Shown here: positions 1 to 64,000 of the stretch, one piece after another
Layout of the letters: each line of letters starts with the position of its first letter
How positions within the stretch are numbered: the stretch's first letter is position 1
NCBI RefSeq assembly: GCF_002797895.1
Contig: NZ_PGES01000001.1
Coordinates: forward strand, 2,542,001-2,606,000
From: Janthinobacterium sp. 67
Lineage (GTDB): Bacteria > Pseudomonadota > Gammaproteobacteria > Burkholderiales > Burkholderiaceae_D
Direction of reading: 5' to 3'
DNA: 64,000 nucleotides
Program-made: the position numbers and the translations under genes
Notes under the pieces: model-generated
What the model saw: the letters and a program-made list of their open reading frames with translations, nothing else
Databases searched by the model: none
What the model was told of the DNA's origin: nothing

Positions 1-1015
1 CCTTGGCGATCTTGTCTTCCTCGCTGGCGACGGCGCTCTTGCCGGCCGACTTGGCCGCCGGCTCCGCCTTCGACAGTTTCAGCTTGTCTTGCGACTCGCT
101 CACGGCCGTCGGCTTTTCCTGCACCTTGGTCGCGCCGATCTTGCCGGCCGTGCTTTGCGTCGCTTCCGCCGCCTTGGCCGGCTTGCTTTGCGACACCTGG
201 CCCGCCAGCTTGTTGCGGTAGGCTTCGAAATCGATGGCGTGCGCCGTCACGATACTCTTCGCTTCGGCCGCGCCCGTGGCGCGCACGGAGTCCGCGCCCG
301 GCACGGCCAGGATGCGCCCGGCCTGCATGCGGTTCATGTTCTCGCCCCTGAAGGCGTCGGGATTGGCGCGGTACAGGGCGACGAGCATCATGTCGAGCGA
401 GACGCCCGCCGGCTTCAGTTCGCTGGCGATGCGGCTCAGCGTATCGCCCGTCCTGACCTTGTACTCGCCTGCCGCCTTTTTCGGCGCAGCATCGGCGGCC
501 GCGGCAGCCGGCTTGGCCTTGCCTGGCTCGACTGGCGCCGTCACTTGCGCGCCGCGCGTCTGGCGCGCTTCGGGCGTGTCGAGCACGAATGCATATTCGC
601 GCACCTGGCGGCCGCTCTTGCTGCTCAGTTCCAGCAGCAGGTCCACCATCGGTTCGGCCACCGGCTGCGCCGAACTGATGCGGATGAAGGGCTTGCCATT
701 GCGGTTTTCCACGGCAAACGTCAAGGCATTCAGCGCAGGATTGAATTCCACGTTGGCCTGGCGGTAGGCGTCCGGCGGCGCCAGCTTGGCCAGCAGGCTG
801 GTCGCCTCGCCTGGCTTGACGGCCGACAATTCGACCTCGGCGCGCAGCGGCTGGCCGGCGGCGGACAGCACCGTGATCTTGCCCAGCTCGGCTGCGGATG
901 CCGCCGGTGACAACAACACCGCACAGGCGACAGCGCTGCTGAGTGTTTTAATGGCAAGGGAGGCGACCCGGGGACGAGTGTGTACAGGCATAGTTGGCGG
1001 CATCTTAGTTGACAT
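1..1015 (-). CDS. fimV: FimV/peptidoglycan-binding LysM protein, N-terminal part
   Basis: Only the first 338 codons are in the window; the gene continues past base 1. The product has a long N-terminal leader with a hydrophobic stretch ending ASAA, then the conserved FimV N-terminal region (ELGKITVLSAAGQPL). A LysM-like peptidoglycan-binding module follows at about residues 190-245 (GEYKVRTGDTLSRIASEL), and then an Ala/Lys/Ser-rich linker. FimV proteins are inner-membrane or periplasmic scaffolds for polar assembly of type IV pili and secretion machinery. In-frame ATGs lie at 1015, 1003 and 991; none has a clear ribosome site, so the exact start is open. Lying downstream of asd fits the usual Burkholderiales order leuB-asd-fimV. 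Identity is fairly sure, the start is not. Confidence 0.85.
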   Translation of the reverse strand, partial: MSTKMPPTMPVHTRPRVASLAIKTLSSAVACAVLLSPAASAAELGKITVLSAAGQPLRAEVELSAVKPGEATSLLAKLAPPDAYRQANVEFNPALNALTFAVENRNGKPFIRISSAQPVAEPMVDLLLELSSKSGRQVREYAFVLDTPEARQTRGAQVTAPVEPGKAKPAAAAADAAPKKAAGEYKVRTGDTLSRIASELKPAGVSLDMMLVALYRANPDAFRGENMNRMQAGRILAVPGADSVRATGAAEAKSIVTAHAIDFEAYRNKLAGQVSQSKPAKAAEATQSTAGKIGATKVQEKPTAVSESQDKLKLSKAEPAAKSAGKSAVASEEDKIAK

Positions 1016-1108
1016 GGGAAAACTGTTACTTTTCCAGAGGTATCAACATATCATCATGCCCAGAGCTATGCAAGCTCCGCATGGTTGAGCCTTGACGGGC
1101 TCGGGACG

Positions 1109-1138
1109 AAAAAAAAGCCGGGAAAACAACCCCGGCTT
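1109..1138 (-). terminator. Rho-independent terminator after asd
   Basis: On the minus strand an 8-bp stem AAGCCGGG/CCCGGCTT (arms 1131-1138 and 1115-1122) with an 8-nt loop runs into eight Ts (1116-1109). It lies 26 bases after the asd stop and before fimV, so leu-asd transcription probably ends here and fimV has its own promoter. Confidence 0.85.
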
Positions 1139-1163
1139 GATCTTGATCAGCAATTTGTGGCGA

Positions 1164-2291
1164 TTACGCGTCGAGCAAAATACGCAGCATGCGGCGCAGC
1201 GGCTCGGCCGCGCCCCACAGCAACTGGTCGCCCACGGTGAACGCGGACAGGTATTCGCCGCCCATGCTCATCTTGCGCACGCGGCCGACGGGAATCGTCA
1301 GGCTGCCCGTCACGGCCGCCGGCGACAGGTCGCGCACGGACGCTTCGCGCGTGTTCGGCACGAATTTCACCCATTCATTGTTGCTGGCGATGATGTCGTT
1401 GATTTCATCGAGCGGCACGTCTTTTTTCAGCTTGATGGTCAAGGCTTGCGAATGGCAGCGCATGGCGCCGATGCGCACGCACAGGCCGTCGACGGGAATT
1501 TCCTTGGTGCCGAAATCGATGCCGCGACCGAGGATCTTGTTCGTTTCCGCGCCCGCCTTCCACTCTTCCTTCGACTGGCCGTTGCCCAGGTCCTTGTCGA
1601 TCCACGGGATCAGGTTGCCGGCCAGCGGCGCGCCGAACTGCTTGATTTCGTCCGGGGAATAGCCGTGCTGGGTAGCCAGCACCTGGCGGTCGATTTCCAG
1701 GATGGCGGAAGCGGGATTGTCCAGCAGCGCCTTGACGGAACCGTTGATGGTGCCGAACTGCGTCAGCAGTTCGCGCATGTGCTGCGCGCCGCCGCCCGAT
1801 GCCGCCTGGTAGGTCATCGACGTCATCCAGTCGATCAAATCGTGCTGGAACAGGCCGCCCAGGCCCATCATCATGCACGAGACGGTGCAATTGCCGCCGA
1901 TATAGTTCTTGACGCCCTTGCCCAGCGCATCCTTGATGACGTGCAGGTTGACGGGGTCGAGCACGATGACGGCGTCTTTTTCCATGCGCAAGGTCGAGGC
2001 CGCATCGATCCAGTAGCCATTCCAGCCGCTGGCGCGCAGCTGCGGGAAGACGGCGCTCGTGTAGTCGCCGCCCTGGCAGGAAATGATGATGTCGCACTTG
2101 GACAGTTCGGCGATGTTGTTGGCATCCTTCAGGATGGTTTCATTCTTCGCCATGGCCGGCGCCGAGCCGCCCGTGTTCGAAGTGGTGAAAAACACCGGTT
2201 CGATGTGGGCGAAATCGCCCTCTTCCTGCATGCGTTGCATCAGGACCGAACCGACCATACCGCGCCAACCTACCAAGCCAACTAATTTCAT
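1164..2291 (-). CDS. asd: Aspartate-semialdehyde dehydrogenase
   Basis: 375 residues. It makes L-aspartate-4-semialdehyde from aspartyl phosphate with NADPH, the branch point to lysine/diaminopimelate, threonine and methionine; cytosolic. The N-terminal dinucleotide-binding loop [11 protein letters not shown] is followed by the active-site motif GGNCTVSC with the nucleophile at Cys135. Length and sequence match the gamma/beta-proteobacterial Asd type. The ATG at 2291 is chosen over the in-frame ATG at 2297 because GAGGA sits 6 bases before the former and abuts the latter. It lies 45 bases downstream of leuB and is followed by a strong terminator, so it is likely co-transcribed with the leu genes. 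Confidence 0.96.
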
Positions 2292-2336
2292 TACCATTCC
2301 TCAAGATGAGACGGCGACTGCCGTCATTAGACTATT

Positions 2337-3407
2337 TTATCCCAGTGCTTTTACAACTGCATCACCCATGGCCTCGGTACCGACCAAAGTCGTGCCCGCT
2401 TCGTGGATGTCGGCCGTGCGCAAGCCCTGCGCCAGCACTTGCTTGACGGCGGCTTCCACCCGGTCCGCCTGCTCTGCGCGGTTCAGCGAATAGCGCAGCA
2501 TCATGGCGGCCGACAAGATCGTCGCCAGCGGATTGGCGATGCCCTTGCCCGCGATATCGGGCGCCGAACCGTGCGATGGTTCGTACAGGCCCTTGTTGTT
2601 GGCGTCCAGCGAGGCCGACGGCAGCATGCCGATCGAGCCCGTCAACATGGCGGCCGCATCGGACAGGATGTCGCCGAACATGTTGCCGGTCACCATGACG
2701 TCGAACTTCTTCGGCGCCCGCACCAGTTGCATGGCCGCGTTATCGACATACATGTGGTCGAGCGCCACGTCCGGGTATTCCTTGTGCACGTCGGTGACGA
2801 TGTCTTTCCAGAACTGGAACGTTTCCAGCACGTTCGCCTTGTCCACGCTGGTCAGGCGCTTGTCGCGCTTTTGCGCAGCCTGGAACGCCACGTGGGCGAT
2901 GCGGCGGATTTCGCCTTCCGCATAGCGCATGGTGTCAAAACCTTCGCGCTGGCCCTTGAACGGACCATCCGGGCACTCGCGCACGCCGCGGGGCTGGCCG
3001 AAATAAATGTCGCCCGTCAATTCGCGGATGATCAAAATGTCCAGGCCGGACACCACTTCCGGCTTCAGGGTCGAGGCGCCCGCCAGTTCCGGATACAAAA
3101 TGGCCGGACGCAGGTTGGCGAACAGCCCCAGGTTCTTGCGCAAGCCCAGGATCGCTTGCTCCGGACGGAACTGGCGCTCCAGGTTGTCATATTTATAGTC
3201 GCCGACGGCGCCGAACAGCACGGCATCGGCCGCTTTCGCCAGGGCCAAGGTACCTTCCGGCAAGGGGTGGCCATGGGCCGCATAGCCGGCGCCGCCCACG
3301 GGCGCCGTTTCCAGCTCGAACGATTCGCCCAGCACGTTCAAGACCTTGACGGCTTGCGCGACGATTTCAGGACCGATCCCGTCGCCGGGTAAGATTGCAA
3401 TTTTCAT
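2337..3407 (-). CDS. leuB: 3-isopropylmalate dehydrogenase
   Basis: 356 residues, usual family length. It catalyses NAD-dependent oxidation and decarboxylation of 3-isopropylmalate, the third step of leucine synthesis; cytosolic homodimer. The start [14 protein letters not shown] is diagnostic. The substrate loop [13 protein letters not shown] near residue 90, the metal-binding stretch [15 protein letters not shown] and the NAD-binding [15 protein letters not shown] near residue 280 are all present. It is separated from leuD by only 10 bases, which indicates translational coupling within the leu operon. Confidence 0.97.
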
Positions 3408-3417
3408 GGAGTGATCT

Positions 3418-4065
3418 TTAGATGACGTTGGCCAGCCAGGGCTGATTGTTCAAATGGCGTTCTTCGAAGGCGCGGATGTCGTCGGCGTGGCGCAGGGTCA
3501 GGCCGATATCGTCGAGGCCATTCATCAGGCAATATTTGCGGAAGGCGTCGATCTCGAATGGATACGACACGGAACCATTGCTGGTGCGCACGCACTGCTG
3601 CTCCAGGTCCACCACCAGCTTGTAGCCGGGGAAAGCCTTGACTTCATTGAACAGGTGCTCGACCTGGCTTTCCGACAGCACGATGGGCAGCAAGCCGTTC
3701 TTGTAGCAGTTGTTGAAGAAGATGTCGGCAAACGATGGCGCGATGATGGCGCGGAAGCCATATTGATCGAGGGCCCACGGCGCGTGTTCGCGCGAGGAAC
3801 CGCAGCCGAAGTTCTTGCGCGTCAGCAAAATGGAAGCGCCCTGGTAGCGCGGCTCGTTGAGCACGAACTCGGGGTTCAGCGGGCGGCGGCTGTTGTCCTG
3901 GCCCGGTTCGCCATGGTCGAGGTAGCGCCATTCGTCGAACAGGTTGGGGCCGAAGCCGCTGCGGTGGATCGATTTCAGGAATTGCTTCGGGATAATCGCG
4001 TCGGTGTCGACGTTGGCGCGGTCCAGCGGGGCCACCAGGCCTTCGTAAATCGTAAATTTATCCAT
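3418..4065 (-). CDS. leuD: 3-isopropylmalate dehydratase small subunit
   Basis: 215 residues. Together with LeuC it isomerises 2-isopropylmalate to 3-isopropylmalate; LeuD supplies the swivelling aconitase domain. The start [22 protein letters not shown] and the loop [15 protein letters not shown] are typical. An in-frame ATG at 4113 would add 16 residues ([15 protein letters not shown]) unlike the family, so 4065 is used. It lies between the entericidin-like gene and leuB in the usual betaproteobacterial arrangement. Confidence 0.96.
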
Positions 4066-4116
4066 GCTGTTTCTACTCGGTAAGACGCGCGGCGCAGGGC
4101 GCCCGCACGTCACGGT

Positions 4117-4239
4117 TTATTTTCCGCCGGCGCCAGTGACAACCTGGCCGACTTTCTGCACGTCGCGACCGATGCCGGAGACGGTGTTGCAGCCAGACAG
4201 GATGACGGTGGCGATGAGGAGGGCGAAGAGTTTTTTCAT
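4117..4239 (-). CDS. Entericidin A/B family small lipoprotein
   Basis: A 40-residue protein starting MKKLFALLIATVILSGCNTV: a short lipoprotein signal with lipobox LSGC, then a small hydrophilic helix (GIGRDVQKVGQVVTGAGGK). Entericidins are cell-envelope lipoproteins of the EcnA/EcnB type. A gene of this family commonly sits between leuC and leuD in Burkholderiales, and the same placement is seen here. Any toxin/antidote role is family knowledge and not shown by the sequence. Confidence 0.88.
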   Translation of the reverse strand: MKKLFALLIATVILSGCNTVSGIGRDVQKVGQVVTGAGGK

Positions 4240-4302
4240 GATGATTTCGGTCTATGTGCTAATGGTTGCAAATTCCGTTAGTGTAAACCACCGGCAGATG
4301 CT

Positions 4303-4365
4303 GGGGTCAGTCCTACGGATCGGAATTTTTTCCACTGGAAAAATTCCCCCGGCGGGTCTGACCCC
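4303..4365. repeat. Nested inverted repeat (REP-like) just after leuC
   Basis: Outer arms GGGGTCAG (4303-4310) and CTGACCCC (4358-4365) enclose inner arms GGAATTTTTTCC (4322-4333) and GGAAAAATTCC (4337-4347). The element starts five bases beyond the leuC stop, inside the leu operon. GGGGTCAG/CTGACCCC ends recall dispersed REP-like or transposase-associated palindromes, but copy number cannot be judged from one window. Confidence 0.55.
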
Positions 4366-4369
4366 AAAT

Positions 4370-5773
4370 TCATCGCAATCCCCGCACGTCGACAAAGTGG
4401 CCGGCGATGCCCGCCGCGGCCGCCATCGCTGGCGACACCAGGTGGGTACGGCCGCCCTGCCCTTGCCGGCCTTCGAAGTTGCGGTTCGACGTGGAAGCGC
4501 AGCGTTCGCCCGGCTCGAGGCGGTCCGCATTCATGGCCAGGCACATGGAGCAGCCCGGCTCGCGCCATTCGAAGCCGGCATCCTTGAAGATGCGGTCCAG
4601 TCCTTCGCGCTCGGCCAGGTCCTTGACGAGGCCGGAACCGGGCACGACCAGCGCCAGGGTAACGTTCGAGGCGCGGTACTTGCCGCGCACCACGGCGGCG
4701 GCGGCGCGCAAATCCTCGATGCGCGAATTGGTGCAGGAACCGATGAAGACCTTGTCGATGCGGATGTCTTCGATGGCCGTGTTCGGCTTGAGGTTCATGT
4801 AGACGAGCGCCTTTTCCATCGCATCGCGCTTGACGCTGTCTTTTTCCAGGTCGGGATCGGGCACGCGGCCATTGATGCCCGTCACCATTTCGGGCGAGGT
4901 GCCCCAGGTCACTTGCGGCACGATGTCGGCGGCATTGAGGGTGACGACGAGGTCGAAGCGGGCGCCCGGGTCCGAATGCAGGGTGCGCCAGTAGGCCACG
5001 GCGCGCTCCCAGTGAGGACCAGCCGGCGAAAACGGACGGCCCTTGACGTAATTGATGGTGGTGTCGTCCACGCCGATGATGCCGGCGCGCGCGCCCGCCT
5101 CGATGGCCATGTTGCACACCGTCATGCGCCCTTCCATCGACAGCGCGCGGATGGCCGAGCCGCCGAACTCGATACAGTAACCCGTGCCGCCGGCCGTGCC
5201 GATCTTGCCGATGATGGCCAGCACGATATCCTTGGCCGTCACGCCGGCAGGCAATGCGCCGTCGACTTGCACCAGCATGGATTTGGATTTCTTTTGCAGC
5301 AAGGTTTGCGTGGCCAGCACATGTTCCACTTCGGACGTGCCGATGCCGTGCGCCAGCGCGCCGAAAGCGCCATGCGTGGACGTGTGCGAATCGCCGCAGA
5401 CGACCGTCATGCCGGGCAGGGTCGCGCCCTGTTCGGGGCCGATCACGTGCACGATACCCTGGCGCTTGTCGTTCATGTTGAAGTAGGTCAAGCCGTAGTG
5501 CTTGGCGTTCTTGTCCAGGGTTTCCACCTGCAGGCGCGAGACCGGATCGGCAATGCCGTCGACCCGGCTGGTGGTGGGCACGTTATGGTCGGCCACGGCC
5601 AGGTTGGCGGAAATGCGCCACGGCTGGCGGCCCGCCACGCTGAGGCCATCGAAGGCTTGCGGGCTGGTGACTTCGTGCAGCAGGTGCCGGTCGATGTACA
5701 AAATTGTCGTGCCATCATCTTCGGCCCGAACAACGTGGGATTCCCAGAGTTTGTCGTAAAGCGTCTTCATCAT
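4370..5773 (-). CDS. leuC: 3-isopropylmalate dehydratase large subunit
   Basis: 467 residues. It carries the [4Fe-4S] cluster of isopropylmalate isomerase in leucine synthesis. Cluster ligands are visible as Cys347 in [13 protein letters not shown] and Cys408/Cys411 in [10 protein letters not shown]. The substrate region [22 protein letters not shown] is intact. The gene begins with two ATGs (5773 and 5770); most family members start MKTLYDKL, so 5770 may be the true start, and no clear ribosome site separates them. It is the first gene of the leuC-ecn-leuD-leuB-asd block. Confidence 0.96.
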
Positions 5774-6102
5774 GATTTATGCAGCGTTGCCACAGCCTGT
5801 AGTAAGTGATCAAGTGATACCAGGTCATACGGTGATCCACGAGGATTATGCCATATATTGCGCGGCACAGAACCGAAACAGGCAAAATCGTGGGATTGGC
5901 GATACAAAGTTTGGCGGCATTGTTGGATATGAGCTGAAAATTGCCGATATTGGCTTGCCTGCGGCATTACAAGCCCATCCGCGCGCGGCCTGCCGAAGGA
6001 CTGACGGCGGCGACAGAAATACATGTTTTTTCCTCAACCTTTCGTGTATTGTGTTTCAACAATCATGACCGGCGCATGCGCGCCATCACACAGGGGACTT
6101 CG
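5774..6102. other. Divergent intergenic region, leuC / S41 protease
   Basis: 329 bases between the divergent leuC and protease genes. No convincing coding frame, RNA gene or known operator was seen; the region presumably carries both promoters. AGGGGA before 6103 is the ribosome site of the protease. Confidence 0.5.
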
Positions 6103-7233
6103 ATGAAACTGAACTTGTTGGCGCTGGCCGCCCTAACCCTGGCCGGCAGCCATGCGGCGGCGGCCACGCCGGGAGACACCTGCGTACAGGACTTGCGCGC
6201 CATGGCGCCCTTCCTGCTGGAAAACGACACGGGCGCGCGCCAGCACCTGGAACAAAAGGGACAGGCATATTTCGACCTGGCGCTGGCCACGGCCGCCACG
6301 GCGGCGGCCAACGCAGCCGATGGCAAGGCCTGCGATGCGATCCTGGAAAACTATGCACGCACGTGGCGCAAGGGCCACCTGCACGTAAAGCCAGGCAGCA
6401 CGCTCGATATCGCCAAACCGGCGCCGGCGCGCCCCGCCGCACCGGGACAGGCAGCGCCATCAAAGGCACCGGCGCTGCAGATATTGTCGGACTCGACTGT
6501 GCTGCTGACCTTGCCCAGCTTTCACGGCAGCTACCGGGCCGCCATGGCCAGCCTGCTCGAGACGCACCGCGCGGCCCTGGCGGCGCGTCCCAACTGGATA
6601 CTCGACGTGCGCCGCAACGGCGGCGGCAGCGACAGCACGTATACGCCGCTGCTGTCCTGGATCAGTTCGGATGAAATCGTCACGATGGGCGCCGAATGGC
6701 TGTCCACGCCAGCCAATATTGATGGCCAGGAAAAAGTCTGCGCGCTGCTGGCGCCCGGCGACGAGGCCTGCACCGCCTTTGCGGCCCAGGCCGTAGCGCA
6801 GATGCGCAGCGTCAAGCCTGGCCAATACGTGCCGCAGCAAAGCGGCGGCACCATCAGCTATACCCGCCTGGACACGCCGGAGCCGCGCCGGCCGGCGCGC
6901 GTGGCCATACTGGTCGACCGCGACTGCGCCAGCTCCTGCGAGGAATTCCTGCTGGCGGCGCGGCAAAGCTTTCATGTGAAATTAATCGGCCGCAACAGCT
7001 ATGGCGCACTCGATTATTCGAACATGCGCCTGCACATCCTGCCGTCGGGCCAGCGCCACCTGCAATACGCCACCTCGCGCTCGGCCCGCCTGCCGCAACT
7101 GCAGGTGGACCTGGCCGGCATCATGCCCGACATCTATTTGCCGCCACCGAAGGACGAGGTGGGCCGCGCCGAGGAAGTGCTGCGCGTGCAGCGCTGGCTG
7201 GAAGGCGGCACGCTACGCCCGGACAATATTTGA
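6103..7233 (+). CDS. Secreted S41-family (tail-specific type) peptidase
   Basis: 376 residues with a clear signal peptide (MKLNLLALAALTLAGSHAAAA), so periplasmic or secreted. The C-terminal half has the S41/C-terminal processing protease fold signature: LDVRRNGGGSDS near residue 170 and VDRDCASSCEEFLLAA near residue 275, the latter holding the expected catalytic serine. No PDZ domain is evident; the N-terminal 120 residues are helical and unassigned. The start at 6103 is supported by AGGGGA 7 bases upstream; a longer frame exists but lacks a ribosome site and the signal peptide would then be internal. Substrate unknown. It is transcribed towards cheA with a shared terminator between them. Confidence 0.82.
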   Translation: MKLNLLALAALTLAGSHAAAATPGDTCVQDLRAMAPFLLENDTGARQHLEQKGQAYFDLALATAATAAANAADGKACDAILENYARTWRKGHLHVKPGSTLDIAKPAPARPAAPGQAAPSKAPALQILSDSTVLLTLPSFHGSYRAAMASLLETHRAALAARPNWILDVRRNGGGSDSTYTPLLSWISSDEIVTMGAEWLSTPANIDGQEKVCALLAPGDEACTAFAAQAVAQMRSVKPGQYVPQQSGGTISYTRLDTPEPRRPARVAILVDRDCASSCEEFLLAARQSFHVKLIGRNSYGALDYSNMRLHILPSGQRHLQYATSRSARLPQLQVDLAGIMPDIYLPPPKDEVGRAEEVLRVQRWLEGGTLRPDNI

Positions 7234-7248
7234 CACCGCTGGCGCCAT

Positions 7249-7280
7249 TAAAAAAGCCCGCTATATCTAGCGGGCTTTCT
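7249..7280. terminator. Bidirectional terminator between protease and cheA
   Basis: A perfect 11-bp stem AAAGCCCGCTA/TAGCGGGCTTT (7253-7263, 7268-7278) with loop TATC, an A-run before it and Ts after it. It can end transcription of the plus-strand protease and the minus-strand cheA. Confidence 0.88.
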
Positions 7281-7297
7281 AACGAATCAAGCAAGCC

Positions 7298-9184
7298 TCA
7301 GGCAGCTAAACGCACGCTACCCCGGCACCCATCCATCAGGAACGACAGGCCCACGACCAGCACCAGCTCGCCTTCGGCCGAGCGGGCCGTGCCCGTGATG
7401 CCTTCCACAGTGATGGCCGTCATCGGCTTGATGACCAGGTCGGCCGTGCCATCGACGGCTTCCACGGCCAGAATGTACGGCTGTGGCGCGGCGACGACAA
7501 TGCCGACGCGCTCGCTGCACGATTCGTAGCCCAGCGAGCCGGCCAGCGACCGCACGGGCAATGGCCGGCCCTGGTCTTTCAGCACGGGCGCGCCGCCCAC
7601 TTCCATGAAGGTTTCCGGCAATTCGACGACGCGCTGCACCACGGCCATCGGCAGCGCCAGCGCGGCGCCCGAGGTCGAGACCAGCATGGTCGGCACGATC
7701 GACAGTTCGATCGGCAGGCGGATGGCGAACTTCGTGCCCTTGCCCAGCATGGATTCGATGTGGATGGCGCCGCGGTTTTTCTCCACGGCCGTCTTCACCA
7801 CGTCCATGCCCACGCCGCGCCCGGAAACGCTGGAGGCGACTTCCTTGGTCGAGAAGCCCGGCAGGAACACCAGCTGGAAGCATTCGTCGTTGCTCAACTG
7901 CGCGTTTTCGCTGATCAAGCCCTTTTGCTGGGCCTTGCTGCGCAGGAAGACAGGGTCCATGCCCTTGCCGTCATCCTGCAGCACGATCATGACGCTGTTC
8001 GCTTCCTGCCATGCCTTGAGTGAAATATACGATTTGGCGGGCTTGCCTGCGGCCAGGCGCGCTTCCGGCGATTCCACGCCATGGTCGAGCGAGTTGCGCA
8101 GCATGTGCACGAGCGGATCGTACAGGCTGTCCACGACGACGCGGTCGACTTCCGTCTCCGCGCCTTCGATGGTCAGCTCGACATCCTTGCCCAGGTCTTT
8201 CGCCAGTTCGCGCACGAGGCGCGGAAACTTCTGGAACAGACGGCCGACGGGCTGCATGCGCGTGGCCAGGGTGGCCCGCTGCAGTTCCGTCGAGTAGCGC
8301 GAAGCGCGTTCCAGGGTTTCCGCCAGGGTCGCCATCAGGGTGGCGGCCTGGCCTTCGAATTTGAATTGCAGCAAGCGCTCGAGCAGCACGGCGGCCTGGT
8401 TGGCGGCCTGTACGGATTCGCCGGCCACTTCCAGCAACGCGTCGAGCTTGACGGCGTCGACGCGGATGCTGTCTTCCTTGACGGGCGCGGCATGGCGCAC
8501 TTCCGGACGCTCTTCGCGCCGTTCGTTGCCATCCCAGGCCTTGGCGGCCGGTTTGGCGGCGGCAGCGGCAGGCGCGGCGGCCACGGCGGCAGGCGCAGCG
8601 GCGACGGCGGACACGGGTGCGGCGGCGATCTGGCTAGCGGCCGGCACGACGGCGTTGTACATGGCTTCCCAGTCCAGGCCATCGGCGCTGGCGGTGGACA
8701 CGGCGGCGGCAGGCGCCGCAGCAGGAACTTCGACGGTCTCGACAACGGGCACGGCCACTTCCGCCACCACGGCGGCGGCAGGCGCAGGCGCATCCATGCC
8801 CTTGCCTTCGATGGCGTTCGTCAGGATGTGTTCCAGCTCTTCCGGCATGGCCGGCAAGCTTTCCGGCGCGGAACCATTGGCCAGTTCCGTCAGCTGGTCG
8901 GCCACGAAACCGGACGCCTGCAGCGCCGCCTCGATGGCGATCGGGGTGACGGGCGCGGCGCCCGTGCGCAAGGCGTCGAACAGGTTTTCCGTCAGATGGC
9001 AGGCCGCCACCAGCGCGGGCAAGCCCATGAAACCGGCGCCGCCCTTGATGGTGTGGAAGGAACGAAACACGGCATTCAGTGTTTCCTTGTTGTCAGGATC
9101 GCGCTCGAGGCGCAATAAGTGCTCTTCAACATTAACTGCAAGATCCATCGCCTCGACGACGAAATCCTTGAGCATATCGTCCAT
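7298..9184 (-). CDS. cheA: CheA-type chemotaxis histidine kinase
   Basis: 628 residues. Domains in order: HPt/P1 with the phosphorylated His44 in FHTIKGGAGF (1-110); an Ala/Pro-rich linker (about 135-235) where a P2 response-regulator-binding domain would be expected but none is obvious; the P3 dimerisation helices; a P4 ATPase with N-box NSLDHGVE and glycine boxes DDGKGMD and GRGVGMDVVK; and a C-terminal CheW-like P5 domain. It phosphorylates CheY/CheB in response to receptor arrays. It starts on the A of the cheZ stop (TAATG), so the two are translationally coupled. No CheY, CheW or receptor gene is adjacent. Confidence 0.93.
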   Translation of the reverse strand: MDDMLKDFVVEAMDLAVNVEEHLLRLERDPDNKETLNAVFRSFHTIKGGAGFMGLPALVAACHLTENLFDALRTGAAPVTPIAIEAALQASGFVADQLTELANGSAPESLPAMPEELEHILTNAIEGKGMDAPAPAAAVVAEVAVPVVETVEVPAAAPAAAVSTASADGLDWEAMYNAVVPAASQIAAAPVSAVAAAPAAVAAAPAAAAAKPAAKAWDGNERREERPEVRHAAPVKEDSIRVDAVKLDALLEVAGESVQAANQAAVLLERLLQFKFEGQAATLMATLAETLERASRYSTELQRATLATRMQPVGRLFQKFPRLVRELAKDLGKDVELTIEGAETEVDRVVVDSLYDPLVHMLRNSLDHGVESPEARLAAGKPAKSYISLKAWQEANSVMIVLQDDGKGMDPVFLRSKAQQKGLISENAQLSNDECFQLVFLPGFSTKEVASSVSGRGVGMDVVKTAVEKNRGAIHIESMLGKGTKFAIRLPIELSIVPTMLVSTSGAALALPMAVVQRVVELPETFMEVGGAPVLKDQGRPLPVRSLAGSLGYESCSERVGIVVAAPQPYILAVEAVDGTADLVIKPMTAITVEGITGTARSAEGELVLVVGLSFLMDGCRGSVRLAA

Positions 9185-10038
9185 TAGAATCCCAAATCCG
9201 CAAGAAGGTCGTCTACATTATCCTGGTCCAGCGCCACCGATGGCACGGACGGGCCCTGCATCAGCGGCACCGGCTTTTGCGCCAGTTTCTCGCGTACTTC
9301 GGCCGGCGCGTTGTCGCGCAGCAGCTGGGCCAGTTCGTTTTCCACCGTCTTGGTGATGTTGACCACTTTTTTGATCAGCTGGCCCGTGATGTCCTGGAAG
9401 TCCTGCGCCATCATGATTTCCAGCAAGCGCGCTTTTTCCGCTTCCGTTGCTTCGGCAACGGCTTGCGCGAACTGGCGCGAGTCGCCGGCCAGGGCCTTGA
9501 ATTCTTCCAGGCTCAGCTTGCCGTCGAACAGGGCCGTCCAGCGGCCGTCCATGTCCTTGGCCTTCTTCGACAGCACGTCTTGCGCCGGCATGCCTTCATC
9601 GAGCGTGTTCAGGACCTTGTTGGCGGCCTGTTCCGTCAGGGTGGCGACGTATTCCAGGCGGTCCTGGGCGTCGACGATTTGCGACGACGCTTCCGTCAAC
9701 GCCTTGTCGTAGCCCAGTTCGCGCAGCGAATCGTGCAGCAGGCGCACGATGCCGCCCAGGCGCTCGAACATCGGCTTGTCGGACTGGTCGACGGGGTCGG
9801 CCGCGTCGCCAGACGCGTCGGCGCTGGCCGCGGACGCCGCTTCCGGCGCGGCTGGCGTTTCGGCTGCGGCGGCTGCCGGCACGGCGGCGCTGGCCGACAC
9901 GGAGTCGAACAGCGCGTCGAAATCGTCTTCCGCAATCACGGCGGGAGCGGGCGCGGCAGGCGCGGGCTGAGCCGCAGCCGCACTTTGCGCAGATACTTCA
10001 TCGAATAATGCATCGAAATCATCAGCGGCGTTGGTCAT
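9184..10038 (-). CDS. cheZ: CheZ-type chemotaxis phosphatase
   Basis: 284 residues, longer than enterobacterial CheZ because of an N-terminal Ala-rich extension (1-90) that carries two copies of a DDFDALFD motif (residues 6-13 and 38-45). The core has the long-helix signature with AQDFQDITGQ at 211-220, the motif that bears the catalytic glutamine in CheZ. It ends DNVDDLLADLGF, the CheY-binding tail. It speeds dephosphorylation of CheY-P. AGGGAT precedes the ATG. It is first gene of a cheZ-cheA pair overlapping by one base. The two DDFDALFD copies resemble the C-terminal tail acidic/hydrophobic pattern and may be extra docking sites (inference). Confidence 0.92.
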   Translation of the reverse strand: MTNAADDFDALFDEVSAQSAAAAQPAPAAPAPAVIAEDDFDALFDSVSASAAVPAAAAAETPAAPEAASAASADASGDAADPVDQSDKPMFERLGGIVRLLHDSLRELGYDKALTEASSQIVDAQDRLEYVATLTEQAANKVLNTLDEGMPAQDVLSKKAKDMDGRWTALFDGKLSLEEFKALAGDSRQFAQAVAEATEAEKARLLEIMMAQDFQDITGQLIKKVVNITKTVENELAQLLRDNAPAEVREKLAQKPVPLMQGPSVPSVALDQDNVDDLLADLGF

Positions 10039-10504
10039 ATCCCTGCTTCTCCATAATTTGTCAAAATTCCGCCTGAACTGTGCGTTTTACAGACTGATAC
10101 CCACAATTTCTCGATTAAGATGATTTGAGGCAATACCGCTGCGATGGTGCGAGTGTAGCAGGGCGCCGCCCTGTTGGTAAATCTCAAAACGCGCTTCCTG
10201 GTGCAAAGCTGATCCACAAGAGCTTTTCCGCCAGGAAATAAGTGTTCCTGCTGTTGTATTTTGAAATACTACCATTGGCGTGCGTGCAAGACCACGCGCC
10301 GCGCAAGAAATCCTGCTTCCGGGAACCGGTACAACAGCGCCGTGCGGACATCGTTGCAGCTAAACACGATCTTTCTGCCAATGTTGTCTATACTGAAGGT
10401 GCAGTTGTGTTGATAATTATCAAGTCTTTACATGAATACAATGCTGCCGCCGCGTCTACAATAAGAGGCGTTGCGGGCGCTCAGTCACCGTCAAAGGATC
10501 TGCC
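10039..10504. other. Divergent intergenic region, cheZ / usp
   Basis: 466 bases holding both promoters and one clear operator, the FNR box at 10410-10423. I see no convincing gene; the short frames here have no ribosome site and no recognisable product. Confidence 0.5.
10410..10423. promoter_or_regulatory. FNR/ANR box upstream of usp
   Basis: TTGATAATTATCAA is an exact match to the FNR consensus TTGAT-N4-ATCAA and a perfect palindrome. Its centre lies 88 bases before the usp start codon, a plausible place for an activator site. An Fnr-family regulator is encoded 1.6 kb downstream. Confidence 0.8.
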
Positions 10505-10972
10505 ATGTATAAGAAAATTCTGATCGCCACGGACGGCTCCACCGTCTCCAACTTGACGGCCTGTGCCGGCGTTGCCTTTGCCGAACAAATGCACGCCGAC
10601 ATCCTTGCCGTGTACGTCGCACCCGAATACCAGTACCCGGTATACATCGAAATCATTCCGCCCAGCTATCCCAGCGAGGAGGAATACCGCATCGCCATGC
10701 GCAAGGCGGGCGCCGACCACTGGCAGCCCATCCTCGACGCGGCCGCCAAGCGGGGCCTGGAAGCGACGGGCCTGACGGCCTTTTCCGACAGCCCGGCCCT
10801 GAAAATCGTGGAAGTGGCGCAACTGCAGCATTGCGACCTGATTTTCATGGGCTCGCATGGCCGCAGCGGCTGGGGACAACTGCTGCTCGGCAGCGTGACC
10901 AACAAGGTACTGTCGCACTCGAAATTGCCGGTGCTCGTGCATAGGCTGATCAAGGAACCCCCATCGAAATAA
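10505..10972 (+). CDS. Universal stress protein, UspA family
   Basis: 155 residues, one Usp domain. The start YKKILIATDGSTVSN and the nucleotide-binding signature GSHGRSGWGQLLLGSVTNKV near residue 120 place it in the ATP-binding UspA class. A 15-residue insert rich in Pro/Tyr (EYQYPVYIEIIPPSY) follows the second strand. AAGGATC gives the ribosome site. The FNR box upstream suggests induction at low oxygen, as is common for usp genes. Client process unknown. Confidence 0.92.
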   Translation: MYKKILIATDGSTVSNLTACAGVAFAEQMHADILAVYVAPEYQYPVYIEIIPPSYPSEEEYRIAMRKAGADHWQPILDAAAKRGLEATGLTAFSDSPALKIVEVAQLQHCDLIFMGSHGRSGWGQLLLGSVTNKVLSHSKLPVLVHRLIKEPPSK

Positions 10973-11113
10973 GGGGGTACATGCCACAGGGCCGCCGCTG
11001 CCGGCAGCTGCATTAAACGGCAAACGTGCGGCCATTTCAGTTAAAATGACAACGTTTTTCGCCTCTCAACATTTGATAGTCCGGTGACGGACACCCCTGC
11101 AGATTGCACGCCT

Positions 11114-11758
11114 ATGATACGTATTGTGATTGCCGACGACCACACCATCATGCGAGAAGGATTGAAGCGCATCCTTGACGGCGCGCCGGACATCGATATC
11201 GTGGGTGAGGCCATCGACGGCTTCGAGGTGCTCAATCACGTGCGCCAGGGCGGCTTCGACCTGCTGCTGCTCGACCTGTCGATGCCGGGCCGCAGCGGCG
11301 TCGACCTGATCCGGCAAATTCTCAGCGAAGCACCCAAGCTGGCCATCCTGATCCTTACCATGCACGAGGAAGAACAATATGCGGTGCGCGCCATCCGCGC
11401 CGGCGCGCAAGGCTATCTGACCAAGGAAAGCGCGGGCACCCAGCTCGTGGGCGCCATCCACAAGGTGGCGTCGGGGCGTCCCTACATCAGCGCCGAAGTG
11501 GCGGAGCAGCTCGTGCTCAACATCATGATGCCGAATGAAAGCTTGCTGCACAAACAGCTGTCGGACCGCGAGTTCGAAGTCTTTTCCCTGCTGGTGGCGG
11601 GCAAGTCGATCACGGAAATCGCCAACAACCTGCACCTGAGCGTCAAGACGGTGAGTACACACAAGACGCGCATCATGCAAAAGATGGGCATGAGTTCGCT
11701 GTCGGAAATGGTGCAGTACGCCGTTGCGCACCGCCTCTTATCCCCCTTCAAGACTTGA
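11114..11758 (+). CDS. NarL/FixJ-type response regulator
   Basis: 214 residues. An N-terminal receiver (MIRIVIADDHTIMREG, phospho-acceptor Asp in LLLDLSMPGRSG, Lys in GYLTKES) is followed by a C-terminal LuxR-type helix-turn-helix (LSDREFEVFSLLVAGKSITEIANNLHLSVKTVSTH). The ATG at 11114 is chosen because it gives the canonical receiver start; an in-frame GTG at 11084 would add ten residues and has no better ribosome site. No histidine kinase gene is adjacent, so it is an orphan here. Confidence 0.9.
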   Translation: MIRIVIADDHTIMREGLKRILDGAPDIDIVGEAIDGFEVLNHVRQGGFDLLLLDLSMPGRSGVDLIRQILSEAPKLAILILTMHEEEQYAVRAIRAGAQGYLTKESAGTQLVGAIHKVASGRPYISAEVAEQLVLNIMMPNESLLHKQLSDREFEVFSLLVAGKSITEIANNLHLSVKTVSTHKTRIMQKMGMSSLSEMVQYAVAHRLLSPFKT

Positions 11759-12026
11759 GCACGGCGGCGCGCGCCCGCGCATCGACCGTAGGAACAATCC
11801 TACTTCACCTACCGCAGCTCCTACTGCCATATTCAGCCACTGCTGATATTAATTGGATACGGTTGTTGGCATACTGAAACCAGTAATCAAGTTGCTGGGA
11901 AGTTATTTCATCACACAGCAAGTCGTCAGCGAATCGAGCTTTACCTGCCTGGACGCGCGCCGCCCCTTCCCTGCCCGCCGTCCTGCACACCCCGTCATTC
12001 AACTCTGAACTACCTGTCACCAGGAG

Positions 12027-12902
12027 ATGAACATGCTGTCCACGCAAACGCCCGAAACCCGCGCTGCCGCCCCATCGCTGGCCCCCTCCTCCTCGATGGA
12101 AGCAGGGCGCCAGCGCCAGGGGCGGCTCTGGTCGAACCTGAAGGAGGTGTGCGACCTGCTGCATATCTCCAGCGCCTGCACCATCGCCGCCGACGAACTG
12201 CTGTTCCAGCACGTGCAATTCAAGACGGGCCAGCGCGTGCACACCATCGGCCAGCCGTTCGACACCCTGTACATCGTCAATTCCGGCTTCCTGAAAACCG
12301 TGCTCATCGATGAATTCGGCAATGAACAGGTATTAAGTTTTCCCATGAAGGGCGACATGCTGGGCGTCGACGGCATCCACTCGCGCCATTACTCCTCGGA
12401 AGCGGTGGCGCTGTCCGACTGCGACCTGATCCTGCTGCCGTTCAAGAAATTGACGGCGCTGGGACGCGTGCACCTGGAACTGGAAAACGTCATGTACGGC
12501 GTGATGAGCCGCGAACTGGTGCGCGAACAGGCAATGATCGGCATGCTGGGCGCCTTGAGCGCCGAAGCCCGCGTGGCGCGCTTCCTCGTCTCGCTGGCCG
12601 ACCGCTTCGCGCAGATGGGCTACTCGAGCAAGCTGTTCAACCTGCGCATGACGCGCCATGAAATCGGCAGCTATCTGGGACTGACCCTGGAAACGGTGAG
12701 CCGCACCTTGTCCGCCTTCAATGAAATCGGCCTGATCACGGTTGACCAGCGCACCATCGGCATCAAGGATCCGGACGCCCTGAAAACCCTGCGCCGCCTG
12801 CCGCCCTCGCGCTCGCGCGCCAAGCAGCTGGCCGCCGCCAAGCTCAAGGCCGACACCACGGCGGCGGCCACCGCCTCGGCGCAATTGCTGGCCACTATTT
12901 AA
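12027..12902 (+). CDS. Crp/Fnr-family regulator, Fnr-like
   Basis: 291 residues: a cNMP-like beta-barrel (about 60-150), dimer helix, then a winged helix. The recognition helix LTLETVSRTL carries E222, S225 and R226, the E-xx-SR pattern by which Fnr reads TTGAT half-sites. The N-terminal Cys42 and Cys51 align with two of the Fnr cluster ligands, but the middle ligand is Leu45, and the fourth cysteine (Cys132) sits three residues before the Fnr position, which is Ile here. A [4Fe-4S] oxygen sensor is therefore doubtful. The C-terminus has a 40-residue Ala/Lys-rich tail. A strong terminator follows. The perfect FNR box at 10410 is a natural candidate target. Confidence 0.88.
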   Translation: MNMLSTQTPETRAAAPSLAPSSSMEAGRQRQGRLWSNLKEVCDLLHISSACTIAADELLFQHVQFKTGQRVHTIGQPFDTLYIVNSGFLKTVLIDEFGNEQVLSFPMKGDMLGVDGIHSRHYSSEAVALSDCDLILLPFKKLTALGRVHLELENVMYGVMSRELVREQAMIGMLGALSAEARVARFLVSLADRFAQMGYSSKLFNLRMTRHEIGSYLGLTLETVSRTLSAFNEIGLITVDQRTIGIKDPDALKTLRRLPPSRSRAKQLAAAKLKADTTAAATASAQLLATI

Positions 12903-12937
12903 GTCACCCCGCTTTCTTCCAGCTTGGCACAGGCTTG

Positions 12938-12975
12938 ACCCGGCAAGGCGCGCACCGCCTTGCCGGGTCTTTTTT
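12938..12975 (+). terminator. Rho-independent terminator after the Fnr-like gene
   Basis: A perfect 13-bp stem (12938-12950 with 12956-12968, core CCCGGCAAGG/CCTTGCCGGG) with loop CGCAC, followed by TCTTTTTT. Confidence 0.92.
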
Positions 12976-13110
12976 GCTGCCGCCTCCCCCTCCGTGCCGC
13001 GCCAGCGGCCGCCTTTGTACGACCTCCTCGTCGAAGGTGCCGTGCCGTCATAAAAAAGCGCGGATTCCCTACAAATAAACCTTGCTTTTCGGGCCACATT
13101 CAACAATAAT

Positions 13111-13129
13111 GCAAATACGAATCATTCTC
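13111..13129 (+). promoter_or_regulatory. Probable Fur box before hemP
   Basis: GCAAATACGAATCATTCTC matches 13 of 19 positions of the Fur consensus GATAATGATAATCATTATC, with an intact right half AATCATT. It lies 24 bases before the hemP start, where Fur would block the promoter. Confidence 0.7.
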
Positions 13130-13152
13130 AACTGAGATAAAGAAAGCCCAAC

Positions 13153-13350
13153 ATGCAAAGCTCAAAACCAGCCTTGATCCAGGATGCCGCTACCGCCCAC
13201 GTCCGTCCTCCCGTCAGCATGGCCCAGCCTGCGCGCCGCATCACCAGCGAAGCGCTGCTGCAGCAGGGCCGCGAAGTGGAGATTGAGCACAGCGGCAAGA
13301 TCTATCGCCTGCGCGTCACCCAATTGAACAAGCTGATCCTGACTGCCTGA
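13153..13350 (+). CDS. hemP: Hemin uptake protein HemP
   Basis: 65 residues. The conserved HemP core is GREVEIEHSGKIYRLRVTQLNKLILT at the C-terminus (residues 39-64); the first 35 residues are variable. HemP proteins are small cytosolic proteins linked to heme/iron uptake in proteobacteria. The Fur box upstream and the iron-related operon on the opposite strand support an iron-starvation role. AAGAAAG precedes the ATG. It is followed by two further plus-strand genes with short spacers. Confidence 0.88.
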   Translation: MQSSKPALIQDAATAHVRPPVSMAQPARRITSEALLQQGREVEIEHSGKIYRLRVTQLNKLILTA

Positions 13351-13435
13351 AGCAGCACGGCAGCCAGTCACCACACTCGCCAGCCAGTCGCGCCCCGTGC
13401 GCGCAGCCAGCCAAACCACCGCACAGGAGTGTTTG

Positions 13436-13762
13436 ATGGCGCACGACCGACCTTCCCCGATGTTTCCTTCCCCGCAAGACCAACAGCCTGAATTGCTGCT
13501 GTCGGCCGTGCTGCACCTGATGTCGCACTACCATGCGGGCAGTCCGTGCGAGAAACTGGCCGGTGTCATCGAACGCCATCTGCAAGCGCTGGCCGGCTCG
13601 CCCGGCCTGAGCCCCGTGCTGCAAGCGACTTGCCAGCAACTGTCGCAGCAATGGGCCGCCCTCGTGGCACTGCACCAGCCCACGCCGCCGAAGACCACCT
13701 TGCTGGAGCGCCTGGCACGCATGCTGAGCGCCAAACGCCCTGCCTCGCCCCTGCCGCAATAA
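13436..13762 (+). CDS. Hypothetical protein in hemP operon
   Basis: 108 residues, not recognised. The middle (residues 18-75) is predicted helical with a Cys-containing amphipathic segment (LMSHYHAGSPCEKLAGVIERH); the ends are Pro/Ser rich. No signal peptide or membrane segment. The start at 13436 is set by CAGGAG eight bases upstream; the frame is open 13 codons further but without a ribosome site. It lies 85 bases after hemP and 39 before the DUF2325 gene, all on one strand, so probably one iron-responsive transcript. Function unknown. Confidence 0.7.
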   Translation: MAHDRPSPMFPSPQDQQPELLLSAVLHLMSHYHAGSPCEKLAGVIERHLQALAGSPGLSPVLQATCQQLSQQWAALVALHQPTPPKTTLLERLARMLSAKRPASPLPQ

Positions 13763-13801
13763 TTCCTCTTCAACCTCCCCGCCGCCCAACAGGATACCGC
13801 C

Positions 13802-15031
13802 ATGTGTGACAAAGATCAGTCCCTGCCCGTCATCAGCAATTGCGCCCACGCCGGCACGGAAACGGCGGCGCTCGCTTCGCGCCGCCGCCGGCTGTGGGAA
13901 CTGTCGCACACCTGCCATTGTCCGCTGGTCGGTGTGGGCTTGCCATTGGGCTACCTGCGTAAACTGGTGGGCAAGATGACGGGCGGGCGCGTGCTGGCCG
14001 ACGACTACGAAGTGCACGTGGGCGCCGTGACGGAATGCGGCGCGCGCAACCGCCTGTCCGAAGCGCTGCAAAAGGAACTCGAACGCCGCTACGCTCCCGT
14101 GATCCTGCGCTTTCGCGGCGCCAAGACGACGGAACAGGTAGCGCAACTGTGGCGCACGGCCGTCGCCAACGGCGACGTGTCGGGCGCTTTCTGGGCCGGC
14201 CTGACGCACCCGCGCTGCGATGCCGAGCTGGAAGAGCAGATGTGCCGCGACTTGCACATGATCCAGCACCAGGCCGGCGCCTGCGTGCGCGCCGACATGG
14301 GCAAATTTACGGCCTTGCAGGAAGAAAACGCGCGCCTGACACACGAACTGGCCAAGCTGCAACAACGCAGCCAGGCAGCACTGATGGAAAAGACGGGCGA
14401 GCTGGAACGCCAGGAAGCCGTGCTGCTGCGCACGCGTGCCGAGGCCATCGGCAAGGACAGCGTCATCGATGGCTTGCGCGCGGAACTGGCGCAATTGCAG
14501 GCCGCCATCCCCGCGCTGGAATCGCGCACGCGCCTGGTCGAGCGCCTGGCGCAAATGGACGAGCGCGAAAAGGAATTGCGCCAGCAAATCGCGGAATTGA
14601 AACAGGCCCAGCCGCGCCCGGCCGCTGTCGCGCCGCCACCGGCGCCGAAGCTGGAAGTGCCGACGGGCGGCAAGCTGAAGATGCCGATCCGCCTCGTCGA
14701 TCAAAGCGTCTTGTGCGTGGGCGGACGCAGCGGCAATGTCGCCACTTACCGCGCCCTGATCGAGCGGGTCGGCGCGCAGTTCGCCCACCACGACGGCGGC
14801 CTGGAAGACAATGCCAACCTGCTCGACTCGAGCCTGGCTGCGGCCGACCTGGTGATTTGCCAGACGGGCTGCATCAGCCACAGCGCCTACTGGCGCGTGA
14901 AGGATTATTGCAAGCGCACGGGCAAGCGCTGCGTCTTCATCGACAACCCCAGCATCTCGAGCCTGGCGCGCGGCTTGCAGGAAGTGAGCGGGGAAATGGA
15001 AGCGGCACCGCAGGCCGCCACCCTGCCCTAA
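13802..15031 (+). CDS. DUF2325 domain protein
   Basis: 409 residues. The N-terminal 140 residues contain a His/Cys cluster (LSHTCHCPLVGVG) and helical segments. Residues about 165-265 form a charged coiled coil. The C-terminal 90 residues are a DUF2325 domain (VDQSVLCVGGRSGNVATYR ... ICQTGCISHSAYWRVKDYC ... FIDNPSISSLARGL). DUF2325 has a Rossmann-like look with conserved Gly and Cys residues, but its activity is unknown. AGGA precedes the ATG. Placement behind hemP suggests an iron or heme connection (inference). Its end faces the flavodoxin-reductase gene with 15 bases between the stops. Confidence 0.85.
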   Translation: MCDKDQSLPVISNCAHAGTETAALASRRRRLWELSHTCHCPLVGVGLPLGYLRKLVGKMTGGRVLADDYEVHVGAVTECGARNRLSEALQKELERRYAPVILRFRGAKTTEQVAQLWRTAVANGDVSGAFWAGLTHPRCDAELEEQMCRDLHMIQHQAGACVRADMGKFTALQEENARLTHELAKLQQRSQAALMEKTGELERQEAVLLRTRAEAIGKDSVIDGLRAELAQLQAAIPALESRTRLVERLAQMDEREKELRQQIAELKQAQPRPAAVAPPPAPKLEVPTGGKLKMPIRLVDQSVLCVGGRSGNVATYRALIERVGAQFAHHDGGLEDNANLLDSSLAAADLVICQTGCISHSAYWRVKDYCKRTGKRCVFIDNPSISSLARGLQEVSGEMEAAPQAATLP

Positions 15032-15046
15032 GCAGCCCCTTCCTGA

Positions 15047-16411
15047 CTAATACACGTCGCGCCGGTAGCGCCCTTCGGCTGCCAGCGCGTCGAGTGCGGA
15101 CCGGCCCAGTATCTCTTGCAGCGCCTGGTCGACGCCGCCTGCCATGCCGGCCAGGCTGCCGCAAATATAGATGGCCGCGCCTTGTTCCAGCCACAGCTTG
15201 ACTTCATCGGCATTGCCGCGCAGACGGTCCTGCACGTAGGTCCGCTCAGCCTGGTCGCGCGAAAACGCCAGGTCCAGACGCGGCAGGTCGCCGCTGGCGT
15301 GCCAGCCTTCAATCTCGTCGCGATAATGGAAATCGTGGGCCACATTGCGTTCGCCAAAGATCAGCCAGTTGCGCCGCTGCCCTGCCAGCACGCGGCTTTT
15401 CAAATGCCCGCGCAAGCCGGCGATGCCGCTGCCGTTGCCGATCAAAATCAATGGCCGCTGGGCATTGTCTTCCAGACGGAAACGCCGGTGCTGGCGCAAG
15501 CGCAGCTGCACCACGTCGCCCACCTTGGCCTGCGCCGTGAGCCAGCCCGAGGCCAGGCCCAGGCTGCCATCGGGATGCGCATGCTGGCGTACCAGCAAGT
15601 GCACGCCGCCATCGCGCGGGATCGAGGCGATCGAATATTCGCGCGGCTGCGACGGGTCGGCGGGCGCCGTCACCTGCACCAGGTCGCCCGACTGCCACTC
15701 CGGCAAGCTGCCGGCCACGGGCGCCAGTTCCACGTGATAGATGGCGCCGCCGGCGCTGCCGGGATTCAACAGGCGCCGCTGCGTCAGCCGCCAGTCGCCA
15801 AACGCGGGCGCGCTCCAGTCGGGTGCGTCGCTGGTGCCGGCCAGGTGGCTCAGGTGCTGGAACCATTGCTCGATGGCGGCGCTGGCGCTGCGGTCCACTT
15901 CGATGCGCTCGAACAGGCGCGACGCGCCCTGCGCCGCCAGCCAGGCGTCGAGCGCGCGGCCGAAGCCGCAGAACTGGCCATAGCTGCGGTCGCCCAGGGC
16001 CAGCACGGCATAATGCAATTGCGACAGCGCAATCTCGCCCGTCATCAAGCGGCCCATGAAGGCGGCCGCATTGTCGGGCGCGTCGCCTTCGCCATACGTG
16101 CTGACCAGGAACAGGGCCCGCTCGGCCTGCTGCAGGTCGATGGCCGTCACTTCGGCCAGCGCGCACAGGCGCACGGGGATGCCGGCCAGCTGCAGGCTGT
16201 GCGCCGTTTGCGTGGCCAGTTCCTCGGCATTGCCCGTCTGGCTCGCATACGCCACCAGCCAGGCGGGACTGTTGGCCAGCGCCGCCTTGGCCGCATCGGA
16301 CGTGCGGCGCTTGGCGCGCGCGCGCAGCCAGGGCGCCAGGCACACGCCCGCATAACTGAGGGACAGGGCGGCCAGCAAGGCCAGCCGCGTCGTATCGTGC
16401 GTAAAAATCAT
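15047..16411 (-). CDS. Membrane-anchored flavodoxin/ferredoxin-reductase flavoprotein (CysJ-like)
   Basis: 454 residues. One N-terminal membrane helix (about 9-27) is followed by a basic stretch RARAKRR, placing the rest in the cytosol. Then a flavodoxin domain (YASQTGNAEELA near 55; STYGEGDAPDNAAAF; ALGDRSYGQFC) and an FAD/NADPH reductase module (REYSIASIPRD for FAD; LILIGNGSGIAGLRGHL for NADPH; C-terminal RDVY). It would move electrons from NADPH through FAD to FMN. It is the last gene of the Fur-box operon, 12 bases after apbE. It looks like the reductase half of sulfite reductase but no hemoprotein gene is present, so an electron supply to the envelope iron system is more likely (inference). 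Confidence 0.87.
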   Translation of the reverse strand: MIFTHDTTRLALLAALSLSYAGVCLAPWLRARAKRRTSDAAKAALANSPAWLVAYASQTGNAEELATQTAHSLQLAGIPVRLCALAEVTAIDLQQAERALFLVSTYGEGDAPDNAAAFMGRLMTGEIALSQLHYAVLALGDRSYGQFCGFGRALDAWLAAQGASRLFERIEVDRSASAAIEQWFQHLSHLAGTSDAPDWSAPAFGDWRLTQRRLLNPGSAGGAIYHVELAPVAGSLPEWQSGDLVQVTAPADPSQPREYSIASIPRDGGVHLLVRQHAHPDGSLGLASGWLTAQAKVGDVVQLRLRQHRRFRLEDNAQRPLILIGNGSGIAGLRGHLKSRVLAGQRRNWLIFGERNVAHDFHYRDEIEGWHASGDLPRLDLAFSRDQAERTYVQDRLRGNADEVKLWLEQGAAIYICGSLAGMAGGVDQALQEILGRSALDALAAEGRYRRDVY

Positions 16412-16423
16412 GGAATTAATCGT

Positions 16424-17461
16424 TCATTCGTCGAGCATGGCCAGCATGTGGCTGCTCAGCGTTTCATGGTAGCCGTGGCCGTCGCGCTGCAGGAAGCGCG
16501 CGGCCAGGCCCTGCTCTTCGGCCAGCGCCATGCCGGCCTCGGCACCCAGCACGGTCAGGGCCGTCGACCAGGCGTCGGCCGCCATGCATTGCTCGTGCAC
16601 GACGGTGACGGAAGCGAGTTGATTGGCGATCGGCATGCCGCTGCGCGGATCGATCGTGTGTGAGAAACGCACCGTGCCGTCCTCGAAGAAACGCCGGTAG
16701 TCGCCCGACGTCGCCACGGACAAGCCGTGCAGCGCCAGCAGCATTTCCGCCGGATGCCGCGCATCATCGGCACTATCGGCGCCATCGACCTGTTCCAGCA
16801 TGACCCACCACGGCTGGCCGTCGGGCTTGCTGCCGGCGCCGCGCAGCTCGCCGCCCACTTCGACCAGGTAATGCTGGATGCCCTGGCTGTCCAGGTAGCG
16901 GGCCAGGCGGTCCACGCCATAGCCCTTGGCGACGGCGGACAGATCCAGCTGCAAGCCGCCCGGCTGGCGTGCGCGGCGGGCCGGCAAGTCCAGTTCCAGG
17001 CGGCGGCGCTGGCGCTGCGCCAGCAACAGGGCCACGGTGTCGTGCTTGGGCGGAAGAAAACCGGGCTCGTCATAACGCTTGCGGGGACCAAAGCCCCACA
17101 GGTTGACAAGCGCGCCCGCGCACGGGTCGTACGCGCCGCCCGATGCTTGCGACACGTGCATGGCAAAGCCCAGCACCTCGCAAAATGCGGCGGGCAGGCT
17201 GTGCCAGCTGCCCGGCTCGGCCCGGTTGTAGCGGCCCAGGTCGGACTCGTCGCTCCAGTGGCTCATTTGCGCCACCACCAGGTCCAGCTGCTGCTGCAAG
17301 CCCTGCTGCAAGTCGGCGCTGCCCGCGCGTCCCGGCATGGCGGACTCGAGCAGGCGCACCGACCAGCTGGTGCCCATCGACAAGCCACGCAAGTCCCGGA
17401 TCACGGCGCCGGAGGGCGCGGCCTGATCGGAAATATGCTGCGGCAGCAGGACCCGGCGCAT
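16424..17461 (-). CDS. apbE: FAD:protein FMN transferase, ApbE family
   Basis: 345 residues. ApbE enzymes attach FMN covalently to a Thr or Ser of exported redox proteins. Motifs: MGTSWSVRL, QLDLSAVAKGYGVDRLARYL near residue 190, SGDYRRFF and HTIDPRSGMPI, and AADAWSTAL, which contains the conserved metal/catalytic region. Unlike most ApbE proteins there is no signal peptide or lipobox: the N-terminus MRRVLLPQHISDQAAPSG is hydrophilic. The neighbouring DUF2271 protein carries an SGAT flavinylation motif and is the obvious substrate. 26 bases follow the DUF4198 gene. Confidence 0.9.
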   Translation of the reverse strand: MRRVLLPQHISDQAAPSGAVIRDLRGLSMGTSWSVRLLESAMPGRAGSADLQQGLQQQLDLVVAQMSHWSDESDLGRYNRAEPGSWHSLPAAFCEVLGFAMHVSQASGGAYDPCAGALVNLWGFGPRKRYDEPGFLPPKHDTVALLLAQRQRRRLELDLPARRARQPGGLQLDLSAVAKGYGVDRLARYLDSQGIQHYLVEVGGELRGAGSKPDGQPWWVMLEQVDGADSADDARHPAEMLLALHGLSVATSGDYRRFFEDGTVRFSHTIDPRSGMPIANQLASVTVVHEQCMAADAWSTALTVLGAEAGMALAEEQGLAARFLQRDGHGYHETLSSHMLAMLDE

Positions 17462-17487
17462 CGGCGCTCTCGTGACGATGCCGCCGC

Positions 17488-18312
17488 TTACTGCGGCAAC
17501 ACTTCCACGGTGGCCGCGTACGTCATGCGGCGCTCGGGCATCACCGGCGGCTGGCCAGCCACGGCCGGTGCGGCCGCTGGCCAGGTGCTGCTCAGGTAAT
17601 ACATGCCGGCCGCCGGCACCGTAAACGTGATCTCGCCCTTGGCATCCGTGCTCTGGCGAATTTCACCGAGCACGCCACGGTAGCGCACGCCGCCTGGCAC
17701 GAGGCTGAACGCCTGGTTCGCCGCCGGCTTGCCGTCGACGAGGAAGCGCCACGTGGCCTTCTCGCCCGCGCGCAAGTCATTCGGATGCGTGACGGGCACG
17801 AATTCCAGGCCCACGCCGGTCGGCTTGAACACTTCCGTGCTCGTTTCGCCATTGCTGAAGAAGGTTTCCAGTCGCGCTGCCGTGCGCGTGATTTTCAGCT
17901 CTTGCGCGTCGGCCGGCACTTCCTTCCTGAACGTCTCTTCGTTGCCACGGAAACGCTTCTGCTCGCCATTGAGCTTGTAGCTGCCCATGACGTTTTGCGA
18001 CACGATGGCTGCCTTGTACGTGCCCGGCTTTTCCATTTTGACGTCGAAGACGCTGCGCAAACGGCCCGTAACCGTGTTCGCCGGCGTGACTTTCGCGCCG
18101 TCCGGACCGATCACCTGCAGCGCGTCCAGGCGCAGCGGCTGGTGGTCGATCTCGAACAGGCCGTCGGACACGGCCGCATCGACCGTCACCCAGGCGTCCT
18201 TGCTTTCCACCATCGTGCTCGATGGCACCATCCAGCCGCGGTGGGCGTGGGCGTTCATGGCCAGGCCGGCCAGGGCCACGGCGATCAGGGATTTGTTGAA
18301 TTGCTTGAACAT
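17488..18312 (-). CDS. Periplasmic DUF4198 protein
   Basis: 274 residues with a signal peptide (MFKQFNKSLIAVALAGLAMNAHAH). The mature start HRGWMVPSSTMV is typical of DUF4198, a family of periplasmic proteins linked to metal (nickel, cobalt, iron) handling. The rest is beta-rich, with a C-terminal domain (GEKATWRFLVDGKPA ... VPAAGMYYLSSTW) resembling a transthyretin-like fold. TAAGGCG before the ATG is the ribosome site; ten bases separate it from the DUF2271 gene. It is part of the five-gene Fur-controlled operon; probably binds metal or ligand for the reductive step (inference). Confidence 0.85.
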   Translation of the reverse strand: MFKQFNKSLIAVALAGLAMNAHAHRGWMVPSSTMVESKDAWVTVDAAVSDGLFEIDHQPLRLDALQVIGPDGAKVTPANTVTGRLRSVFDVKMEKPGTYKAAIVSQNVMGSYKLNGEQKRFRGNEETFRKEVPADAQELKITRTAARLETFFSNGETSTEVFKPTGVGLEFVPVTHPNDLRAGEKATWRFLVDGKPAANQAFSLVPGGVRYRGVLGEIRQSTDAKGEITFTVPAAGMYYLSSTWPAAAPAVAGQPPVMPERRMTYAATVEVLPQ

Positions 18313-18322
18313 GATGTGCGCC

Positions 18323-18838
18323 TTATGGTTTGAGTTGGACGACGACATTGCCGAGTTCTTCCTTGCCCTTGCCAGGCACGGACTGGGCCGATTTCAGCGG
18401 CCACTGGAACGGCACGCGCACCAGTTCGCGTCCGCCCGCTTCGCGCGCCGCTTCCACCACCACCTGGTATTCGCCGGCCGGCAGCTTGTCGAGCAAGGCC
18501 TTGGCGCCAGGGAAAGTCAGGGTATGTTCGCCGGGCGCGCGCGTGGCGCCGCTGACGCCGTCTACGGGCATGGCCAGGTCGCGGCCGCTCTTGCGCCACC
18601 ATTGACGCATGTCCTTCAGCCATTTCTCGCCAGCCTTGTCCTTCTTTTTCACGTCATACAGCACGGCCAGGTTGCCAACGACCTTCTGGTCCGCCGTTTC
18701 CAGCCACGCCGCCACGTAAGGACGGTGGTATTCCGCCACGTTCAATTGCGGCAGTTCAATCTTGAGGGACAGGTCGGCAGCCATCGCCGACGTACCGATC
18801 AGGGGAAGGCCAAGCGCCAGGGAGTAGCGTAATTTCAT
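18323..18838 (-). CDS. Periplasmic DUF2271 protein, likely flavinylated
   Basis: 171 residues with a signal peptide (MKLRYSLALGLPLIGTSAMA). The body matches DUF2271 (PQLNVAEYHRPYVAAWLE ... MRQWWRKSGRD). Residues 93-99 read DGVSGAT, matching the SGAT-type motif whose threonine receives FMN from ApbE; Thr99 is the predicted site. The start at 18838 gives the signal peptide; the frame is open further upstream without a ribosome site. 26 bases downstream of the PepSY gene. As a periplasmic flavoprotein it could pass electrons to ferric chelates (inference). Confidence 0.85.
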   Translation of the reverse strand: MKLRYSLALGLPLIGTSAMAADLSLKIELPQLNVAEYHRPYVAAWLETADQKVVGNLAVLYDVKKKDKAGEKWLKDMRQWWRKSGRDLAMPVDGVSGATRAPGEHTLTFPGAKALLDKLPAGEYQVVVEAAREAGGRELVRVPFQWPLKSAQSVPGKGKEELGNVVVQLKP

Positions 18839-18864
18839 GGTGTGCCTGTAAAAAGGAAAAAACA

Positions 18865-19518
18865 TCAGTGGATAAACAGCAAGGCGATCGCGCAAGGTAT
18901 CAGGATACCGAGGCCCACCATCGGCCAGGTAAATGGCCGGTTGGCCGCATGGAACTTCAAAATCAATAGCCCCGTCAGGCAAAACACGATGCAGGCGCCA
19001 GCAAAGATATCGATGAACCAGCTCCAGGCCACGCCCGTGTTGCGGCCCTTGTGGACATCGTTGAGCCAGGACACCCAGCCCCGGTCCGTCAATTCATATT
19101 CGGCGGCCCCGTCTTCCAGGCCGATGCGCACCCAGGCGTCGCCCCCCGCCTTGGGCAGCGGCAAATACACTTCGTCGCTTGACCATTCGGCGGGACGCCC
19201 GCCCGCATTAAGCGACCACTGCTGCTGGAGCCAGGCTTCGGCGGCAGCCGGCATGGGCGCATTGGCGCCATCGTGCCTGGCGGCATAGGCGGCCAGTTCC
19301 GTGACGAGGGGCGCCGGCAGCTCGGCCTTCTGGCGCGTGATCGCCGGCTTCGCTTCGATCTGGCCGGCGTGGTTGAGGGTGATGCCCGTAATGGCGAACA
19401 GAAACATGCCCAGCAGGCAAAGCGCCGAGCTGATCCAGTGCCATTGGTGCAGATTCTTCAGCCAGACGGCGCGGCTGGCATTGTTCCTGGCCTTGTCGGC
19501 GGCGCCCGCACTATTCAT
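18865..19518 (-). CDS. PepSY-type inner-membrane protein
   Basis: 217 residues. Membrane helices at about 28-50 (SSALCLLGMFLFAITGITLN), 168-190 (IDIFAGACIVFCLTGLLIL) and 197-215. The first is preceded by LHQWHW and followed by NHAG, and the second by VHKGRN; the paired histidines near membrane edges are typical of PepSY-associated proteins and might bind heme (inference). The large loop (50-160) is periplasmic. Related proteins take part in periplasmic reduction of ferric siderophores. It is the first gene of the operon, directly behind the Fur palindrome. Confidence 0.85.
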   Translation of the reverse strand: MNSAGAADKARNNASRAVWLKNLHQWHWISSALCLLGMFLFAITGITLNHAGQIEAKPAITRQKAELPAPLVTELAAYAARHDGANAPMPAAAEAWLQQQWSLNAGGRPAEWSSDEVYLPLPKAGGDAWVRIGLEDGAAEYELTDRGWVSWLNDVHKGRNTGVAWSWFIDIFAGACIVFCLTGLLILKFHAANRPFTWPMVGLGILIPCAIALLFIH

Positions 19519-19614
19519 GGTCCGCTTCCGGCAAGGAGCGGGCCAGGTGGCGCGACAAGTCAGTGTGCTTCATTCCCATCCTTCAATCAAAGTGTATGCT
19601 GATATTTTCAAACA

Positions 19615-19633
19615 AATGATAATGATTATCATT
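19615..19633. promoter_or_regulatory. Fur box upstream of PepSY-DUF2271-DUF4198-apbE-reductase operon
   Basis: AATGATAATGATTATCATT is a perfect 9-1-9 palindrome and a near-ideal Fur site, 96 bases before the PepSY start codon. It should repress the minus-strand operon under iron sufficiency; the plus-strand gene at 19781 starts 147 bases away and could also be affected. Confidence 0.92.
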
Positions 19634-19780
19634 TATTAAGTCAAGACATGGGGCGCCCGCCGGGCCGGCGTTTTGTAACAGCTTTGAAACAAAGCTGGCC
19701 TGCTACGTAAGCTGCCGTACAGAACCGACTGCCACGCCCGCCTATGCTGTTGTTCAGGACAACCACCAAGGGAGCATCCC

Positions 19781-20278
19781 ATGCAACAGTATTCCAGCGA
19801 ACAACTGGCCAGCATCGCGGCCAAGATCAAGGACGTCAAATTCGGCATGCTGACCACGAGCGACGACATGCGCACGCTCACCAGCCGGCCGTTGACGCAG
19901 CAGCAGGTCGACAGCGAAGGGCAAATCTGGTTTTTTGTCTCGGACGATGCCGCCTACACGCGCGACTTGCCGAACAATCCGCAAGTCAACGTCAGCTTTG
20001 TCGACACGGGCGACAGCCTGTACGTCTCCGTCTGCGGCCATGCGCAGCTGCTGAAAGACCGCGCCAAGGCGGAGGAATTGTGGAACCCGCTGGTGAAAGC
20101 CTGGTTCCCGGGCGGACTCGACGATCCGAAGCTGTCGCTGATCAAGGTGACGATACAGTCGGCCGAATACTGGGATAGCAGCGCCAGCAAGATGATGCAA
20201 TTCTATGAAATGGCCAAGGCCGCCATCACGGGCGAGCCGCCGAAGGATATGGGCGAACACGGCCGGGTCGATCTGTAG
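19781..20278 (+). CDS. Pyridoxamine-5-phosphate-oxidase-like general stress protein
   Basis: 165 residues of the split-barrel flavin-binding type related to general stress protein 26. Features: KIKDVKFGMLTTSDDMRTLTSRPL at the N-terminus, IWFFVSDDAAYTRDL, and PLVKAWFPGGLDDPKLSLIKV. These proteins bind FMN/FAD or other cofactors; a true pyridoxamine oxidase role is unlikely. AGGGAG lies 7 bases before the ATG. Monocistronic by appearance; it is followed by two small minus-strand genes of stress-protein type. Confidence 0.87.
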   Translation: MQQYSSEQLASIAAKIKDVKFGMLTTSDDMRTLTSRPLTQQQVDSEGQIWFFVSDDAAYTRDLPNNPQVNVSFVDTGDSLYVSVCGHAQLLKDRAKAEELWNPLVKAWFPGGLDDPKLSLIKVTIQSAEYWDSSASKMMQFYEMAKAAITGEPPKDMGEHGRVDL

Positions 20279-20391
20279 CAACACCAGCTTATTTTTAAGA
20301 AGGAGTGCGCATGCGGGAATGGCCAGCCGGCATGCGCGAACACATCTGCGGCTGGCCTTGCGGGGATGATCAGAAAGTCAGGATGGAAAGC

Positions 20392-20655
20392 TCACACGCC
20401 CGTAGTGCCCGTGGTGTCGGGCGCATCGTCGGCGCTCTGCCGGCTCTGGCCTGCGGCGCCGGACTGGTGATGGGGCAAGCGGTCGGCGCGCCGCACTTCG
20501 CCGATGGAAAACAGATCGTCGCCGATATCGAGGCCTTGCTCGCTATCGACCAGCACAAAGTTTTCGGCCGAGTCGGCCGTGCTTTGCTTGTTGCCTGCCA
20601 TGGACGGCGCGCCACCCTGGCTATTGCCGGGCTGCGGCGTAGTGGAGTTGCCCAT
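20392..20655 (-). CDS. Small hydrophilic protein of unknown function
   Basis: 87 residues, rich in Gly, Ser, Gln, Asp; predicted disordered at both ends with a short ordered centre (SAENFVLVDSEQGLDIGDDLFSIGEV at residues 27-52, given here only to locate it by position and FVLVDSEQGL). No signal peptide or membrane helix. AGGGAG precedes a double ATG (20658, 20655); the second has the better spacing. Not recognised. The composition and its place next to a KGG protein and a general stress protein suggest a stress role, which is inference. Confidence 0.6.
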   Translation of the reverse strand: MGNSTTPQPGNSQGGAPSMAGNKQSTADSAENFVLVDSEQGLDIGDDLFSIGEVRRADRLPHHQSGAAGQSRQSADDAPDTTGTTGV

Positions 20656-20819
20656 CATCTTCTCCCTGGTCGTGAGTACGTGAGTGCATGAGTAAATAAA
20701 AATTGACTGCGCGTTAAAAATTGACGGCGCGTGCGCCGTGGCCGGCGCTATTTCATCATAGTCCATGCCTGCTGCATTGCATCAAAAATTTGTGGTCGCC
20801 AGCGGTAGCCAAACAAGCG

Positions 20820-20863
20820 TGGCCCTGGCCAGCGGCGTGCCTGCTTGCCGCTGGCCAGGGCCA
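20820..20863. repeat. Perfect 17-bp inverted repeat
   Basis: Arms TGGCCCTGGCCAGCGGC (20820-20836) and its exact complement (20847-20863) with a 10-base loop. It lies 19 bases past the stop of the KGG gene (minus strand). No T-run follows on either strand, so a simple Rho-independent terminator is not supported; it may protect the 3' end of the message. Confidence 0.7.
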
Positions 20864-20882
20864 TGCTAGTGCTTACCAGACA

Positions 20883-21242
20883 CTACTTGTTGCGCGACCC
20901 CGAGCTGGAACCCGAACCGCCGCTTTGCTTGTTGCCACTGTCGCGGCCGCCATCCTGGTTCATGCTGGCATTGTCGCGCGAACCGCTGGAGCTGGAAGCG
21001 CTTTGCCGGTTGGCATCGTTCTTGTGGCTTTGGCTGCCTGCGCGGCGTGCCTCTTCCGACGTGAATTCATGGGCCGTGCCTTTTTCATGCGCGGCACGTC
21101 CGCCTTCGCTGGCGATTTCACGCTGCTGGGCGGGGTCCATGGAAGCGAAACCCCGTTTGCTGGTATCGCTTTGCTTGTTGCCGCCGCTACTGCTGCTACT
21201 GGTTTTATTACCTTGCTGTTTATTGTCGCTCGATGTGGCCAT
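20883..21242 (-). CDS. KGG-motif stress-induced protein
   Basis: 119 residues, mostly Ser, Gly, Gln, Lys and Asn, almost certainly disordered. Residues 31-75 hold the KGG/con-10 type motif twice: GFASMDPAQQREIASEGGRAA and FTSEEARRAGSQSHKN. Such proteins are made in response to desiccation, starvation or general stress. AAGGAG precedes the ATG at 21242 with good spacing; the longer frame to 21317 lacks one. A strong hairpin lies just downstream. Confidence 0.85.
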   Translation of the reverse strand: MATSSDNKQQGNKTSSSSSGGNKQSDTSKRGFASMDPAQQREIASEGGRAAHEKGTAHEFTSEEARRAGSQSHKNDANRQSASSSSGSRDNASMNQDGGRDSGNKQSGGSGSSSGSRNK

Positions 21243-21447
21243 GATGATCTCCTTGATCGATGGAATCAGAAACAATGCAAAAAACAATGCAAACCATGCA
21301 AATCTTCCCCCTCGCATGGCAAGGGAACCGTCATCTTAGTGCGCGCATGGGCCACAAGAAATAGGAGGATGGCAAGAGCGCATGTAGGATGAGTCCCGCC
21401 TACGGTAGTGTAGTTACTTTTAGTTTTCCACCAAAAGTACCAGACAC

Positions 21448-22119
21448 TCAGCAGTTTGCGGGCAGCGGGAAAATCGCCGCATCGGCCGTCACGTAGACGC
21501 GCTCGCCAACGCCCGGGCGCACCGCATGGCCCCCCGTGAAGGCGCCAAACGAAGGCAGGATGGCGCGCTCCTGGCCCAGCAGAAAACACGGCAGGCGCAA
21601 GCCGCCAATATCTCCGCGCAAGTGGAACACGGGATGCACGTGACCGGCCAGCACATAAGCGGGCGCCACGGTATCGGGATGATGGCAGAACGACAGCTTG
21701 CCCACCTGGTGCGGTTCATCGACCATGCGTATCTGCAGCGTGGCGGCCGGATCGCCCGCATGCGCATCGTGGTTGCCGCGCACCACCGTCAGGCGCAGGT
21801 CCCGATGGCGCGTGCGCCAGGCCAGCATGGCGGCCACGGTGGCGGGCGCATGCGCGGCGCGCGCGTGCAAAAAATCGCCGAGAAAGACGATTTCCTCGCA
21901 GGCGTAACTGGCCAGCAAGGCGTCGAGCGCCAGCAGGTTTTGCGTCGTGGTGCCGCGCGGCACGGGCACGCCCAGCGCGCGAAACGCGGCCGCCTTGCCA
22001 AAATGAATGTCGGCGATGACCAGCATCTTGCGCGCCGGCCAATAGATGGCCTTGTGCGCCAGCAACCAGACCATCTCGCCGGCCAGCTCCACCACGCAGT
22101 GCGCTTGCGAGCCGCTCAT
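21448..22119 (-). CDS. pdeM: Ligase-associated metallophosphoesterase (PdeM type)
   Basis: 223 residues with all calcineurin-type metal motifs: [44 protein letters not shown]. Gene context identifies it as the phosphoesterase of the ligase-associated DNA damage response module, a set of four genes (phosphoesterase, DEXH helicase, ATP-dependent ligase, beta-lactamase-fold exonuclease). It starts inside the end of the helicase gene with a 4-base overlap. Likely cytosolic, Mn-dependent; the physiological substrate is unproven. Confidence 0.9.
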
Positions 22120-24581
22120 GCGGCTGCCTTTTCCAGCGCGCTGACCAGGCGCGCCACCCGGTCCGACAGCTTCTCCGTCGTCAGCTGTTCGCGGAAGCGC
22201 TCGACCATCAGGCCGAAGGCAAATGGCGAGGCCCGCTCCAGCGCTTGCAGGCTGATGCGCCGTCCATGCAGCTCGCGCAAGGTGGCGCGCAGGCGCGTCA
22301 ATTCCAGTTCCTGTTCCAGCACTTCGCGCTGCGCCTGCGTGAGCAGCAGATTGGCCGCATCGTGCTTGCGGAACACTTCAAAGAACAGCGAAGACGACGC
22401 CTGCAACTGGCGCGCGCTTTTCGGCTGGCCCGGATAGCCCTGGAATACAAGGCCGGCGATGCGGGCGATTTCGCGGAAGCGCCGCTGCGACAGCTCCGTC
22501 GCATTCAGGCTGGCCAGCACGTCTTCGAGCAAGTTGTCCGTGCTGAACAGGGCAAGATCGGCGCCGCTGGCGCCCGTCAACAGCGGCGCAAAATCGATAT
22601 CGTCCGCACCCAGCAATTCAAAGCCGTAATCGTTGACGGCGATCGACAAGGTTGCCGGCTGCACGCGCGCGATGCGGTAGGCCAGCAAGGACGCCAGGCC
22701 CAGGTGCACGGAGCGTCCCGCAAACGGATACACGAACAAATGATGGCCTTCGCGGCTGGAGAGGGTTTCGAGCAAGAGGGTCGCGCGCGTGGGCAGGCTC
22801 GACCATGCCTGCTGGATGGCCAGCAGCGGCGCCAGCGCGCGCATTTCCGGACCGCTGGTCTTGCCCTCCTGCGCCAGCTGCAACTGGTCCAGCACGGCAT
22901 GCGCCAGTTCCGACGACAGCGGCATCTTGCCGCCCTGCCAGCGCGGCACGGCGCCGCGGCTGCCTATTGCGCGCCGCACATAGGCCGTCATCTCGTGCAC
23001 GCGCACGAATTCCAGGATGCGCCCGCCAAACAGAAAATGGTCGCCCTGCTTCAGGCGCGCGATGAACGATTCCTCGATGCTGCCGATGCGCCCGCCACCG
23101 AGGAACTTGACCTGGATCGCCGCCTCCGACACGATGGTGCCGATGCTCATGCGGTGCCGCCGCGCCAGCGCCACGTCGGGCACGCGGTACACGCCTTCCT
23201 CGTCCGGCAGCACTCTCCGGTATTCCGGATACACGGTCAGGCTTTGCCCGCCGCGCGCGACGAAATCGAGCGCCCATTGCCACTCGTCCAAAGTCAGGTG
23301 GCGATACGACCAGGCCGCGCGCACTTCCGCGTACAGCTCCGGCGACGCAAAACCGCCGCCCAGCGCGATCGTCACCAGGTGCTGCACCAGCACGTCGAGC
23401 GGCTTGTCCGGCACGGGCCGCGCTTCCACGTGGCCCTGCGCCAAGGCAGCGCGGGCGGCGGCCGCTTCCAGCAATTCCAGGCTGTTGGTGGGCACCAGGG
23501 TCACGCGCGAAATGCGCCCCGGCGCGTGACCGCTGCGCCCGGCCCGCTGCACCAGGCGCGCGATGCCTTTCGCGCTGCCCACTTGCAGCACCCGCTCGAC
23601 GGGCAGGAAATCGACGCCCAGGTCCAGGCTGGACGTGCACACGACGGCTTTCAGCTCGCCCGTTTTCAGGTGCTGCTCGACCCACTCGCGCACTTCGCGG
23701 TCCAGCGAACCGTGGTGCAGGGCGATCAGGCCCGCCCAGTCGGGCCGCGCATCGAGCAAATGCTGGTACCACAGCTCGGCTTGCGAACGCGTGTTGGTAA
23801 ATACCAGGGTGGTGGCGCTACCCTCGATCTCGGCGATCAGGGGCTGCAGCATCTGGATGCCCAGGTGGCCGCCCCAGGGAAAGCGTGTGGGGTTGACGGG
23901 AATCAGGCTGTCGACGAGGATGCGCTTCTTGACTTTGCCTTCGACCAGCACGCCGGCGTTTTCCTCGCCCAGCAAGACGTCCTGCGCCTGCTGCAGATTG
24001 CCCAGGGTGGCCGACAGGCCCCACGTCATCAATGCGCCATGCCAGCGGCGCAAGCGGGCCAGCGCCAGCTGCACCTGCACGCCGCGCTTGCTGCCCATCA
24101 ATTCATGCCACTCGTCGACGATCACGGTTTCCAGCAGGCCGAAACGTTCGCGGGCGTCCGCCTGGCTCAGCATCAAGGACAGGCTTTCCGGCGTCGTGAC
24201 GAGCACATCGGGCCAGGCTTTCGCCTGCCGCGCCCGCTGCGCGGCGCTCGTGTCGCCCGTGCGCGCCTCGATGCGCCAGCCGGGCGCCAGTTCCGCGCCG
24301 GACGCCTGCAAGGCGCGCACCGTGTCGGCCGCCAGCGCCCGCATGGGCGTGATCCACAGCACGCGCAAGCCCTGCTTTCGTCCCTTGCGTTGTAGTCGCT
24401 CGGCGCGCAGCAAGGCGCCGAACCAGACGGCATACGTCTTGCCCGAGCCCGTGCTCGCATGCAGCAAACCCGATTGCCCCTGTGCGGCCGCGCGCCAGAC
24501 GGCGCGCTGGAACGGGAACACGGCCCAGCCGCGCGCGGCAAACCAGGCATCGATGCGCTGCGCCAGCGCGCTTTTGCTCAT
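22116..24581 (-). CDS. Ligase-associated DEXH-box helicase (Lhr-like)
   Basis: 821 residues. Superfamily 2 helicase with Walker [13 protein letters not shown] near residue 45, Walker B/DEXH as [10 protein letters not shown] near 155, and motif [16 protein letters not shown] near 345. A winged-helix/Lhr-type C-terminal region of about 400 residues follows. It resembles Lhr but is shorter, as in the ligase-associated class. Expected to unwind DNA or remodel repair intermediates for the neighbouring ligase. Overlaps the ligase gene by 4 bases and pdeM by 4 bases. Confidence 0.93.
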
Positions 24582-26209
24582 GTGGCCTGGGCCAGCATGG
24601 CCTTCAGGGTGGCCAGGGTGTCCGCGTCGGCGACGGCCTTGTCGTCACGCCGGCGCAGGATGCGGGGAAAGCGCACGGCGATGCCCGCCTTGTGGCGGCT
24701 GGACGCGGCGATACCCTCGAAGCCGATCTCGAACACCATCGTCGGCTGGACGCTGCGCACGGGGCCGAATTTTTCTATCGTCGTCTTGCGGATGGCGGCG
24801 TCGACTTGCCCGATCTCCACATCCGTCAAGCCCGAATACGCCTTGGCGAACGGCACCAGCTTGCGCTCGCCTTCCGCTACGTCATCCCACACGGCAAACG
24901 TGTAATCCGTGTACAGCGACGCGCGCCGGCCGTGGCCCGCCTGGGCGTAGATCAGCACGGCGTCGATCGAATACGGGTCGATCTTCCACTTCCACCAGGT
25001 GCCCACGTCTTTCGTGCGGCCCACGCCATACGCGGCCGACTTGGCCTTGAGCATCATGCCTTCCACGCCGCGCGCCCGCGATTCGGCGCGGATGGCCGCC
25101 AGTGCCTCCCAGCTTGCCGCCGCTATGCGCGGCGACAAACGCAGCGCGTCAGAACCGATGCCGGCCACCACCGTTTCCAGCAGCGCGCGGCGCTCGAGCT
25201 GGGGCAGCTGGCGCACGTCCACGCCATCCATTTCCAGCACATCGTAGGCCACGAGCACGGCGGGCAGCCCGGCCAGCAGCTTGGGCGACACGCTCTTGCG
25301 GCCCATGCGCTGTTGCAAGTCAGCAAATGGCGCCGGCACGTCGCCCGGCTGCCAGACGAGGATTTCGCCATCGAGCACGGTGCCCTCGGGCAAAGCCAGC
25401 TGTGCCAGTTCGGGAAAGCGCTCCGTGATCAATTCCTCGCCGCGCGACCACAGCCAGTTCACGCCCTCGCGGCGCAGCAGCTGGGCACGCATGCCGTCGT
25501 ATTTCCACTCGGCCAGCCAGTCGCCGATGTCACCGAGGCTCTGCGGCTCCGCCTGCAAGGGATGGGCGAGGAAAAACGGATACGGCTGGCCGCCGCGCAG
25601 CGCATGTTCGCCATCGGACTGCGCGGCGATCAGTTTGAGAAAGCCCGCGCCCGTGGGGCTGACCTTGCCATCGGTCCAGCCCATCAGGCGCTGGGCGATC
25701 AGCTTGCTGTCAACGGCGGCAATCGACGCCAGCGCGCGCGTCACCAGCAGTTTGGACACGCCCACGCGAAAGCCGCCGCCGATCAGTTTGATCAGCAGGA
25801 AGCGTTCGCGCGTTTCCAGCTCGTCCCAGTAGGCCAGCAAGTCGGCGCGGATGGTCTCGGGCGGCGCGCCGCGCAACGGTGCGATGCGCTGCTCGACCCA
25901 CTCGGCCAGGCCGACGTCGCTGCGCCTGGCGGGCGCGGGCAGGATCAGGGCGATGGTTTCGGCTAGGTCGCCCACGGCGTGATAGGCCTCGTCGAACAGC
26001 CAGGCATCGAGGCCCGCCCGCTCGGTCGCGTACTCGCGTAGCAATTTGGTGGGCACGGCCTGGCGCGGCTTGCCGCCGGCCAGGAAATACACGGCCCAGG
26101 CCGCATTCTCGGGCGAGGCGCCGCGAAAATAGGCTTGCAGCGCCGCCAGCTTGCGGCTGGTGGAGGTGGTCTCGTCGAGTTCCGCGTACAGCCGGGCAAA
26201 GTCACGCAT
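24578..26209 (-). CDS. ATP-dependent DNA ligase of the ligase-associated repair module
   Basis: 543 residues. An N-terminal helical DNA-binding domain, then the adenylation domain with nucleophile Lys236 in [10 protein letters not shown], further nucleotidyltransferase motifs ([35 protein letters not shown]) and a C-terminal OB fold. It seals nicks using ATP; the cell's essential ligase is NAD-dependent LigA, so this is a repair enzyme. The start at 26209 overlaps the exonuclease end by 8 bases; a longer frame (to 26272) lies wholly inside that gene. Unlike LigD, it has no fused polymerase or nuclease. Confidence 0.94.
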
Positions 26210-27242
26210 GGGCGGCGTCCTCCGCTGCCGTGGACGCACCGGGCACGCCGTCATCGGCCTCGTCGTCGCCATACTCCGTCTCGAAGCCGCCCGCCTGCCA
26301 GCCGTTCTGCTGCAGCCAGCGCACCATCACGGGAATCGAGCCGTGCGTGACGATGATGCGCTCGGCCTGCGTGGCCGTGATCGCTTGCATCAGGCCGGGC
26401 CAATCCGCATGGTCGGACAGGACGAAACCCCGGTCCACGCCGCGCCGCCGGCGCGCGCCGCGCAGCAGCATCCAGCCGCTGGCGAACGCATCGCTGTAGT
26501 CGCCGAAACGCTTCATCCACGGCGAACCGGCGGCCGACGGGGGCGCAATCACCATCGCCGTCTTCAGGGCCGCCTTGTCCGTCACGTCGCCCACCATCAC
26601 GGTCGCGGGCAAGGCCACGCCCGATTCGCGGTAGACCTGCGTCAGCGCTTGCGCCGCGCCATGGCAGATGATGGGGCCGATGGAAGGGTCGAGCCCGGCC
26701 AGGATGCGCTGCGCCTTGCCGAAGGCATAGCAGAACAACACGCTGGTGCGCCCTTCGGCCGCATTCCTGCGCCACCACTGGTTGATGTCGTCATACACTT
26801 CCTGCGGCGCCTGCCAGCGGTAGATGGGCAGGCCGAACGTCGATTCCGTAATAAAAGTATCGCAGCGCACGGGCTCGAACGGTACGCAAGTGGGGTCGGG
26901 CTGTAGCTTGTAGTCGCCCGACGCCACCCACACTTCGCCACCGACTTCCATGCGCACCTGGGCCGAGCCCAGCACGTGGCCGGCCGGGTGCAGCGACACG
27001 CGCACGCCGTGGTGGTCGATGGACTCGCCATACGCGAGGCCCTGGATGGGCACGGCGCCCAGGCGCGCGCGCAATACTTGCTCGCCGGGCGCGGCGCACA
27101 GGTAATGCCGGTGGCCAACTCTTGCATGGTCGGCGTGCGCATGCGTGATGATGGCGCGCTCGACGGGGCGCCACGGGTCGATGTAAAACCGACCCGGCAC
27201 ACAGTACAAGCCTTCCTTGCGCACCACCACCATGTCTGCCAT
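26202..27242 (-). CDS. Ligase-associated metallo-beta-lactamase-fold exonuclease
   Basis: 346 residues. The metal site THAHADHARVGH near residue 35, HPAGHVLGSAQV near 85 and ASGDYKLQPD near 105 put it in the SNM1/Artemis/CPSF-like nuclease group; family members process DNA ends. It is the first gene of the four-gene ligase-associated operon, with AGGGGG before the ATG at 27242 (an ATG at 27233 is the alternative). A terminator lies between it and the RecQ gene. Confidence 0.92.
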   Translation of the reverse strand: MADMVVVRKEGLYCVPGRFYIDPWRPVERAIITHAHADHARVGHRHYLCAAPGEQVLRARLGAVPIQGLAYGESIDHHGVRVSLHPAGHVLGSAQVRMEVGGEVWVASGDYKLQPDPTCVPFEPVRCDTFITESTFGLPIYRWQAPQEVYDDINQWWRRNAAEGRTSVLFCYAFGKAQRILAGLDPSIGPIICHGAAQALTQVYRESGVALPATVMVGDVTDKAALKTAMVIAPPSAAGSPWMKRFGDYSDAFASGWMLLRGARRRRGVDRGFVLSDHADWPGLMQAITATQAERIIVTHGSIPVMVRWLQQNGWQAGGFETEYGDDEADDGVPGASTAAEDAAHA

Positions 27243-27259
27243 GCCCTGCCCCCTGCGTT

Positions 27260-27297
27260 AAAAAAGCGCGTTGGAATGGGCCGATTCTAGCGCGCTT
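27260..27297 (-). terminator. Probable terminator after the recQ-like gene
   Basis: On the minus strand AAGCGCG (27297-27291) pairs with CGCGCTT (27270-27264), enclosing an inner GAAT/ATTC pairing, and ends in a T-run (27265-27260). It separates the helicase from the repair operon. Confidence 0.6.
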
Positions 27298-27331
27298 GCG
27301 CCAGATCACTGTTCGGCAGCGCACCATGGCT

Positions 27332-29011
27332 TCACGAGGGGACGACGAACTCCGCCATGAAGGTGCGCGTGGTGTTTTCCGGAAAGGCAATGGTGATCTG
27401 GTCGCCAGCCACGGACAGCACGGTGCCGATCTGGTAGCGGGGCACGCGCACGCGGCTGCCGACGGCGATCTGGGGCGCCGGCGCTGGCGCAGGTACTTGA
27501 GCAGGCGCTGGCGGGAACTCGTCCAGGGAGATGGGTGCGGCCAGCGCGGGCGGCGACTGGCAATTGTCGCAGTTGCAGCAGCGCTCGAAATCGCCCGCAT
27601 CGCCGAAGTAATCGAGCAGCAGTTTCCAGCGGCACAGGCCGCTTTGCGCGTACGCCACCATCTGCTCGAGCGCCTGCTTGTCGCGCTCCTGCTTGTCGAC
27701 ATAGATCTGCGCCAGCTGCGCATAGGAAGGCGTGGCGGGCGACGGCGCTGTCAAACGGTAGCCCAGCTTGCGGTCCTGGCGCAGCAGCTTGCCGTCTTTC
27801 AATAGTTTCAGACAGACCTTCAGGTGGCCGTCGGAAAACTCGGGCAGGTGCGCTGCCAGGGCAACGAACGCAAACGAAGCCGGCAAGTCTTGCGCGGCCG
27901 CCACGATGGTCGCCAGTTCTTCGGCCGTGGGATAGTGCTTGGCCAGGAAGAATTGCTGCACCCGCTTGTCTTCCTGAAAATACAGCAAGGTGCAGTCGGC
28001 GGGCAAGCCGTCACGCCCTGCCCGGCCCGATTCCTGGTAGTACGCTTCCAGGTTGGCCGGCACCTGCAAGTGGATGACGAAGCGCGTGTCGGGCTTGTCG
28101 ATGCCCATGCCAAACGCGTTGGTGGCGACCATGATGCGGCGCTCGCCATTCATGAACAAGTCCTGGTTGTGCTTGCGCTCGCGCGCCGCCAGCTTGCCGT
28201 GGTAGCAGGTGGCGCTCTCGCCCAGTTCCCCCAGCCGCGCCGCCAGCTCTTCGACGGCCTTGACGGTGGCCGCATACACGATGCCCACGCCGGCTGTCTC
28301 GCGCAGCAGGCGCAGGACTTCGTCCTGCTTCTCTCCCGCATTCGTGACCTGGATCACGCGGTAGCGCAAATTGGCGCGGTAGATGCCCGTATTGATGACC
28401 TGCAACTTGCGCGCTTCCAGTTGCGTGTCGATATCGGCTATCACTTCCCCCGTGGCCGTGGCCGTCAGCGCCAGCACGGGCGGACGGCCCAGCACGCGCA
28501 GGGCGGCCGCGATTTCCAGGTAGGCGGGACGGAAGTCGTGGCCCCACTGGGAAATGCAATGGGCTTCATCGATGACGACCAGGCTGGGCGGCGCGCCGGC
28601 CAGCAGCGACAGGAAATCGGCGCTGGCCAGGCGTTCCGGCGTGCAAAAGATGATGAGCCTGCCGCCCTGGCCAATGCGGGCGATAGCGTCGTCCTCTTCG
28701 GCGCGCGACAGGCTGCTGTTGAGCTGCACGGCCGTGATGCCCAGTTCGTGCAGCTTTTCCAGCTGGTCCTTCATCAGCGAAATCAGCGGCGACACGACCA
28801 CGGTGGCGCCCGGCAACAGCGCGGCGGGCAGCTGGTAGCACAGCGACTTGCCGCTGCCGGTGGGCATGATGGCCAGGGTATCGTGCCCGGCCAGCACGCT
28901 GTCGATGACGTCCTGCTGGCCCGCGCGCAGCCGCGCCACGCCAAAAACGGAGCGCAGCAGGCGCTGAATGTGTCGACCGGACTTGTTCGCAGTAGCCTGC
29001 ATCATTGCCAT
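27332..29011 (-). CDS. recQ: RecQ-family ATP-dependent DNA helicase
   Basis: 559 residues. Motif 0/I FGVARLRAGQQDVI and MPTGSGKSLCYQLPA, motif II DEAHCISQWGHDFRPAY, motif VI YYQESGRAGRDG, then the RecQ zinc site (Cys in GLCRWKLLLDYFGD and CCNCDNC). The HRDC domain of E. coli RecQ is missing; instead a Pro/Ala linker leads to a small beta domain (VGSRVRVPRYQIGTVLSV) at the C-terminus. The start is one of three close ATGs (29011, 29005, 29002). It lies just upstream of the ligase-associated module on the same strand but with a terminator between, so functional linkage is only suggestive. Confidence 0.9.
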   Translation of the reverse strand: MAMMQATANKSGRHIQRLLRSVFGVARLRAGQQDVIDSVLAGHDTLAIMPTGSGKSLCYQLPAALLPGATVVVSPLISLMKDQLEKLHELGITAVQLNSSLSRAEEDDAIARIGQGGRLIIFCTPERLASADFLSLLAGAPPSLVVIDEAHCISQWGHDFRPAYLEIAAALRVLGRPPVLALTATATGEVIADIDTQLEARKLQVINTGIYRANLRYRVIQVTNAGEKQDEVLRLLRETAGVGIVYAATVKAVEELAARLGELGESATCYHGKLAARERKHNQDLFMNGERRIMVATNAFGMGIDKPDTRFVIHLQVPANLEAYYQESGRAGRDGLPADCTLLYFQEDKRVQQFFLAKHYPTAEELATIVAAAQDLPASFAFVALAAHLPEFSDGHLKVCLKLLKDGKLLRQDRKLGYRLTAPSPATPSYAQLAQIYVDKQERDKQALEQMVAYAQSGLCRWKLLLDYFGDAGDFERCCNCDNCQSPPALAAPISLDEFPPAPAQVPAPAPAPQIAVGSRVRVPRYQIGTVLSVAGDQITIAFPENTTRTFMAEFVVPS

Positions 29012-29117
29012 CCCGAAAGTAAACCGCCATGCCGGCGCCCGTGCGCCTGGCTGCAGCTACTTTACGGCCGGGCCTGGCGCTCCGCCATAGGACGGGCGCC
29101 ACAGCTGACGTAGGAAT

Positions 29118-29516
29118 TCAGGAAGCAAAGAGGATGGCCCAGAACAGCATCAGCAAGCCGGCAATCGACACGCACCATACGAGCGTGCGCACGACGGGCA
29201 CGCCAAACGCGTACAGGGGCAGATACAGCACGCGCGCGGCCAGGTAGAGGGCGGCGCCGTACAGGGTCAGCGCGCTTTCCTGCACCGTCACGTGGGCAAT
29301 CAGCACGGCGGCGGCGAACAGGGGCAGGGTTTCAAACAGATTCGCCTGGGCCCGCCGCAAGCGGCCCGTGATCTTGCCCACGGGCGGCCCGTCGCCATCG
29401 CGCGCGCTCACGTTATAGGCCGTGCCCGTTTCGCGCGTGCGAAACAGCGCGGGCAGCAGGATTTGCACCAGCGCCAGCACGAGGGTACAGGCCAGCATCG
29501 TCAGTTCAGGAGTCAT
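29118..29516 (-). CDS. MAPEG-family membrane protein
   Basis: 132 residues with four predicted membrane helices. The MAPEG signature is visible in the loop NVSARDGDGPPVGKITGRLRRAQANLFETLPLF. Bacterial members resemble microsomal glutathione transferases or are of unknown role. AGAGG precedes the ATG at 29516; a longer frame begins with 14 residues unlike the family. Single gene between recQ and the sensor cluster. Confidence 0.88.
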   Translation of the reverse strand: MTPELTMLACTLVLALVQILLPALFRTRETGTAYNVSARDGDGPPVGKITGRLRRAQANLFETLPLFAAAVLIAHVTVQESALTLYGAALYLAARVLYLPLYAFGVPVVRTLVWCVSIAGLLMLFWAILFAS

Positions 29517-29563
29517 CCTTGCCTCTGCGTGTGAGACGGGCAAGCCGTGCCGGCGCATGCCCG

Positions 29564-32500
29564 TCAGGGTTGGTCGAGTGCCGCTTGCAACTCCAGCAAA
29601 TCATAGGGCTTGCGCAAGACGCTGGCGGAAAAGCCCAGCTCATCCATCGACTCCTTGCCATAGCCCGTGGAAAAGATGATGCGCATGCCAGGTTTATCGC
29701 GCAATACCATGCGCGCCAGCGCGATGCCGGACATGCCGGGCAGGCTGACATCCGTAAACAGGATATCGAAGTCTTGCTCGTTGAGCAATTTCCACGCCGC
29801 CTCGCCATCGGACACGCCGCTGACCGTGTGGCCCAGCATGCCCACCAGTTCGCACACCATCAGCTGCGAATCGAGATTGTCTTCCACCACGAGTATCTTC
29901 ATCGATGTCGGCATGTCCCCCTGCGGTTCTGGCGCATGCCCCGTCAAGTCCAGCCCCGGCGTGCCGCCTGCCAGCACGCTGGCCGCCAGGCCGCCACCCG
30001 CCTGGGTGCCGGCCACCGGCGCGCCGGACCGCTCGAACTGGCGCGCGCGCATTTGCTGCTGGCGGTTGGCCAGCACGTGGCGCAGCTTGCGCGCCAGCTC
30101 TTCGCGCCGGTACGGCTTGCTGAGCAATTCCACGCCCGCGTCGAGACGCCCCTCGTGCACGATGACGTCCTGCGCATAGCCCGACGTAAACAAGACGGCG
30201 ATATCGGGCTGCAACTCGCGCGCCTGGCGCGCCATCTCCGTGCTGCTGACGGGACCGGGCATGATCACGTCCGTAAACAGCAAATCGATCTGCGCGCCGC
30301 TGTGCAGCACGGCCAGCGCGCTTTCGCCATCCTCGGCCTTGAGCACCTTGTAGCCGAGCGCGCCAAGCATGTCGACGACGGTCGTGCGCACGCCCACGTC
30401 GTCTTCCACCACGAGCACGGTTTCCGTGCCGCCCGTGACGACGCCGCTCAATTCCAGTTCCTCGTCCGCTTCCGCCATCAGGGAACGGGGCAAATAGATT
30501 TTGACTCCCGTGCCCACGCCAGGTTCACTGTAAATGCGGATATGGCCACGGCTTTGCGTGACAAAGCCATACGCCATCGACAAGCCCAGGCCCGTGCCCG
30601 CGCCTTCCGGCTTGGTCGTGAAAAAGGGCTCGAACGCGCGCTGCAGCACGGCGCCGCTCATGCCGCGGCCCGTGTCCGTCACCGACAGCATCACGTACTG
30701 GCCGGCCGGCACGTCGACCAGGTTGTGCACATACTGCTCGTCGAGCACGACGTTGCCCAGCTCGATGGTCAGCTTGCCCACGCCATCCATGGCGTCGCGC
30801 GCATTGATGGCCAGATTGAGGATGACGTTCTCGATCTGGCTGCGGTCGACCAGGGTATTCCACAGCCCGCCGCCGCCCACCAGCACGATGTCGATCGCTT
30901 CACCGAGGGCACGCCGCAGCAGCGCATCCATGTTGCGCACCACGCGCGCCAGGTCGGCCACCACCGGTTGCAAGGGCTGGCGCCGCGCAAACGCCAGCAG
31001 GTGCGACGACAGCTTGGCGCCCCGCTCGACGGCGGCAATCGCCGTATCGAGGCGCTGGCGCATCACGCCATCCGTGCCCGCCAGGTGCTGCAGCAAATGC
31101 AAATTGCCGGAAATGATTTGCAGCACATTATTGAAATCGTGCGCGATGCCGCCCGTCAGCTGGCCCACGGCTTCCATCTTTTGCGCCTGGCGCAAGGCGT
31201 CTTCCGCCTTCGTGCGCTCGTTCACTTCTTGTTCGACCCGGTGTTCCAGCGTTTCGTTCAATTCATGCAGCGCTTTTTCCACGCGGCGCCGGTCCGTGAT
31301 GTCCGTCTTGACGGCGATCAAGGAACGCGTATGACCCTGCTCATCGACCAGGCGGCTGACATTGCTCGAGACCCACACTTGCGAGCCATCGGGCTTCAGG
31401 TAGCGCTTTTCCAGCGAGAACGACTCGCCCGTTTCCACCAGGCGCCGGAACAGCACGCTGTTGCCGGGCACGTCCGCCGGATGCATGATGTCGTTCATGT
31501 TCAGGCTCAGCAGTTCTTCGGCGGACCGCCCCAGCATGCAGCACAGGGCACCGTTGACCCTCTGGAAACGGCCATCGAGGCCCAGCTCGGACAAGCCCAC
31601 CGAAGCCTGGCCGAAAATGGCGGCCATGCGTTCCTGGCTGGCGTTCAGTTCATCTTCGATCTGGCGCCGTTCCGTCACGTCGAACGACACGCCCACGTAG
31701 CGGCGCTGGCCCGGCATGCGGCCAGCCACCACCTCGCCCTGGCGCGCGATCCAGCGCAGCGCGCCGTCGGCAGGACGGCGGATGCGGTACTCCACGTATT
31801 CGAGGGGGTTGGGCGCCACGTCAAGCTTGCTGGGTCCGACCTTTTGCTGGTCGCGCGCGTCGACCAGGCTCACCAGCAGGCCTTCCGTCACTTCTTCCTC
31901 GTCGGCAATGCCCCACAGACGGCGGAAGGTGGGCGACACGAGCATCGCGCCCGTCTCGGGGAACCATTCGAAGGTGCCAATGCCGCCCGCCTGCTGGGCC
32001 AGGCGCAATCGCTCCTCGCCTTCCATGCGCTCGGTGACGTCGATGCCTTCGACGAGAATGCCCGTGACCACGCCCTCGTCATCCTTGATGGGCTGGTAGA
32101 CGAAATCGATCTGGCGCTGGCCCGTCTGCCCGTCCGCCGTCCGCAGATCCACGGTCACCTGGCGCCCTTCGTACGCTTCGCCCGTGCGGTAGACCTGATC
32201 GAGCAGCGCAATAAAACCTTGCTCCTTGACTTCTGGCAAGGCCGCTTCGACCGTCTTGCCCAGCAAATCGCGGTGGCCGACCAGGCGCAGATAATGTTCA
32301 TTCGCCAGTTCGAACACGTGCTGCGGTCCGCGCAGCAAGGCCATGAAGCTGGGCGCCTGCTGGAACAGGGCGCGCAGCAGCGCGCGCTCCTCGCCCAGGC
32401 GGCGGTTGGCCGCTCGCACGGCCTCGCTCTCGGCCTGCAAGGTCGTATTGAGTTTGCCCAGCTCGGCCGTGGCCAGCTTCAGCTGGCGCCCCTCTTCCAT

Positions 32501-32962
32501 GCGCGCCGTCAATTCCAGCGCCGTGCACAGCACGCCGTCCACCTGGCCATCGGCGCCATGCACGGGCGTATAAAACAGGTCGAAGCAGACGTCGGCGCGC
32601 TGTCCGCCGCGCAACAGCGGCAAGCAGCATTCGCGGTGCACCTGCGTCTCGCCGCGCAGCCCCGTTTCGAGGATGCGCGCATTCCAGTCCCAGATTTCGG
32701 GCCAGATGCCCGGCACCGTGCCGCCCAGCGCCGCCGGATGGCGCTCGCCTGCGATCTGGATGTAGTCGTCGTTGTAAATCATCACGTGCTGCGGGCCCCA
32801 CATCAGCACCATCGCCATCGGCGAATTGAGCACGATGTCGACGCTGGTGCGCAAATGGGCGGGCCAGCCATCGAGCGGGCCCAGGCTGGTGGCGGACCAG
32901 TCGTGCTGACGCACCAGCTCGCCCATGCTGCCGCCGCCGCGCGGCCAGGCTGGCGCGCTCAT
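29564..32962 (-). CDS. Multi-PAS hybrid histidine kinase with two receivers
   Basis: 1132 residues, cytosolic by sequence (no membrane helix). About four PAS-type sensor modules fill residues 25-575 (one has the typical PAS-associated YVEYRIRRPADGALRWI). Then HisKA with His608 in GGIAHDFNNVLQI, an HATPase (NLAINARDAMDG, GTGLGLSMAYG), a receiver at about 850-960 (LVVEDDVGVR, LLFTDVIMPG) and a second receiver at about 1020-1130 (ILVVEDNLDSQ, ILFTDVSLPG). The start overlaps the stop of the preceding kinase as ATGA. It is the last gene of the CheR-CheB-kinase cluster; the signal sensed is unknown. Confidence 0.88.
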   Translation of the reverse strand: MSAPAWPRGGGSMGELVRQHDWSATSLGPLDGWPAHLRTSVDIVLNSPMAMVLMWGPQHVMIYNDDYIQIAGERHPAALGGTVPGIWPEIWDWNARILETGLRGETQVHRECCLPLLRGGQRADVCFDLFYTPVHGADGQVDGVLCTALELTARMEEGRQLKLATAELGKLNTTLQAESEAVRAANRRLGEERALLRALFQQAPSFMALLRGPQHVFELANEHYLRLVGHRDLLGKTVEAALPEVKEQGFIALLDQVYRTGEAYEGRQVTVDLRTADGQTGQRQIDFVYQPIKDDEGVVTGILVEGIDVTERMEGEERLRLAQQAGGIGTFEWFPETGAMLVSPTFRRLWGIADEEEVTEGLLVSLVDARDQQKVGPSKLDVAPNPLEYVEYRIRRPADGALRWIARQGEVVAGRMPGQRRYVGVSFDVTERRQIEDELNASQERMAAIFGQASVGLSELGLDGRFQRVNGALCCMLGRSAEELLSLNMNDIMHPADVPGNSVLFRRLVETGESFSLEKRYLKPDGSQVWVSSNVSRLVDEQGHTRSLIAVKTDITDRRRVEKALHELNETLEHRVEQEVNERTKAEDALRQAQKMEAVGQLTGGIAHDFNNVLQIISGNLHLLQHLAGTDGVMRQRLDTAIAAVERGAKLSSHLLAFARRQPLQPVVADLARVVRNMDALLRRALGEAIDIVLVGGGGLWNTLVDRSQIENVILNLAINARDAMDGVGKLTIELGNVVLDEQYVHNLVDVPAGQYVMLSVTDTGRGMSGAVLQRAFEPFFTTKPEGAGTGLGLSMAYGFVTQSRGHIRIYSEPGVGTGVKIYLPRSLMAEADEELELSGVVTGGTETVLVVEDDVGVRTTVVDMLGALGYKVLKAEDGESALAVLHSGAQIDLLFTDVIMPGPVSSTEMARQARELQPDIAVLFTSGYAQDVIVHEGRLDAGVELLSKPYRREELARKLRHVLANRQQQMRARQFERSGAPVAGTQAGGGLAASVLAGGTPGLDLTGHAPEPQGDMPTSMKILVVEDNLDSQLMVCELVGMLGHTVSGVSDGEAAWKLLNEQDFDILFTDVSLPGMSGIALARMVLRDKPGMRIIFSTGYGKESMDELGFSASVLRKPYDLLELQAALDQP

Positions 32963-34101
32963 GTGGCCAGTCCCGCTTGCACGCACACCTGGCACTGGCG
33001 CGGGATGCGCACGGTCGCCAGCGTGCCCTGCGCGGCCGTCGAACTGATCTCGACCGTGCCGCCGTGGGCCTTGACGAACATGTTCACCGTGTACAGGCCC
33101 AGTCCCAGGCCCTGCCCCGTCCGGCGCTTCTCGCCCGCCTGCTGGAATGGCTCGAACAGGGTCGGCAGCAAGGCGGGGGGGATAACGCCGCGATTGGCGA
33201 TGCGCAACTCGATGCGCTCGGCATCCCGTCCATCGAGGGCCAGTTGCACGGGCGCCCCCGCCTCGCCATGCGTGATGGCATTGTTTAACAGATTCGACAT
33301 GACTTGCGACAGCAGGCCCGCATCGCATTGACCGTGCAGGTCGCCCACGCTGCTGACTTCGACAAGCGGGGCCTGCCCTGCCGTCTCGCACTCCTCGACG
33401 ATGGCGCGCGCCAGCGCCAGGTAGTCGTGCGTGCTACTGCGCAACTCCATCGTGCCGGAACGGATGCGCGCCAGGTCCAGCAACTGGTCGACCATGCGCC
33501 CCATGCGCTTGGCGCTGCTTTCGATGCGCTGCGCCGTGACGATCACCTTCGGGTGGTCGCTCATCATCGGCAACAGCATGGCGCCGTTCATCACGACGGA
33601 CAAGGGCGTGCGCAAGTCGTGGCCCAGCACGGCCGTGAACAGCTCGTTCAGGTGCAAGGCATGCTTGAGCTCGTCGAGCTGGGCCGACAATTCGCGCTTC
33701 TGCTGGTACAGCTGGACGAGCACGGCCACCTTGCTTTGCAAGGCTTTCACGTCGATGGGCTTGTACAGGAAATCGACGGCGCCCGCCTCGTAGCCGCGGA
33801 AGCTGTAGCTCGGCTCGCGCGACGCGGCCGTGAGGAAAATCAGGGGAATGCTGCGCGTGCGTTCGCTGCCGCGTATCAGCTCGGCCAGCTCGAAGCCATC
33901 CATCTGCGGCATTTGCACGTCGATCAGGGCCAGCGCCACTTCATGCGTCAACAGCAATTCCAGCGCTTGCGCGCCAGAGTTTGCCTTCAGGATGACAATA
34001 CCGGGCCGTGCCAGCACGGCTTCGGCGGCGACCAGGTTTTGCGCGATGTCGTCAACGACGAGGATATGGATAGGTGCGGTCACGGGGTCATCTTCAGGCA
34101 T
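32959..34101 (-). CDS. Receiver-histidine kinase fusion
   Basis: 380 residues: an N-terminal receiver (ILVVDDIAQNLVAAEAVL, phospho-Asp in ALIDVQMPQMDG, Lys in FLYKPID), a short coiled-coil linker, then a complete kinase core (LGHDLRTPLSVVMNG with the phospho-His; VMSNLLNNAITHGEAG; GQGLGLGLYTVNMFV). This receiver-first order lets it be controlled by another kinase or act as a relay. It overlaps the next kinase by 4 bases. The start at 34101 is not backed by a good ribosome site; GTG at 34083 is an alternative. Confidence 0.88.
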   Translation of the reverse strand: MPEDDPVTAPIHILVVDDIAQNLVAAEAVLARPGIVILKANSGAQALELLLTHEVALALIDVQMPQMDGFELAELIRGSERTRSIPLIFLTAASREPSYSFRGYEAGAVDFLYKPIDVKALQSKVAVLVQLYQQKRELSAQLDELKHALHLNELFTAVLGHDLRTPLSVVMNGAMLLPMMSDHPKVIVTAQRIESSAKRMGRMVDQLLDLARIRSGTMELRSSTHDYLALARAIVEECETAGQAPLVEVSSVGDLHGQCDAGLLSQVMSNLLNNAITHGEAGAPVQLALDGRDAERIELRIANRGVIPPALLPTLFEPFQQAGEKRRTGQGLGLGLYTVNMFVKAHGGTVEISSTAAQGTLATVRIPRQCQVCVQAGLAT

Positions 34102-34189
34102 CGCAACGGCAAGATGCCATCGTGTTTCGATATGGACATAAACATTGTTTCAATTCTCACATATATTACACGCACTACACCACTCCCAT

Positions 34190-34807
34190 TCACTTGTGTT
34201 CGCCATTGCCCAACAATGCCAGGCTGGCCGCCATCTGCGGCAAATCGAGCACGCGGTCGGCGCCGGCCCGCTTGAGCGCGGCGGCCGGCATGATGCCACA
34301 ACTGGCCCGCTGCGGGTCTTGCACCCAGGCACTGCCGCCCAGTTGCCGCACGCGCGCCAGGCCCGCCGCGCCATCGGCCGAGGCGCCCGTCAGGATGATG
34401 GCCAGCATGGTTCGCCGGTAAGCCAGGGCCGCCGTTTCCAGCAAGACATCGATGGACGGGCGCGAAAAATACACGGGTTCTTCCTGCGACAGGGAAAAAC
34501 AGCCATCGGGTTCCACCTGCAGGTGGTAGTCGGGCGGCGCGAAATACACAACGCCGGCCCGCAGCGGCTCCTTGTCCTCGGCCTCGCGCAAGGGCAGCTG
34601 GCAACGTTCCGCATACAGCTGCGGCAACTGACTGGAGCGGCCCGGCGCCAGGTGCAGCACCACCACGACCGTTGCGCGGCAGGTCGCGGGCAAGGCGCGC
34701 AGCACGATGCCCAGCGCTTCCACGCCGCCGGCCGAAGCGCCGATGGCGATCAGGCGCAGGCCGGCGGGCGGCGGCGCAACGTCGCAGGTCGGCAGCATGT
34801 CAGGCAC
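34190..34807 (-). CDS. cheB: CheB-type protein-glutamate methylesterase (no receiver)
   Basis: 205 residues, only the esterase domain. Catalytic triad candidates are Ser in IGASAGGVEAL, His in VVLHLAPGRSS and Asp in ILTGASADGAAG. CheB removes methyl groups from chemoreceptors, with CheR adding them; here, without a receiver, it is not directly phosphorylation-controlled. Its start overlaps the cheR end by 8 bases. No receptor gene is nearby, so it probably works in a non-flagellar sensory array or with the adjacent kinases (inference). Confidence 0.92.
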   Translation of the reverse strand: MPDMLPTCDVAPPPAGLRLIAIGASAGGVEALGIVLRALPATCRATVVVVLHLAPGRSSQLPQLYAERCQLPLREAEDKEPLRAGVVYFAPPDYHLQVEPDGCFSLSQEEPVYFSRPSIDVLLETAALAYRRTMLAIILTGASADGAAGLARVRQLGGSAWVQDPQRASCGIMPAAALKRAGADRVLDLPQMAASLALLGNGEHK

Positions 34808-35633
34808 GCTGGAAAATGCGTTCGGCCGGGCTCAGCTCGTTGAAGCTGGCCGCATGGCGGCTGAAATGCAGGCTTTCCTTCATGCCCAAGCCCAGGAAGC
34901 CCCGGTTCACCAGCGCTTCATGGAACAGGCCCAGGCTGCGGTCCTGCAAGTCTTTATTGAAATAAATCATCACGTTACGGCAGGAAACCATGTGCACCTC
35001 CGAAAACACGCTGTCCGTCGCCAGGCTGTGGTCGGCGAAGACGAACTGGCGCCGCAAGCGCCGGTCAAAGATGGCGCCCTTGTAGGCGGCCGTGTAATAG
35101 TCGGACAGCGAGCGCTTGCCGCCCGCCAGCTGGTAATTCTCGCTGAACTGGGCGATGCGCTCGATCGGATAGATGCCCGCTTCGGCGGCGGTCAGCGCTT
35201 CGACGTTGATGTCGGTCGCATAAATCATGCTGCGCTCGAGCAAGCCCTCTTCTTCCAGCAAGATGGCCAGCGACCACACTTCTTCGCCGCTGCTGCAGCC
35301 GGCCACCCATATCTTGATGGAAGGATAGGTATGCAGGATGGGCACGACTTTTTCGCGCAGGGCACGAAAATACGCGGGATCGCGGAACATCTCGCTCACT
35401 TGCACCGTGAAAAACTGCAGCATCTGCGCGAACATGGCGGGCTCGTGCAAGATGCGGTCCTGCAATTGCGACAGGCTGGCGCAGCCGAAGCGCTCCATGG
35501 CCTGGCGCATGCGCCGGCGCAGGGAGGCCACGGAATAATCGCGGAAATCGTGCTGATAGCGCAGCAGTATTCCCTCAAGCAATAACTTCAGTTCTATATC
35601 GAAAATATCGTCATCTAACAACATCCACCTCAT
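34800..35633 (-). CDS. cheR: CheR-type protein-glutamate O-methyltransferase
   Basis: 277 residues. A CheR N-terminal helical domain (residues 10-70) and the SAM-binding domain: IWVAGCSSGEEVWSLAI, IYATDINVEALTAAEAGIY, and VSCRNVMIYFN. It methylates receptor glutamates. The start at 35633 has AGGT upstream; 35624 is an alternative. It is the first gene of the cheR-cheB-receiver kinase-hybrid kinase cluster on the minus strand, next to an insertion-sequence remnant. Confidence 0.93.
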   Translation of the reverse strand: MRWMLLDDDIFDIELKLLLEGILLRYQHDFRDYSVASLRRRMRQAMERFGCASLSQLQDRILHEPAMFAQMLQFFTVQVSEMFRDPAYFRALREKVVPILHTYPSIKIWVAGCSSGEEVWSLAILLEEEGLLERSMIYATDINVEALTAAEAGIYPIERIAQFSENYQLAGGKRSLSDYYTAAYKGAIFDRRLRRQFVFADHSLATDSVFSEVHMVSCRNVMIYFNKDLQDRSLGLFHEALVNRGFLGLGMKESLHFSRHAASFNELSPAERIFQRA

Positions 35634-35765
35634 CGGATACCTGACCGTTGAACAGCGTGCAAAGCGCAGCGCGCAGTCACTGCCAAATGCTAGCAGATCG
35701 CCGGCAATTATCCTGTAGAGAAAGTTTCAGTTAGGTACGCTGGCGTACACTCGCGCGTTTTTTCT

Positions 35766-36398
35766 GGCTCTGTCATCGATAAATAGGGGAAATGCCGGAA
35801 TCTTCCTGTGGCCGTGCTGTCTGACTCTGCATACTCACTCTGCGGGAGCCAATCATGCGGCCAGCCGAATGGATTACCTTGATTGCGCAGTTTGCCCGGT
35901 TGAGCCGACGCCAGCGGCAGGCAGGCATTGCCCTGTTGCATGGCAACTCGCCACACGACGCGACCATCGCGCTGCTGGAAAGCGTGGCCCAGCCGCGATT
36001 GGCCTGTCCCGCCTGCCATTCAGACCACTTGCGGGCAAAGGGGCGCTGACAAAAGCGCAGCTGCATCGCTGTTTATTGCCCGTCATCGACAAGGATGTCT
36101 TGTTGGTCACCGATGGCCATGCCGCCTACCGGGCTTTTGCGAGGGAGGCGGGCATCAGTCATCAGGTCGTCAACTTGCGCGCCGGCATCCGCGTGCAGGG
36201 CGCCGCCCACGTACAGAACGTCAATGCTTATCACAGCCGATTGCGACAATGGCTGGGGCCGTTTCATGGCGTGGCGACACGGTATCTGCCGAACTACCTG
36301 GGGTGGCGCTGGATACTCGACGCCAGACGCATCCGCTCACCCGAAACGTTATTGAAGGCAACACTGGGCGCATTCCCACATCTGACGGTGACATAGCC
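35766..36398 (+). mobile_element. Decayed IS1595-type insertion sequence
   Basis: Imperfect terminal repeats: left GGCTCTGTCATCG (35766-35778) and right, read inwards, GGCTATGTCACCG (36398-36386), 11 of 13 matching. They enclose a transposase with a large internal deletion, leaving 633 bp. Flanks are T-rich (TTTTTTCT left, TTTTTTTT right) and may be a worn 8-bp target duplication. It lies 8 bases from the aldo-keto reductase stop. Confidence 0.75.
35855..36396 (+). pseudogene. IS1595/ISXO2-like transposase, internally deleted
   Basis: The first 64 codons (35855-36049) give the N-terminal part with the zinc-ribbon start PACHSDH. The protein then switches frame near 36045-36060 into the C-terminal part, seen as VIDKDVLLVTDGHAAYRAFA, NLRAG, HVQNVNAYHSRLRQWL and YLPNYLGWRWILD, ending at 36396 within the right repeat. 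About 150 residues, including the first catalytic region, are missing compared with a usual length of about 300-330. The product cannot be active. Confidence 0.8.
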
Positions 36399-36406
36399 TT
36401 TTTTTT

Positions 36407-37393
36407 TCAGGCATCCACGCCCTTCATCCCTTCTTCCGTATAGCGCGCGCCGGCCGCCATGCCCAAGGGAAAGGCCGCGTTCATCGCCGCCAGTTCCGCC
36501 CCGTCCAGCTGCACGGCCAGCGCGCCGAGGTTGTCTTGCAAATACGCGATGCGCTTGGTGCCGGGAATCGGAATGATGTCGTCGCCTTGCGCCAGCAGCC
36601 AGGCCAGCGCCAGCTGGGCCGGGGTGCAGCCTTTCGTGCGCGCCATGTCCTTGACCTGCGCGACGATGGCCTGGTTGCGCGCCAGGTTCTCGGCCGCGAA
36701 GCGGGGATTGAAGTGGCGAAAGTCGCCCGCGTCGAGGCTGGCCGCATCGGCGATGGCGCCCGTGAGGAAACCGCGCCCCAGCGGGCTGTAGGCAAAGAAA
36801 CTGGCGCCCACGCTGCGGCAGGCGGCCAGCACGCCCTGCTCCGGTTCGCGCGTCCACAGCGAGTATTCGCTCTGCACGGCCGCCACGGGGCAGATGGCCG
36901 CCGCGCGCCGCAAAGTGACGGCGCTCACTTCGCACAAGCCCACGGCGCGAATCTTGCCCTCTTGCCGCAGTTGCGCCAGCACACCCATCGACTCTTCCAG
37001 TGGCGTCTCCAGGTTCAGGCGGTGCAGATAGAACAGGTCGATGCGCTCGACGCCCAGACGCGCCAGCGACGCTTCGCAGGCCTGGCGGATGTAGGCCGGG
37101 GAATTGTCGACGCGGCGCGCATAGCTGCCCGCCTCGCGCGCCAGGCCGCACTTGCTGGCGACCAGGGCCTGGCCCGGGTGGCGCGCCAAAAAGCGCCCCA
37201 GCAATTGCTCGTTGTGGCCGAAACCGTAGGCGTCGGCCGTGTCGAACAGGGTCACGCCCGCCGCCAGGGCCGCTTCCAGGGTGGCCAAGGATTGCGCCTC
37301 GTCCGTGGCGCCATAGAATTCCGACATGCCCATGCAACCCAGGCCCAATGCCGAACTGCTCATACCGCTATTGCCGATGCGTCGTTGTTGCAT
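36407..37393 (-). CDS. Aldo/keto reductase
   Basis: 328 residues, a TIM-barrel NADPH-dependent oxidoreductase. Catalytic Asp/Tyr in LFDTADAYGFGHNE, Lys in LVASKCGLA, His in IDLFYLHRLN; C-terminal nucleotide binding IIPIPGTKRIAYLQDNLGA. The start MQQRRIGNSGMSSSALGLGCMG is set by GAGGAG seven bases upstream. Substrate unknown. It is divergent from the LysR gene with an 89-bp spacer, which suggests control by that regulator. Confidence 0.92.
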   Translation of the reverse strand: MQQRRIGNSGMSSSALGLGCMGMSEFYGATDEAQSLATLEAALAAGVTLFDTADAYGFGHNEQLLGRFLARHPGQALVASKCGLAREAGSYARRVDNSPAYIRQACEASLARLGVERIDLFYLHRLNLETPLEESMGVLAQLRQEGKIRAVGLCEVSAVTLRRAAAICPVAAVQSEYSLWTREPEQGVLAACRSVGASFFAYSPLGRGFLTGAIADAASLDAGDFRHFNPRFAAENLARNQAIVAQVKDMARTKGCTPAQLALAWLLAQGDDIIPIPGTKRIAYLQDNLGALAVQLDGAELAAMNAAFPLGMAAGARYTEEGMKGVDA

Positions 37394-37469
37394 GCTGCTC
37401 TCCTCGGTGGTTGACTCGATGCCGCCAGTCTGGACCGCGCCGGCTGGCAAGGGAATGCCCGATTTCGTG

Positions 37470-37484
37470 ATACCTTTCTGGTAT
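37470..37484. promoter_or_regulatory. Candidate LysR operator over the lysR start codon
   Basis: ATACCTTTCTGGTAT: arms ATACC/GGTAT around five bases, fitting the T-N11-A form of LysR sites. It overlaps the lysR start codon (37483) and faces the aldo-keto reductase promoter. Confidence 0.5.
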
Positions 37485-38373
37485 GAGAGCCCTCGATACC
37501 CATGCCTTGAGCCTGTTTTGCGCCGTCGCCCGCTGCCTGAACTTCCGCCAGGCGGCGGAGCAATTGCACATGACCCAGCCGCCATTGTCGCGCGCCATCA
37601 AGGGGCTGGAAGACAGGCTGGGCGCGCGCCTGTTCGAACGCGACACGCAAGGCGTGGCCTTGACGCCAGCGGGCCGTACCCTGCTGCCGCAGGCGCTGCA
37701 CATCCTCGATTTGCTCGATATTGCACAGCAATCGCTGCGACAAGACAGCGCCCCCGCGCGCCTGCGCCTGGGCTTGACGAGTTCCGTGGCGGCCGGCCTG
37801 TTCCGTCCTTTGCTGGCGGCGCTGGAGGAGCAACTGGGCAATATCCGCCTGGAATTGACGGCCGCGCCGTCGCCGCGCCTGGTCGCCGCCGTGCGCAAGG
37901 GCCAGCTCGATGCGGCCCTGCTTGCGCTGCCCAGCGCCGCGTTCGAACTGGCAGTGCAGCCGCTGGCGCGCCAACCCATGATGCTGGCCCTGCCCGCCGG
38001 GCACCGGCTGGCGAAAAAGCGCAAGCTGAGCCTGCTTGACATCGCCCAGGAACCCATCTACTGGTTCGAACGGGCGCGCCAGCCCGCCTTTTTCGACCAT
38101 TGCCAGCAAGTATTCCGCCGCCATGGCTTCGCGCCGCATTTCTTGCGCGAAGCGCCCGACCACCATGTGCTGCTCGGCGACGTGGCGGCCGGCAAGGGCA
38201 TGGCGCTGCTGGCCGACTCGTTCCGCGCGCTGCGCATGGATGGCGTGGCCTACCGGCAACTGGCGGAGGGTGAGGAATTGGCGGCCGGCATCGGCCTGGC
38301 CTGGCAGCCTGATGCCGGTCATGCGGCCCTGCCACTGCTGCGCCAGCTGGCGCAGGAACACCTGACAAAGTAA
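37483..38373 (+). CDS. LysR-family transcriptional regulator
   Basis: 296 residues. N-terminal winged helix-turn-helix (ALSLFCAVARCLNFRQAAEQLHMTQPPLSRAIKGLE) and a periplasmic-binding-protein-like effector domain from residue 90. Typical length. The ATG at 37483 has no clear ribosome site and is embedded in a palindrome. It is divergent from the aldo-keto reductase and probably regulates it and itself. Confidence 0.92.
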   Translation: MRALDTHALSLFCAVARCLNFRQAAEQLHMTQPPLSRAIKGLEDRLGARLFERDTQGVALTPAGRTLLPQALHILDLLDIAQQSLRQDSAPARLRLGLTSSVAAGLFRPLLAALEEQLGNIRLELTAAPSPRLVAAVRKGQLDAALLALPSAAFELAVQPLARQPMMLALPAGHRLAKKRKLSLLDIAQEPIYWFERARQPAFFDHCQQVFRRHGFAPHFLREAPDHHVLLGDVAAGKGMALLADSFRALRMDGVAYRQLAEGEELAAGIGLAWQPDAGHAALPLLRQLAQEHLTK

Positions 38374-38441
38374 GGGCCGCGCGCGGATGCGCCAGACGCG
38401 CTACCATGTCGCCTTCCCCATTTTCAAGCGCCACCACGACC

Positions 38442-38951
38442 ATGACGTTTACCATCAGCGACGCCGCCTACGGCACCGACACCCCCGCAGCAAAACAAGC
38501 CATGTACGCGGACTTGCGCTCGCAGCTGCAAGGCTTGCTGTCGGGCGAGAGCGACCTGATCGCCAATACGGCCAACTTCAGTTCGCTGGTCTTCAACATC
38601 ATGCCGGGCCTCAACTGGGCCGGCTTTTATTTCCTCAAGGGCGATGAGCTGGTGCTGGGACCGTTCCAGGGCAAGCCGGCCTGCATCCGCATCAAAAAGG
38701 GACGCGGCGTGTGCGGCACCACGGTGGTCGAAGGCAAGTCCATCTTGGTGCACGATGTGCATGCGTTTCCCGGCCACATCGCCTGCGACGTCAATTCCCG
38801 TTCGGAACTGGTGGTGCCCGTGTTTGCGCACGGCCGGACCATCGGCGTGTTCGACCTCGACAGCCCGTTGACGGGCCGTTTCGACGACGTCGACGCGCAA
38901 GGCGTGGAATCCTTGGTGCGCGTGCTGGAAGCGGCTATCGTTGCTGAATAA
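38442..38951 (+). CDS. msrC: Free methionine-(R)-sulfoxide reductase (GAF domain)
   Basis: 169 residues, a single GAF domain. Three cysteines at the family positions are present in KPACIRIKKG, GRGVCGTTVV and GHIACDVNSRSE. NWAGFYFL and VFDLDSPLTGRF flank the pocket. The enzyme reduces free Met-R-sulfoxide with thioredoxin. An in-frame ATG at 38406 would add 12 residues; neither start has a good ribosome site. Its stop abuts the convergent methyltransferase stop. Confidence 0.92.
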   Translation: MTFTISDAAYGTDTPAAKQAMYADLRSQLQGLLSGESDLIANTANFSSLVFNIMPGLNWAGFYFLKGDELVLGPFQGKPACIRIKKGRGVCGTTVVEGKSILVHDVHAFPGHIACDVNSRSELVVPVFAHGRTIGVFDLDSPLTGRFDDVDAQGVESLVRVLEAAIVAE

Positions 38952-39539
38952 CTAGTTGCCTGCCTTGACAGCGATGAATTCGCCCTTGCCGACGGTGGCC
39001 AGGCACGTCGTGTAGCGGCTGTCGGCGCGGATGGCCTCGATAAAGTCGGCCATGTCCGCGTAGTGCGAACTGGCGTTGTCGACCACCAGCACGCCGCCGG
39101 GCGCCAGCGCGCGGTCCAGCTGCGGCCACCACTGCGCGTATTGCTGGCGCGCGGAATCGAGGAAGATGAAATCGTAGGCGCCGTCCGCCGCATCGCGCAG
39201 CACGTCGCCCGCATCCGCCAGCAATTGCCCGATCACGCCCTGCAATTGCGCGCGCACGAAGTTGTCGTGCGCCATGTCGAACTTGTCCTGCGCCTTTTCC
39301 ACCGTCACGACACTGCCGCCCAGCGCGTGTACGGCGCGTGCCAGCCACAAGGTGGAATAACCGTTCGAGGTGCCGAGTTCCAGCACCCGCCGCGCGCCGC
39401 GCGCATGCACCATCACGGCCAGCAATTCACCCGTGTCGCGCGTGATGTTGAGCATGCGGCTGGCGCGCGCCGTGTGCGCCGCATCATTGGACACGCCAAA
39501 CGTTTCAAGTTCACTCAACAGTGTATCGATGCTGGGCAT
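38952..39539 (-). CDS. SAM-dependent O-methyltransferase (caffeoyl-CoA/catechol type)
   Basis: 195 residues. SAM-binding motif I RVLELGTSNGYSTLWLA near residue 50, VVTVEKAQDKFDMA near 77, and the acidic metal/substrate motif DFIFLDSARQQYAQWW near 125. The methyltransferase type 3 fold usually acts on catechols or similar. AAGGAGG lies five bases before the ATG. Substrate unknown. Immediately adjacent to the convergent msrC stop and downstream of a DMT exporter on the same strand. Confidence 0.9.
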   Translation of the reverse strand: MPSIDTLLSELETFGVSNDAAHTARASRMLNITRDTGELLAVMVHARGARRVLELGTSNGYSTLWLARAVHALGGSVVTVEKAQDKFDMAHDNFVRAQLQGVIGQLLADAGDVLRDAADGAYDFIFLDSARQQYAQWWPQLDRALAPGGVLVVDNASSHYADMADFIEAIRADSRYTTCLATVGKGEFIAVKAGN

Positions 39540-39577
39540 GGCGCCTCCTTGTTCAAAACACCAGCATAGCAAAAAAA

Positions 39578-40468
39578 CTATGCCGGTGCGCGGCGCAGCG
39601 GACGTTTCAGGTATTGCACCATCACCACGCCCAGCAGGGTCACGCCGCCGCCGATCACATCGTAGCTGTGCAGGGTTTCACCAAGGAACAGCATGGCGAT
39701 GATCACCGTGAAGACGGGCAGCAGATTCATCAAGGTCGTCGCGCGGCTCGGACCCAGCTTGGCCAGGCCATGCATCCATAAAAACGGCGCGATGATGGAG
39801 GCGGGGATGCCGGCAAACAGCACCAGCGGCAAGCCGGCGCCCGTGACGGACGGCGCGGACTGGCTCAGGTAATACACGAACAGCACGGGCACGGCGCACC
39901 AGACCTGGATCAGCAGAGAGTGCCAGTTATTCAGGGGAATCTTCCAGCGCTTGAGCAGCACGCCATAGCCCGCATACGACAAACACGCCAGCAACATCAG
40001 GGCGTCGCCCACGGCCGCGCCGTGCGCAATCAGGGCGGCCGGGTCGCCATGGCTGAGCAAGTAGGCGAGTCCCAGCAGCGACACGAGACCGCCAAACACG
40101 CCGCCCACGGTGGGCGTCTCGCCCAGCAGCAGCACGGACAGGCCCACGGCCAGCAGCGGCATCAGCGAGGCGAGGATGCCCATATTGGTCGCCGTCGTCG
40201 TTTGCGCGGCGATGTAGGCGAGGCACTGGTACATGACCATGCCCAGCATGCCCAGCACAAACAGCTTGCCCAGATACGGCCGCACCACGGCCCGCTGCTT
40301 CCACACGGCGCGGCCGAACACGAGCGCCAGCAGCACGCCGGCCAGCAGCCAGCGATAGAACGAGATGGCGGCCGGGTCGATCACGCCGACGGCCATCTTG
40401 CTGACGATGGTATTGATGGCCCAGATCAGCACGGCGATCACGGGTAACAGATAGTGCTTGGCTTGCAT
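39578..40468 (-). CDS. EamA/DMT-family exporter
   Basis: 296 residues with ten predicted membrane helices in two EamA repeats (HYLLPVIAVLIWAINTIVSK at the start; the second repeat begins near residue 150). Typical of drug/metabolite efflux carriers. GGAG precedes the ATG at 40468; an upstream ATG at 40498 lacks one. Divergent from an AraC regulator with a 101-bp spacer, the common arrangement for a regulator with its exporter. Substrate not deducible. Confidence 0.92.
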   Translation of the reverse strand: MQAKHYLLPVIAVLIWAINTIVSKMAVGVIDPAAISFYRWLLAGVLLALVFGRAVWKQRAVVRPYLGKLFVLGMLGMVMYQCLAYIAAQTTTATNMGILASLMPLLAVGLSVLLLGETPTVGGVFGGLVSLLGLAYLLSHGDPAALIAHGAAVGDALMLLACLSYAGYGVLLKRWKIPLNNWHSLLIQVWCAVPVLFVYYLSQSAPSVTGAGLPLVLFAGIPASIIAPFLWMHGLAKLGPSRATTLMNLLPVFTVIIAMLFLGETLHSYDVIGGGVTLLGVVMVQYLKRPLRRAPA

Positions 40469-40569
40469 GTGGCGTACTCCAGTATTCAAGACCGCCATTT
40501 TCGCATGGTCTGATTCCATGGATATAATGAAAATCGGACAAACGATGCGAAGAACAGGACAAAGACACC

Positions 40570-41349
40570 ATGGCCAGCAACCAGCATTTCCCCGCCGTTT
40601 CCGACGTCCTGCCCTATCCCGTGTATTTCCGCCTCGACGATTACCACGCGCACCAGCAATTCGATTACCAGAGCCATCCGTGGGGACAGCTCACGTATTG
40701 CTCCACAGGCGTGATGGAAATCATGGTGGCGGGCCAGCGCTACCTGTCGCCGCCCCAGTACGCCGTATGGATACCGCCCGAGACCTTGCACGACGGCTAT
40801 ATCCGCCAGGATGTCGTATTTCACTCCGCCTACATCGACGCCAGCCTGTGCGCGCAGCTGCCGGCCCAGCCGTGCGCGCTGGTATTGAGTCCCCTGCTCA
40901 AGGCCATACTCGGCGACTTCGCCGCGCGCAACGTCACCACGCCCGCCACCGAAGCCGACCAGCGCCTGGCGCAGGTGCTGGTCGACCAGCTGCGGCTGGC
41001 GCCGTGCAGCCGCAACTACCTGCCAGGCAGCGACGAGCCCGTCATCGCGGCGCTGCTGACGGCCCTGCAGGCGGAGCCGGGCAGTAACCGCTCACTGGCC
41101 GAGTGGGCCGCGCAACTGCACGTGACCGAGCGCACCCTGGCGCGCCGCTGCCAGCGCGAACTGGGCATGCCGTTCGGCGAATGGCGCCAGCGCCAGCGCT
41201 TCCTGGCCGCCCTGCCCCTGCTGGAAAAAGGCGACACCGTGCAGGCGATCGCGCTGGAACTGGGCTACAGCACGGCTTCCGCCTTCATCGCCATGTTTCG
41301 CCGCCAGGGCGGCGGCACGCCCGACCAGTTCCGCCGCGGCTTGCGCTGA
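40570..41349 (+). CDS. AraC-family regulator with cupin sensor domain
   Basis: 259 residues: an N-terminal cupin-type AraC-binding domain (HPWGQLTYCSTGVMEIMVAG ... WIPPETLHDGYI) and C-terminal double helix-turn-helix (LAEWAAQLHVTERTLARRCQRELG; DTVQAIALELGYSTASAFIAMFRR). Resembles the NimR/YeaM group, which controls a neighbouring efflux gene; here that would be the divergent EamA exporter. Effector unknown. Confidence 0.9.
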   Translation: MASNQHFPAVSDVLPYPVYFRLDDYHAHQQFDYQSHPWGQLTYCSTGVMEIMVAGQRYLSPPQYAVWIPPETLHDGYIRQDVVFHSAYIDASLCAQLPAQPCALVLSPLLKAILGDFAARNVTTPATEADQRLAQVLVDQLRLAPCSRNYLPGSDEPVIAALLTALQAEPGSNRSLAEWAAQLHVTERTLARRCQRELGMPFGEWRQRQRFLAALPLLEKGDTVQAIALELGYSTASAFIAMFRRQGGGTPDQFRRGLR

Positions 41350-41430
41350 AAAAGCGGATCGGCTTTGTCATGGTTTGTCATATGGGGATGCTAAAATTCA
41401 AACATCTTTCCAGAGAGCAAAAGGACGCGC

Positions 41431-43893
41431 ATGAACCCCAGCACCGAGACGGCCACCGATATCCAGGGCAGCGAGGACATGCCCCAGGCATCCGCAATGG
41501 CCGTGACGGCGCCAGCGCCCATCAAGCTCGACAAGGAAGAGATACCGACGGTGCTGGGCAAGCTGCGCACCTTGGTGCAGGACAAGACGCGTTTCGAACC
41601 GCACGACATCACGCCGCTGGACGAGGAAGACGTGCTGCAGGAGTTTTCGCTGCAAGCGAACTACGCGCTCGAGGCGCGCTTCGAGCAGCGTGTTATCAAT
41701 GGCTATTTCACGCCAGCGGGCAATGACTGCCGCTGTGGCTCGCACGAGGTGGGAGCGCTCGCTCACGCGCAGGAGAAGGAAAGGCTGCGCCGCGCGGCGG
41801 GCAAGCTCGACAATGTCTTGCGCCAGCCAGGCCAGGCCTACAACGGCGTCGAGGCGGGCGTCTACCTGCCGCACGCCGTCAAGTACTGGCACCTCGATAC
41901 CTGCAGCAACTGCACCGGCAGCGGCCGCATCAGCTGCCACACCTGCTACGGCGCGACGACGGAAACATGCTGGAACTGCCACGGCGGGCGTACCGTCAGC
42001 TGCGACGGCTATGGCTGCTACGGCAGCGGCAAGGTGTCGTGCTCGTATTGCAGCGGCAGCGGCACCGTGTCAGAGCAAGTCACCGATTACATCACGGTGC
42101 AAGTACCCACTACCACCTACAGCAACGGCAGCTCGCACACCAGCTATCACAGCGAAACGCGGCCCCAGTACCGCACCGAATATCGCTCTTGCTACCATTG
42201 CAGCTACGGCAAGGTCAGCTGCAACACTTGCCACGGTTCCGGCAACATCAATTGCGGCACCTGCCGCGCCAGCGGCAGTGTCACTTGCCGCACCTGCAGC
42301 GGCGTGGGCGACTTGCGCTGCAACCCGTGCGACGGTTCCGGCAAGGTGGGCAAGGCGGCATGGGTCGATGTGCACGTGGCGCCTAGCTACAGCGTCAGCC
42401 TGCCCAAGCAGGCGCCCGACGACGCGCGCCGCATCCGCGACAAGGAGAGCGTGCACTCACTGGCGGCCATTGCCAGCAGCCTCGCCCTGGCGAAAGTGAG
42501 CATTTACAATGAAGACCAGCCGCAGGAAGTCGACGCCCTGTATGCGGCCAAGCTGCGCATCGTGCGCCTCGACGCCGCGTGCAACGCGGAAAAGCACCAT
42601 CTGGTGGCGTACGGCACGGACTTGCGCTGGCTGACCCTGGACGACATTGTGGAAAAGCTGCTGCGCGGCGACCTCAAGGCGCTCAGCGACGCGCTGGCCG
42701 GCAGCGCCGACGACGGCCTGTTCTCGGCCCATGTACAGGGCTTACTCACGCCGCTGCGCGACGTGGCCGCCTCGGAACTGAATGCGGACGTGATCGAATC
42801 GGTGCTCAGCGGCGACGCGGACCACGCGCACGTCGATGTCGTCTCCGCCGACTATGCCAACAATGTGCGCACCTGCGTGCTCGGCGCCTTGCGCCAGGTC
42901 TACACGCGGCTGGCCAAGCAATTCTGGTGGAAAAGCGCGCTGGCCGCGCTGGCCGCCGCCATCGCCACCTGGTTCTTCGCCGGGCGCGGTGCGGCCGCCG
43001 TCGCCGGCTTGCTCGTCACGGGCGCCGGCTACTGGCTGTTCAACCGCAAGGTCAAGGCTGTGCTGAGCGAAGCGCTGGGCGGCGAGCGGCAAGCCGAACG
43101 GGCCATGGGCATCGCCGGCAAGGGACGCCGCAACCAGCTGGCGCAGGTGCTGATCCTCGCGCCCGCCAGCCTGGCCGTGCTGGCCGCCAGCTATGGCTTG
43201 CCCGTGCGCGTGCGCCCGGCTGCTCCACCGCCGCAAACGGCCATGACCTCGGCGCCCGTTGCGCCCCATGCGCCAGCCATCGTGCAGCAGGATGCAAGCA
43301 GCGCCAAGGCCGTCAAGCTGTACGAAAATGGCGACAAGGCGCAGGCGCTGGCCATGCTGGAAAGCCTGGTCGGCAAGGGCGACGCCGGTGCGTATGGCCT
43401 GTATGGCTGGATGCTGCTGATGGGCGAAGGCAAGCCCGGCCCCGTCACCGCGCCAACGGCGCAGCAGCGGCAAGCGCGCCAGGTGGCCGCCAAGCCCCTG
43501 ATCGGCAAGGGTCTCGTGAAGAACGACAGCTATGCGCTGACGGCGAAAGGCGTGATGCTGGCCGAAGGCTGGCAGGAACCGCGCAACATGGCGCGCGGCC
43601 TCGATTTGCTGAAACAGGCCGCGAACAAGGGCAATGCGCAAGCCATGCACTTATTGGGCCTGTACCACGTGCGCGGCTACCAGATTCCCGTCAACCACAA
43701 GGAAGCGCGCAAATGGTTCACCCTCGCCGCCGACAAGGGCAGCGCGGGCGACATCTACAACCTGGGACTGATGGACTGGGAAGGCGCGGGCCTGGCGCGC
43801 CCCGACCGCGCCAGCGCCATGCAGCGCTGGAAGATCGCCGCCGCCATGGGAGAAGAACGGGCCATCAAGGCGGTGGCGCAAGGCAAACCTTAA
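41431..43893 (+). CDS. Multi-domain protein: DnaJ-like zinc modules, membrane helices, Sel1 repeats
   Basis: 820 residues, family not recognised as a whole. Residues 1-155 are variable with a GNDCRCGSHEVGAL cluster. Residues about 160-213 and 254-307 each hold five Cys pairs of DnaJ zinc-finger type (CSNCTGSG, CHTC, CWNC, CSYCSGSG; CYHC, CNTCHGSG, CGTC, CRTC, CNPCDGSG). They are split by a Thr/Ser-rich insert. Residues 310-490 are a soluble, mostly helical region. Two to three membrane helices follow (about 498-535 and 571-588). Sel1-type repeats (AQAMHLLGLYHVRGYQ, DIYNLGLMDWEGAG) fill the last 200. AAAGGA precedes the ATG. Its stop overlaps that of the convergent nitrobindin-like gene. Role unknown; zinc-dependent protein binding at the membrane is plausible (inference). 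Confidence 0.85.
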   Translation: MNPSTETATDIQGSEDMPQASAMAVTAPAPIKLDKEEIPTVLGKLRTLVQDKTRFEPHDITPLDEEDVLQEFSLQANYALEARFEQRVINGYFTPAGNDCRCGSHEVGALAHAQEKERLRRAAGKLDNVLRQPGQAYNGVEAGVYLPHAVKYWHLDTCSNCTGSGRISCHTCYGATTETCWNCHGGRTVSCDGYGCYGSGKVSCSYCSGSGTVSEQVTDYITVQVPTTTYSNGSSHTSYHSETRPQYRTEYRSCYHCSYGKVSCNTCHGSGNINCGTCRASGSVTCRTCSGVGDLRCNPCDGSGKVGKAAWVDVHVAPSYSVSLPKQAPDDARRIRDKESVHSLAAIASSLALAKVSIYNEDQPQEVDALYAAKLRIVRLDAACNAEKHHLVAYGTDLRWLTLDDIVEKLLRGDLKALSDALAGSADDGLFSAHVQGLLTPLRDVAASELNADVIESVLSGDADHAHVDVVSADYANNVRTCVLGALRQVYTRLAKQFWWKSALAALAAAIATWFFAGRGAAAVAGLLVTGAGYWLFNRKVKAVLSEALGGERQAERAMGIAGKGRRNQLAQVLILAPASLAVLAASYGLPVRVRPAAPPPQTAMTSAPVAPHAPAIVQQDASSAKAVKLYENGDKAQALAMLESLVGKGDAGAYGLYGWMLLMGEGKPGPVTAPTAQQRQARQVAAKPLIGKGLVKNDSYALTAKGVMLAEGWQEPRNMARGLDLLKQAANKGNAQAMHLLGLYHVRGYQIPVNHKEARKWFTLAADKGSAGDIYNLGLMDWEGAGLARPDRASAMQRWKIAAAMGEERAIKAVAQGKP

Positions 43894-44537
43894 GCTGCCG
43901 CCGCCAGTGCCTGCAAGGCCATCGGGTTCGGCGTCGGCTCGGCGATTTTCGTCAGCAGGTTGCGGTCAGTGTGGTGGAACGGTTCGTCCTTGCCGCGAAT
44001 GAGCATGACCGTGTCCTCGTCGTAGCCCCACGTGCCATCGGCGTGGATATCGACCTTGATCCGGTATTCGACGGTGGTGAACGCGTGTTCGAGGAAGGGA
44101 TTCGAGCAGATGCCGTACGCCGTCGAATCGCGCTTGGCCACCAGTTCGAAACTGGTGGCGTCGGCCGTCGTCGTGCCGGACGCCATGGCGATCTGGCCGC
44201 GCGGGATGGCCAGGGTCTGGATCACGGCGCCCGTGGCCGGTTCCCACAGCCAGTAGCCGACCTGCTCATGATACGTCTTGACTTGATCCGGCTTGGTGAT
44301 GTGGATGTAGTAGCGCAAGCCGTAGAACAGTTGCGGGCCGTTGGTGACGGGGTCGATCGGCTGCAGTTCGATGCGCTCGACGAAGGCCTGCTTGCGCGGG
44401 CCGTCCGCTTTCGGCTTGACGTCCAGGCCGCGCGTGCCCGTCCAGATGCCGGCCATGCCCGTCAAGGGGCCCAGGTTGTTCAGGGTGTGCACGTCGGCGG
44501 ACGGCTCGGTGTAGATATCTTCGGGAAAATCGCTCAT
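43890..44537 (-). CDS. Nitrobindin-like heme-binding beta-barrel protein
   Basis: 215 residues, a fatty-acid-binding-like beta-barrel of the THAP4/nitrobindin group (formerly DUF1794). The family start motif appears as LGPLTGMAGIWTGTRG; IPRGQIAMASG and TTVEYRIKVD form later strands. Members bind heme and can interact with NO/peroxynitrite, but the heme-ligating histidine cannot be assigned with certainty. The start at 44537 is preferred over the longer frame (44594). The minus-strand TAA and the plus-strand TAA of the preceding gene share the palindrome TTAA. Confidence 0.82.
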   Translation of the reverse strand: MSDFPEDIYTEPSADVHTLNNLGPLTGMAGIWTGTRGLDVKPKADGPRKQAFVERIELQPIDPVTNGPQLFYGLRYYIHITKPDQVKTYHEQVGYWLWEPATGAVIQTLAIPRGQIAMASGTTTADATSFELVAKRDSTAYGICSNPFLEHAFTTVEYRIKVDIHADGTWGYDEDTVMLIRGKDEPFHHTDRNLLTKIAEPTPNPMALQALAAAA

Positions 44538-44596
44538 GCGGAAGTCTTCAAAATGGGGCAACAGTGCTTGCCGCCATTGTAAGACGCAGGGCACTC

Positions 44597-45121
44597 TCAG
44601 GGAAAGAGCGCGATGTGGCGTTCGATGAACAGCAGGGCGGCGGCAGCCAGCGCGGAGCGCTGCGCTTCGAACACCGTTTCGTCGCGCGCCTGCAGCAGAT
44701 TGGCGGCCACCTCGGGCAGGTCCAATGCCCCCCCGATGAACACCGCCACCGCGTCGATATTGGCGTACAGGGCGCTGTCAAAACCTTCCCAATCCACATA
44801 GGCCAGCCACTCGGCCAGCATCACCATGCCAGCGACGGGCGGTGCCAGGGCCGCGATGCGCTCCGCGCGCAGCACGCTGTCGCTGCCGATGCCTTCCTGC
44901 TGCAGCACGGCCAGCGCCACGTGCTGCAGCGCGTCTTCCGGATCGCGCCGGTATTTGTTCAGCAGGCGCTGCGTCAGCGTATAACGTTCGGCGTCGATGC
45001 CGCGCAGGGCGGCCGCCACGTCGCCGTCATGCAGCGCCAGGTGGCGCGCCGCGCAAGCGACATCCACGCCGGCTTTCGCGGCGACGATATCGGTGAGCTG
45101 CTGCCGGCGCGCGTCATCCAT
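44597..45121 (-). CDS. Hypothetical protein downstream of map
   Basis: 174 residues, not recognised. The first 45 residues (DDARRQQLTDIVAAKAGVD ... HDGDVAAALRGIDA) look like a UBA/EF-Ts-type three-helix bundle. The rest is all-helical with a conserved-looking WLAYVDWEGFDSALYANIDA. No signal or membrane segment. It starts two bases after the map stop, so it is almost surely co-translated with methionine aminopeptidase. A link to ribosome-associated processing is a guess based on that coupling. Confidence 0.75.
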   Translation of the reverse strand: MDDARRQQLTDIVAAKAGVDVACAARHLALHDGDVAAALRGIDAERYTLTQRLLNKYRRDPEDALQHVALAVLQQEGIGSDSVLRAERIAALAPPVAGMVMLAEWLAYVDWEGFDSALYANIDAVAVFIGGALDLPEVAANLLQARDETVFEAQRSALAAAALLFIERHIALFP

Positions 45122-45123
45122 GC

Positions 45124-45927
45124 TTACACCAGCGGCTCGGTCGAACCGGTCAGGGTAAAGATTTCAAAGCCCGTGTCCGTGACGGCCAGCGAGTGCTCGA
45201 ACTGCGCCGACAGCGAGCGGTCCTTCGTCACCGTCGTCCATTTGTCCGGCAAGACCTTGACCTGGTAGCTGCCCACGTTGAGCATCGGTTCGATGGTAAA
45301 AATCATGCCCGGCTCCAGCACGATGCCCGTGCCGGCGCGGCCATAGTGCAGCACCTGCGGCGTGTCGTGGAAGACCTGGCCCACGCCATGGCCGCAGAAG
45401 TCGCGCACGGAGGAAAAGCCCTGCGCCTTGGCCACCGCTTCGATGGCGGCGCCCACGTCGCCCAGGGTCGCGCCCGGACGCACGGTGTGGATGCCGGCCA
45501 TCATGGCTTCATATGCCGTGTTGACGAGGCGGTTTGCCAGGATGGAGACGGCGCCCACCTTGAAGGTGCGGCTCGTGTCGCCGAACCAGCCGTTGAACTT
45601 CGGCGTCACGTCGATGTTGAGGATGTCGCCCACTTTGAGGATCTTGGTGTCCGACGGGATGCCGTGCGTGACCACGTGATTGACGGAGATGCAGCTGGCG
45701 TGCTTGTAGCCGTGGTAGTCGATGGTACCCGGGATGGCGCCGGCAGCGCGCATGAACTCTTCGCACAGGGCGTCGAGCTTGGCCGTCGATACGCCCGGTT
45801 TCACGAAAGGCGCGATGTAGTCGAGCGTGTCGGCGGCGATGCGGCCGGCCGCGCGCATGCCGATGAAACCTTCTTCATCGTGCAGGGGGATTTTCTTGCC
45901 GTGTTCAAGCTGGGTGGAATAGCGCAT
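45124..45927 (-). CDS. map: Type I methionine aminopeptidase
   Basis: 267 residues. It removes the initiator methionine from nascent proteins; cytosolic dimetal enzyme. Metal and catalytic residues are all visible: His in YKHASCISVNHVVTHG, two Asp in NIDVTPKFNGWFGDTSRTF, His in CGHGVGQVFHDTP, Glu in FTIEPML and Glu in AQFEHSLAV. No N-terminal zinc or SH3 extension. The start at 45927 (MRYSTQLEHG) is chosen; the frame remains open inside the tetR gene. Since proteobacteria often have one map next to rpsB, this may be a second copy (not testable here). Confidence 0.95.
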   Translation of the reverse strand: MRYSTQLEHGKKIPLHDEEGFIGMRAAGRIAADTLDYIAPFVKPGVSTAKLDALCEEFMRAAGAIPGTIDYHGYKHASCISVNHVVTHGIPSDTKILKVGDILNIDVTPKFNGWFGDTSRTFKVGAVSILANRLVNTAYEAMMAGIHTVRPGATLGDVGAAIEAVAKAQGFSSVRDFCGHGVGQVFHDTPQVLHYGRAGTGIVLEPGMIFTIEPMLNVGSYQVKVLPDKWTTVTKDRSLSAQFEHSLAVTDTGFEIFTLTGSTEPLV

Positions 45928-45944
45928 GGGGATTCTTTTCTTTG

Positions 45945-46544
45945 TTAGTGTGAGGTGGGGTGGGCGGCCCAGCCGCGCACGGCGTCGTGCGAGGCGCGCA
46001 GCATGGCGTCGACGCTGGCCGGTATCGGTCGCTCCTGGGTCAGGTAAGGCTTGACGACGGCCACGGGCGCGTCGATCAGCACGAATTTGAGCAGCATGTG
46101 ATCGAGGTCCAGCTCCGTCGTGGCGGGCATGGACTCGGCGCAGCGGGCAAAGCAGGCGTCGAGCGCGGCCTGCTCTTCTTCCACGGCGGCCAGCAATTCC
46201 TCGCTGAGGCCGTTGCTGAAATCGGGGCTGTCCGCGCATTGCAGCAGGAAGCGCGCATACACGGGCTTGCGCCGGCACCAGTCCAGCAAGCCGTGCACGC
46301 CGGCCCAGGTGTCGCCGCCGAGCCAGCGGCTGGCCACTTCCTCACGGAAGTCGCTTTTCACGCGCAGCCAGGCGCGCGCCAGGATGGCGTTGCGCGAATC
46401 GAAGCGGTGATACACGGAGCCGATGGGCGCGCCGGCCTTGACGGCGATGGCGGCCATCGAGACGGCGCCCACGCCGCACTGGGCGGCGACGGCGATCGCG
46501 CTGTCGATGAAGTTGTTTTCGTTGAATTTGGCTAGTCTGACCAT
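45945..46544 (-). CDS. TetR-family transcriptional regulator
   Basis: 199 residues. N-terminal helix-turn-helix (GVGAVSMAAIAVKAGAPIGSVYHRFDSRNAILARAW) with a helical ligand-binding domain. The 30-bp palindrome across its start codon is its likely operator. It lies 17 bases upstream of map on the same strand, an unusual partner, and 112 bases from the divergent AMP nucleosidase start, so either may be a target. Ligand unknown. Confidence 0.92.
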   Translation of the reverse strand: MVRLAKFNENNFIDSAIAVAAQCGVGAVSMAAIAVKAGAPIGSVYHRFDSRNAILARAWLRVKSDFREEVASRWLGGDTWAGVHGLLDWCRRKPVYARFLLQCADSPDFSNGLSEELLAAVEEEQAALDACFARCAESMPATTELDLDHMLLKFVLIDAPVAVVKPYLTQERPIPASVDAMLRASHDAVRGWAAHPTSH

Positions 46545-46572
46545 TCAAATAGAATACAGATTCTATTTGAAT
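46543..46572. promoter_or_regulatory. Perfect 30-bp palindromic operator at tetR start
   Basis: Arms ATTCAAATAGAAT (46543-46555) and ATTCTATTTGAAT (46560-46572) around ACAG. It covers the tetR start codon (46544) and its ribosome-site region, as expected for an autoregulated TetR repressor. Confidence 0.85.
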
Positions 46573-46656
46573 CCGTCAAGCGGCCCCAGATGCGCCGACA
46601 AGAGTTGCCCCGCTGCCTTACAATGGTATGCACGAACCGCTACAAGGAGAATCCGC

Positions 46657-48171
46657 TTGCTTACGCCCCCCTTCATCGCCTCCTCCCGCTTCGACGATCC
46701 ACGCCTGGCGTTGGAACAAGTGCAAGCCATTTACCGCAGCAGCATCGAACATTTGCGCGATGCACTGCAGCGCTTTGTCGCCGGCGAAGACATGCACGAA
46801 AGAGTGCGCGCCTGCTACCCCTTCGTGCGCATCCAGACCGATACCGTGGCGCGCGCCGACTCGCCACTGGCTTACGGCTTTGTCGCCGGCCCGGGCGTGT
46901 TTGAAACCACCCTGACGCGCCCCGACCTGTTTGGCGATTACTACCTCGACCAGTTCACCCTGCTGCTGAAAAACCATAACGGCGGCCAGACGGTGTACCT
47001 GGAAGTGGGCGTCAGCGCCCAGCCCATCCCCGTGCATTTCTCGTTCGCCGAGCATGACCATATCGAGGGCAATATGGATGCGGGACGCCGCATGGCCATG
47101 CGCGACCTGTTCGACCTGCCCGACCTGTCGGCCATGGACGACGGCATCGCCAACGGCACGCACGAACCGGCGCACGGCGAAGCGCAGCCGCTGTCGCTGT
47201 TCACGGGACCGCGCGTCGACTACTCGCTGCAGCGCCTGCGCCACTACAGCGGCACCTCGCCACAGCACTTCCAGAACTTCGTCCTGTTTACCAATTACCA
47301 GTTCTACATCGACGAATTCATCCGCCTGGGCCACGCCATGATGGAGCGCGCGCCCGATGCGGCCGCGCCCTCGGACGACGATGGCTACATCGCCTTTGTC
47401 GAACCGGGCAACGTGGTCACGCGCAGGGTCGGCCAGACGGTAGCAAGCGAGGATGCGCTGGGCGCCGCGCCGCCGCGCCTGCCGCAGATGCCCGCCTACC
47501 ATTTGCTGCGCGCGGACGGCAGCGGCATCACCATGGTCAATATCGGCGTGGGACCGGCCAATGCGAAGACCATCACCGACCATATCGCCGTGCTGCGCCC
47601 GCACGCCTGGCTGATGCTGGGTCATTGCGCCGGCTTGCGCACCACGCAAAGCCTGGGCGACTACGTGCTGGCGCATGCGTACGTGCGCGAAGACCACGTG
47701 CTCGACGAAGACTTGCCGCTGTGGGTGCCGATCCCGCCGCTGGCGGAAATCCAGCAGGCGCTGCAAACGGCCGTGGCGGAAATCACCCAGCTGACGGGGC
47801 ATGACTTGAAACACATCATGCGCACAGGGACGGTGGCCAGCACGGACAACCGCAACTGGGAACTGCTGCCGCAGCGCACGCCGGAGCGCCGTTTCAGCCA
47901 GAGCCGCGCCATCGCGCTGGACATGGAAAGCGCGACGATCGCCGCCAACGGCTTCCGTTTCCGCGTCCCCTACGGCACCCTGCTGTGCGTGAGCGACAAG
48001 CCGCTGCACGGCGAAATCAAGCTGCCCGGCATGGCCAACCACTTCTACCGCGAACGGGTCGACCAGCATCTGCGCATCGGCATCCGCGCCGTGGAACTGC
48101 TGCGCCGCCAGGGCGTGGATCGCCTGCACAGCCGGAAATTACGCAGCTTTGCGGAAGTGGCGTTTCAGTAA
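46657..48171 (+). CDS. amn: AMP nucleosidase
   Basis: 504 residues. Hydrolyses AMP to adenine and ribose-5-phosphate, part of purine balance; cytosolic. The C-terminal nucleoside phosphorylase-like domain shows MVNIGVGPANAKTITDHIAV, MLGHCAGLRTTQ and the nucleoside-binding SRAIALDMESATIAANGFR. Length and order match the enterobacterial enzyme (about 484). Start: AAGGAG at 46644-46649 is seven bases before a TTG at 46657, with no suitable ATG; this TTG gives an N-terminus (LTPPFIASSRFDDPRLALEQ) that fits the family. Confidence 0.92.
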   Translation: MLTPPFIASSRFDDPRLALEQVQAIYRSSIEHLRDALQRFVAGEDMHERVRACYPFVRIQTDTVARADSPLAYGFVAGPGVFETTLTRPDLFGDYYLDQFTLLLKNHNGGQTVYLEVGVSAQPIPVHFSFAEHDHIEGNMDAGRRMAMRDLFDLPDLSAMDDGIANGTHEPAHGEAQPLSLFTGPRVDYSLQRLRHYSGTSPQHFQNFVLFTNYQFYIDEFIRLGHAMMERAPDAAAPSDDDGYIAFVEPGNVVTRRVGQTVASEDALGAAPPRLPQMPAYHLLRADGSGITMVNIGVGPANAKTITDHIAVLRPHAWLMLGHCAGLRTTQSLGDYVLAHAYVREDHVLDEDLPLWVPIPPLAEIQQALQTAVAEITQLTGHDLKHIMRTGTVASTDNRNWELLPQRTPERRFSQSRAIALDMESATIAANGFRFRVPYGTLLCVSDKPLHGEIKLPGMANHFYRERVDQHLRIGIRAVELLRRQGVDRLHSRKLRSFAEVAFQ

Positions 48172-48178
48172 GCGTGCG

Positions 48179-48649
48179 TCAGGGGAAAAACCGGGGATCG
48201 TAGCTCCATCGCCTGACGGTGCTGGCGGTGACCGCCGCGGCATCGGCATGGCGGGGGTTGAGCAAGACATTGTATTCGTCGGGCACGATCACGGAAGGCA
48301 CCAGCAACAAGGCGGATTTTCCCGCTGCAATCCAGCCATCGCCAGCCCGCTTGCCCGACAAGCCGGCCGGTATGGCGTCCCAGCCGCCAGGAAATGGATC
48401 GAGTACCTGACGCGCACTCCACACGCCATCGGGAATGGCGATACGCACCAGGTAACGGTTGAATGGCAGGCCGCCGCCCCGCAGGTAATGCACGGTTTCC
48501 AGGGTGGCCAGGGCGATACTCGTCGAGCAATACACGACGGGCGCGCCCTTGCTGTTCCAGCGGCCACCCGTGATCCTGGCGCCGGTGCCGCTCAGGTCAC
48601 TGGCGGCATAAGCTGGCGTCTCGACGGCAATACGCCAGAGCACGTTCAT
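48179..48649 (-). CDS. RES-domain toxin
   Basis: 156 residues, one RES domain. Conserved points: WRIAVETPAYA with Arg, GGRWNSKGAPVVYCS, and SIALATLETVHYL with Glu. RES toxins degrade NAD+ (phosphorolysis or glycohydrolysis) or modify targets by ADP-ribosyl transfer. Its ATG overlaps the antitoxin stop by 4 bases. The upstream Xre/MbcA/ParS-type protein is the cognate antitoxin. Confidence 0.92.
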   Translation of the reverse strand: MNVLWRIAVETPAYAASDLSGTGARITGGRWNSKGAPVVYCSTSIALATLETVHYLRGGGLPFNRYLVRIAIPDGVWSARQVLDPFPGGWDAIPAGLSGKRAGDGWIAAGKSALLLVPSVIVPDEYNVLLNPRHADAAAVTASTVRRWSYDPRFFP

Positions 48650-49122
48650 GCATAGGCCCCGCTCTGCGTCATGGACAGCAATTCCGCCACCAGTTTTTGC
48701 CCCTCGAAGGTGTCCATGTAGCTGGCCGGCGTGGCACCCGCCAGCGCAGGCAGCGGTTTGCTCAGCCAATCGGAGACCCAGCGCGCCGCGTCAAAACCGG
48801 CGGGATCGCCCGATTGTTCGACCATCGCCTGCACCATGCCAATCAGGGTTTCAATCCCCAGCACGCGCTCCGATTCATCCTTCGACAGCAAGCTGGCGTC
48901 TTTTTCCTTGCGGCTGATGGTGGCGCGCGACAGTCCCAGGCTGGACAACAGGAATTCCTTGCTCATGCCCATGCGCGCGGACAGCCGGCTGATCGTCGAG
49001 GCTGGAATACCCCGCCGTATCAGCGCAATGCGCGCATCAGTATCAAAACCGTACAGCGCCATGCCTTCGTACAGCGTCCTCGATTGCTGAGCCGGGACGG
49101 GAGCATCAATGTGTCGTTCCAT
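48646..49122 (-). CDS. Antitoxin Xre/MbcA/ParS family
   Basis: 158 residues. An N-terminal helix-turn-helix-like region (GIPASTISRLSARMGMSKEFLLSSL ... LSRATISRKEK at about 40-80), and the C-terminal toxin-binding domain (AARWVSDWLSKPLPALAGATPASYMDTFEG) ending with the extended tail that plugs the toxin. AAAGGAGGTGA, a near-perfect ribosome site, precedes the ATG. Likely represses its own promoter. Forms a type II module with the RES toxin. Confidence 0.93.
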   Translation of the reverse strand: MERHIDAPVPAQQSRTLYEGMALYGFDTDARIALIRRGIPASTISRLSARMGMSKEFLLSSLGLSRATISRKEKDASLLSKDESERVLGIETLIGMVQAMVEQSGDPAGFDAARWVSDWLSKPLPALAGATPASYMDTFEGQKLVAELLSMTQSGAYA

Positions 49123-49186
49123 AGTCACCTCCTTTAAGACGTTAGTATAGCTCAAATGAGGCAAGCCACAAGGAAAGCACAAGGTC

Positions 49187-49220
49187 AAAAAAATGCCGCT
49201 CAGCGCAAGCTGAACGGCAT
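49187..49220 (-). terminator. Terminator of the cyanophycin-associated ABC/DUF1854 operon
   Basis: On the minus strand ATGCCGTTCAGC/GCTGAGCGGCAT (one wobble pair, loop TTGC) is followed by seven Ts (49193-49187). It lies 36 bases past the DUF1854 stop. Confidence 0.88.
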
Positions 49221-49255
49221 GAGCGGCGGCGCCGCACCGTATTCCAGGAGGTTTC

Positions 49256-49726
49256 TTACAGGAAGCGGTCCAGTATCTTGCGCGTCGTCTTGTCGATATT
49301 GAACATGTCGCGTATCAAAAAGTGGATGCCGTGGTTATCGGCGATCAAGAGCGAGGTGGCGCCGATGCGGCGGATGTCTTCCTCGCCTTTCAGCACGAAC
49401 TGCGTCTCGCCCCGGTCCGTGTCGACATGCCAGGTGCACGGCGTGGCGAAGCTGGAAACGCTTTTCACGCGCGCGATCTCGGGCATGAATTCGCGCCCTT
49501 CCAGTTCTTCCTGCAGCAGGCTGCGCGCCGGTTCCGGCAAGGCGTCGAGGCGGTCGATCCACGCCACTTCCTTGCCATCGCCCAGCACCAGCGAAATGCC
49601 TTCCGACGGCGACTGGATGGGGAAGGCGCGCACGGGCGCCACGCCCTCAAAAACCTGGCCGTCCGCGTCCGTCATCACCAGCTTGCCGAAGGTGTCGCGG
49701 TGTAATGTAAAAGTTGTGCTGGCCAT
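49256..49726 (-). CDS. DUF1854 protein of the cyanophycin locus
   Basis: 156 residues, cytosolic. DUF1854: APVRAFPIQSPSEGISLVLG, KEVAWIDRLDALPEPARSLL, and a C-terminal GEEDIRRIGATSLLIADNHGIHFLIRDM. The family is found next to cyanophycin synthetases and a dedicated ABC transporter in betaproteobacteria; its biochemical role is unknown. It begins two bases after the ABC transporter stop, so the two are co-translated, and a terminator follows. Confidence 0.88.
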   Translation of the reverse strand: MASTTFTLHRDTFGKLVMTDADGQVFEGVAPVRAFPIQSPSEGISLVLGDGKEVAWIDRLDALPEPARSLLQEELEGREFMPEIARVKSVSSFATPCTWHVDTDRGETQFVLKGEEDIRRIGATSLLIADNHGIHFLIRDMFNIDKTTRKILDRFL

Positions 49727-49728
49727 GC

Positions 49729-51999
49729 TTATTCCTTGTCGTCGAGCGCGAGTTCGTTGTTGCGCGCCTGTGCTTCGTAGAGGCGGAAATAGGCGCCCTC
49801 TTTCGCCATCAGTTCATCATGGCTGCCCACTTCAACGACCTGACCGCGGTCCAGCACCACCAGGCGGTCGGCGCGGTGCAGGGTCGACAGCCTGTGCGCG
49901 ATGGCGATCGTCGTGCGGCCCTGTACCAGGTTGTCCAGTGCCTTCTGGATTTCCTTTTCCGTTTCCGAGTCGACCGACGATGTCGCTTCATCCATGATCA
50001 GGATGCGCGGATCGATCAGCAGCGCGCGGGCGATCGAGATGCGCTGGCGTTCGCCGCCGGACAAGCCCTGGCCACGCTCGCCCACCATCGAATCGTAGCC
50101 TTGCGGCAGGCGCAGGATGAATTCGTGCGCATGCGCGGCGCGCGCGGCGGCGATAATTTCCTGGCGCGTCGCGTGCGGCTTGCCGTAGGCGATATTCTCC
50201 GCGATGGTGCCGAAGAACAGGAACGGCTCCTGCAGCACCAGGCCGATGTTGCGGCGGTAATCGGAGACGGCGAACGAGCGGATGTCCACGCCGTCGAGCA
50301 GAATCGCCCCTTCCGACACGTCGTAGAAACGGCAGATCAGGTTGACCAGGGTGCTCTTGCCCGAACCGCTGTGGCCTACCAGGCCGATCATCTCGCCGGC
50401 CTTGATGTTCAGGGTGATGCCGCGGTTGACGGCGCGGTTGCCATAGCGGAAACCGACTTCGCGCAGGTCGATGCGACCTTCGATCTTGTCCAGTTTCACC
50501 GGTTGCGCCGGTTCCGGCACGCTCGACACATGGTCGAGGATGTCGAAGATGCGCTTGGCGGCCGACGCCGATTTCTGCGTCACGGAGACGATGCGGCTCA
50601 TCGAGTCGAGACGGCCATAGAAACGCGTGCTGTAGGCGATGAAGGCGGTCAGCACGCCGACGGTGATTTCGCCGCGCGACAGCTGCCAGATGCCAAAGCA
50701 CCAGATGACCAGCAAACCCATCTCCGTCAGGAACGAGACGGTCGGCGAGAACAGCGACCAGACCTTGTTCAATTTGTCGTTGACGGCCAGGTTGTGCGCG
50801 TTGGCGTCGCGGAAGCGGGCCGCTTCGCGTTTTTCCTGCGCAAACGCCTTCACCACGCGGATGCCGGGAATCGTATCGGCCAGCACGTTGGTCACTTCGC
50901 TCCACACGCGGTCGATCTTTTCAAAGCCCGTGCGCAGGCGGTCGCGCACCAGGTGGATCATCCAGGCGATGAAGGGCAATGGCGCCAGGGTCATGATGGC
51001 CAGCCACGGATTCATCGACCACAGGATCACGCCCGTCATGATGATCATCAGCACGTCGGAAGCAAAATCGAGCAGATGCAGCGAGAGGAAGACGCAGATG
51101 CGGTCACTGCCGCTGCCGATGCGCGCCATCAGGTCGCCCGTGCGCTTGCCGCCGAAAAATTCCAGCGACAGTTTCATCAGGTGTTCATACGTGGCCGAGC
51201 GCAAGTCGGCGCCCATGCGTTCGGACACCAGGGCCAGCACATAGGTCTTGCCCCAGCCCAGCAGCCAGGCCAGCAGGGCCGAACCGAGCAAGCCGCTCAT
51301 GTAGTACACCACCAGCCACGGGTCGATGTGCTTGCCGTTTTGATACGGAATCAGCACATTGTCCATCAGCGGCGCCGTCAGGTACGGTGGAATCATGTGC
51401 GCGGCCGTACTCAGCAGCATCAGTATGAAGCCCAGGGCCAGCTGGCCGCGGTAGGGATGGGCGAAGCGCCACAGGCGGAACAGGGTCCAGGTCGATGGCG
51501 GCGTGTGCAGCACCTTGGCGCAGATCGGGCATTCTTCCTGCTCCGGCTCCAGCGGCGCCTTGCAGCTGGGGCACACTTCCTGTTCCGCTTCCAGCACGGG
51601 CTGGCCCGTCAGGTGGCTGTCGAGGCGCTCGACGAACTGTTCCAGCACGCGGATCGCATGCAGGTTCTGGCCCAGGGTGAAGCGCCACGACGCCAGGCGG
51701 CCGTGGTCGTCGAACAGTTCCAGGTGGCCGACGCCGGCGTGGTCGTGGTGCGTCAGGCGCAATCCGTGGCGGAAAGACCAACTTTTCCAGACGGTATCGC
51801 CCGGCGAACGGGCCAGCAACCGCTTCTCGGTGACAACTATTATGCCTTTTGTGAAACGTAATCGCGCATCGAGGTCAACCTCAACGCTACTTAAAACGTT
51901 CTCCCCTGGAGAAAGGTTGCTTTCCACTTCCGCCAGCCAGTGTTCCGGCAGCGAAGTGAGGGGAATAGTTGTTGCAGGAACACTCAGTTCAGTTGTCAT
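49729..51999 (-). CDS. Cyanophycin-associated ABC transporter with zinc ribbon
   Basis: 756 residues, a half-transporter. Residues 1-130 form a soluble domain of PH-like look. Residues 142-162 are a zinc ribbon (CPSCKAPLEPEQEECPIC). A six-helix exporter-type membrane domain follows (about 175-470), then the ATPase with Walker A GLVGHSGSGKST, signature LSGGERQRISIARALL and Walker B ILIMDEATSSVD. The N-terminal sensor and ribbon are unusual for an exporter. It is divergent from two cyanophycin synthetases and co-translated with the DUF1854 protein. Substrate unknown; a dipeptide, arginine or polymer-linked role is inference. Confidence 0.9.
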   Translation of the reverse strand: MTTELSVPATTIPLTSLPEHWLAEVESNLSPGENVLSSVEVDLDARLRFTKGIIVVTEKRLLARSPGDTVWKSWSFRHGLRLTHHDHAGVGHLELFDDHGRLASWRFTLGQNLHAIRVLEQFVERLDSHLTGQPVLEAEQEVCPSCKAPLEPEQEECPICAKVLHTPPSTWTLFRLWRFAHPYRGQLALGFILMLLSTAAHMIPPYLTAPLMDNVLIPYQNGKHIDPWLVVYYMSGLLGSALLAWLLGWGKTYVLALVSERMGADLRSATYEHLMKLSLEFFGGKRTGDLMARIGSGSDRICVFLSLHLLDFASDVLMIIMTGVILWSMNPWLAIMTLAPLPFIAWMIHLVRDRLRTGFEKIDRVWSEVTNVLADTIPGIRVVKAFAQEKREAARFRDANAHNLAVNDKLNKVWSLFSPTVSFLTEMGLLVIWCFGIWQLSRGEITVGVLTAFIAYSTRFYGRLDSMSRIVSVTQKSASAAKRIFDILDHVSSVPEPAQPVKLDKIEGRIDLREVGFRYGNRAVNRGITLNIKAGEMIGLVGHSGSGKSTLVNLICRFYDVSEGAILLDGVDIRSFAVSDYRRNIGLVLQEPFLFFGTIAENIAYGKPHATRQEIIAAARAAHAHEFILRLPQGYDSMVGERGQGLSGGERQRISIARALLIDPRILIMDEATSSVDSETEKEIQKALDNLVQGRTTIAIAHRLSTLHRADRLVVLDRGQVVEVGSHDELMAKEGAYFRLYEAQARNNELALDDKE

Positions 52000-52466
52000 C
52001 GTAAAGCATACTCCGGCTCGAGGCCAAGCCCTTCAGGGCGGGATTTGGGGGATGGGGCAGTCGCCCGATCAATGTTTGTGTACTGCGCGATGGCGAGGTG
52101 GATGCACCAGTGGCAATTTCCTGTATTGTATCGAATGGATGCCTGCCGGTAAGGAATGATGGCAAAACGAAGCAAAAAAATCAGCGGCCAACGTACAGGA
52201 GCAAGTATACAACAGCCCGCTGTTGCGCAAATGCTCCAGCTTGGCCCGGAGTCGGTATCTTTATAACAAGTATGGCAACAATTAGTAACAATTAGAATGG
52301 CAACACCAGCAGAATACGAGAAGCAAACGCGACAAGAGACCACTAAAAGTGGCACACTGCGCATACCCGGGATAAAGAACCAAGCAAGAGCCTGAAAAGA
52401 CTCTGTAGAGCCAACATAAAGTATCTGGCGCCCAGACGCCTGGCTTGTTATCAAGAAACCACTTAC
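52000..52466. other. Divergent control region of the cyanophycin locus
   Basis: 467 bases without a convincing gene, between the ABC transporter and the first synthetase. It holds an AT-rich patch with two direct copies of AACAATTAG (52277-52285, 52287-52295) flanked by two copies of ATGGCAACA (52272-52280, 52297-52305). Small hairpins lie nearer the synthetase (CCACTAAAAGTGG; TCTGGCGCCCAGA). No known operator was matched. Confidence 0.5.
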
Positions 52467-54644
52467 ATGATCAAGAAGAAGAACATCGAATTCGTCCGCG
52501 TCACCCACTTGCGCGGCCCCAACATCTGGACTTACCGCCCGGTGATTGAAGCCTGGGTCGACATCGGCGAACTGGAAGACTATCCATCCAATACCCTGCC
52601 CGGCCTGTACGAGCGCCTGGTGGCGTGGCTGCCCGGCATGATCGAGCACCGCTGCGGCGTGGGCGAACGGGGCGGCTTTTTCGAGCGCCTGCGCGAAGGC
52701 ACGTGGTCGGCCCACATCCTCGAGCACGTGGTGCTGGAGCTGCAAAACCTGGCAGGCATGCGCACGGGCTTCGGCCAGACGCGTTCGACCAGCCAGCGCG
52801 GCGTCTACAAGATGGCCTTCCGCACGCGCGAAGAGCACGTGGGCCGCGCCGCCCTGGCCGCCGCGCGCACACTGCTGATGGCCGCCATCAACGATGAAGC
52901 CTACGACCTGGAAGCGGCCCTGGCGCCGCTGCGCGACATGGTCGATTCGCGCTGCCTGGGCCCGAGCACGGCCAGCATCGTCGATGCGGCCACCGAGCGC
53001 CGCATTCCTTCCCTGCGCCTGAACGACGGCAACCTGGTGCAACTGGGCCACGGCGCCGCGCAGCGCCGCATCTGGACGGCCGAAACGGACCGCACCAGCG
53101 CGATTGCCGAAGGCATCGCCAGCGACAAGGATCTCACCAAATTCCTGCTCAAATCGTGCGGCGTGCGCGTCCCTGAAGGCAGCCTGGTGCGCAGCGCCGA
53201 AGCGGCCTGGGAAGAAGCGCAGGACATCGGCGTGCCCGTCGTCGTCAAGCCCTATGACGGCAACCATGGCCGCGGCGTCTCGCTGAACCTGATGACGGAA
53301 GCGGACGTGAAGGCCGCCTACGCGCTGGCCGCGCGCAAGGGCGACAGCTCGGCCGTGCTGGTGGAAAGCTTCATCACGGGCGACGAACACCGTCTGCTCG
53401 TCGTCGGCAACAAGCTGATCGCGGCCGCCAAGGGCGAGTCGCTGTGGGTCGATGGCGACGGCACCTCCAGCGTGCTGGAACTGGTGAACGCGCAGATCAA
53501 TATCGACCCGCGCCGCGGCGAAGGCGAAGACTTCCCATTGGGTACCGTCAAGCCGCACGAATCGGGTGAAATCGTGCTGGAACTGCAGCGCCAGGGCATG
53601 ACCGCCCTGTCCGTGCCGCAGGCGGGCCAGAAAGTGCTGATCCAGCCGAACGGCAACGTGGCCATCGACGTCACGGACGACGTGCATCCGTCCGTCGTGC
53701 ATGCGGCCCTGCTGGCCGCGCGCGTGGTCGGCCTGGACATCGCCGGCATCGACCTGGTCACCACCGACATCACGCGTCCGCTGGAAGAGCAGCGCGGCGC
53801 CATCATCGAAGTCAATGCCAGCCCTGGCCTGCTGGCGCACATCAAGCCGGGCGTGGGCCAGCCCCGCCCTGTCGGCGCGGCCATCGTCGACCACCTGTTC
53901 GCGCCCGAGGAAACGGGCCGCATTCCGCTGATCGGCGTGACGGGCACGCGCGGCGCCAGCCTGATCGTGCGCATGCTGTGCAAGCTGCTCAACCTGTCGG
54001 GCCTGCACACGGGCGCCGTCTGCAGCGAAGGCATGTATCTGGACCAGCGCAGAGTCGTCAGCAGCGATTGCGTGAACTGGGACGCGGGCCAGCGTTTGCT
54101 GCTCAACCGCACCGTGCAGACGGCCCTGTTCGAGAGCAATCCGCGCATGATCCTGGCCGAAGGCCTGGCCTACGACAAATGCCAGGTCGGCATCGTCACG
54201 GACATGGGCAGCCTCGATAGCGTCAAGGATTTCGACGTGCTGGATGAAGCGGGCCTGTACAAGGCCGTGCGCAGCCAGGTCGACGTGGTGGTGCTGACGG
54301 GCGTGGCCGTGCTCAACGCCGCCAACGCGCACGTGCTGGAACTGGCCGAACTGTGCGACGGCACCGTGACCCTGTATGCGCAGGATGGCGGCTTGCCAGC
54401 CATCGCGGCGCAACTGGCCGCCGGCCAGCGCGCCGTCTTCGTGCGCGGCAACCACATCGTGCTGGCCGAAGGCGGCATCGAAACGGTGTTGCTGTGCCTG
54501 GACCTGCTGAAACCGGCCACGGCCGGCAATGTCGACAGCGTGCTGGCCGTCGCGGCCGCCGCCTGGGCCATGAATCTGCCCGTCGATCTGATCTGCGCCG
54601 GTTTACGTACCTTCGACGCGGCTCCCGGCTGCATCGGCAACTGA
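52467..54644 (+). CDS. Shortened cyanophycin synthetase paralogue (CphA2/CphA' type)
   Basis: 725 residues against 856 for its neighbour. The N-terminal domain and the ATP-grasp domain are intact (DKDLTKFLLKSCGVRVPEG; PVVVKPYDGNHGRGVSLN; IIEVNASPGLLAHIKPG). In the Mur-ligase-like half the P-loop is GTRGASL (residues 493-499) in place of GTNGKTT, and the C-terminal ligase domain is missing. It cannot perform the second, Mur-ligase-dependent step alone. CphA2-type enzymes of this shape polymerise beta-Asp-Arg dipeptides; that activity or a helper role for CphA is inferred. 70 bases precede the full cphA. Confidence 0.88.
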   Translation: MIKKKNIEFVRVTHLRGPNIWTYRPVIEAWVDIGELEDYPSNTLPGLYERLVAWLPGMIEHRCGVGERGGFFERLREGTWSAHILEHVVLELQNLAGMRTGFGQTRSTSQRGVYKMAFRTREEHVGRAALAAARTLLMAAINDEAYDLEAALAPLRDMVDSRCLGPSTASIVDAATERRIPSLRLNDGNLVQLGHGAAQRRIWTAETDRTSAIAEGIASDKDLTKFLLKSCGVRVPEGSLVRSAEAAWEEAQDIGVPVVVKPYDGNHGRGVSLNLMTEADVKAAYALAARKGDSSAVLVESFITGDEHRLLVVGNKLIAAAKGESLWVDGDGTSSVLELVNAQINIDPRRGEGEDFPLGTVKPHESGEIVLELQRQGMTALSVPQAGQKVLIQPNGNVAIDVTDDVHPSVVHAALLAARVVGLDIAGIDLVTTDITRPLEEQRGAIIEVNASPGLLAHIKPGVGQPRPVGAAIVDHLFAPEETGRIPLIGVTGTRGASLIVRMLCKLLNLSGLHTGAVCSEGMYLDQRRVVSSDCVNWDAGQRLLLNRTVQTALFESNPRMILAEGLAYDKCQVGIVTDMGSLDSVKDFDVLDEAGLYKAVRSQVDVVVLTGVAVLNAANAHVLELAELCDGTVTLYAQDGGLPAIAAQLAAGQRAVFVRGNHIVLAEGGIETVLLCLDLLKPATAGNVDSVLAVAAAAWAMNLPVDLICAGLRTFDAAPGCIGN

Positions 54645-54714
54645 GGCAAAGCAGCACTCAAGCCCGGCCAGGACGGCCGGGCCCACAAGAACACAACAGG
54701 ATTACGGTTTAATT

Positions 54715-57285
54715 ATGGAAGTATCTCGCGTACGGGCCTTGCGTGGCCCTAACCTCTGGAGCCACGACACCGCCGTGGAAGCCATTGTTTCCTGCACCAC
54801 GCAGGAACTCGACATCGCCCAGCTGCCCGGCTTCGAAGCCCGCCTGCGCGCACTCTTTCCGCAACTGAGCCCGCTGCAACCGCTGGGCAACTACAACGCC
54901 GCGCCGATGGCGCAGGTGCTGGAACTGGCGGCGCTGGGCCTGCAGGCGCAAGCCGGCTGCCCCGTCACCTTCAGCCGCACCACGCCGACCCTGGAAACGG
55001 GCATCTTCCAGGTCGTCGTCGAATACTCGGAAGAAGCCGTCGGCCGCCTGGCTTTGGCCCTGGCGCAGCAGCTGTGCCGCGCCGCGCTCGACGATGCGCC
55101 GTTCGACCTGGCCGGCGCCCTGCAGCAGTTGCAGGAACTCGATGAAGACGTGCGCCTCGGTCCATCGACGGGCGCCATCGTCAACGCCGCCGTGGCGCGC
55201 AACATCCCGTTCCGCCGCCTGACCGAAGGCAGCCTGGTGACGTTCGGCTGGGGCAGCAAGCAGCGCAAGATCCAGGCCGCCGAAATGGACGGCACCAGCG
55301 CGATCGCCGAAGCCATCGCGCAAGACAAGGAACTGACCAAGAAGCTGCTGGACTCGGCCGGCGTGCCCGTACCGCAAGGCCGCGTCGCCATCGATGCGGA
55401 CGATGCCTGGGCCGCCGCCTGCGAGATCGGCCTGCCCGTCGTCGTGAAGCCAAAAGATGGCAACCAGGGCAAGGGCGTCACCGTCAACGTCACCACGCGC
55501 GAACAGCTGACGGCCGGCTTTCTCGCGGCGCAGGAATTCCGCGACGATATCCTCGTCGAACGCTATCTGCCGGGCCACGATTTCCGCTTGCTCGTCATCG
55601 GCAACAAGATGGTGGCGGCGGCTCGCCGCGACCCGCCGCAAGTGGTGGGCGACGGCCAGCATACGGTGCGCGAACTGGTCGACCAGGTCAACCTGGATCC
55701 GCGCCGCGGCAGCGGCCACGCCACATCGCTGACGAAAATCCGCTTCGACGACATCGCCCTGGCCAGCCTGGCCAAGCAGGGCTACGTGGCCGACTCCGTG
55801 CCGCCGGTCGGCCAGCGCGTCATCCTGCGCAATAACGCCAACCTGTCGACGGGCGGCTCGGCCACCGACGTCACCGTCGACGTGCACCCGGAAGTGGCGG
55901 CGCGCGCCGTCGCGGCCGCACACATGGTGGGCCTGGACATCTGCGGCGTGGACGTGGTCTCCGACAGCATCCTGAAACCGCTGGAAGAGCAGAACGCCGG
56001 CATCGTGGAAGTGAACGCCGCACCGGGCCTGCGCATGCACCTGGCGCCGTCGTTCGGCAAGCCGCGCCCTGTGGGCGAAGCCATCATCGCCGCCATGTTC
56101 GCCGAAGGCGACGATGGCCGCATTCCCGTCGTTGCCGTCACCGGCACCAACGGCAAGACCACCACCGTGCGCCTGATCGCCCACCTGCTCACCACGTCGG
56201 GCCTGCGCACGGGCATGACCAACACGGATGGCGTGTACATCGAAGGACGCCAGATCGACAGCGGCGACTGCAGCGGCCCGCGCAGCGCGCGCAACGTGCT
56301 GCTGCACCCGGACGTGGACGCGGCCGTGTTCGAGACGGCACGTGGCGGCATGCTGCGCGAAGGCCTGGCTTTCGACCGCTGCCAGGTCGCCGTGGTGACG
56401 AACATCGGCGCGGGCGACCACCTGGGCCTGAACTACATCACTACCGTGGAAGACCTCGCGGTCCTGAAGCGCGTGATCGTGCAGAACGTGGCTGACAGCG
56501 GCGTGGCCGTGTTGAACGCCACCGACCCGGCCGTGGCCCGCATGGCCAAGAATTGCAGCGGCACGGTGACCTTCTTCGCCGCCGACAAGACGCATCCCGT
56601 AATGGCCACGCATCGCGCGCAAGGCAACCGCGTCGTGTACGTGGAAGACGGCAAGCTGGTCGCGGCGCAAGGCAAGGAACGCCACGAAATCGCCCTGTCG
56701 CAGGTGCCGATCACGCGCAACGGCGCCATCGGCTTCCAGGTCGACAACGTCATGGCCTCCCTGGCCGCCGCCTGGGCCGTGGGCCTGGACTGGAAAACCA
56801 TCGCGCTGGGCTTGAAAACCTTTGCCAATGAAGCCGACAATGCGCCGGGCCGCTTCAACGTGTTCGATTACAAGGGCGCCACCCTGATCGCCGACTACGG
56901 CCACAATCCGGACGCCATCCTGGCACTGGTGCAGGCGGTGGAAAGCATGCCGGCCAAGCGCCGCTCGGTCGTCATCAGCGGCGCCGGCGACCGCCGCGAC
57001 GAAGACATCCGCCAGCAGACGGAAATCCTTGGCGCCGCCTTCGACGACGTGCTCCTGTACCAGGACCAGTGCCAGCGCGGCCGCGCCGACGGCGAAGTCG
57101 TGGCATTGCTGCGCCAGGGTTTGAACGGCGCCAAGCGCACCAGCCATATCGATGAAATCAACGGCGAATTCGTCGCCATCGACAAGGCCCTGGCACGCCT
57201 CGGCGAAGGCGACCTGTGCCTGATCCTGATCGACCAGGTGGAAGAAGCGCTGGCGCACATCGCCAAGCGCGTCGCCGAAGCCTAA
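54715..57285 (+). CDS. cphA: Cyanophycin synthetase
   Basis: 856 residues. Makes the storage polymer cyanophycin (poly-Asp backbone with Arg side chains) from Asp, Arg and ATP. Domains: an N-terminal domain (1-160), an ATP-grasp domain (about 215-470: PVVVKPKDGNQGKGVTVN, IVEVNAAPGLRMHLAP) and a Mur-ligase domain with intact P-loop VTGTNGKTTT at 476-484, FETARGGMLREGL and DYGHNPDAI. The start MEVSRVRALRGPNLW matches the family. It is the second gene of the pair and ends at a strong terminator. No cyanophycinase gene is in the window. Confidence 0.96.
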   Translation: MEVSRVRALRGPNLWSHDTAVEAIVSCTTQELDIAQLPGFEARLRALFPQLSPLQPLGNYNAAPMAQVLELAALGLQAQAGCPVTFSRTTPTLETGIFQVVVEYSEEAVGRLALALAQQLCRAALDDAPFDLAGALQQLQELDEDVRLGPSTGAIVNAAVARNIPFRRLTEGSLVTFGWGSKQRKIQAAEMDGTSAIAEAIAQDKELTKKLLDSAGVPVPQGRVAIDADDAWAAACEIGLPVVVKPKDGNQGKGVTVNVTTREQLTAGFLAAQEFRDDILVERYLPGHDFRLLVIGNKMVAAARRDPPQVVGDGQHTVRELVDQVNLDPRRGSGHATSLTKIRFDDIALASLAKQGYVADSVPPVGQRVILRNNANLSTGGSATDVTVDVHPEVAARAVAAAHMVGLDICGVDVVSDSILKPLEEQNAGIVEVNAAPGLRMHLAPSFGKPRPVGEAIIAAMFAEGDDGRIPVVAVTGTNGKTTTVRLIAHLLTTSGLRTGMTNTDGVYIEGRQIDSGDCSGPRSARNVLLHPDVDAAVFETARGGMLREGLAFDRCQVAVVTNIGAGDHLGLNYITTVEDLAVLKRVIVQNVADSGVAVLNATDPAVARMAKNCSGTVTFFAADKTHPVMATHRAQGNRVVYVEDGKLVAAQGKERHEIALSQVPITRNGAIGFQVDNVMASLAAAWAVGLDWKTIALGLKTFANEADNAPGRFNVFDYKGATLIADYGHNPDAILALVQAVESMPAKRRSVVISGAGDRRDEDIRQQTEILGAAFDDVLLYQDQCQRGRADGEVVALLRQGLNGAKRTSHIDEINGEFVAIDKALARLGEGDLCLILIDQVEEALAHIAKRVAEA

Positions 57286-57306
57286 GCACAGCATCGCTGC
57301 GCACGA

Positions 57307-57331
57307 GGGCGGCCTGCGGGCCGCCCTTTTT
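57307..57331 (+). terminator. Terminator after cphA
   Basis: GGGCGGCC (57307-57314) pairs with GGCCGCCC (57319-57326) around TGCG, followed by five Ts. Confidence 0.9.
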
Positions 57332-57343
57332 CATCCCTGCGCC

Positions 57344-57778
57344 TCAGTCGGCACCGGCTTTCCCGATCGCCTGCGCGGCCAGCGCGCCGGCCCGCATCTC
57401 GCTGGCAAACAGCGTCGCCGCATGCGCGATGGCGCGGGTGGCACGCGCGAGGAAATGCGTCCAGTGCTGCTGCTCGAGCAGCAGCATCTCGATGCAGAAC
57501 CACACCTGGCCGCGCTGCACATGGCCTTTCACCAGCTTGATGCGGCGGTTGACTTCATCGAGCGCGGCATGCACGCGCAGCAGCTCTTCCTGTGTATCGA
57601 TACTCCACACATTCGGCAACAGCAGTTTTCCAAATTGCGCGTCATCGGCGTCAAAGCACAGGACATAGCCCATGCCTTCGAAACGGAAGACGATATCGCC
57701 ATCGCTGTCGATCTGCGCCTGATATCCGTCCGCTTGCAAGTGCCGCAGCAACGGTTCGGTGATAGTGGATGCCAACAT
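57344..57778 (-). CDS. YbjN-like small protein
   Basis: 144 residues, weak resemblance to the YbjN / type III secretion chaperone-like fold: a mixed alpha-beta half (LLRHLQADGYQAQIDSDGD, IVFRFEGMGYVLCFDADD) then a helical C-terminus. No signal or membrane helix. The ATG at 57778 has GAAAGGAAG in front; an upstream ATG at 57793 is part of that ribosome site. Convergent with cphA. Function unknown. Confidence 0.7.
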   Translation of the reverse strand: MLASTITEPLLRHLQADGYQAQIDSDGDIVFRFEGMGYVLCFDADDAQFGKLLLPNVWSIDTQEELLRVHAALDEVNRRIKLVKGHVQRGQVWFCIEMLLLEQQHWTHFLARATRAIAHAATLFASEMRAGALAAQAIGKAGAD

Positions 57779-58070
57779 GGTGCTTCCTTTCATTGAGTGG
57801 GATGGCGACGCCCCGTCTGGTGCCGCTGCATCGCTACCTCAACGCCGCCGCCGGCAAAAAATACAAAACTATTTTCGCCACGTGTGGAGAGCGGGCAAGG
57901 CCGGCAGGCGCATGAATGCGGCAGGGATACCGGAATTGATATGGACATCGCAAAAGAAGTCATTTGTGGCGCAAAGTCATTCCCCCCTACCATGCTTCCT
58001 GAGCCAGTTCCTGCTCTGGCGGCGACTGCCGCAGCGTTCTCAACATAACTAAAATACAGGTGGAGACAAG

Positions 58071-60728
58071 ATGATGCAATTGATGGCACCGGGCACCCGC
58101 ACGTCCCGACAAAACACACGCTTGACCTTGAAGGCGACGGTGGCCGCCTTGGCCGGCGCCGGCCTGCTGAGCAGCGCTTCCGTACGGGCGCAACAGGCGC
58201 CCGCAGTGGAAACACCGGTGGAAGAAACGGCGGCGCCGGCGCCGGCCGACAATGCCGGCATGGCCGTCGTCGCCGTCACGGGCGTGCGCAGGGCGGCGCA
58301 AAGCGCGCAGACGATCAAGAAAAACAACGACCAGGTGGTCGACTCCATCGTCGCCGATGAAATCGGCAAATTCCCCGACAAGAACGTGGCCGAAATCCTC
58401 GGCCGCGTGACGGGCGTGCAGATCCGCCGCGAAGGCGGTGAAGCGGGCACCGTCATCATCCGCGGCTTGCCTGGCGTGGTGACCCTGCTCAACGGCCGCG
58501 AAATGTTCACGTCCGTGGGCCGCAGCCTGTACCTGGCCGACATCCCGACGGCCATGCTGCAGCGCGTGGACGTGTACAAATCGCAGGGCGCCGACATGGT
58601 CGAAGGCGGCACGGCCGGCGTGGTCGACGTGCGCACCAACCGCCCGTTCGATTTCAAGGGTTTTACGGCATCGGGCAACGTGCGCGCCGAACACCGCGAC
58701 AAGTCCGGCTCGACGGACCCGAACGTCGGCGGCATGGTCTCGAACCGCTGGAAGACCCAATACGGGGAATTCGGTGCCCTGCTTGGCCTGTCCTACCAGC
58801 GCGGCAGGTACTATGACGAGACGATCTGGAACGCCGAACCCGTCAAGCGCCCCGACGCGGGCAACATCACGGGTCCCGATTCCGTCGGCATGATCCCTAC
58901 CGTGGGCGACCGCAAGCGCTACGCGGCCAACGCCGCCTTCCAGTGGCGCCCGAACTCGCAGGTGGAAGTGTATGCGGAAGGCATGTCGACCCTGATCAAG
59001 CACGCCTTCGACAGCCAGTTCTTCGTCGGTTCGCTGCCCTGGGGCCAGACCCCGGACATCACCCTGATCCCCGGCACCAATCAGGCGGCCACGGTGGGCA
59101 AGATCGACGGCCCATGGTCGCCGTTCACGCTGGGCTCGACCCAGGCGCGGCGCGACCGCTCGATCGGTTCGCAAGGCGCCATCGGCGCGCGCTGGGACAT
59201 CACGCCGCAGCTGCGCGCCACGACGGAGCTGGCGCGCACGGTGAGCAACTTCGAGCGCGAATTTCCCATCCTCGACTTCCTCGCCCATCCGACCAGCATC
59301 ATCGGCAGCACGAACGTGAACGGCGGTGCGCAGATCAGCTACCCCGGCTACAACATGACGGATCCGAAGAACTACACCCTGCTCGGCTTCTACGACAATC
59401 ACAGTCACGACGAAGGCAGCTCGACCGACTGGCGCGGCGACGTCAGCTACGACATGGACAGCACGGGCTTCTTCCGCGAATTCTCGGGCGGCGTGCGCCT
59501 GGCCAAGCGCAAGGCCGAATCGGTCCGCGAAAAAAATGGCCAGGGCGGGCTGACGTCGACGATCTATGCGGATGCGATTCCCGGCCTGGCGTGCACCTCG
59601 CACGAGAACACGGGCAACTTCGGCCTGCAAAGCTGGCTGACGCCATGCCGCGACTTCATGCTCAACAACACGGCCGCGCTGCGCCAGCTGTTTACGGGCA
59701 GCAGCGAACGCAGCCCAGACGATCCGATGACCCATTACAAGGATGTGGAAAAAACCAATGCCGTCTACGGCAAGGCGCGCATCGGCTTTGACCTGGCGCA
59801 AGTACCGGTCGACGGCACCCTGGGCGTGCGCGTGGTGCAGACCAAGCAGGACTTGCAAGGCAATTCCTCGCAAAACGGCACCATCACGCCCGTGCGCGTA
59901 AAAACCTCGGACACGGACGTGTTGCCCAGCATGACCTTGAAAGCCATGCTGCGCCAGGACCTGATCGCCCGCATGACGGCCGGCAAAGCCGTGCAGCGCC
60001 CGAACTTCGCCGACTTCAACCCCGGCGTGAGCCTGGGCCAGAGCCTGGAAATGGTGCGCCCGACGGGTAGCGGCGGCAATCCCGACCTCAAACCCGTGGA
60101 AGGCAGGAACCTCGACGTGGCGCTGGAATGGTATTTCGCCCAGACGGGTTCCGTCACGGCCACCGTGTTCCGCCACAACTTCAAGAATTACATCCTGTCC
60201 GGCTCGGCCAAGGAAACGTATGGCGGCATCGAGTACGACATCACGCGTCCGCGCAACACCTCGAAAGGCCATCTGCAAGGCCTGGAAATGGCGTACCAGC
60301 AGTTCTATGACAAGCTGCCCGGCTGGATGAGCGGCCTGGGCCTGCAGGCGAACGCCACCTACATGACGGGCGAACTGGAAGAATTGAACGGCAGCGTGCA
60401 CCCGTTCACCGGCATGTCGAAGTGGTCGGCCAATATCGTCGGCCTGTACGAACAGGGACCGTGGTCGGCGCGCCTGGCCTACAGCTGGCGCGACAAATAC
60501 GTCGACGACTACAACTACCGCGGCAAGGGCATCCACCTGACAGTGGCGCCAACCAAGACCCTGGACGCGTCGGTCTCGTACAAGCTCAACCCGAACACCA
60601 CGGTGACCCTGGACGCGAACAACCTGCTCGATTCGACCTACCGCGACTACCACGACACGCCGGACTATGTGCGCGACGTGCGGCGCTATGACAAGGTCGT
60701 AGGTTTATCCGTCCGCTGGAGCTACTAG
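58071..60728 (+). CDS. TonB-dependent outer-membrane receptor
   Basis: 885 residues with a signal peptide ending VRAQ. A TonB-box-like stretch (MAVVAVTGVR) is followed by the plug domain (DEIGKFPDKNVAEILGRVTGVQIRR, GTVIIRGLPGVVTLLNGREMF, VEGGTAGVVDVRTNRPF) and a 22-strand barrel ending in aromatic Tyr (RWSY). It belongs to the Caulobacter/Xanthomonas-type TonB receptor class, often for carbohydrates or oligomers. AGGTGGAG precedes the ATG. No Fur box was seen upstream, arguing against siderophore uptake. It lies beside the cyanophycin genes and an RpiR regulator; ligand not deducible. Confidence 0.92.
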   Translation: MMQLMAPGTRTSRQNTRLTLKATVAALAGAGLLSSASVRAQQAPAVETPVEETAAPAPADNAGMAVVAVTGVRRAAQSAQTIKKNNDQVVDSIVADEIGKFPDKNVAEILGRVTGVQIRREGGEAGTVIIRGLPGVVTLLNGREMFTSVGRSLYLADIPTAMLQRVDVYKSQGADMVEGGTAGVVDVRTNRPFDFKGFTASGNVRAEHRDKSGSTDPNVGGMVSNRWKTQYGEFGALLGLSYQRGRYYDETIWNAEPVKRPDAGNITGPDSVGMIPTVGDRKRYAANAAFQWRPNSQVEVYAEGMSTLIKHAFDSQFFVGSLPWGQTPDITLIPGTNQAATVGKIDGPWSPFTLGSTQARRDRSIGSQGAIGARWDITPQLRATTELARTVSNFEREFPILDFLAHPTSIIGSTNVNGGAQISYPGYNMTDPKNYTLLGFYDNHSHDEGSSTDWRGDVSYDMDSTGFFREFSGGVRLAKRKAESVREKNGQGGLTSTIYADAIPGLACTSHENTGNFGLQSWLTPCRDFMLNNTAALRQLFTGSSERSPDDPMTHYKDVEKTNAVYGKARIGFDLAQVPVDGTLGVRVVQTKQDLQGNSSQNGTITPVRVKTSDTDVLPSMTLKAMLRQDLIARMTAGKAVQRPNFADFNPGVSLGQSLEMVRPTGSGGNPDLKPVEGRNLDVALEWYFAQTGSVTATVFRHNFKNYILSGSAKETYGGIEYDITRPRNTSKGHLQGLEMAYQQFYDKLPGWMSGLGLQANATYMTGELEELNGSVHPFTGMSKWSANIVGLYEQGPWSARLAYSWRDKYVDDYNYRGKGIHLTVAPTKTLDASVSYKLNPNTTVTLDANNLLDSTYRDYHDTPDYVRDVRRYDKVVGLSVRWSY

Positions 60729-60786
60729 TGAACACCTGACCAAACCGGCTGCGCGGCGCGCTTTGCGGCCGGCGATGCACACGGCA

Positions 60787-60870
60787 CTACAGTGCCGCTG
60801 CGCTTCTCGGCCACAAATCACTGCCGCTCGCGATGGTTTTGTCAGGCGTCGAAACGTCGTTGAAATACAT
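60787..60870 (-). CDS. Possible 27-residue peptide gene
   Basis: A short frame encoding a peptide that starts MYFNDVSTPDKTI and ends LWPRSAAAL, with AAGGAAGAAGAC before the ATG. It lies between the TonB receptor and a plus-strand terminator, on the opposite strand. No homologue recognised; the only support is the ribosome site. Confidence 0.25.
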   Translation of the reverse strand: MYFNDVSTPDKTIASGSDLWPRSAAAL

Positions 60871-60894
60871 GTCTTCTTCCTTGAGGAGTTTCAG

Positions 60895-60923
60895 CGCCAG
60901 CTGGCAACGGCTGGCGTTTTTTT
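60895..60923 (+). terminator. Terminator downstream of the TonB receptor gene
   Basis: CGCCAGC (60895-60901) pairs with GCTGGCG (60910-60916), followed by seven Ts. It is 166 bases past the receptor stop. Confidence 0.75.
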
Positions 60924-61026
60924 GCCTTGAGGAATCTATCCGACACAGGAATTGATTTAACGCAAAGTGGCGGCGCCGGGGCGCTTTTATGCTGGCAGCT
61001 TGACCATCGAACCCGGCGGGGACAGC

Positions 61027-61311
61027 ATGCGCGATGCACGGCACGTCGATACACAGCTATTTCAACCCGATATCCCCGTGCGGCTCGACATGCGCACGGC
61101 GGCGCTGGTCGAGCATGCGCTGGCCTTGCAGGAAATGGCCGGCACGGGCGCCGCCGCCCTATTTTTGCACTGCCACGACGTGCCGCTGCCCACCGCCTTG
61201 CGCGTGCTGACGACGGGACCGCACCGCAAACCGGCCGCGCCGCACCTGTTTGCCCGCCTGCGTCCGCGCACGGCCGCCCTGGCGCAAGGCGCGCCGCTAC
61301 CGGCGCGCTGA
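61027..61311 (+). CDS. Small hypothetical protein
   Basis: 94 residues, not recognised. Sequence starts MRDARHVDTQLFQPDIP and contains a helical stretch (TAALVEHALALQEMAG) and LFLHCHDVPLPTALRVL with two His and one Cys; the C-terminus is basic. GGGGACAGC precedes the ATG at 61027. It stops 44 bases before the RpiR gene on the same strand and might be co-transcribed with it. Confidence 0.5.
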   Translation: MRDARHVDTQLFQPDIPVRLDMRTAALVEHALALQEMAGTGAAALFLHCHDVPLPTALRVLTTGPHRKPAAPHLFARLRPRTAALAQGAPLPAR

Positions 61312-61355
61312 CGAATCCTGTACCATCGCCGCAACCTATCAAATGAGGCACGGCG

Positions 61356-62243
61356 ATGCAGGCAGCGACACCCCACGATTCCTATGCGGCACTGATGGAC
61401 CTGATCAAGGCGCGCCATGCGGAACTGAGCCCGCAATTCCAGGCCGGCGCCCGCTACCTGGCCGACCATCCGGACGAAGTGGCCGTGTCGTCGATGCGCA
61501 GCATCGCCGCGCGCGCGCAGGTGCAATCGGCCGCCCTCGTACGCCTGGCGCAGCAACTGGGCTTTGCCGGCTGGCCGGAACTGAAAGCCATCTTCGTCGA
61601 ACGCCTGCGCGCGGGACAGGCCGGGTATGCGGCAAAAGCGGGCGCGCTGGCCGGCAAGGACGGGGACCTGGTCACCGAAGTGTTCACTGTGCAGCAGCGC
61701 AACCTGGTCGCCACGGAAAGCGCCAACCACGCCGCCCTGGAGGCCGCCGCCGCTCTGCTGCAGGCAGCGCCCCGCGTGCACGTGGCCGGTTTCCGCGCCG
61801 CCCACCCCATCGCCTACACCCTGCATTATCTGTACCGCTTGCTGCGCCCCAGCGTGCAGCTGCTGAGCGGCCAGGGCGGCACCCTGGAAATGGACTTGCG
61901 CGCCCTGCAAGCGGGCGAAGCCGTCGTCGTCGCCAGCTTCGCGCCGTATTCGAGCGAAGCGCTGCTGGTGGCGCAGGCGGCGCGCCAGGCCGGCTGCCAG
62001 GTGGTCGCCATCAGCGACAGCGCCATGTCGCCGCTGGCCCTGCTAGCCGACGCCAGCATCGTCATCGCCGTCGACAGCCCTTCGTTCTTCCCCTCCATCG
62101 TGGCCGGCGTCGCGGCCGTGGAAAGCCTGGTGGAATTGCTCGTGGCGCGCGCGGGGCACGATGCCGTACTAGCCATCGGCGCGGCGGAAAACCAGTTGCG
62201 GACGCTGGGTGCCTATGCAAAAACATCAAATGATGTAACTTAA
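61356..62243 (+). CDS. MurR/RpiR-family regulator with SIS domain
   Basis: 295 residues. An N-terminal RpiR helix-turn-helix (residues 10-85: SSMRSIAARAQVQSAALVRLAQQLGFAGW) and a C-terminal SIS phosphosugar-binding domain (VHVAGFRAAHPIAYTLHYLY ... AVVVASFAPYSSEALLVAQAA ... VVAISDSAMSPLA). GAGG is eight bases before the ATG. Such proteins usually sense sugar phosphates, but some govern amino-acid catabolism. The next gene, 83 bases on, is an aminotransferase and a likely target. Confidence 0.9.
   Translation: MQAATPHDSYAALMDLIKARHAELSPQFQAGARYLADHPDEVAVSSMRSIAARAQVQSAALVRLAQQLGFAGWPELKAIFVERLRAGQAGYAAKAGALAGKDGDLVTEVFTVQQRNLVATESANHAALEAAAALLQAAPRVHVAGFRAAHPIAYTLHYLYRLLRPSVQLLSGQGGTLEMDLRALQAGEAVVVASFAPYSSEALLVAQAARQAGCQVVAISDSAMSPLALLADASIVIAVDSPSFFPSIVAGVAAVESLVELLVARAGHDAVLAIGAAENQLRTLGAYAKTSNDVT
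62224..62237. promoter_or_regulatory. Palindrome before the aminotransferase gene
   Basis: ACATCAAATGATGT (6-2-6 perfect palindrome) lies over the last codons of the RpiR gene, 90 bases before the aminotransferase start; a further partial copy ACATC follows at 62252. A possible RpiR operator. Confidence 0.35.
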
Positions 62244-62326
62244 AGATAAATACATCGAACGTTGCAATGCGGCGCAACGCAGCCTATAATCGGCCATCTC
62301 CTCCTTGCCGATAAGAAAGCGATGCC

Positions 62327-63649
62327 ATGAGCCACGTCTTCCACCGCAGCCTGACCGCCAGCTATCCCGTCGCCGTGGGCGGCGACGGCCCTTACCTGAT
62401 CGATGCCGATGGCAAGCGCTACCTGGACGCCTGCGGCGGCGCGGCCGTCTCCTGCCTCGGCCATTCGGATGCGGCCGTGATCGCCGCCGTGCAGCAGCAG
62501 ATTGCCACGCTGGCGTACGCGCACAGCTCCTTTTTTACCACCGAACCGATGGAGCAGCTGGCCGACTTCCTCGTCGCCCGGGCGCCAGCCGGCATCGACA
62601 GCGTGTATTTCGTCTCGGGCGGTTCGGAAGCGGTGGAAAGCGCGCTCAAGCTGGCGCGCCAGTATTTCGTGGAACGGGGCCAGCCGCAGCGCCGCCACGT
62701 CATCGCGCGCCGCCAAAGCTACCACGGCAATACGCTGGGCGCGCTGGCCACGGGCGGCAACGCCTGGCGCCGCCAGCAGTTCGAACCGCTGCTCATTGGC
62801 GTCACCCACGTGTCGCCCTGCTACGCCTGGCGCGACCAGCAGGAAGCTGAAACGGATGGCGACTACGTGGCGCGCCTGGGCCAGGAACTGGAAGACCATA
62901 TCGCCGCACTGGGCGCGGACAACGTCATGGCCTTCATCGCCGAACCCGTCGTCGGCGCCACGGCCGGCGCCCTGCCCGCCGTCGCCGGCTATTTTGCGCG
63001 CATGCGCGAGATCTGCCAGCGCCACGGCATCCTGCTGATCCTCGACGAAGTCATGTGCGGCATGGGCCGCACGGGCAGCCTGTTCGCCTGCGAGCAGGAA
63101 GGCGTCACGGCTGACCTGATCTGCATCGCCAAGGGCCTCGGTGCCGGCTACCAGCCCATCGGCGCCGTCATGGTGTCGCGGGAAATCCGCGACACCCTCC
63201 GCGCCGGCACAGGGTTCTTCCAGCATGGCCACACGTATATCGGCCACGCCACGGCCTGCGCCGCCGCCCTGGCCGTACAGCGGCAGATCGAGGAACGCGA
63301 TTTATTGGCCAACGTGCGCGCCATGGGCGGCCTGCTGCAAGAACGGCTGCGCCAGCGTTTCGACGGCCATGCGCACGTGGGCGACATCCGCGGCCGCGGC
63401 CTGTTCCTCGGTCTGGAACTGGTACAGGATCGCAATACCAAGCAGCCGTTCGACCCGGTCCGCCGCCTGCACGCGCGCATCAAGGCGCAAGCCATGCAAA
63501 ACGGACTGATGTGCTACCCCATGGGCGGCACCATCGACGGCCTGCACGGCGACCACATCCTGCTGGCGCCGCCCTACATCGTCGACGCCAGCCACGTCGA
63601 TGAGATCGTCGGCAAGCTGGGCATGGCCATCGATGCCTGTGTGGCGTAA
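62327..63649 (+). CDS. Class III PLP-dependent aminotransferase
   Basis: 440 residues. Fold type I, ornithine/omega-amino acid aminotransferase group: FVSGGSEAVESALKLARQYF (phosphate site), RRQSYHGNTLGALATGG, ILDEVMCGMGRTGSLFA, and the PLP lysine in CIAKGLGAGYQPIGAV. Cytosolic. The substrate cannot be fixed; amine, beta-amino or taurine-type donors are all possible. It follows the RpiR regulator on the same strand. Confidence 0.92.
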   Translation: MSHVFHRSLTASYPVAVGGDGPYLIDADGKRYLDACGGAAVSCLGHSDAAVIAAVQQQIATLAYAHSSFFTTEPMEQLADFLVARAPAGIDSVYFVSGGSEAVESALKLARQYFVERGQPQRRHVIARRQSYHGNTLGALATGGNAWRRQQFEPLLIGVTHVSPCYAWRDQQEAETDGDYVARLGQELEDHIAALGADNVMAFIAEPVVGATAGALPAVAGYFARMREICQRHGILLILDEVMCGMGRTGSLFACEQEGVTADLICIAKGLGAGYQPIGAVMVSREIRDTLRAGTGFFQHGHTYIGHATACAAALAVQRQIEERDLLANVRAMGGLLQERLRQRFDGHAHVGDIRGRGLFLGLELVQDRNTKQPFDPVRRLHARIKAQAMQNGLMCYPMGGTIDGLHGDHILLAPPYIVDASHVDEIVGKLGMAIDACVA

Positions 63650-63850
63650 CCGCGCATGCCTGTGGCAGAAACGCGCAAAGGCGACTGCCAGCAGTTTCTG
63701 TTCACTCCTTGCCAATATTAATTGACTTATTCTAAACAATCGTTTTAAATCAGGAAGTTACTCAAAATCAATCATCTTGGGCATTCAATCATCGCATTAC
63801 CCCTTTTCGATGCTTGACGCCCACGTTGATGCACTCTGAAGCCAAGGTAT

Positions 63851-64000
63851 ATGGAACTGCTCGACTCCCTGCGTCAGCCCCCACTGCAAGACGACACGAT
63901 CAGCGGACACTATGAAGTGCGCCGCTTGCTGGGCGAAGGCGGTTTCGGCCATGTATTCGAAGCGTGGGATGCCAAGCTGTGCCGTAGCGTGGCGCTGAAA
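63851..64000 (+). CDS. Serine/threonine protein kinase, N-terminal fragment
   Basis: The first 50 codons before the window edge. After a 20-residue lead comes YEVRRLLGEGGFGHVFEAWD, the glycine-rich ATP loop of Hanks-type kinases, and VALK at the end holds the invariant lysine. AAGG lies six bases before the ATG. The rest of the gene lies outside. Confidence 0.9.
   Translation, partial: MELLDSLRQPPLQDDTISGHYEVRRLLGEGGFGHVFEAWDAKLCRSVALK

Follow-up and report, generated by a model that had tools for sequence, protein, structure and literature searches.

In DnaJ and the other type I J-proteins, four cysteine pairs bind two zinc ions, pair 1 together with pair 4 and pair 2 with pair 3, and this zinc region is an insert in a beta domain. 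Chloroplasts contain zinc proteins of this kind without a J-domain, for example ZnJ2 with four motifs and the membrane-anchored FIP with two (excerpts of PMC5818400 and PMC5915565). Metacaspase operons with sigma factors are already known as well: according to excerpts of Asplund-Samuelsson and others 2012 (PMC3501461), Myxococcus, Ralstonia and other bacteria have metacaspase operons that contain sigma-70 genes, and 6.0% of the bacterial metacaspases contain Sel1 repeats. These excerpts name no zinc, membrane or Sel1 partner, and in the main text 'DnaJ' and 'zinc finger' occur zero times. Cleavage of a sigma inhibitor by a protease is described for RseA/DegS and for DiCASP, where the TPR-CHAT protease Csx29 acts in the Csx30/CASP-sigma system; excerpts of PMC10028731 name no membrane-bound zinc partner. 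Among titles and abstract openings, which included few subscription papers or preprints, no description of a caspase partner combining zinc, membrane and Sel1 parts was found. To our knowledge, neither a partner nor a trigger is known for most bacterial homologues of caspases.

The protein considered here is encoded in a window of 64,000 nucleotides from the 6.4 Mb genome of Janthinobacterium sp. 67, and had been described as an 820-residue protein in an earlier note on this DNA. This description holds: the open reading frame (41431-43893, plus strand) contains no internal stops and is intact, conserved and constrained. Comparison with five relatives, two of which (L023 and L047) gave identical figures, yielded dN/dS values of 0.24-0.27 for the whole gene and of 0.13-0.47 region by region. 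Every compared region is therefore constrained within the genus, and the gene is under purifying selection. The features of the locus are the following.

40570..41349, plus strand: AraC-family regulator, upstream neighbour, 81 bases from the gene (Pfam HTH_18 and AraC_binding over cut-off)
41420..41425, plus strand: AAAGGA, Shine-Dalgarno-like, ATG 5 bases further on (sequence)
41431..43893, plus strand: gene of the 820-residue membrane protein that has a doubled region of Cys pairs and ends in Sel1 repeats (ORF, conservation, dN/dS)
41551..41880, plus strand: N-terminal alpha/beta domain, residues about 41-150, TRF 53-55 invariant in 22 of 22 aligned sequences (block means 78-94 pLDDT)
41902..42051, plus strand: Cys block 1 (residues 158-207), five pairs at a period of 11, the fourth being CxxxxC (motif positions)
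42064..42189, plus strand: Ser/Thr/Tyr-rich insert, predicted long beta-hairpin 212-231 / 234-253, turn SNGS (AlphaFold, block means 44-61 pLDDT)
42190..42330, plus strand: Cys block 2 (residues 254-300), five CxxC at a period of 10-11 (motif positions)
42343..42840, plus strand: middle domain (about residues 305-470), in which strands are followed by helices (AlphaFold)
42922..43038, plus strand: hydrophobic residues 498-536, probably two membrane helices, break near 518 (AlphaFold, hydrophobicity)
43141..43197, plus strand: third membrane helix, about 571-589 (AlphaFold, hydrophobicity)
43198..43290, plus strand: Pro/Ala-rich linker, residues 590-620, pLDDT below 50 from 594 (AlphaFold, composition)
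43291..43890, plus strand: Sel1-repeat domain, residues 621-820, without Cys, presumably periplasmic (Sel1 match)
43890..44594, minus strand: THAP4-like heme-binding beta-barrel protein, convergent neighbour (PF08768 over cut-off)

The named loci with a relative number 19, and all of them belong to Janthinobacterium. The AraC gene stands beside it in 16 of them and the THAP4-like gene in 15, and an EamA-type gene is found nearby in all 19. Elsewhere in the window (52467-57285) lie two consecutive genes on the same strand, which we take to resemble a pair of cyanophycin synthetases.

Ten Cys pairs form two blocks of five, at residues 158/161, 169/172, 180/183, 191/196 and 204/207 and at residues 254/257, 264/267, 275/278, 286/289 and 297/300. 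Nine of them are CxxC and the fourth (191/196) is CxxxxC, and by eye only five of the ten continue as a strict CxxCxGxG. The ten CxxC modules proposed from the letters alone are thus confirmed as ten pairs in a 5+5 arrangement, not as ten copies of one motif. In 2000 shuffles of the same protein, CxxC occurred 0.65 times on average and at most five times, compared to nine here. Neighbouring pairs are spaced by 11, 11, 11 and 13 residues in block 1 and by 10, 11, 11 and 11 in block 2. The Ser/Thr/Tyr-rich insert reported between the blocks is indeed present.

Among 22 aligned sequences, some of which are apparently the same gene fetched twice (e.g. L023/L047, L025/L049), 18 have 5+5 pairs and three have 4+4. 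Both Cys of four block 1 pairs and of three block 2 pairs are invariant in all 22, the pair 254/257 is kept in at least 90%, and the gap between the blocks is 27-50 residues long in 21 of them. L059 lacks the hairpin insert and has eight pairs, which the largest-gap rule splits into 3+5. The equal pair counts, the near-equal spacing and the predicted hairpin between the blocks lead us to infer a nested pairing, and the equal blocks would be explained better by a single nested zinc hairpin than by a pair of DnaJ fingers. According to the alignment, the pairs that the 4+4 forms lack would not be coordinated with each other under nesting, a placement that repeat slippage makes ambiguous. Judging from its sequence, the Cys-rich arm probably binds zinc; the model PF25112 (zf-AtTam37 zinc region) scored 19 bits, which is under its cut-off of 27. 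If nested, the doubled array would show how a DnaJ zinc hairpin lengthens into a rod.

Ten Cys pairs could also constitute a thiol or zinc sensor that releases zinc on oxidation or metal stress and passes the change through the membrane to the Sel1 tail, and two relatives (L051 and L057) possess an extra N-terminal zinc-ribbon-like Cys set, under Pfam cut-offs. However, a non-systematic look at the neighbourhoods revealed no recognisable redox or metal genes except, in the window, the THAP4-like heme protein encoded convergently to the gene, and we regard a sensor of this type as improbable.

The AlphaFold model of the whole protein has a mean pLDDT of 69.9 and a pTM of 0.40. Confidence is mostly good for the N-terminal, middle and Sel1 parts; the block means are 24-40 pLDDT for the Cys blocks and 44-61 for the hairpin at the tip. 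A model of the relative L054 (mean pLDDT 61.7) again placed a hairpin between the Cys blocks, and a Foldseek search of the PDB with this model gave no match at E up to 0.001. Strands at residues 152-157 and 305-323 lie on either side of the Cys region, so that this region resembles an insertion into a beta domain. The middle domain has the lowest dN of the compared regions (0.07-0.11). Beyond the Cys blocks, G395, L410, L411, D414 and L418 are invariant in all 22 aligned sequences. No Pfam or NCBIfam model reached its cut-off over the Cys, middle or membrane parts, in agreement with the earlier note, which did not recognise the architecture as an established family.

Similarity to DnaJ is confined to the CxxC pairs, half of which are followed by xGxG, and to weak partial matches (1exk, E 0.0021; NCBIfam PRK10767, 23.2 bits compared to a cut-off of 338). 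In contrast to DnaJ with its four pairs, the 820-residue protein contains ten with a period of 11, together with membrane helices and a Sel1 tail. The absence of a J-domain was correctly noted before: Pfam gave no J-domain model at E up to 1 (four families listed). The DnaJ central zinc domain PF00684 reached its cut-off in none of the ten family members scanned (best score 14.2 compared to 32.7 bits). Since both tests fail, the protein is not a member of the DnaJ family, and to call its ten modules 'DnaJ-type' was too strong. In alignments, BSD2 shares the period of 11 between neighbouring pairs, and EMB2737 shares the separation of the pairs by a long insert; sequence matches to these two proteins were at chance level (E 0.7-2.4). 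ZnJ2 and FIP differ by their smaller motif numbers, the whole group differs by being plastid proteins, and we know of no Sel1 repeats in BSD2/ZnJ2, FIP or EMB2737. In its mode of action the protein would be most like a membrane-fixed, J-less DnaJ-type zinc protein.

By Pfam, the protein is a member of the Sel1-repeat family (two stretches, 34.4 compared to a cut-off of 30.7 bits), and L051, L058 and L045 also score over the cut-off. The Sel1-type repeats named in the earlier note are therefore real in this protein; they are missing from several relatives. In contrast to Sel1-repeat proteins, the repeats occupy only the last quarter of the sequence, and this tail is optional, being absent in six listed relatives (L050, L052-L054, L057, L059).

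Hydrophobic windows were found at residues 498-538 and 567-594, and a further one (340-359) lies inside the middle domain. The stretches assigned to the membrane earlier are thus present, while the count of two helices should be revised: because residues 498-538 have room for two and AlphaFold interrupts the first stretch at residue 518, three helices are likelier. The Sel1-less proteins L052-L054 suggest the same three-helix order, as by eye a hydrophilic stretch of about 30 residues separates their first two hydrophobic ones; the helices of the L054 model comprise residues 401-459, 471-505 and 521-540. The two proposed cytoplasmic stretches contain 4 and 8 Lys/Arg and the other two 1 and 2, as judged by the positive-inside rule, and the last 200 residues are Cys-free in all nine Sel1-bearing proteins examined. 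We infer that the N-terminal part is cytoplasmic and that the Sel1 repeats are periplasmic.

The family sample of 294 genomes contained 28 with a match at E up to 1e-20, namely 24 of the 27 same-genus (Janthinobacterium-like) genomes, three of genus g11 and one of g18. Besides the genome under study, the order sample (399 genomes) added three (L057, L058, L059) and the phylum sample (398 genomes) none. Around the sporadic carriers, further searches found 1 of 61, 1 of 12, 1 of 32 and 3 of 17 genomes, always the known carriers. Outside the genus, relatives are sporadic and belong to five other genera. In the larger surveys, at most three or four candidates were scored per genome, and relatives may therefore have been missed. 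The class sample (321 genomes) yielded, besides the own genome, a free-standing Cys-pair ORF that was not counted as a relative. This ORF (L064 1498-1860, minus strand), from another family of the class, encodes 120 residues that are nearly all CxxC modules, without a membrane or Sel1 part.

In the three g11 genomes a Sel1-less relative has other neighbours, and a Rhs/PAAR-type cluster adjoins it in the two examined (G159, G138). At L070 these neighbours are an ankyrin protein, a DcrB-domain protein, a Rhs/PAAR protein and an Imm26-type gene, and L073 looks alike by eye, which would fit a protein that serves interbacterial competition systems as an accessory or on the immunity side. Such a role is very improbable, as this setting is limited to the Sel1-less 4+4 form, the cluster lies on the opposite strand, and no genes of this kind were seen next to it in L068, in L069 or in the window. 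Several genes of the g11 cluster (L070 56-8831, L073 1-8534) resemble one another and stand in a row; a single one was scanned and is Imm26-type.

The gene adjoins caspase and sigma/anti-sigma genes in two genomes, G291 and G568, and not in the window. In G291 (L069), four genes follow each other on one strand: an ECF sigma gene (7073-7666; Pfam regions 2 and 4 over cut-off), an anti-sigma-like gene (7647-8294), a gene for a secreted caspase (PF00656, 8294-9658) and, last, the relative of the 820-residue gene, which extends up to 12224. The first three overlap by a few bases, and the relative begins 40 bases after the caspase. In G568 (L068), the caspase gene (minus strand) is divergent from genes for a sigma region-4 protein (22.2 bits, under the cut-off of 25.7), an anti-sigma-like protein and the relative, in this order. 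In G251, which belongs to the genus of G291, sigma, anti-sigma-like and caspase genes lie together, with no relative of the 820-residue gene adjoining. The label 'anti-sigma-like' is based on position, on a membrane segment seen by eye, on a zf-HC2 match under cut-off in G251 and on similarity between copies (G253 and G568, E 1e-15; G253 and G000, E 4e-4); in this comparison the G291 copy had no match.

The own genome (G000) encodes a related caspase at G000:C1:4.37 Mb, 1.8 Mb from the 820-residue gene. It is 31-32% identical to the caspases of G291 and G568, and the active-site His and Cys and the tail align. Two genes beside it, which we take for sigma-like and anti-sigma-like, had no Pfam match; the former is similar to a G257 gene (E 9e-9). 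The Sel1-like tail of the caspases scored over the Pfam cut-off in two of six scanned (G253, G546) and under it (30.7 bits) in G568 (29.9), G291 (17.3) and G251 (16.5). The tail of the own caspase has no Pfam Sel1 match, yet aligns with those of the related caspases.

In the 27 same-genus genomes, with three and five candidates scored per genome, both genes were found in 22, the 820-residue gene alone in two (G201, with a Sel1-less form, and G267), neither in three (G212, G250, G290) and the caspase alone in none. The three genomes that lack both could be one lineage. Counted without regard to descent, 24 of 25 Sel1-bearing carriers (23 same-genus genomes, G291 and G568; the exception is G267) and one of six Sel1-less carriers have this caspase type. 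The one Sel1-less carrier with it is G546, where the two genes lie on small separate contigs; the five without the caspase are G201, G138, G159, G181 and G674 (64% complete). When all or nearly all candidates were scored in 20 chosen genomes, a full-length or nearly full-length caspase of this type was detected in G000, G291, G568, G546, G251, G223, G257 and G263, a caspase in two pieces in G237, and none or short partial matches in the other 11. G223, G251, G257 and G263, all from the genus of G291, were not among the matches of the 820-residue gene in the family survey. In the single-contig genome G237, the 820-residue gene and the caspase gene are both broken into two frames (L048, L055, L100, L114, L128), which may be real decay or an assembly error.

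These data suggest that the 820-residue protein is an unrecognised partner in a system that combines a stress-response switch with a secreted caspase-like protease. With a probability of roughly 0.4, we favour an inner-membrane adaptor whose zinc arm in the cytoplasm is coupled to a Sel1 platform in the periplasm that is linked to the caspase. The 'membrane-tethered adaptor' of the earlier note is thereby retained; the neighbours in G291 and G568, from two other genera, point to a caspase/ECF-sigma module and away from general ERAD-like quality control. The cytoplasmic N-terminal part would be a small alpha/beta domain carrying one inserted, very long zinc-stabilised hairpin, with the Cys pairs nested as 1-10, 2-9, 3-8, 4-7 and 5-6, up to five zinc ions and a tip formed by a beta-hairpin. 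This part would be followed by three membrane helices and, in the periplasm, by the Sel1 repeats. The protein may be an accessory part of an envelope-response module whose other members are an ECF-type sigma factor, an anti-sigma-like membrane protein and the secreted caspase-like protease with its Sel1-like tail. If the Sel1 tail docks the caspase or a caspase substrate, and if a client in the cytoplasm is held or sensed by the zinc arm, the protein would couple the cytoplasmic state to periplasmic proteolysis. By analogy with DiCASP and RseA/DegS, the caspase could act on the anti-sigma protein, which for the present system is a guess.

The adaptor proposal starts from the ORF, the motifs, the conservation, the neighbourhoods and the co-occurrence, and adds to them putative zinc binding, nested pairing, topology, docking and signalling. 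In its favour are the gene orders of G291 and G568, the related caspase of the own genome, the co-occurrence, the equal blocks, the hairpin in two models, the charge bias and the Cys-free tail. Against it count that the linkage comes from two genomes, that the gene is unlinked to the caspase cluster in its own genome and mostly has the AraC/THAP4-like setting in the genus, and that the g11 neighbours differ. Sel1-bearing G267 without a full-length caspase, G546 with a caspase and a Sel1-less form, and G223, G251, G257 and G263, with a caspase but no match of the 820-residue gene in the family survey, are further exceptions. The weak Sel1 scores of the caspases, the own sigma-like genes without a Pfam match, the low pLDDT of the Cys region, the non-partner losses in the 4+4 forms and the 3+5 split of L059 also weigh against it. 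Moreover, Cys-less ZnJ2 retained holding activity (excerpt of PMC5818400); the Cys region therefore need not be the part that holds a client.

The main alternative is a free-standing, membrane-tethered holdase or quality-control factor, whose zinc arm binds unfolded or nascent cytoplasmic chains and whose Sel1 tail binds envelope partners, the caspase link being incidental. The gene and the caspase lie apart in Janthinobacterium, a full-length caspase of this type is missing in five of the six Sel1-less carriers, and excerpts on ZnJ2 (PMC5818400) and FIP (PMC5915565) report or propose that J-less DnaJ-type zinc proteins of chloroplasts are independent of Hsp70. A holdase is possible but somewhat doubtful, given the neighbourhoods in G291 and G568, the association of the Sel1-bearing forms with the caspase and the lack of DnaJ family models at cut-off.

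A more specific version of the preferred adaptor is unlikely as a whole: the protein would be the fourth, transmembrane component of a sigma / anti-sigma / periplasmic caspase module, in which a zinc rod with up to five stacked zinc sites, derived from a lengthened DnaJ-type hairpin, reads the cytoplasmic state and signals through the inner membrane to a Sel1 platform that recruits or gates the caspase. As a conserved membrane-spanning protein that is tied in two genera to a run of sigma, anti-sigma and caspase genes, it is a testable candidate partner of the caspase, and the same tie could explain why these caspases have Sel1-like tails.

The own caspase gene also adjoins a lipoprotein-like gene and a membrane-protein gene, relatives of which lie near the caspases of G291, G251 and G223. 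This pair, which has no Pfam match, recurs near caspase clusters (L077 8944-11449, L069 873-3333); relatives of both genes occur in L141 and of the membrane gene in L140. Near the G291 cluster, on the other strand, L069 5847-6878 encodes a double-zinc-ribbon protein with a TPR end.
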